A DNA stretch of 22,128 nt from Desulfobacterales bacterium (GTDB lineage Bacteria > Desulfobacterota > Desulfobacteria > Desulfobacterales > RPRI01), in contig JAGVOC010000383.1 in NCBI GenBank assembly GCA_020052975.1, positions 1-22,128 on the forward strand. Reading direction: 5' to 3'. The notes below the pieces were generated by a model, which made no database searches, was not told where the DNA came from, and was given only the letters and a program-made list of their open reading frames with translations. Below are positions 1-22,128 of the stretch, one piece after another. A program made the translations under genes and the position numbers. The first letter of the stretch is position 1. The number at the start of each line of letters is the position of its first letter.

Positions 1-330
1 TCGCGGCTGATTTCGTTTCTCTACCCATTCGTTTCAAACAAGTTGGTCGCGCAAGCGTTTCCACGTCTGTCGGTTGGCGATGTTAAGCGACTTCCGATTG
101 TCGCAGTTGACGTGAAGAATCGCGCCGACAAGGCGCGACACGACAAGCTGGTGGCATTGGTGGAGAAGATGCTGGCGCTGACGCCGAAGCTGCGCGGGGC
201 AACATCAGAATCCGAAAAAGCCGCATTGCAGAACGCCGTTACGACGACCGACGCGGAGATCGACCGTCTGGTGTACGAACTATACGGCCTGACGGAAGAG
301 GAAATCAAAATCGTGGAAGGTGAATGCTGA
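1..330 (+). CDS. Eco57I-type adenine-specific DNA methyltransferase, C-terminal end (partial)
   Basis: The frame is open from the first base of the window to the TGA at 328-330, so this is the last 109 residues of a gene that begins upstream. The segment FPRLSVGDVKRLPI, followed by a helical stretch with EKMLAL and then a tail reading AEIDRLVYELYGLTEEEI, is the typical ending of class I SAM-dependent N6-adenine methyltransferases of the Eco57I/type IIG kind. There it closes the TaqI-like target-recognition region. The catalytic motifs are outside the window, so it cannot be told whether the protein also carried a nuclease domain. Its codons are GC-rich, unlike the AT-rich gene that follows. 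The stop overlaps an ATG at 324 (ATGCTGA), a coupling arrangement that points to a former co-transcribed partner. Confidence 0.8.
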   Translation, partial: SRLISFLYPFVSNKLVAQAFPRLSVGDVKRLPIVAVDVKNRADKARHDKLVALVEKMLALTPKLRGATSESEKAALQNAVTTTDAEIDRLVYELYGLTEEEIKIVEGEC

Positions 331-383
331 CGATGACGACGCCCAACATCAATCGGGTGGAAGCGACGCGGAAGACAGTGTGA
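324..383 (+). pseudogene. Start of a coupled downstream gene, cut off after 19 codons
   Basis: An ATG at 324 overlaps the methyltransferase stop and is preceded by a GGAAGG ribosome-binding sequence at 315-320. It reads MLTMTTPNINRVEATRKTV and then meets TGA at 381-383. The GC-rich base composition of the methyltransferase continues through this segment and changes to AT-rich within about the next 15 bases. I infer that this is the genuine start of the next gene in the methyltransferase operon, truncated where AT-rich DNA was joined. It could instead be a chance short frame. The family of the lost gene is not recognisable. Confidence 0.4.
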
Positions 384-427
384 CTCACCAGGGCCGTGTT
401 AGAATCTCATTCAAATTTATCTATAAC

Positions 428-1567
428 ATGGATTACGTTGCCATACATATTCAAATTAATCCCAACGACTTGAAGGTGATAGAGCGAATTCTTCGTGAAA
501 GGGATATTATACGTTTAGTTTACCCTAAAGATTTATTTGATCAATATTTCCTTGGAGATTACCTTGAACAAATCCATGTTCATGAGAGTAAATTTACCGC
601 TCTACTCGACAGGAATATTTTCTCCGATATTATTGCAGTTGCAAAAAAAACTGACACAAAAAGCACGACTAAAACTCAACAAACTGCATGTGCTTTATTA
701 GCTTTTCTTCAGCTATCTGATACTTTGATTGAACCCGGAATGGCAATATATGAATACATCGATTCGGGTTATTATGAACAAGCCATAAACGAACTTTCAT
801 TATTTCGAGCCGTTGATAATATTCATCCTCAGATATTTATAGATCTCGCGTTAGGTCGAATAAGCTCTATCCCACCTAGTTCACTAAATTTTTTGAGAGT
901 TGATTCAATTCAAGAATTGAAGGGTGAAGATATCCACAGATGGAAATTGCATTATGGTCTTACTTTAAAACTTGCAAATATTGAAATGATCGGCGGCAAG
1001 CCATACGAAAAAATCGAAGCCTTTTTAAAATGGATGTATACAGATTATATTTTTTCAGCCTCAGCTGTAAATTTTGGGCTGATCTATTTATCAGATAAAC
1101 GCATTACAAAAATGTTCAAAAATCTAAATTGTGGTGATATTGATAAATTTAAAAAAGGTATCAGAAATGCAGCTTGGGATATGACTGTCGCTCATTATTG
1201 GATGAAAAAGGCTATAGAAAATAGAGAAAAAGGCGATTTGTGGCTTCTATGCACTGAAGATAAGGCATTGAAGGAAATTGCTAACTTTATGGCTTCAACA
1301 TATAATTCAGATGAGGACTTAAAAGAAAGATCCAAATCCTTGTTTTTGAACTATCTTGGTAAAAAAGATGGTACAAGGGCGTATGCTCTGTATAATTCAT
1401 TTGTTTCCAACCATAATAATGGTGCAAGAAGAATAAACATATTAAAATCAACAAAAGCCTTGTATCCATTTGTAGAAGATTTAGAAAAAAAACTTCTAAA
1501 ATCTATATGGCCTTCGGTTGTCAAGAAAAAAAGCTCTCCTATAGATCGGAGATGTAGAGAAAAATGA
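428..1567 (+). CDS. Hypothetical protein, possible PIN-like nuclease
   Basis: This is a 379-residue protein that I do not recognise as a named family. The frame is also open from a GTG at 320, but those extra residues (DDDD, HQSGGSD) are coded by GC-rich DNA belonging to the preceding operon, so the ATG at 428 is preferred. It lacks a clear ribosome-binding site. Near residue 60 the sequence ALLDRNIFSDII resembles the first acidic strand of PIN-like domains (D61, N63). Acidic residues E102 and E109 lie in a helical middle section, and WLLCTEDKALKEI (E277, D278) resembles the late T-x-D motif. There are no membrane segments. The gene is much more AT-rich than both neighbours, which suggests horizontal transfer. 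It sits alone between methyltransferase genes, so a defence or toxin role is plausible. The PIN assignment is inference from three short motifs only. Confidence 0.6.
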   Translation: MDYVAIHIQINPNDLKVIERILRERDIIRLVYPKDLFDQYFLGDYLEQIHVHESKFTALLDRNIFSDIIAVAKKTDTKSTTKTQQTACALLAFLQLSDTLIEPGMAIYEYIDSGYYEQAINELSLFRAVDNIHPQIFIDLALGRISSIPPSSLNFLRVDSIQELKGEDIHRWKLHYGLTLKLANIEMIGGKPYEKIEAFLKWMYTDYIFSASAVNFGLIYLSDKRITKMFKNLNCGDIDKFKKGIRNAAWDMTVAHYWMKKAIENREKGDLWLLCTEDKALKEIANFMASTYNSDEDLKERSKSLFLNYLGKKDGTRAYALYNSFVSNHNNGARRINILKSTKALYPFVEDLEKKLLKSIWPSVVKKKSSPIDRRCREK

Positions 1568-1582
1568 AATCCGTTTTTTGTT

Positions 1583-1612
1583 TTGCCCCTGTGGATAGCT
1601 TTCATGTATAAT
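1583..1612 (+). promoter_or_regulatory. Candidate promoter before the BsuBI/PstI-type methyltransferase
   Basis: A perfect TATAAT at 1607-1612 lies 18 bases after TTGCCC at 1583-1588, about 100 bp before the methyltransferase start. The -35 match is weak. A second possibility is TTGACG at 1642-1647, but it lacks a good -10. The 146-bp gap 1568-1713 holds nothing else that I can name. Confidence 0.3.
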
Positions 1613-1713
1613 GCATGCCTGAGAATGAACTAAATTTTATTTTGACGCATCCGACTCAGATAACAATATCGTCAAGAAATGGGAAATCGACTACGCCTTT
1701 ACAGTAAAATGAT

Positions 1714-3357
1714 ATGATAACAGAACAATTGCATACGCTTGACCATATTCGTGAATCATTCAACGGTGAAATAAGCAGAGCTGATCGTTTTGAGATCGGT
1801 CAGTTTCTGACACCTGCCGCTATAGCCCGGTTTATGTCTTCAATGTTTATAAGCGGACCCCAGGAGGTGAGGCTTTTGGACCCCGGTGCAGGGACGGGCG
1901 TTCTTTTTGCGACTGCCGTAGAAACCCTGCTTTCGCAAGAAAATCGCCCTCTTTCTATTAAGGTAGTTGCCTACGAAACAGACAGCGCGATCCTTCCGTA
2001 TCTGGAAGAGACCTTGAAAAGATGCGATTCGCTTTGTATATCAAACGGCATTGAGTTTCATGGAATCATAAAGTGCGAGGATTTTGTCTCGGCTGCCCTT
2101 GAAGAAACAAGAGAGTCTCTTTTTGCCGTTCCTGGCGCACGATTTACCCATGTAATTCTTAATCCACCCTACAAGAAGATCAATCGCCAAACTACCATGA
2201 GCAGATTGCTCTATTCCTCCGACATAGAGGTGGCAAACCTCTATGCGGTGTTTGTCTGGCTGTCGATGCTCCTTTTGGAACCATGCGGGCAAATGGTGGC
2301 GATAACACCCCGGAGTTTTTGCAACGGCCCCTATTTCAAAAAGTTCCGCGCCGCGTTTTTACGTATGATGAGCTTCAAACGGATTCATCTGTTTGAATCA
2401 CGCAAGAAAGCGTTCGGCGACGACAATGTGTTGCAGGAAAATATCATCTATCATGCTATCCGGGGCATTGAGAAACCAAAATCTATCATAATCTCCGCGT
2501 CCGAGGGTCTTGATTTCGATAAAGCACGCATCGTTTCCGTTCCATATAGTCAGGTTGTTCACCCCAATGATCGGGATATGTTTATTCATCTCGGAGTTGA
2601 TAATGCCGATGCAAGCCCGACAGAGCGGATGAAATGTTTTAACTCCTCTCTCAAAAAGCTAAGCGTGAGTGTTTCTACCGGACGTGTTGTCGATTTCAGA
2701 GTCCGGGAACACCTAATGCAGTCCCCCCAACAAGATACAGTTCCGCTGATCTATCCATGCCATTTTGAAAATGGCTTTGTTACCTGGCCGGTTGAGTCAG
2801 GAAAGAAACCAAATGCTATCGCGACATCCGCCGAGACATCCGATCTTCTTGTTGAAGCGGGTTTCTATGTTCTAACAAAAAGGTTCTCGTCCAAGGAACA
2901 GAAGAGACGAGTCATGGCAGCTATATATGACCCCGCAAGGATCGACACACGCCTTGTGGGGTTTGAAAACCACCTTAACTACTTTCATAAACAAGGCAAA
3001 GGGTTGCCGGCGGACTTGGCGAAGGGACTCGCTCTATATCTCAATTCCACAATTGCCGACCAGTATTTTCGCCTGTTCAGCGGACACACCCAGGTTAATG
3101 CTACCGATCTCCGGAAGATGCCGTATCCTACCCATGAGCAGCTTTTGCGCTTCGGCTCTCATGTCGAAGAGTCAATGCCCAATCAGGAAACCATTGACGC
3201 CATCATAGAAAAGGAGTGTTTGAACTGTGACCAGCCACGGGCCTGTAAACCCGAAACGGAGGCAGGAATTGAAGGAATTGTTTTCCGGATCGACTGCCGG
3301 TTTGGTTTTTGTAACCGCATTTCTCGATCGAAGGGCTATGCTCAAATACTTGAATGA
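1714..3357 (+). CDS. BsuBI/PstI-type N6-adenine DNA methyltransferase, altered C-terminus
   Basis: This enzyme transfers a methyl group from SAM to adenine in a specific DNA site. Its closest recognisable family is the methylase of BsuBI/PstI systems, whose type members recognise CTGCAG. GQFLTP at residues 29-34 is the motif-X-like start, DPGAGTG (56-62) is the SAM-binding motif I, and NPPY (150-153) is the catalytic motif IV of N6-adenine enzymes. The recognition region fills the second half. The protein should end near residue 505, after IDAIIEKE. The last 40 or so codons read the DNA of the neighbouring endonuclease remnant in the wrong frame, giving a foreign cysteine- and arginine-rich tail (QPRACKPE onward). 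All catalytic motifs are intact, so it may still be an active solitary methyltransferase. No ribosome-binding site is obvious at the ATG. Confidence 0.88.
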   Translation: MITEQLHTLDHIRESFNGEISRADRFEIGQFLTPAAIARFMSSMFISGPQEVRLLDPGAGTGVLFATAVETLLSQENRPLSIKVVAYETDSAILPYLEETLKRCDSLCISNGIEFHGIIKCEDFVSAALEETRESLFAVPGARFTHVILNPPYKKINRQTTMSRLLYSSDIEVANLYAVFVWLSMLLLEPCGQMVAITPRSFCNGPYFKKFRAAFLRMMSFKRIHLFESRKKAFGDDNVLQENIIYHAIRGIEKPKSIIISASEGLDFDKARIVSVPYSQVVHPNDRDMFIHLGVDNADASPTERMKCFNSSLKKLSVSVSTGRVVDFRVREHLMQSPQQDTVPLIYPCHFENGFVTWPVESGKKPNAIATSAETSDLLVEAGFYVLTKRFSSKEQKRRVMAAIYDPARIDTRLVGFENHLNYFHKQGKGLPADLAKGLALYLNSTIADQYFRLFSGHTQVNATDLRKMPYPTHEQLLRFGSHVEESMPNQETIDAIIEKECLNCDQPRACKPETEAGIEGIVFRIDCRFGFCNRISRSKGYAQILE

Positions 3358-3454
3358 CATTTCGTGGGAGACGGAAGTCTGGATCGCCGAGTCTCCGACA
3401 CATCTGATCCACTTTAACGGTGAACGTTTTCTCGGACCTTATGAAGAGTAGAAA
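3227..3454 (+). pseudogene. BsuBI/PstI-type restriction endonuclease, C-terminal remnant
   Basis: In a frame shifted from the methyltransferase, 74 residues run to the TAG at 3449-3451. They read NPKRRQELKELF, then GLVFVTAFLDRRAMLKYLND, then ISWETEVWIAE and THLIHFNGERFLGPY. This is the C-terminal part of the BsuBI/PstI restriction endonuclease family. Whole members are a little over 300 residues, so about three quarters of the enzyme is missing. The frame is closed by TGA at 3221-3223, just before the GTG at 3227, and no earlier part is present because the methyltransferase occupies that DNA. The simplest reading is a deletion that fused the 3' end of the methylase gene to the 3' end of the nuclease gene. 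The remnant is unlikely to cut DNA. Its well-preserved sequence suggests recent loss. Confidence 0.8.
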
Positions 3455-3509
3455 CTGACCCAACAAGGCAATGTTGCCGGCTTGTAACAATCAAGGAGGG
3501 AGTTCATTT

Positions 3510-4808
3510 ATGGACACATCAAAACATCCGCATGACGCACCGGATTTTCAGGTGTCAAGAGGCTACGCGAACTATGTTTTTCTGCTGCTCTTTCTTCTGT
3601 ATATGTTTAATTATGTCGATCGCATGGTTGTGGCCGCGATCTTCCCATATTTGAAGGTCGACTGGGGGCTGACCGACACGCAGTGCGGCTGGTTCGCTTC
3701 CATTGTAACGCTGTTGATGACGGCGTTTGTTTTTCCTGTCTCGTTACTCGTGGACCGGTGGAGCAGGAAAAAGGCGATCGGCATCATGGCCGTGCTCTGG
3801 AGCTTCGCCGCGGCCGCCTGCGCATTAACAAAAAACTTTACCCAGCTCTTTACAATGCGTGCCGTGGTCGGGGTTGGCGAGGCGGCGTACACCTCCGGAG
3901 GACATGCCATGATTGCCGCTTATTTCCCCGAGGAAAAGCGGGCCACCATGAACGGCCTCTTTACCGCCGCTATTCCCATGGGAACAGCTTTTGGAGTGAT
4001 CCTGGGCGGTGTAATCGCTGAAACGCTCGGCTGGCGATACGCCTTTGGTATTCTTGCCGTGCCCGGCCTTATTGTGGCAATTCTTTTTTTCTGGGTGAAG
4101 GACTACAAGACTGTGCAGATGTTGAAAACGTCCCGCGACGGAGACCAGACCGTACAGGTTAAAATGAAGTTCGGGGATATCGCACGTGAATTCCTGAACA
4201 CCCCGTCGGTGCTTTTCACTTATGTCGGATACGTGGGGAATACCTTCGTCACCACAGCCCTCATGAACTGGCTTCCTTCCTACTTCCACAGGGTGGACGG
4301 TCTGCCCATGGACAAGGCTGGACTCAAGACGTCCGTCGTCTTTCTTCTGGCCATCTTCGGCGCGCCCATCGGCGGCTATTTCACAGATAAGCTCAGGCGG
4401 AAACATCTCAACGCCAGAATGAGCGTTCCGGCGCTCAGCTCGCTGCTGACGAGTCTTTTTCTCTTTATCGGATTCTCCTTTCTGGAGGGGAAGGCGCAAT
4501 ATATTTTACTGATTCTCTTCGGTTTTACAGCTCCCATGTTCGCCGCCGGCGGATCTGCGGTTACCCAGGATGTGGTGCATCCGGGCCTCAGGGCTATATC
4601 GTACAGTCTCGCCCAGTTTTTCATGATGCTCCTTGGTTATTCGCTTAGCCCCATTTTCGTAGGGTATATATCGGACCGGTATGACCTGCTCACAGCTTTC
4701 AAATTCCTGCCGCTATTTTCCCTGTTGGGCGCAGCGGCTTTTTTTATCGGGTCTTTCTTTTACGTGAAGGATCTCAAGAAAGTGGAAAAGGTGAGATTGA
4801 AGGAATAA
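3510..4808 (+). CDS. MFS transporter, ACS/Spinster-like
   Basis: This 432-residue inner-membrane protein of the major facilitator superfamily has about twelve hydrophobic segments. The start is the ATG at 3510 because AAGGAGGG lies at 3494-3500; an earlier in-frame start at 3471 is less likely. The first membrane segment ends in NYVDRMVVAAIFPYLK, and GLTDTQCGW follows. The loop between segments 2 and 3 carries DRWSRKKAIG, the usual MFS D-R-x-x-R-[KR] signature, and the equivalent loop in the second half is DKLRRKHL. The NYVDR and LTDTQ motifs are those of the anion:cation symporter and Spinster-like families, which move organic anions, sugar acids or lipids. The substrate cannot be read from the sequence. 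It has no co-transcribed enzyme, and its codons are GC-richer than those of ssb or the pst genes. Confidence 0.85.
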   Translation: MDTSKHPHDAPDFQVSRGYANYVFLLLFLLYMFNYVDRMVVAAIFPYLKVDWGLTDTQCGWFASIVTLLMTAFVFPVSLLVDRWSRKKAIGIMAVLWSFAAAACALTKNFTQLFTMRAVVGVGEAAYTSGGHAMIAAYFPEEKRATMNGLFTAAIPMGTAFGVILGGVIAETLGWRYAFGILAVPGLIVAILFFWVKDYKTVQMLKTSRDGDQTVQVKMKFGDIAREFLNTPSVLFTYVGYVGNTFVTTALMNWLPSYFHRVDGLPMDKAGLKTSVVFLLAIFGAPIGGYFTDKLRRKHLNARMSVPALSSLLTSLFLFIGFSFLEGKAQYILLILFGFTAPMFAAGGSAVTQDVVHPGLRAISYSLAQFFMMLLGYSLSPIFVGYISDRYDLLTAFKFLPLFSLLGAAAFFIGSFFYVKDLKKVEKVRLKE

Positions 4809-4890
4809 GGTGCGAAGAAGAAGTATGCATCGGAAGAGGGCCTTCTGCGTGTTCTATGTGTTCTATCAGGCAATATATGGCAAAAATAAT

Positions 4891-4936
4891 TTGAACCGAA
4901 ACAGCGAGCACAATCCCCGTTGCTTGCGGCGGGGAT
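4891..4936 (+). repeat. Dispersed stem-loop element, copy A
   Basis: It begins TTGAACCGAAACAGCGAG (4891-4908) and continues into a stem-loop with ATCCCCG at 4913-4919 pairing to CGGGGAT at 4930-4936. The same leader and a similar stem occur at 12121-12166 (same strand) and 6678-6725 (opposite strand). Confidence 0.75.
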
Positions 4937-5147
4937 CTTCAATTAGAGTTTATTCAGCCCTTACTCATCCGTTTCGATCCTTGTTTCCCGTCCATCAAGT
5001 TTACTCCCTTATATTTTTCCCGGACCCCCGCTGTCGCAGGAATAACGAAAATGGTAGAGCGGCATCATGTATCCCGAATCTTTTCGAGGTTTTTATGTCA
5101 GACAGGCATGAATATGTCAACAACCAAGGCAACTGCTTTTTGTCGGG

Positions 5148-5177
5148 TTGACAGGGTAAGGGTTTTTTATGTATTAA
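5148..5177 (+). promoter_or_regulatory. Probable sigma-70 promoter of ssb
   Basis: A perfect TTGACA at 5148-5153 is followed after 18 bases by TATTAA at 5172-5177, 38 bp before the ssb start. A second AT-rich box, TATAAT at 5184-5189, is too far from this -35 to pair with it. Confidence 0.45.
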
Positions 5178-5214
5178 CATTAATATAATCACACATAATA
5201 AAAGGAGGGAGGAA

Positions 5215-5655
5215 ATGTCAGGTCTAAACAAGGCAATGATCATAGGAAGGCTGGGGAGGGATCCTGAAATCCGTTACACTCCGGGCGGAGTGGCTGTAGC
5301 CAATTTCAGTGTGGCAACGTCTGAAGAATGGAAAGACAAGGAGAGCAACGAGAAAAAGGAGCGCACGGAATGGCATCGCATAGTAGCTTTCGGAAAACTG
5401 GGTGAAATATGCGGTGAATATCTGTCAAAAGGGAAACAGATTTATGTCGAAGGCCGGATACAGACAAGATCCTGGGAAGATAAAGACGGGAACAAAAAAT
5501 ACACGACCGAAATCGTGGCATCCGATGTCCAGTTTTTAGATAAAAAAGATTCCGGTTCAGGGGATTATCCCAAAAAAGGACAGGATGATAAGCAGGAACG
5601 CGGCGCAGTCGGCCCGGCATATCATGATTCGAAGGATGACGACATTCCCTTCTAA
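5215..5655 (+). CDS. ssb: Single-stranded DNA-binding protein
   Basis: This 146-residue protein binds and protects single-stranded DNA during replication, repair and recombination, usually as a tetramer. It opens [20 protein letters not shown] and continues with [12 protein letters not shown] and [20 protein letters not shown], the OB-fold core of bacterial SSB across residues 3-106. A hydrophilic, glycine- and lysine-rich linker of about 35 residues follows. The acidic tip DDDIPF is the conserved docking peptide for partner proteins such as RecQ, PriA and exonuclease I. The start is fixed by AAAGGAGGGAGG just before the ATG. The gene is monocistronic: it has its own promoter and is followed by a strong hairpin at 5725-5760. 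The length is a little short of the E. coli protein because the linker is shorter. Confidence 0.97.
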
Positions 5656-5724
5656 AAGATTGGTTCCCGGCTGTCGTTATTGTATCCTGTCTGATTTATT
5701 GGACAGGCTGGTAAGAACGGGAAA

Positions 5725-5760
5725 ACAGACGGGCAGTTTTTTGTTAAACCGCCCGTCTGT
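5725..5760. terminator. Bidirectional terminator between ssb and tatA
   Basis: A perfect 10-bp stem, ACAGACGGGC (5725-5734) with GCCCGTCTGT (5751-5760), is extended inward by GTTT/AAAC after one mismatch. The plus-strand side continues into ATGTTATATTTT and the minus-strand side into TTTTC, so it can end transcripts from both converging units. Confidence 0.7.
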
Positions 5761-5800
5761 ATGTTATATTTTGCAGTAAAAAATCGAAAAAATCCTGCTG

Positions 5801-5983
5801 TCATGATTTTTTTACATCATCAATTTTTTCAGGCTCTTTTTTTTCAGGTTCTGTGGCTGCACCTTTGAAATTTTTTATTGCCTTACCCAGGCCTGATCCT
5901 ATTTCAGGAAGTTTGCCGGCTCCAAAAATAATCAAAACGATGATAAGTATTACTATAAGTTCCTGCATCCCTATTCCAAACAT
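5801..5983 (-). CDS. tatA: Twin-arginine translocase subunit TatA/TatE
   Basis: This small 60-residue membrane protein forms the transport pore of the Tat pathway, which exports folded, often cofactor-bearing proteins. It has one N-terminal membrane helix (residues 5-20, [16 protein letters not shown]). The invariant [14 protein letters not shown] hinge follows, then an amphipathic helix KAIKNFKGA and a short charged tail rich in E and K. The initiation site is good, with AGGAGG just before the ATG on the minus strand. The gene lies 26 bp downstream of a zinc-ribbon protein gene and is probably co-transcribed with it. No tatB or tatC is present in the window, so this is a detached tatA copy. 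The single-helix form with a short tail cannot by itself distinguish TatA from TatE. Confidence 0.93.
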
Positions 5984-6009
5984 ACAAACCTCCTATTTTA
6001 ATGCTCTTT

Positions 6010-6417
6010 TTATTTTAGTTCGTGCAGAAGCTGCAAGAACTCTTTTGATTTCGTGTAGCGGTCTGTAGCGCTTCTGTAATCTGCCCACTTTCCCCATGAT
6101 TCAAGCCAGTCATCGTTGTGCCAGTAACAGTCCTTGTCTCCGTTGCCCTTTAGCCTTTCTATATAATCGATATATTCTTCCGAGCAGCTTTCACAAAACC
6201 GGTACGGAATTCTCAGGTTTACATCGGCTTTTTGCCTGTTTGTTTCCGCAGGGCAGGTTTGAGCCCCGATCTGGGTTCCGCACTTTTCACATTTTATGGC
6301 ACAGTGAGAACACTGAAACAGCTTCTGAACAGCCAGTACTTTGCGCCTTAGCATCATCTCGGCCGTTTTTTCCTTTGAAAGCTGAATTTTTTCATTCAAT
6401 GATATTACATCAGCCAC
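6010..6417 (-). CDS. Zinc-ribbon hypothetical protein upstream of tatA
   Basis: This is a 135-residue soluble protein of unknown function. I chose the GTG start at 6415-6417 because AAGAGGTG precedes it at good distance; a longer frame to 6480 has no ribosome-binding site. Residues 1-33 are a charged helix (ISLNEKIQLSKEKTAEMML). Cysteine pairs follow in the order CSHC, CEKC, a lone C, then CESC, enough for one or two zinc ribbons. The C-terminal third is rich in W, D and Y (CYWHNDDWLESWGKWADY). It lacks a signal peptide or membrane segment. It sits 26 bp from tatA in what looks like a two-gene unit, so a link to Tat-dependent export or quality control is possible, but only by position. It has no recognised catalytic motif. 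Confidence 0.75.
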   Translation of the reverse strand: MADVISLNEKIQLSKEKTAEMMLRRKVLAVQKLFQCSHCAIKCEKCGTQIGAQTCPAETNRQKADVNLRIPYRFCESCSEEYIDYIERLKGNGDKDCYWHNDDWLESWGKWADYRSATDRYTKSKEFLQLLHELK

Positions 6418-6533
6418 TAAACACCTCTTAATTCCCGGGACGACGACATATTGATTTCGTCCGACCGGAAGCCCGGGCAAGATTTTATAAACTTATACCA
6501 CCGGCCTGTATGGGTGTCAATCTATAATGGGAA

Positions 6534-6791
6534 CATGAATGACGGCTTCGTAAAAAGTCATTCTGCTGTGTTGCGCTTCATTTATATGTACGCTTCATTC
6601 CTCAAGATTGAAGCTTTTCGCTGAAAGCAGCGATGCAGCTTCGACCGTAAGGAATATCAAATAATTTAAGATTCGCTCGCTATCCCCGCAAAAAGCAGCG
6701 GGGATAGCGCTCGCTGTTTCGGTTCGCGCGCCCTGCATAATGAACTTTTTACTTTGCCGTCTGAATTTCGACTTTTTACGAGTTTATCATG
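6534..6791. mobile_element. MITE-like non-autonomous element with inverted ends
   Basis: The left end (6534-6559) starts CATGAATGACGG and ends TCGTAAAAAGTC. The right end (6770-6791), read in reverse, starts CATGATAAAC and ends TCGTAAAAAGTC. Inside is an imperfect inverted repeat (about 6597-6620 with 6637-6657, sharing ATTCCT and GAAGCT). Next comes a 12-bp perfect stem CGCTATCCCCGC (6678-6689) with GCGGGGATAGCG (6698-6709), and then an extra CTTTTTAC copy at 6745-6752. There is no open frame for a transposase. The structure fits a miniature inverted-repeat element. The transposase family and any target duplication are not identifiable from one copy. Confidence 0.55.
6678..6725 (-). repeat. 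Dispersed stem-loop element, copy C (inside the MITE-like element)
   Basis: Read on the minus strand it has GAACCGAAACAGCGAG (6710-6725), followed by the 12-bp stem with an 8-base loop. Leader and stem match copies A (4891) and B (12121). This copy has the longest perfect stem of the three. Confidence 0.75.
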
Positions 6792-6944
6792 AATATGTGA
6801 GTCGGGAAGAGGTGCTGCAAACCAGAAACTGAAAGAGATGACTGCGGGTGAGGGTTTTTTCTTGTTATTTGTTCTGTCTGCATGCTAATTTGTTTCCTGA
6901 CGGACAATAGCTAACCCCCATGCCCGGCTCGGGCACAACGAAGC

Positions 6945-7034
6945 ATGAGAATACAGGAGCCAGGAGTCAGTATCCAGAATAACCATCTTATTGTTTTTCT
7001 TCTGTATTCTGTATTCTGACTCCTGTATTCTCAT
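6945..7034. repeat. Heptamer-built inverted repeat before the MetE-like gene
   Basis: The arms 6945-6981 and 7005-7034 are near-perfect reverse complements, starting ATGAGAATACAGGAG and ending CTCCTGTATTCTCAT. The left arm has about seven extra bases. Inside the left arm CAG recurs every 7 bases (6954, 6961, 6968, 6975). In the right arm CTG recurs every 7 bases (7002, 7009, 7016, 7023). The arms are therefore tandem heptamers of the same kind as the array at 9026-9190. Confidence 0.75.
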
Positions 7035-7079
7035 ATAAATGTTGTTTCTGATATATTTGCATATAGAAGGTGAAGTTTT

Positions 7080-8168
7080 ATGATTAATAATTTCAAGCCA
7101 AACGGTCTTCCGCTCCTGATAGGGAGCCTTCCGGTTGATGACCATCTTCTGGCCATAAAGCTTGTTCTTGAGTATACGCCGGAGATACCTTTGTGGGTGC
7201 AGCTTCCTGTTTTCCGGGAAGAGGGCATGATAGCGCAGTTTCTGCCCGGCCTTCCGGGCCTGACCGAAGAAGATGAGAGGCTTTTCATTGACACTTCAGG
7301 GCGGGATTATGAAAATGGTATAATCGAATTTTACGAGGAATATATATCTGTTACCGGAGGCGAAAAGAATTATGATGATACCAGGTTTGTTTTAACTCCT
7401 GAAACCGCAAGGGGTTTTTTTATTTTTACCGAGAAGATTAAAGATCTCCCGGTTAAGCCTAAGGCTGTAAAGGGTCAGATAACAGGGCCTGTAACACTTG
7501 CGATCAGTGTTTCAGACCATGAGGGGAAGGCGATTTTTTACAACGAGGATATGAGAGATGCGGTTGTAAAGCTTGTCGCAATGAAAGCTGCATGGCAGGT
7601 GAGGCGGCTTTCTGAATTTAAGGTTCCGGTAATAATTTTCTTTGATGAAGCCGCCCTGGCCGGTTTCGGGTCTTCGGCCTTTATAGGCATATCCCCTCAT
7701 GAAGTAGCCGGATGTTTTGAAGAGGTTATCGATGCGGTACATAAAGAATCCGGGCTTGCCGGAATACATGTATGTTCGAATGCCGACTGGTCAGTAGTAC
7801 TGGAGTCTTCCGCGGATATAGTCAGTTTTGATGCCTATTCATATTTTGACAAATTCATCCTTTATTCCGATCATATAAGAAAATTCATTGAATCGGGGCG
7901 GATGATTGCATGGGGCATTGTCCCGACTTTGCGGCCTGAAGATATCGAAAAGGAGAATGCCGCTTCCCTTGCAGAAAACTGGAAAAAGAAGGCAAAAATG
8001 CTTGAGCCGCTTGGATTTGATCTGCGGGCTGTTTTGGCGCAGTCTTTTATTACTCCAAGCTGCGGGACAGGTTCCCTTAATCTTGACCATGCCCTAAAAG
8101 TGCTTAGTATGACGAAAGAGGTTTCACAGATTTTAAGAAAAGAGATAGGAAATTATCAGAAAGGATAA
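7080..8168 (+). CDS. MetE/UroD-like zinc protein (cobalamin-independent methionine synthase superfamily)
   Basis: This 362-residue cytoplasmic protein resembles the catalytic barrel of cobalamin-independent methionine synthase and its UroD-like relatives. Evidence is the early IGSLP, then KGQITGPVTLA in the middle, and the zinc-type ligands H230 and C232 in IHVCSNADW with C328 in PSCGTGSL. An acidic D251 in VSFDAY sits where the MetE glutamate would be. It lacks the N-terminal half of true MetE, so it is more like the short archaeal-type or corrinoid-linked methyltransferases. The methyl donor and acceptor are unknown. The ATG at 7080 follows GAAGGTGAAG. A MoxR ATPase gene starts 6 bp after its stop, so the two are almost certainly co-transcribed. 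Confidence 0.8.
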   Translation: MINNFKPNGLPLLIGSLPVDDHLLAIKLVLEYTPEIPLWVQLPVFREEGMIAQFLPGLPGLTEEDERLFIDTSGRDYENGIIEFYEEYISVTGGEKNYDDTRFVLTPETARGFFIFTEKIKDLPVKPKAVKGQITGPVTLAISVSDHEGKAIFYNEDMRDAVVKLVAMKAAWQVRRLSEFKVPVIIFFDEAALAGFGSSAFIGISPHEVAGCFEEVIDAVHKESGLAGIHVCSNADWSVVLESSADIVSFDAYSYFDKFILYSDHIRKFIESGRMIAWGIVPTLRPEDIEKENAASLAENWKKKAKMLEPLGFDLRAVLAQSFITPSCGTGSLNLDHALKVLSMTKEVSQILRKEIGNYQKG

Positions 8169-8174
8169 GAAAAC

Positions 8175-9020
8175 ATGGTTAGTGAGAAACAAACATTTTC
8201 GGGTGCGAAACACTATGTTCTGGATGATGAGCTTGCCAAGATAGTTAATATATCGATGGCGCTTGAAATGCCCCTTCTTTTAAAAGGAGAGCCGGGGACA
8301 GGAAAAACAATGCTTGCCCATGCCATTGCGGAGAATCTTGGCATGCCGCTTATAGTCCTCAATGTCAAATCAAGCATGAAGCTCGTTGAAGCCCTTTACC
8401 AGTATGATACCCTGACCCGGTTGAATGACAGCCGCTTCGGGGATTCCAAAAGGGATGTCAGCAATATTGAAGATTATATCAAGATGGGAAAAATAGGGCA
8501 GGCTTTTACGTCGGAGATCAGGACAGTGCTCCTGATAGACGAGATAGATAAAGCAGACACTGATTTCCAGGATGACATGCTTGATGTCCTTGACCAGATG
8601 GAGTTCGACATTATTGAAATCGACAAGACAATGGGCGCGAAAAACCGGCCTGTGATTATCATAACTTCCAATGCCAAGAAAGACCTTTCAGACCCGTTCC
8701 TCGGAAGATGCAACTTCCATCATATAGCTTTCCCGGACCCGAAGATGATGCGAAAGATTATCAGGGTTCATTTCCCCAATATTGATTCGGATCTCATGGA
8801 AAATGCCGTCAATGTTTTTTACAAGCTCCGGGAGCTTGAATCGATTGAAAAGCGCCCGGCTACACGCGAGCTTGTAAACTGGATAAGGGCTTTAAAGTCC
8901 GATCCGGATTTTAAGGCAAAAGAGCTTGCAAAGGGAGATATCCCTTATCTTGGCGTTCTTTTCAAAAAGAGCCAGGACTATGAGAGGGCGGTAAATACTG
9001 TCAGCCGCAGGAGGCTGTAA
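8175..9020 (+). CDS. MoxR-family AAA+ ATPase (CoxD-like)
   Basis: This 281-residue chaperone-type AAA+ ATPase has Walker A GEPGTGKT at residues 38-45 and Walker B VLLIDEID with D122-E123. A sensor-1-like IIITSN and an arginine-finger-like DPFLGRCNFHH follow. The helical lid runs through KRPATRELVNWIRAL. MoxR proteins remodel or load metal cofactors together with a VWA partner; CoxD with CoxE in carbon monoxide dehydrogenase maturation is the well-known case. Here the VWA partner follows at 9199, and a MetE-like protein gene lies 6 bp upstream. The 178-bp gap to the VWA gene is filled by a heptamer array, which is unusual because such pairs normally abut or overlap. Confidence 0.93.
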   Translation: MVSEKQTFSGAKHYVLDDELAKIVNISMALEMPLLLKGEPGTGKTMLAHAIAENLGMPLIVLNVKSSMKLVEALYQYDTLTRLNDSRFGDSKRDVSNIEDYIKMGKIGQAFTSEIRTVLLIDEIDKADTDFQDDMLDVLDQMEFDIIEIDKTMGAKNRPVIIITSNAKKDLSDPFLGRCNFHHIAFPDPKMMRKIIRVHFPNIDSDLMENAVNVFYKLRELESIEKRPATRELVNWIRALKSDPDFKAKELAKGDIPYLGVLFKKSQDYERAVNTVSRRRL

Positions 9021-9025
9021 GAAGC

Positions 9026-9190
9026 AGGGGCAAGGGGATAGAGGTAAGGGTATAGGGGTAAGTAGGGTAGGGTATAGGTGACAGGGGATAGGGTTCAGGG
9101 TATAGGGGGCAGTAAGCATGGGTCAGTAACCAGAAACCAGAAACCAGAGACCAGAGACCAGAAACCAGGAACCAGGAACCAGAAACAAGA
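9026..9190 (+). repeat. Degenerate heptamer tandem array (AG every 7 bases)
   Basis: The dinucleotide AG recurs at exact 7-base steps from 9026 to 9061. After a single 8-base step it continues at 7-base steps from 9069 to 9188, with one substitution at 9118. That makes about 24 units filling the whole gap between two co-directional genes. The left half is GGGTATA-like. The right half (9128-9190) is a cleaner series of nine AACCAGA-type units differing by one or two bases. The CAG period matches the inverted repeat at 6945-7034. Confidence 0.85.
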
Positions 9191-9198
9191 GATTTATA

Positions 9199-10389
9199 AT
9201 GTTTATCGGGTTTTTTTATAAATTAAAGGAAGCGGGCATACCAGTCAGCCCGACATCATTTCTTACCCTTCAAAAGGCCCTGGGGAAAGGGCTTGTATCT
9301 TCCCTTGACGACTTCTACACTGCTTCCAGGGCCGTTCTCGTTAAGAGCGAAAGGTACTTTGACCTTTTTGACCAGGTCTTTGCCCATCATTTTGAGGGCG
9401 CGGAAATGCCTGATTATGAGGGTGTTGAGCTTGACGAGCTGGCAAGGGCGCTGCTTGAATCATGGCTCCACGATCCAAAAACCCTTGCTTCGGCTCTTGG
9501 TATAGATGAATCGCAGCTTGCAAAGCTTTCTCCGGATGAGCTTATTGAATATTTCAAGGAGCGTCTTAAAGAGCAGAAGGAGCGCCATGACGGAGGAGGC
9601 AAATGGATTGGAACAGGAGGCACTTCGCCTGTGGGGCATTCCGGGAACCATCCCGGAGGAATGCGTGTAGGCGGTGCTTCACGAAACAGATCGGCAGTTA
9701 AAGTTGCTATGGAAAGAAGATACAGAGATTATTCCCTGGATGGACCGCTTACCCAGGCAATGGTCGGTGAGGCGCTGAAACGGCTTCGGAACATGATACC
9801 TGCAGGACCGAGAGACAGGCTGAACATAGATGAGACTATTTACCAGACAATGAAAAACGCCGGGGAGATTGAAATCGTTTTTGACAGGGATCTGAAGGAC
9901 CGTCTGAAGGTTGTTCTTGCCATTGACAACGGAGGATGGTCAATGGACCCTTATGTCCATGTGGTTCAGACACTTTTCGATTATGCAAGGGCGCAATTCA
10001 AAGACCTTAAAACCTATTTTTTCCATAATACCGTATACGGGACTATATGGCAGGATCCATCCAGATACAAGAAACCTCTTAGAATACAAGAACTTCTGAA
10101 GTTTGATCCCGAAACGAGACTGATTCTTATCGGGGATGCGAGCATGGCCCCCTATGAGCTCATGGCGTCAGACGGTTCTATTTACATAGACGAGAGAAGC
10201 GGAAAACCGAGCATAGAATGCCTCAAGTTTCTGGCAGAAACCTTCCGCCACTCCGTATGGCTCAACCCGATGCCGACCAACATGTGGGGATATACACAGA
10301 CCATTTCAGCGATAGGACGAGTTTTTCCAATGTTTGAGTTCAGCATTGACGGGTTGGAAAAAGCTGTTGCACATCTCATGGCGAAGTAA
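9199..10389 (+). CDS. CoxE-like von Willebrand factor A domain protein
   Basis: This 396-residue soluble protein is the probable partner of the MoxR ATPase. The N-terminal 120 residues (FYKLKEAGIPVSPTSFLTL, SERYFDLFDQVFAHHF) are the helical start of CoxE-like VWA proteins. A glycine-rich linker spans about 132-168, and the VWA domain spans about 230-390. The metal-site motif is not the standard DxSxS: it reads D243-N-G-G-W-S248, that is D-x-G-x-x-S. A later D313 in LILIGDASM is kept. This suggests altered or weakened metal binding, though the divergent form may be normal for this subfamily. The ATG at 9199 has only a weak AAGAGA signal, supplied by the end of the heptamer array, so its translation rate may depend on the repeat. 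No membrane segment is seen. Confidence 0.88.
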   Translation: MFIGFFYKLKEAGIPVSPTSFLTLQKALGKGLVSSLDDFYTASRAVLVKSERYFDLFDQVFAHHFEGAEMPDYEGVELDELARALLESWLHDPKTLASALGIDESQLAKLSPDELIEYFKERLKEQKERHDGGGKWIGTGGTSPVGHSGNHPGGMRVGGASRNRSAVKVAMERRYRDYSLDGPLTQAMVGEALKRLRNMIPAGPRDRLNIDETIYQTMKNAGEIEIVFDRDLKDRLKVVLAIDNGGWSMDPYVHVVQTLFDYARAQFKDLKTYFFHNTVYGTIWQDPSRYKKPLRIQELLKFDPETRLILIGDASMAPYELMASDGSIYIDERSGKPSIECLKFLAETFRHSVWLNPMPTNMWGYTQTISAIGRVFPMFEFSIDGLEKAVAHLMAK

Positions 10390-10424
10390 GCGGAGGTTTC
10401 ACAGGAAGACAAAGGAGATACAGA

Positions 10425-10859
10425 ATGAAATGGATAACCCGATCCCACGTGCATGTCGACCGGATAGCTTGTCCCTGGCTGATCACCCGGTTCATCGATT
10501 CGGATGCCGAATTCTTGTTTGTACCAGGGAGCAGGGTACTCAAGGTCGCTGAAAAAGAAGGCGCTATTGCCTTTGACACACCGGGTGCCGAACTTCACCA
10601 CAGAGAGGATTTGTGCACGTTTGACGTGATCATCAAAGATTACGGATTAACGGACAAGGCGCTTTTCAGAATGGCAAAAATCATCAATGCGGCGGATACC
10701 AACCGGCCAGATAACGATTCTCTTGCTGCCGGATTCGAAGCCATCGCCGTGGGCTACAGTCTGCGCTACCCGGACGATCTTGAAAACCTGGAACACCAGT
10801 TCGAAGTATACGATGCCCTGTATGCCTGGTGCCGCCTGGATGTGGCCAATAGGGAGTAA
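10425..10859 (+). CDS. ChrB C-terminal-domain (chromate resistance) protein
   Basis: This 144-residue protein consists almost wholly of the domain found at the C-terminus of ChrB. Its motifs are HVDRIACPWLITRFIDSDAE, FLFVPGS, IAFDTPGAELHHRED and CTFDVIIKDYGL. Full-length ChrB is about 300 residues with an extra N-terminal region and regulates or assists chromate efflux by ChrA. Here the N-terminal region is absent and the partner is an MFS transporter, not ChrA. The conserved H, D and C residues could bind a metal or oxyanion. AAAGGAG at 10411-10417 fixes the start. The MFS gene begins 9 bp after the stop, so the two form an operon. The chromate link is by family name only; the real ligand may differ. 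Confidence 0.85.
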   Translation: MKWITRSHVHVDRIACPWLITRFIDSDAEFLFVPGSRVLKVAEKEGAIAFDTPGAELHHREDLCTFDVIIKDYGLTDKALFRMAKIINAADTNRPDNDSLAAGFEAIAVGYSLRYPDDLENLEHQFEVYDALYAWCRLDVANRE

Positions 10860-10867
10860 GGAAAAAC

Positions 10868-12118
10868 ATGATGCCCAGGCAATCTTTTCGGCCCCGGGCT
10901 TCCCGGATATATGAATTTCTCGCCCTGCAGCGCAACACGGCCGGCGTCCTCGGCATGGTTGTTCTGGTTGGGATGGGCGAGCGCATGGCCGAAAGATTTC
11001 TGCCCATCTACATTCTGGCTTTAGGCGGCGGCGCGCTCGCTATCGGCCTTCTCAATGCCATGGACAACCTGCTCTCGGCGCTCTATTCCTTTCCCGGCGG
11101 CTATCTCTCCGACCGTATCGGCATCAAACGCTCCCTGCTCGTCTTCAACCTGGTAGCCATGGCCGGATTCGGCTTGGTTATCATGGTGCCGGCCTGGCAG
11201 GCAGTGCTGGCCGGGGCGGTGCTCTTCATCTCCTGGTCGGCCATATCGCTGCCGGCCACCATGAGCCTGATGTACAGGGTGCTGCCCCAAAACAAACGCA
11301 CCATGGGCGTCAGCATGCATTCATTAGTACGCCGTATTCCCATGGCCCTGGGGCCGATTCTCGGCGGGATTTTTATAAGTGTCTGGGGTGAACGTGATGG
11401 AGTGCGACTGGCGTTCGCGGCAGCCCTGGCAATGTCGGCTGCTGCCCTGGCTTTGCAGCAGAAGTTCATCGAGAACGACCACCCGGGAGAACTAACCTCG
11501 GGAGATGCGTGTGGCCTGGTGCCGGAAAAGAATCCGCTGAAATTGCTGCGGCTGATGAGTCCTGCCATGAAAAACCTGCTGACCACTGACATCCTGGTGA
11601 GATTCTGCGAACAGATCCCCTATGCTTTTGTGGTCGTCTGGTGCATGAAGACCATTGCCTCACCGGTATCGGCCATCGAGTTCGGACTGCTCACCGGCAT
11701 CGAGATGGCCACGGCAGTGATGGTCTATATTCCGGTGGCGTATATGGCGGACAGGAGCACCAAAAAGCCTTTTGTAACTATCACCTTTGTTTTTTTTACT
11801 CTCTTTCCCCTGGTGCTTATGTTCAGCCGCTCCTTCGGGTGGCTTGTTATTGCGTTCATATTAAGAGGCCTCAAGGAATTCGGTGAGCCAACCCGCAAGT
11901 CTATGATCATGGACCTTTCTCCGGAGAGCTGCAAGGCCGGCATGTTCGGTTTATACTATCTGATACGGGATGTTTTTGTTTCTATTGCAGCTCTGGGCGG
12001 CGCGTTTCTCTGGCTGATCAGCCCGGAGACGAACCTGATTGTGGCGTTCGTTTTCGGCGTTATCGGGACCCTCGGGTTTGTGGTTTTCGGGCGCGATGTG
12101 AAGCTCCCTGCCCGGTAA
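10868..12118 (+). CDS. MFS transporter paired with the ChrB-domain protein
   Basis: This 416-residue membrane protein has about twelve hydrophobic segments. The first loop motif is GGYLSDRIGIKRSL (the MFS D-R-x-G-[RK] signature) and the second half has AYMADRSTKKPFV. The N-terminus contains GMGERMAERFLPIYIL, a charged pattern seen in MFS proteins that often accompany ChrB-domain genes. Two adjacent ATG codons (10868, 10871) are possible starts, with TAAGGA just upstream. Codons are strongly GC-rich compared with phoB and the genes before chrB, and the pair may have been acquired together. It could export an oxyanion or drug; the substrate is not determinable. The stop is followed after 2 bp by a dispersed stem-loop element. 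Confidence 0.85.
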   Translation: MMPRQSFRPRASRIYEFLALQRNTAGVLGMVVLVGMGERMAERFLPIYILALGGGALAIGLLNAMDNLLSALYSFPGGYLSDRIGIKRSLLVFNLVAMAGFGLVIMVPAWQAVLAGAVLFISWSAISLPATMSLMYRVLPQNKRTMGVSMHSLVRRIPMALGPILGGIFISVWGERDGVRLAFAAALAMSAAALALQQKFIENDHPGELTSGDACGLVPEKNPLKLLRLMSPAMKNLLTTDILVRFCEQIPYAFVVVWCMKTIASPVSAIEFGLLTGIEMATAVMVYIPVAYMADRSTKKPFVTITFVFFTLFPLVLMFSRSFGWLVIAFILRGLKEFGEPTRKSMIMDLSPESCKAGMFGLYYLIRDVFVSIAALGGAFLWLISPETNLIVAFVFGVIGTLGFVVFGRDVKLPAR

Positions 12119-12120
12119 TA

Positions 12121-12166
12121 TTGAACCGAAACAGCGAGCGCGTTCTCCGCTGCTTGCGGCGGGGAA
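12121..12166 (+). repeat. Dispersed stem-loop element, copy B
   Basis: It starts 2 bp after the MFS stop. The leader TTGAACCGAAACAGCGAG is identical to copy A over its 18 bases. The stem TTCTCCGC (12143-12150) pairs with GCGGGGAA (12159-12166), allowing one G-T wobble. There is no T-run directly after it, so it is not a classical terminator, though it could protect a transcript end. Confidence 0.75.
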
Positions 12167-12186
12167 TGCTTCAAAACGTGACTATA

Positions 12187-12219
12187 CCCGATAATGAAAT
12201 CGGGAATGAAATATTTTTT
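12187..12219 (+). terminator. Weak candidate terminator upstream of phoB
   Basis: CCCGAT (12187-12192) pairs with ATCGGG (12199-12204) around a 6-base loop. A T6 run follows at 12214-12219, after 9 bases. The stem is short and the T-run distant, so this may be a chance palindrome. Confidence 0.3.
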
Positions 12220-12317
12220 GATCTGATATATAGTAATTGCCAAAACATGTTCCGATTGAACGGGGTTGCCCGGTATTTAAAGAGAACATTTTTATGACTG
12301 CCGCTACAGAGGAAGCC

Positions 12318-13010
12318 ATGCCAAAAGAAAAAATTCTGGTGGTCGATGATGAAGAAGATATTCTGGAGCTTATCAGGCATAATCTTGCCAGAGAAGGATA
12401 CCAGGTTGTTTGTGCCACTGCCGGTGAAAGCGCTGTTCATAAGGCAGAAAGCGAAAAACCGGATTTAATTGTTCTTGACCTGATGCTGCCGGGTATCGAT
12501 GGCCTCGAAGTTGCGAGGAATCTGAAATATAACGCTCAAACCCGCCACATCCCGATTGTCATGCTTACCGCAAAGGGCGATGAATCCGATATCGTAACCG
12601 GCCTGGAGATGGGCGCAGATGATTATATCACCAAGCCATTCAGCCCAAGGGTTCTAATCGCAAGAATCCGGGCGGTAATCCGAAGGCGCAGTCAGATAAT
12701 AAACGATGAAAACGGAACTTTGCTGATTTATGATCTTACCATTGATACCGGCAGGAGAAGCGTTCTGGCCAGAGGTGAAGCGGTTCAGCTATCATTTACC
12801 GAGTTTCAGATGCTTTACATTCTGGCGAAACGGCCCGGATGGGTCTTTACCCGTTCGCAAATCGTGGACGCAGTGCGCGGCAGCGGCTATCCGGTTACCG
12901 ATCGAAGCGTGGATGTCCAGATCGCAGGGCTTCGTAAAAAACTGGGATCTTGTGGAGATTATATAGAAACTGTCCGAAGCGTTGGCTACAGGTTTAAGGA
13001 TAATCTATGA
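12318..13010 (+). CDS. phoB: Phosphate regulon response regulator
   Basis: This is an OmpR/PhoB-type transcription factor of 230 residues from the chosen ATG. AGAGG at 12308-12312 gives ideal spacing, and the acceptor aspartate falls at D54 as in other PhoB proteins. A start at 12294 would add 8 residues. The receiver domain (about 4-120) has the acidic pair VVDDEED, D54 in LIVLDLMLPG, T in MLTAK and K106 in ITKPF. The DNA-binding winged helix (about 135-228) has TEFQMLYILAKRPGWVFTR and ends with VRSVGYRF. When phosphorylated by PhoR it should bind 11-bp repeats such as those found at 14803-14846 before pstS. Its TGA overlaps the phoR ATG (ATGA), so the two are translationally coupled. Confidence 0.93.
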   Translation: MPKEKILVVDDEEDILELIRHNLAREGYQVVCATAGESAVHKAESEKPDLIVLDLMLPGIDGLEVARNLKYNAQTRHIPIVMLTAKGDESDIVTGLEMGADDYITKPFSPRVLIARIRAVIRRRSQIINDENGTLLIYDLTIDTGRRSVLARGEAVQLSFTEFQMLYILAKRPGWVFTRSQIVDAVRGSGYPVTDRSVDVQIAGLRKKLGSCGDYIETVRSVGYRFKDNL

Positions 13011-14788
13011 GAAAGCACTACCCACTGTTCTGGAAACTATATCCCCTCTTTCTGCTCATCGTGCTTATTCCGCTTCTGGCTTTCGGCCAGTATGCCGGCT
13101 TTTCCATGCGCCGGTTTTATCTCGACCAGACGGCTATCAACCTCGAAGCCAGAGCAAATCTGCTGAAAGAGCCGGTGACGAGTTATCTCCTGGCTGAAGA
13201 TGAAAACAGTATTGATCTGTTGTGTAAACGGGCTGGAAAATCATCCGATACAAGGATTACGGTCATACATCCTTCGGGAAAAGTTCTGGGCGATACCGAA
13301 AAAGACCCGGGTAAAATGGAAAACCACTCAGACAGGCCCGAGTTTGTGAAAGCTATGACAGGTGAAAAAGGTGTTTTCACACGGTACAGCGACACACTTA
13401 ATGAATCAATGATGTATCTGGCCGTTTTGTTGACTGAAAACGGAAAGCCTATCGGGATTTTGCGAACAGCTGTGAGCATCAGCGCAATCGACAAACAGCT
13501 TGAGAAAATCCAGAAACGCATGTCGTTTGGCGTGCTTGTGGTTGCCTTGCTGGCTGCCTTCGCGAGCCTCCTTTTTTCACGACGTATCAGCCGGCCGCTG
13601 GAAATAATCCGTGAAGGCGCCGAGCATTTTGTAAAAGGGGATCTGGCCTACCGGCTTCCGGTATTTGCGTCATCAGAAACCGAATTGCTGGCTAAGACCA
13701 TGAATGATATGGCAGCAAACCTTGATGATCGGATGCAGACAATAAGCCGACAGCGGAATGAGCTTGAAGCAGTTCTTTCCAGCATGCTTGAAGGCGTTAT
13801 GGCAATTAATCCGGAGGAGAAGATCATCAGTGTGAATCATAGCGCCGCCCGGATGTTTCATCAGGAGACTTTTGAACTGCTGAACCGAAGCGTTCAGGAG
13901 GCCATTCGCAACCCGGACTTCCAACGCTTTGTCAGACTGGCTCTTTTGGATGAAAACACCCGTGAGGCAGATCTATTCTTTTATCTCAAGGGGGAAACCC
14001 TGCTCAACACACGTTGTGCTCCACTCAGAAATGCCGGAGGAGATCGCATAGGGATCCTGATCATTTTAAATGACGTAACCCGTTTAAGACGCCTTGAAAA
14101 TATGCGCCGGGACTTTGCGGCGAATGTTTCGCATGAAATCAAAACGCCGCTTACTGCCATTAAAGGTTTTACGGAAACCCTCAAAACAGGCGCACTGAAT
14201 AACCCGGAGGAAGCAGCCCGGTTTGTGGGAATTATTGACAATCATACAAACCGACTGATCGCTATCATCGAAGACCTGATGAAACTTTCAGCCATCGAAC
14301 AAAATGGCGGCGATAAAAAAATTGCTTTATCGGAATGCCGTATCATGCCGATACTTTTTTCAGCCGTTCAGATCTGCCGGCCAAAAGCGGAAGAAAAAGA
14401 GATCCGGATTCTTTGTTCCTGTGACGAGGCGCTTACTGCAAAGCTTAATTCGGCACTTATTGAGCAGGCGTTTGTTAATCTTCTCGACAATGCAATCAAA
14501 TACAGCGAACCCGGAAGCAGTGTTGAAATAGATGCCGCAAAAAATGATTCCGAGGTTTCCGTAGCTTTTCAGGACCACGGCATCGGAATCGGTCAGGAGC
14601 ATCTTTCACGGCTGTTTGAGCGGTTTTACCGCGTGGACGCATCCCGAAGCCGGAAACTGGGCGGCACCGGACTCGGACTTGCGATTGTCAAGCACATCGT
14701 CATTGCCAACGCCGGAAATGTCACCGTAGAAAGCACTCCCGGGAAGGGAAGCAGATTCGTCATTCATATTCCTCATAAGGCATCATGA
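13007..14788 (+). CDS. phoR: Phosphate regulon sensor histidine kinase
   Basis: This membrane histidine kinase of 593 residues has a first membrane helix at about 9-28 and a periplasmic region of about 140 residues, ending in SISAIDKQLEKI. A second helix lies at about 172-191, then HAMP (about 192-245) and PAS (about 250-355, VMAINPEEKIISVNHSAARM). The dimerisation domain holds the phospho-acceptor H376 in NVSHEIKTPLTAIKGF. The ATPase domain has the N-box NLLDNAIKY (N495), G1 DHGIGIG and G2 GGTGLGLAIVKH. The F-box region ERFYRVD is intact. The large extracytoplasmic domain distinguishes it from E. coli PhoR, which has almost none, and suggests it may sense a ligand directly as well as through PstSCAB-PhoU. 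It is co-translated with phoB. Confidence 0.93.
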   Translation: MRKHYPLFWKLYPLFLLIVLIPLLAFGQYAGFSMRRFYLDQTAINLEARANLLKEPVTSYLLAEDENSIDLLCKRAGKSSDTRITVIHPSGKVLGDTEKDPGKMENHSDRPEFVKAMTGEKGVFTRYSDTLNESMMYLAVLLTENGKPIGILRTAVSISAIDKQLEKIQKRMSFGVLVVALLAAFASLLFSRRISRPLEIIREGAEHFVKGDLAYRLPVFASSETELLAKTMNDMAANLDDRMQTISRQRNELEAVLSSMLEGVMAINPEEKIISVNHSAARMFHQETFELLNRSVQEAIRNPDFQRFVRLALLDENTREADLFFYLKGETLLNTRCAPLRNAGGDRIGILIILNDVTRLRRLENMRRDFAANVSHEIKTPLTAIKGFTETLKTGALNNPEEAARFVGIIDNHTNRLIAIIEDLMKLSAIEQNGGDKKIALSECRIMPILFSAVQICRPKAEEKEIRILCSCDEALTAKLNSALIEQAFVNLLDNAIKYSEPGSSVEIDAAKNDSEVSVAFQDHGIGIGQEHLSRLFERFYRVDASRSRKLGGTGLGLAIVKHIVIANAGNVTVESTPGKGSRFVIHIPHKAS

Positions 14789-14802
14789 CGATTTATCCTC
14801 AT

Positions 14803-14867
14803 TTAATAAATAATTAACATAATCTTAATAATTTCCTAACAAACCACCTTTATCCTTCGCCCATAAT
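14803..14867 (+). promoter_or_regulatory. Pho box (four 11-bp repeats) and -10 of pstS
   Basis: Four contiguous 11-base units start at 14803, 14814, 14825 and 14836. Their first seven bases are TTAATAA, TTAACAT, TTAATAA and CTAACAA. This is the 11-bp direct-repeat layout that PhoB-type regulators bind. A CATAAT -10 box at 14862-14867 lies 15 bases after the last unit, so the repeats take the place of a -35. The site is 70 bp before the pstS start. Confidence 0.75.
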
Positions 14868-14936
14868 CGAAAACAAATTTTTGTTTTTGGTTAAGGAAAC
14901 ATGAACAACATTAAAAGAATAGAAATGGAGGGTAAA

Positions 14937-15752
14937 ATGAAAAAAAGAAACTGGATTGCCGGCGTTATTATTCCGGCAGTAATATTTACAGCAAGCATGG
15001 CTTTTGCCGGCAATATCTCGATGAACGGATCGACAACGGTGCTTCCGATAGCGCAGAAAGTCGCTGAAGCCTATATGAAAGAGCATCCGGATACGGCAAT
15101 ATCCATATCCGGCGGCGGTTCGGGAAACGGCATTAAGGCACTGATCGACAAAACTACAGATATCGCCAATTCCTCACGCGCCATCAAAAAGGAAGAGACC
15201 GAGCAGGCAAAGGCAAAAGGCTCAAATCCTGTGGAGTTCATCGTGGCATTCGACTGTATCGTACCGGTTGTACATCCGTCAAACCCGCTTAAAAACTTAA
15301 CGCTGGATCAATTAAAGGCCATGTACAAAGGGGAAACCAGAAACTGGAAAGAAATCGGCGGACCCGACAAACCGATTGTGATTATTTCCAGGGATACTTC
15401 TTCAGGCACCTATGAAGTCTGGGAAGAAAAAGTCATGAAAAAGGAACGCGTCTTCCCCGGGGCTCTGCTTCAGGCCTCTAACGGCGCCATCGTTCAGGCA
15501 GTTTCCAAAAACCCGAATGCCGTTGGTTATATCGGTCTTGGATATATGGACAACAGCGTGAAGATGCTCTCCGTCAACGGCATCACCGGTTCAAAAGAGA
15601 CCACGCTTAACAAGACTTATCCTGTCAGCAGGCCGCTTTATATGTACACCCCGGTTCAGCCGGCCGGTGATATCAAAAAATTGATGGACTATATGATCGG
15701 TAACAAAGGACAGAAGCTGGTGGAGGAAGAAGGTTTTATACCTCTGAAGTAA
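14937..15752 (+). CDS. pstS: Phosphate-binding periplasmic protein
   Basis: This is the substrate-binding component of the high-affinity phosphate ABC transporter. I chose the ATG at 14937 because GGAGGG precedes it and the signal peptide then starts properly (MKKRNW, hydrophobic core, AFA cut before GNISMNGSTT). An ATG at 14901 would put 12 extra residues before it. The mature protein is about 248 residues. It has GSTTVLPIAQKVAEAY, SGGGSGNGIKALID and the phosphate-binding SRDTSSGTYEVW, all typical of the short PstS type. It is the first gene of pstSCAB, directly under the Pho box. A hairpin downstream probably lets it be made in excess of the membrane parts. Confidence 0.95.
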   Translation: MKKRNWIAGVIIPAVIFTASMAFAGNISMNGSTTVLPIAQKVAEAYMKEHPDTAISISGGGSGNGIKALIDKTTDIANSSRAIKKEETEQAKAKGSNPVEFIVAFDCIVPVVHPSNPLKNLTLDQLKAMYKGETRNWKEIGGPDKPIVIISRDTSSGTYEVWEEKVMKKERVFPGALLQASNGAIVQAVSKNPNAVGYIGLGYMDNSVKMLSVNGITGSKETTLNKTYPVSRPLYMYTPVQPAGDIKKLMDYMIGNKGQKLVEEEGFIPLK

Positions 15753-15760
15753 ACGGTAAA

Positions 15761-15801
15761 AAGGCTGAAGGTGATGATAAAAGCGTCTATCCTTCAGCCT
15801 T
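15761..15801 (+). promoter_or_regulatory. pstS-pstC intercistronic hairpin
   Basis: A perfect 11-bp stem, AAGGCTGAAGG (15761-15771) with CCTTCAGCCTT (15791-15801), encloses a 19-base loop. No T-run follows, so it fits an mRNA-stabilising or processing hairpin that raises pstS over pstC better than a full terminator. Confidence 0.6.
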
Positions 15802-15831
15802 CAACCTGTTTGACAGGACTTGATAAAATTT

Positions 15832-16725
15832 ATGAAAAACACCCGCCAAAGAAAAGATAAATCGGTACGCATCTTCTTTTTCAGTGTGGCCTTAGCTTCA
15901 ATTGCAATCCTCTTCATGATTATGATCTTTTTATTCATGGAAGGTATACCGATTTTTAAGAAAATTTCTATATATGACTTTATCTTCGGCAAATACTGGT
16001 ACCCGACTTCAAGCCCGCCTGATTTCGGCATTTTCCCCTTGATTTTGGCTTCCATAGCCGTAACGCTGGTCTCTGCAGCGATTTCAATCCCGCTGGGTGT
16101 GATGACCGCCATATATCTGGCGGAGCTTGCACATAAACGAATAGCGGAATTGATTAAGCCGGTGGTTGAGCTTCTTGCAGCCCTTCCTTCCGTAGTAATC
16201 GGATTTTTCGGAATGGTCATAGTAGCGCCGTTTCTTCAGGAAACCTTCGGAATTCCAACCGGGTTGAATCTATTCAATGCAGCGCTTATGCTTTCATTTA
16301 TGTCCGTCCCGACAATATGCAGCATTTCCGAGGATGCCATATACAGTGTGCCTGTCGCACTTAAAGAGGGGTCACTGGCTCTGGGAGCAACTCACTGGGA
16401 AACTCTGATCCGGGTTATTATTCCGGCTTCGATCTCCGGCATCAGCACGGCTATCATACTGGGTATGTCAAGGGCAATAGGGGAGACTATGGTGGTGCTG
16501 ATGGTTGCCGGGGGCGCAGCCATGATCCCGGAGTCGATATTTGACCCGGTGCGGCCCATGCCCGCCAGTATTGCCGCAGAAATGGCGGAGGCTCCGTTTC
16601 GCGGAGATCATTATTACGCGCTTTTTGCAACCGGCATTGTCCTGTTTCTGTTCACAATGCTGTTTAACGTGATCGCTGATCATGTTACTCATAAATATCG
16701 TCAGACAGGGGAGGCATCGCTTTGA
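15832..16725 (+). CDS. pstC: Phosphate ABC transporter permease PstC
   Basis: This 297-residue inner-membrane protein is one of two permease subunits of PstSCAB. A short basic N-terminus (KNTRQRKDKSVR) is followed by about six membrane segments, the first at about 13-36. The ABC-contacting EAA loop reads EGSLALGATHWETLIRVIIPASISG. The start is taken as the ATG at 15832; a TTG at 15820 in the same frame lies directly against the AGGA at 15815-15818, too close for use. AGGA is 13 bases from the ATG, so translation may be weak or use coupling. The 3' end overlaps pstA in TGATG. Confidence 0.93.
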   Translation: MKNTRQRKDKSVRIFFFSVALASIAILFMIMIFLFMEGIPIFKKISIYDFIFGKYWYPTSSPPDFGIFPLILASIAVTLVSAAISIPLGVMTAIYLAELAHKRIAELIKPVVELLAALPSVVIGFFGMVIVAPFLQETFGIPTGLNLFNAALMLSFMSVPTICSISEDAIYSVPVALKEGSLALGATHWETLIRVIIPASISGISTAIILGMSRAIGETMVVLMVAGGAAMIPESIFDPVRPMPASIAAEMAEAPFRGDHYYALFATGIVLFLFTMLFNVIADHVTHKYRQTGEASL

Positions 16726-17618
16726 TGGAAGAAAAAAGCCTACTTGAGCGTTCCTTTGAGAGGGTCCACAGGCGCCGAAAACGTTTTCAGCGGTTTATTT
16801 TCATGCTTTTCAGAACGGCTGCACTCGTCAACGGCGCCGCATTGCTAGTGGTCGTCGCCTTTATCACCCTGAACGGTTGGAAAGCCGTCACCTGGGAGTT
16901 TTTGACTCAGGCTCCGCTTCAGTCCATGACAAAAGGCGGCATTCTGCCCTGCATCGTGGGGACGCTCTGTCTCGGTATCGGGGCAATTGTCGTGGCATTG
17001 CCCATCGGGGTTGCTTCAGCCATATATCTCAATGAATATGCCAGCCCCGGAAGACTGCTGCGGTTGATCCGACTTGGCATAAGCAACCTTGCAGGCGTCC
17101 CGTCAGTTGTTTTCGGCCTATTCGGCCTCGCATTTTTTGTCATATGGCTGAAGATGGGGGTGAGCATTATTGCCGGAGTATTGACACTTGCCGCACTGAC
17201 GCTTCCGGTCATAATCGGCTCCACCGAAGAAGCGCTGAAATCAGTCCCCAACACGTATCGGGAGGCATCTCTGGCGCTGGGCGCCACCCGATGGCAGACG
17301 ATCTACCGGGTTGTGGTTCCTGCCGCCCTCCCGGGAATACTCACCGGCGCAATTCTTGGTTTGAGCCGGGCGGCCGGAGAAACGGCGCCGATCATGTTTA
17401 CGGCAGCGGTCTTTTATACGCCGGACCTCCCTGCTTCGCCGTTTGATAAAATAATGGCGCTGCCGTATCATGTCTATGTTCTGGCAACAGCCGGGACAAA
17501 TATTGAAGCCACTCGTCCGCTACAGTACGGCACATCGCTTGTGCTGATCGCCCTTGTGCTTGGAATGAATCTTGCGGCAATCGTGTGGAGGGCAAGGCTT
17601 CGGAAAAAAATGAAATAA
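16725..17618 (+). CDS. pstA: Phosphate ABC transporter permease PstA
   Basis: This 297-residue second permease subunit pairs with PstC. It has a basic N-terminal tail ([13 protein letters not shown]), six or so hydrophobic segments, [15 protein letters not shown] in the second segment and [12 protein letters not shown] in the third. The EAA loop reads [26 protein letters not shown]. The ATG at 16725 shares a base with the pstC stop, so the genes are translationally coupled, which suits equal amounts of both permeases. The C-terminus is basic (RARLRKKMK). Confidence 0.94.
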
Positions 17619-17629
17619 AGAGAATGATC

Positions 17630-18391
17630 ATGATCGAAAATTATAAGATGAGTGTCAGGCATCTGAATTTTTATTACGGGAGAGCTCAGGCGCTTTATGA
17701 TATCTCCTTGGATATTAAAAAGTCTCAGGTTACGGCGCTTATCGGACCCTCCGGCTGCGGAAAAAGCACTTTTATACGCTGCCTCAACAGAATGAACGAT
17801 CTTATTCCCTCAAGCAGGGTTGAAGGTGAAATCATTTTCGATGATTTCGATATCAATACTCCTTCAGTTGATGTGGTCATGTTGCGGCGGCGTGTGGGAA
17901 TGGTCTTTCAAAAACCCAACCCCTTTCCGAAAAATATTTTTGAAAACGTCGCTTATGGGCTGAGAGTCAACGGGGTGAAGGACAAAGCGTTTATTGAAAG
18001 CCGCGTCGAGGAGAGTCTAAAAAAAGCCGCTCTATGGGATGAAATCAGGGACCGCATTCATGAATCGGCCTTGGGGCTTTCCGGCGGCCAGCAACAGCGG
18101 CTTTGCATCGCAAGAGCCCTTGCCGTTGAGCCTGAAATCCTGCTTATGGATGAGCCTGCATCAGCCCTGGATCCGATAGCTACTCAGAAGATTGAAGACC
18201 TGATAGGCGAGCTCAAGGAAAATTATACGATTATTATTGTAACTCACAACATGCAGCAGGCTGCAAGAGTGTCCGATATGACAGCTTTTTTTTACATGGG
18301 AAAGCTTATTGAACTGGATGAAACCGATACTTTGTTTACACGTCCCCGGCTCAAACAGACTGAAGATTACATAACCGGCCGTTTCGGCTGA
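17630..18391 (+). CDS. pstB: Phosphate ABC transporter ATP-binding protein PstB
   Basis: This 253-residue ATPase drives phosphate import. It has Walker [10 protein letters not shown] at 39-47, a Q-loop in [11 protein letters not shown] (the PstB-specific form), signature LSGGQQQR from 150, Walker B LLMDEP with D174-E175 and the switch histidine in [10 protein letters not shown]. The pair CLNRMNDL after Walker A is also typical of PstB. In-frame starts exist at 17585, 17624 and 17630; AAAGAGA at 17617-17623 gives good spacing only to 17630. The gene follows pstA by 11 bp. It is followed by about 150 bp carrying a tandem 44-bp duplication before phoU. Confidence 0.96.
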
Positions 18392-18443
18392 TAAGCCGTT
18401 GTTCAAAAATAACCGTAACATTAAAATGCCGTGACCGGCATAA

Positions 18444-18538
18444 GGAGCCGTAACAAAATGGTCAGAAATGTAATTGTTATTTTGTAACGGCTCCTAACAA
18501 AATGGTCAGAAATGTAATTGTTATTTTGTAACGGCTAC
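18444..18538 (+). repeat. 44-bp tandem duplication with hairpins between pstB and phoU
   Basis: Unit 1 (18451-18494) and unit 2 (18495-18538) differ at one base (CTCC against CTAC at the end). Each begins TAACAAAATGGTCAG and ends in GTAACGGCT. GGAGCCGTAACAAAAT (18444-18459) pairs with ATTTTGTAACGGCTCC (18479-18494) with one mismatch, so the first copy can form a 16-bp stem; the second can pair similarly. The unit length is 4 times 11 bp. A small hairpin TGCCG-TGAC-CGGCA lies at 18427-18440. Confidence 0.85.
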
Positions 18539-18550
18539 TAAGAGGTGAAT

Positions 18551-19207
18551 ATGGCAAAACATTTTCAGAGAGAACTTGGAAAAATCAAAAAAAGCATCTT
18601 GAGCCTGGGTGCTATTGTGGAAGACCGGGTAAGGCTGGCCATAAAAAGCATTGATGGCAGGGATGCCGCCATTGCAGAGCAGATTGTCAATATGGACTAT
18701 GAAATAGATGAAATGGAAGTGGAGATTGAAGAAGAATGCCTCAAGGTGCTTGCGCTGCATCAGCCGGTTGCCGTGGATCTCAGGTTTCTGGTGAGCGTGA
18801 TTAAAATCAACAATGATCTTGAAAGAATAGCGGATGAAACAGTAAATATCGCCTATCGCATCAAAACCATTTCAAAAAATATAGAGTGCAGGTTCATTTT
18901 TGATTACGCGCTGATGGCCGAAAAAGCGAGCACCATGCTCAGGATGAGTCTTGATGCCATGGTTAGGCTTGATACGGATATGGCTTTTAAAGTCTGCCTG
19001 CTGGATGATGATGTTGATGTTTTTGTTCAGAATGCATATGAACAGCTTAAACTGTCTATTATTCAGACACCTGAGAACGCAGGCACTTTGATTAATATGT
19101 TCTTGATTTCACGGCATATTGAACGCATCGCCGACCATGCAACCAATATTGCCGAGGAAGTCATCTATGTGACGGATGGCGAGATTGTCCGTCACGGGAA
19201 GTTTTAA
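18551..19207 (+). CDS. phoU: Phosphate transport system regulatory protein PhoU
   Basis: This 218-residue cytoplasmic helical protein couples PstSCAB activity to PhoR and keeps the regulon off when phosphate is plentiful. It is two repeats of a three-helix bundle. The metal-binding-type motif appears as INNDLERIADETVNIA in the first half and ISRHIERIADHATNIAEEV in the second. AGAGG at 18541-18545 supports the ATG at 18551; a GTG at 18547-18549 is out of frame and the in-frame GTG at 18545 overlaps that site. It ends the pho operon. Its TAA overlaps the tatD stop on the other strand. Confidence 0.95.
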   Translation: MAKHFQRELGKIKKSILSLGAIVEDRVRLAIKSIDGRDAAIAEQIVNMDYEIDEMEVEIEEECLKVLALHQPVAVDLRFLVSVIKINNDLERIADETVNIAYRIKTISKNIECRFIFDYALMAEKASTMLRMSLDAMVRLDTDMAFKVCLLDDDVDVFVQNAYEQLKLSIIQTPENAGTLINMFLISRHIERIADHATNIAEEVIYVTDGEIVRHGKF

Positions 19208-19989
19208 AACGGATTGATGTTGAATAACCGGGAGGTGTTTTCAAATATTTTTAGAGAAAGCTCTTCAGGGTCTTCTTTTCTTATTTCTGCAACCTTTAAA
19301 AGGACTGATTTTACAAAAGCAGGCTCGTTGCGCCGGGTGTTGTTTTTTTCCGGGGCAGGTGTCAGATAAGGCGCATCTGTTTCAACAAGGATTCGTTCAA
19401 CCGGGATAAGAGGTACAAGGTTTCGCAGGTCAGCCCCTCTCGGCATGATGGTAACGATTCCGGTTATGCCGATGTAAAGCCCCAGATTAAGGCATTCTTT
19501 CAGCTCCTTTTTGTTTCCGCTGAAACAGTGCATAACTCCTTTGCTTTCTTTATTGAAATTGGATTTTAATATTTCAAGAAACCTGCCTTTGCTTTCTCTT
19601 TCGTGGAATATCAGCGGGAGGCCAAGTTCATCTGCGGCTTCAAGCTGCTTTATAAACCATTTTTCCTGGATATCTCCCGGTGAAAACATCCGGTTGAAAT
19701 CGAGTCCTATTTCTCCCCAGGCTTTAACTTTACGATTTTCTGAAAGATCCTTCAGAAAATTTACTGTTCTGTCGCTGCATTCTTTCGCATCGTGCGGATG
19801 TACACCTACTGAGGCATAACAACCGGAATTTTCTTCAGCAATTTTAACGGCTTTTGCAGAGCTTTTACCGTCTATACCGACTATCATTATTTTGCTGACT
19901 CCGGCAATTTTAGCTCTATCTATTACGAAATCTAAATCCTTTTCATATGCCCGGTCATCCAGATGTGAGTGGCTGTCAAATAATTTCAT
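19204..19989 (-). CDS. tatD: TatD-family metal-dependent deoxyribonuclease
   Basis: This 261-residue TIM-barrel hydrolase of the TatD/YcfH type acts as a 3'-5' exonuclease on DNA and is linked to repair of oxidative damage. Two-metal ligands are visible in order: H7 and H9 in DSHSHLD, E in GEIGLDF, H in LIFHERE, H in VMHCFSG and D in VETDAPYLTP. Length and motifs are those of a complete protein. Despite its historical name it is not needed for Tat transport, and it is far from the tatA found here. It converges on phoU with a 4-bp overlap of the stop codons. A gene-free stretch of about 265 bp separates it from nfnA. Confidence 0.94.
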   Translation of the reverse strand: MKLFDSHSHLDDRAYEKDLDFVIDRAKIAGVSKIMIVGIDGKSSAKAVKIAEENSGCYASVGVHPHDAKECSDRTVNFLKDLSENRKVKAWGEIGLDFNRMFSPGDIQEKWFIKQLEAADELGLPLIFHERESKGRFLEILKSNFNKESKGVMHCFSGNKKELKECLNLGLYIGITGIVTIMPRGADLRNLVPLIPVERILVETDAPYLTPAPEKNNTRRNEPAFVKSVLLKVAEIRKEDPEELSLKIFENTSRLFNINPF

Positions 19990-20254
19990 TTAATCCCCGT
20001 GTTTTTGCTGCAGGTTAATATTCATGTGATTTTTGTTAAATGCATGATGCGTTTAGCATTTAAAATTGAATATTTCAAGATAGCGGTTTCTAATATTAAT
20101 CAATTAAATTTTGAAGTTGATTTAATGGACATAATGTGGTCTTTAGAATCCTTGTAAAATTGGTTCATCGGTTATTTGTGACTTCAAGTGGCAGGCATAA
20201 TGGAAAATACTGCCGTATTATATAATATATTAATTATTTGTGCTGGAGGTTGTG
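19990..20254. other. AT-rich divergent intergenic region (tatD / nfnA)
   Basis: No gene is seen in these 265 bp. There is an 8-bp stem TTAAATGC (20036-20043) with GCATTTAA (20056-20063). An imperfect palindrome ATTAATCAA (20095-20103) with TTGATTTAAT (20117-20126) could be an operator. TATAAT at 20221-20226, 29 bp before the nfnA start, is a possible -10 but has no recognisable -35. Confidence 0.35.
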
Positions 20255-21085
20255 ATGTTTAAAATTGTAAAACGCGAAGAAATGGCCGGGGGCACTGTGA
20301 TTCTGAATGAAATCGAAGCGCCTTTAATTGCCGGGAAGGCAAAGCCAGGCCAGTTTGTGATTCTTAAGGCCAATGAAACAGGGGAGAGAATTCCGCTTAC
20401 AATGGCGGATACAGACCTGCAGAAAGGCACGATAACCGTAATATATATGGTTGTTGGAAAATCGACGGCTCTTTTCAAAACACTGAAAGTAGGGGAAGGC
20501 TATAAGGATGTTATAGGCCCCCTGGGAAAGCCTACCCACGTTGAAAAGGTCGGGACTGTCGTCTGCGTTGGAGGCGGAACAGGTGTTGCGGTTCTGCATC
20601 CGATTACAAGAGCGCTGAAAGAAGCCGGGAACCATGTTATCGCTATTATAGGAGCGAGAAACAAGGGGCTTCTTATTCTTGAGGACCAGATGAAGGCTGC
20701 GTCAAATGAGCTTCATGTGTGCACCGATGACGGGTCATACGGGCATCACGGATTTGTTACAGAAGTTTTAAAAAAGATGCTTGAAACAAAGGACGTAAAG
20801 CTTGTTGTGGGAATAGGCCCTGTCCCCATGATGAAATTCGTATCCAAGATGACAAAGGAATTTAATGTCAAAACACTTGTAAGCCTCAATCCTATAATGA
20901 TTGACGGAACAGGAATGTGCGGAGGGTGCCGTGTATCGATCGGGGGCGAGACAAAATTTGCATGTGTGGACGGCCCCGAATTCGACGGCCACCTGGTTGA
21001 TTATGACGGCCTCATGCAGCGTCTCCAGGCATATTGTGACGAAGAGAAGGAATGTTACGGTACTTTCTGCAAGTTAAACCCGTAG
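20255..21085 (+). CDS. nfnA: NfnA/SudB: ferredoxin-NADP oxidoreductase, FAD and [2Fe-2S] subunit
   Basis: This 276-residue protein is the small subunit of the NADH-dependent ferredoxin:NADP oxidoreductase. It takes electrons from NAD(H) and, with NfnB, links them to ferredoxin and NADP(H). The N-terminal FAD-binding barrel reads KPGQFVILKANETGERIPLTM. The nucleotide-binding half has VGGGTGVAVLHPI. The C-terminal cluster site has D217 and C222, C225 and C237 in DGTGMCGGC and FACVDGPEFDGHLVDY, matching the unusual Asp plus three Cys [2Fe-2S] ligation known in this family. GGAGGT at 20245-20250 supports the ATG at 20255. The large subunit gene follows after 80 bp, as in Pyrococcus, Thermotoga and sulfate reducers. 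PyrK-type proteins are related but lack such a neighbour. Confidence 0.93.
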   Translation: MFKIVKREEMAGGTVILNEIEAPLIAGKAKPGQFVILKANETGERIPLTMADTDLQKGTITVIYMVVGKSTALFKTLKVGEGYKDVIGPLGKPTHVEKVGTVVCVGGGTGVAVLHPITRALKEAGNHVIAIIGARNKGLLILEDQMKAASNELHVCTDDGSYGHHGFVTEVLKKMLETKDVKLVVGIGPVPMMKFVSKMTKEFNVKTLVSLNPIMIDGTGMCGGCRVSIGGETKFACVDGPEFDGHLVDYDGLMQRLQAYCDEEKECYGTFCKLNP

Positions 21086-21165
21086 TCTCCTTTTCATTGT
21101 TTGTTATGACCGGTTATCAATTTTAAATAGTTCGGTTCAATCGGAATTCTTACACGGAGGATTAT

Positions 21166-22128
21166 ATGGCTGAAGAAGAGGTAAAAAAAGGAAAGAAAGA
21201 AGCGATTCCAAGGCAGCCCATGCCGGAGCAGGCTCCGGAAGTTAGAAGAAGAAATTTCAAGGAGGTTCCGATCGGATATACTCCTGAGGCTGCGTTGCTG
21301 GAGGCGCAGAGATGCCTTCAATGCAAAAAACCAGGCTGTGTCGACGGCTGCCCGGTCCAGGTTGATATTCCGGGTTTTATAAATCATATAAAAGAAGGGA
21401 ATTTTACCGAGGCAGCAAGACTGTTATGGCAGAAGAACTCTCTTCCTGCAGTTTGCGGAAGGGTATGCCCGCAGGAGATACAGTGTGAAGGAAATTGTAT
21501 TGTCGGAAAGAAAGGCCAGCCTGTTGCAATAGGGAATCTTGAAAGATTTGCCGCCGATTATGAGAGGATTAACGGAAAAGGAGAGCTTCCTCCCAAAGCG
21601 CCGCCAACAGGCAAGAAAGTCGCTGTTGTCGGCTCTGGACCTTCCGGGCTTACAGTTGCAGGCGATCTTATTGCCAAAGGGCATGAGGTTAAGGTGCTTG
21701 AGGCCTTTCATAAACCGGGCGGGGTGCTTGTTTACGGAATTCCGGAATTCAGGCTTCCGAAAGATATCGTATTTTCAGAAGTTGCCTTTATGGAAAGACA
21801 GGGCGTAAAGCTTGAATGCAACAGTGTTGTGGGAAGAACCGTAACACTCGATGAGCTGTTTGCCCAGGGCTATGATGCTGTTTATGTCGGTGTTGGAGCC
21901 GGACTTCCGACATTCATGAATATTCCCGGCGAAAACCTTATCGGAGTTCTTTCCGCAAACGAATATCTGACCCGCGCAAACCTCATGAAGGCCTATCTCT
22001 TTCCGGAATATGATACTCCTATTGTCAAGGGTAAGAATGTCGTTGTCCTCGGCGCAGGAAACGTTGCAATGGATTCTGCAAGAACCGCGATGCGCCTTGG
22101 TGCGGATAATGTCAAAATTGTTTACAGA
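21166..22128 (+). CDS. nfnB: NfnB/SudA (GltA-like) large subunit, N-terminal part (partial)
   Basis: The frame runs from the ATG at 21166 (ACGGAGG just before it) for 321 codons to the window edge without a stop. A charged N-terminus (EEEVKKGKKE) is followed by cysteine groups CLQCKKPGCVDGCPV and CGRVCPQEIQCEGNC for two [4Fe-4S] clusters. Next are the FAD site VVGSGPSG, GGVLVYGIPEFRLP and the NADPH site VLGAGNVAMDSARTAMRLG. This is the glutamate-synthase-small-subunit fold. The neighbouring nfnA shows that it is the bifurcating FAD subunit of Nfn and not a GltD partner of glutamate synthase. Nothing looks damaged. The missing part is roughly the last 150 residues. Confidence 0.93.
   Translation, partial: MAEEEVKKGKKEAIPRQPMPEQAPEVRRRNFKEVPIGYTPEAALLEAQRCLQCKKPGCVDGCPVQVDIPGFINHIKEGNFTEAARLLWQKNSLPAVCGRVCPQEIQCEGNCIVGKKGQPVAIGNLERFAADYERINGKGELPPKAPPTGKKVAVVGSGPSGLTVAGDLIAKGHEVKVLEAFHKPGGVLVYGIPEFRLPKDIVFSEVAFMERQGVKLECNSVVGRTVTLDELFAQGYDAVYVGVGAGLPTFMNIPGENLIGVLSANEYLTRANLMKAYLFPEYDTPIVKGKNVVVLGAGNVAMDSARTAMRLGADNVKIVYR

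Follow-up and report, generated by a model that had tools for sequence, protein, structure and literature searches.

How does a long run of seven-base units come to fill the space between two genes that usually lie close together, and what keeps its period? The question arises in a 22,128-nt stretch of DNA from a Desulfobacterales bacterium, an uncultured relative of the sulfate reducers (the window, analyzed at its full length), where a period-7 array of 24 units of the form NNNN-(C/T/A)AG, one of them eight bases long, occupies forward-strand positions 9021 to 9189, as delimited by lag identity, TRF and segmentation. The array follows an AAA ATPase gene (8175 to 9020, forward strand) that matches the Pfam AAA model above its cut-off (58.8 bits). 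The original prediction had called this gene MoxR-like; AAA_3 scored 22.6 bits, below the cut-off, and the NCBIfam model MadB_ATPase was far below its own. The array precedes a gene (9199 to 10389, forward strand) with a weak, CoxE-like VWA match (Pfam VWA_CoxE, 20.2 bits versus a cut-off of 26.4) and no NCBIfam match. Using the downstream protein as the query, we examined the best 80 of 408 confirmed stretches, in which titles more specific than phylum give Desulfobacterales or Deltaproteobacteria and a few give only Proteobacteria or Thermodesulfobacteriota. The upstream gene was present in 76 of these best 80 loci, and the gap between the genes was 30 nt or shorter in 42 of the 76, 31 to 60 nt in 2 and longer than 60 nt in 32. 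The genes are usually close, in keeping with the earlier claim that the array splits a pair that normally abuts. Lag 7 or 14 was the strongest of lags 3 to 15 in 20 of the 32 long gaps from the best 80, and 10 of the 32 passed the lag-7 array threshold; the units vary from lineage to lineage. The same gap in one relative (L048, 4865 to 5000) carries a period-8 array with inverted arms rather than a period-7 one.

Autocorrelation confirmed that the period-7 array in the window is real. Over 9026 to 9190, self-identity was 0.658 at lag 7, compared to a mean of 0.310 in Markov resamples (none of 20,000 reached the observed value), and 0.682 at lag 14; in 3,000 further resamples, lags 3 to 14 all stayed at or below 0.51. 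Tandem seven-base units exceed chance in the whole array and in its 3′ half (9124 to 9190; lag-7 identity 0.90, equaled by none of 20,000 resamples; 9.6 copies at 90% by TRF), whereas the 5′ half by itself (9026 to 9123) is weak (0.527 at lag 7, matched by 95 of 20,000 resamples, and 0.619 at lag 14). The units of the 3′ half are 90% alike and those of the 5′ half degenerate; in the CAG arrays of the genus, adjacent-unit identity outside the anchor was 0.547. Segmentation anchored on CAG yielded 23 seven-base units and an eight-base one (TAGGGTAG, 9063 to 9070), close to the +1 slip predicted at 9061 to 9069. The first unit begins at 9021 and the last (9183 to 9189) carries AAG in place of CAG. 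One anchor is broken, as predicted, yet the changed base is 9119 and not 9118, because the broken anchor reads CAT at 9117 to 9119.

The array has two parts on the forward strand. Lag identities and skew define a 5′ part (9021 to 9119) of degenerate G-rich units (GGGTATAG type) that adjoins the upstream stop codon and has a G-quadruplex-type motif, and a lag-7 identity of 0.90 together with the TRF copies defines a 3′ part (9120 to 9189) of near-homogeneous AACCAG-type units that adjoins the downstream start codon. GC skew falls from 0.84 in the left half of the 178-nt gap to 0.0 in the right half. The two halves had been judged unrelated by sequence. They look instead like the two ends of a single drifting array, because a gradient of unit types (GGRT to TTAT/TGAT/TAAR to TAAC to AAAC, each preceding CAG) recurs in several congeners. 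A G-quadruplex as the conserved feature was rejected: only two of seven congeneric gaps (the window and L004) carry the motif. No Rfam family matched at its gathering score anywhere in the window, and terminator-like sites between 6700 and 9400 numbered 3, versus 2.6 expected, with none inside the array.

The closest relatives offer a view of how the array may have started. The genus of genome G001 comprises 10 genomes, 9 of which have the downstream gene, and we read all nine of these congener gaps. Six (L001 to L006) hold period-7 arrays rather than an unrelated, non-periodic sequence. Arrays are absent from the other three (L007, 12 nt; L008, 13 nt; and L210, identical in sequence to L008), so that the congeneric set spans array-free gaps and arrays of 8 to 24 units. 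Sequences beside the gap are about 91% identical to L001 and 92 to 94% identical to L002; the arrays have been largely rebuilt nonetheless. In the array-free L008 and L210, one CAG ends 9 nt before the ATG, and this is also where the last CAG ends in L001, L003, L004 and L005. The window has AAG there, followed by the 9-nt spacer (9190 to 9198, forward strand) that separates the last anchor from the ATG and is equally long in these four array-bearing and two array-free congeners. The register is not shared by L002 (38 nt), L006 (15 nt) or L007 (28 nt). Both flanks are common to array-free and array-bearing gaps. Since two empty gaps and four arrays share the CAG 9 nt before the ATG, the simplest reading of these sequences is that the array would have grown in place, by whole units, from one CAG-bearing unit. 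The ribosome-binding region of the VWA gene (last anchor and 9 nt) also occurs in two array-free congeners, and the array therefore did not create it, contrary to the suggestion that the array supplies this weak site. Foreign insertion was also rejected as an origin, for a blastn search with 9021 to 9198 found no match in 72,556 plasmid and 50,697 phage records, a result to be read with the caveat that the low-complexity filter may hide repeats. Further upstream, between the preceding ORF and the AAA ATPase gene, L001 and L002 carry extra DNA (3835 to 4030, approximately 196 bp, and 3743 to 3916, approximately 174 bp, respectively) that the window lacks; the L001 segment contains a CGTAAAAAG motif like one flanking 6549 to 6780 of the window.

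We consider it fairly probable that a single CAG heptamer gave rise in place to the array, with a constrained anchor and other bases free to drift, through a genome-wide process with a seven-base step. The starting point would be one heptamer with a CAG, sited in the VWA gene's ribosome-binding region, and repeated gain and loss of seven-base units, presumably by slippage, would have lengthened the array in place. New units would be copied from neighboring units, which is the proposed reason why the phase is kept. Four positions per unit would then drift and produce a gradient that resembles two unrelated halves, while CAG, or at least AG, would be constrained, whether by selection acting on DNA or RNA or because the copying step needs the anchor. 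The array would be one product of this process among many, and its only sure effect at this locus appears to be that the two genes are now separated by 178 untranslated nt rather than about 13.

A simpler account is a neutral heptanucleotide microsatellite that arose by slippage and drifts without constraint, kept because the place is non-coding. Heptanucleotides are reported, in a 2007 source cited by PMC4679880 and PMC4692102, to outnumber other long simple repeats in many bacteria. Some relatives have homogeneous arrays of this kind (the CAG arrays of G009, the genome of the culturable Desulfonema magnum, have a within-array identity of 1.0) and three of the nine congeners have none, as the neutral account would allow. 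The contrast between anchor and free positions argues against it. We compared 79 seven-base units from six orthologous arrays, leaving out L006 because much of its array is another unit. Between-species identity was 0.35, 0.40, 0.50 and 0.28 at the free phases and 0.66, 0.90 and 0.85 at C, A and G. Adjacent units were no more alike at the CAG phases than units of different species, and more alike at the free phases. None of 1,500 neutral simulations of duplication and mutation reached the anchor contrast of 0.42, a comparison in which segmentation anchored on CAG favors that phase in the data (CAG 205, next AGG 165) and the simulation lacks this bias. The polarity of arrays near genes, described below and missing from non-array controls, also speaks against neutrality, and we regard unconstrained slippage as unlikely. 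The original view that the period itself is what has been kept is supported, along with the AG/CAG anchor that it also noted. Copying of units from their neighbors is only weakly shown (adjacent-unit likeness against shuffled order, 99 of 2,000 in the genus set and 433 of 2,000 in genome G011). Units did not become more or less alike with distance from the edge of the gene (23:21, p 0.70), which rules against directional growth of the arrays.

The array in the gap is one of many. In some 300 kb of intergenic DNA, period 7 stands out, with at most 8 arrays at any other lag from 4 to 13 in G011, G009 and the 80 loci: G011 has 35 period-7 arrays versus 8 at lag 8, G009 has 39 versus 3, and the best 80 of 408 loci have 34 versus 8 at lag 9. 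Other 7-nt arrays are, then, present in relatives' genomes, although period 7 is not prominent in all of them (2 arrays in G010; 4 versus 3 at lag 8 in G001). A search of 297 genomes of the phylum for the CAG pattern gave 118 at period 7, 121 at period 6 and 29 at period 8; the listed period-6 matches, which served as a control, look by appearance like codon pairs. CAG is not the sole anchor, since the backward control, GAC, was matched many times in certain genomes as well. After deduplication, 158 arrays reduced to 82 strand-merged consensus heptamers that form a continuum, with 147 of the 158 in one single-linkage cluster at one mismatch. Six-unit CAG-heptamer patterns were also seen in at least 120 viral-contig stretches (L231 to L350), several with three or more arrays; a search for near-identical viral contigs that differ in unit number found no usable pair.

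This diversity bears on the possibility that the array is a set of sites through which a putative RNA- or DNA-binding protein would regulate the downstream gene. Such sites would look much as the array does, with an anchor conserved at fixed spacing whose final copy keeps a constant distance from the ATG in several congeners. Against this, arrays lie beside stops (88 of 158) as well as starts (70 of 158), they use many units (82 consensus heptamers), the gap array is lost or absent in three of nine congeners, and the sense of CAG arrays in co-directional gaps is mixed (8:4 in G002, 4:3 in G011). Taken together, these points make a regulator quite unlikely as the reason for the array.

Arrays close to genes are oriented. 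Taking gene edges from ORF calling rather than annotation, we examined the strand that reads outward from the nearest edge. In main-set arrays within 60 nt of a gene, G exceeded C on this strand by 50:9 at stops (n=64) and 32:6 at starts (n=41), while non-array controls had mean skews of +0.034 and -0.053, respectively. The direction was the same in the four gene-pair orientations (convergent pairs alone were not significant, p 0.11), was also present in 61 single arrays without an inverted partner (p 0.001) and survived three alternative choices of ORF and score parameters. No polarity was seen in arrays lying at least 60 nt from a gene (10:12 and 16:13), and G001 runs contrary to the stop-side rule (0:2). 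The 80 viral-contig loci, which were chosen by CAG pattern and in part share a contig, had no GC-skew polarity (38:31 and 23:23); their CAG read outward within 20 nt of stops (28:11) and starts (18:5). CAG orientation was not significant in the main set, where start-side CAG arrays had 9 CTG versus 3 CAG outward. These orientations could reflect a polar gate, in which Rho would terminate RNA that heads into a gene through a C-rich, G-poor array, and RNA leaving the gene would run through a G-rich, C-poor one. The indifference of the polarity to gene direction would fit, as would the YC dimers per 7 nt of the incoming strand, which exceed controls at stops (1.16 versus 0.87) and starts (0.84 versus 0.69). 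Yet several common units have few YC dimers, the viral arrays lack the skew, and the 3′ part of the window's own array has no excess of C over G, which leaves the gate very improbable.

A second element of the same class, missed by the first reading of the window, lies at 6949 to 7034 (no strand assigned), upstream of an ORF at 7080. It is an inverted pair of CAG-heptamer arrays that forms a hairpin in RNA folding (-32 kcal/mol, z -6.7). In L001 the right arm is shorter by precisely one 7-bp unit, a step in line with growth by whole units. The main array has no palindromic hairpin unit of this kind. REP and BIME elements are intergenic, often in inverted pairs and of fixed polarity, and differ from the window array, which has no palindromic core and has heptad arms of changing sequence. 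A bias toward a G-rich 5′ arm is not confined to arrays, being shared by other palindromes (143:91 of 286; 47:53 in G009). A REP- or MITE-like mobile hairpin, with single arrays as its remnants, would account for the order within inverted CAG pairs, in which CAG precedes CTG almost without exception (17:1 in the main set, 42:3 among the viral contigs), and for Y1 transposase genes in 24 of 25 array-rich versus 14 of 25 array-free genomes, hand-picked and uncontrolled for kinship, but is hardly credible given that the window array is unstructured as RNA (z +1.7 for 9026 to 9120, -0.1 for 9121 to 9198), that G148 lacks a Y1 match despite its 189 pattern matches, that the 61 unpaired arrays are still polar and that array-free and array-bearing gaps have both flanks in common. 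For the same reasons of sampling, and because G148 lacks Y1, neither this transposase nor reverse transcriptase (17 of 25 versus 9 of 25 in the same kind of hand-picked, kinship-uncontrolled comparison) was retained as a generator of arrays.

Other repeats were seen nearby. At 18451 to 18541, between two ORFs that we take from their translations to be PstB-like and PhoU-like, lie 2.1 copies, 97% alike, of a 44-bp unit that has inverted ends. Parts of 4892 to 4935, 12122 to 12169 and approximately 6639 to 6725 all match a single stretch in L003 and a single one in L004, the pattern that a dispersed GAACCGAAACAGCGAGC-type repeat would leave.

Cyanobacterial STRR sequences are tandem heptamers with many copies per genome. 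They are, as originally proposed, a fair precedent for tandem heptamers like those described here; the units are probably different. Further parallels come from TAACTGA repeats, which are intergenic in marine Beggiatoaceae, some cyanobacteria and Bacteroidetes and have been proposed to bind S1, Csp or Csr proteins (MacGregor, 2015; PMC4679880). These repeats share with ours the period, a mostly intergenic position near gene edges and 7-nt step changes between strains. Their reverse complement, TCAGTTA, is a CAG heptamer. Because TAACTGA mostly points toward starts (toward a start in 147 of 170 sets and toward a stop in 12, Table 1 of PMC4679880), the CAG strand reads away from the gene in those sets, whereas the start-side CAG arrays of our main set lean the opposite way. 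A small Microcystis sample in the same source has no clear single orientation (of those at a start, 6 are forward and 8 reverse; another 8 lie between stops). The TAACTGA system also favors one exact unit, with near-variants being rare, unlike the units that vary here within an array. No TCAGTTA repeat occurs among the 24 window units; single CAGTTAT units occur in congeners. The GGGNATC and GGGGAYT heptamers of Xanthomonas and Nostoc, explained by G-quadruplexes (Rehm, 2015; PMC4692102), are likewise intergenic, single or in inverted pairs, and of varying length at the same site in relatives. Their G-rich strand lies near the 5′ side of ORFs of any direction in two Xanthomonas genomes and one Nostoc genome, and the G-rich strand that runs away from the nearer ORF is a feature our main-set arrays have as well. 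In contrast, most units here are not G-tracts, and neither GGGNATC nor GGGGAYT is present as an array in the window. A literature search by title, in which subscription literature was thinly covered, found no report of heptamer arrays in Desulfobacterota.

The window array belongs to the known heptanucleotide class, as a variant with a held anchor, drifting units and a traceable start. The class itself was already known, and G-rich heptamers have been described with a similar polarity (PMC4692102); new here are the fixed anchor with drifting units, the polarity beyond G-rich units and the traced origin. The congeneric gaps, some array-free and others filled by 8 to 24 units, together with the nearby change of a single unit, allow comparisons that bear on why bacterial repeats prefer seven bases, and the held anchor beside drifting bases is a way to separate selection or mechanism from plain slippage. 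Explanations by G-quadruplexes only or by translation control only are disfavored because the polarity spans many unlike units. Tentatively, and with considerable doubt, the arrays of Beggiatoaceae, cyanobacteria, Xanthomonas and Desulfobacterota might even form one class, polar, with an anchor held and a seven-base step indifferent to the sequence of the unit, in which the G-rich or CAG strand runs away from the adjoining gene whatever the direction of that gene. If so, neither G-quadruplexes nor a translational regulator would explain all of them, and a dedicated enzyme or RNA-level selection common to bacteria would be needed.
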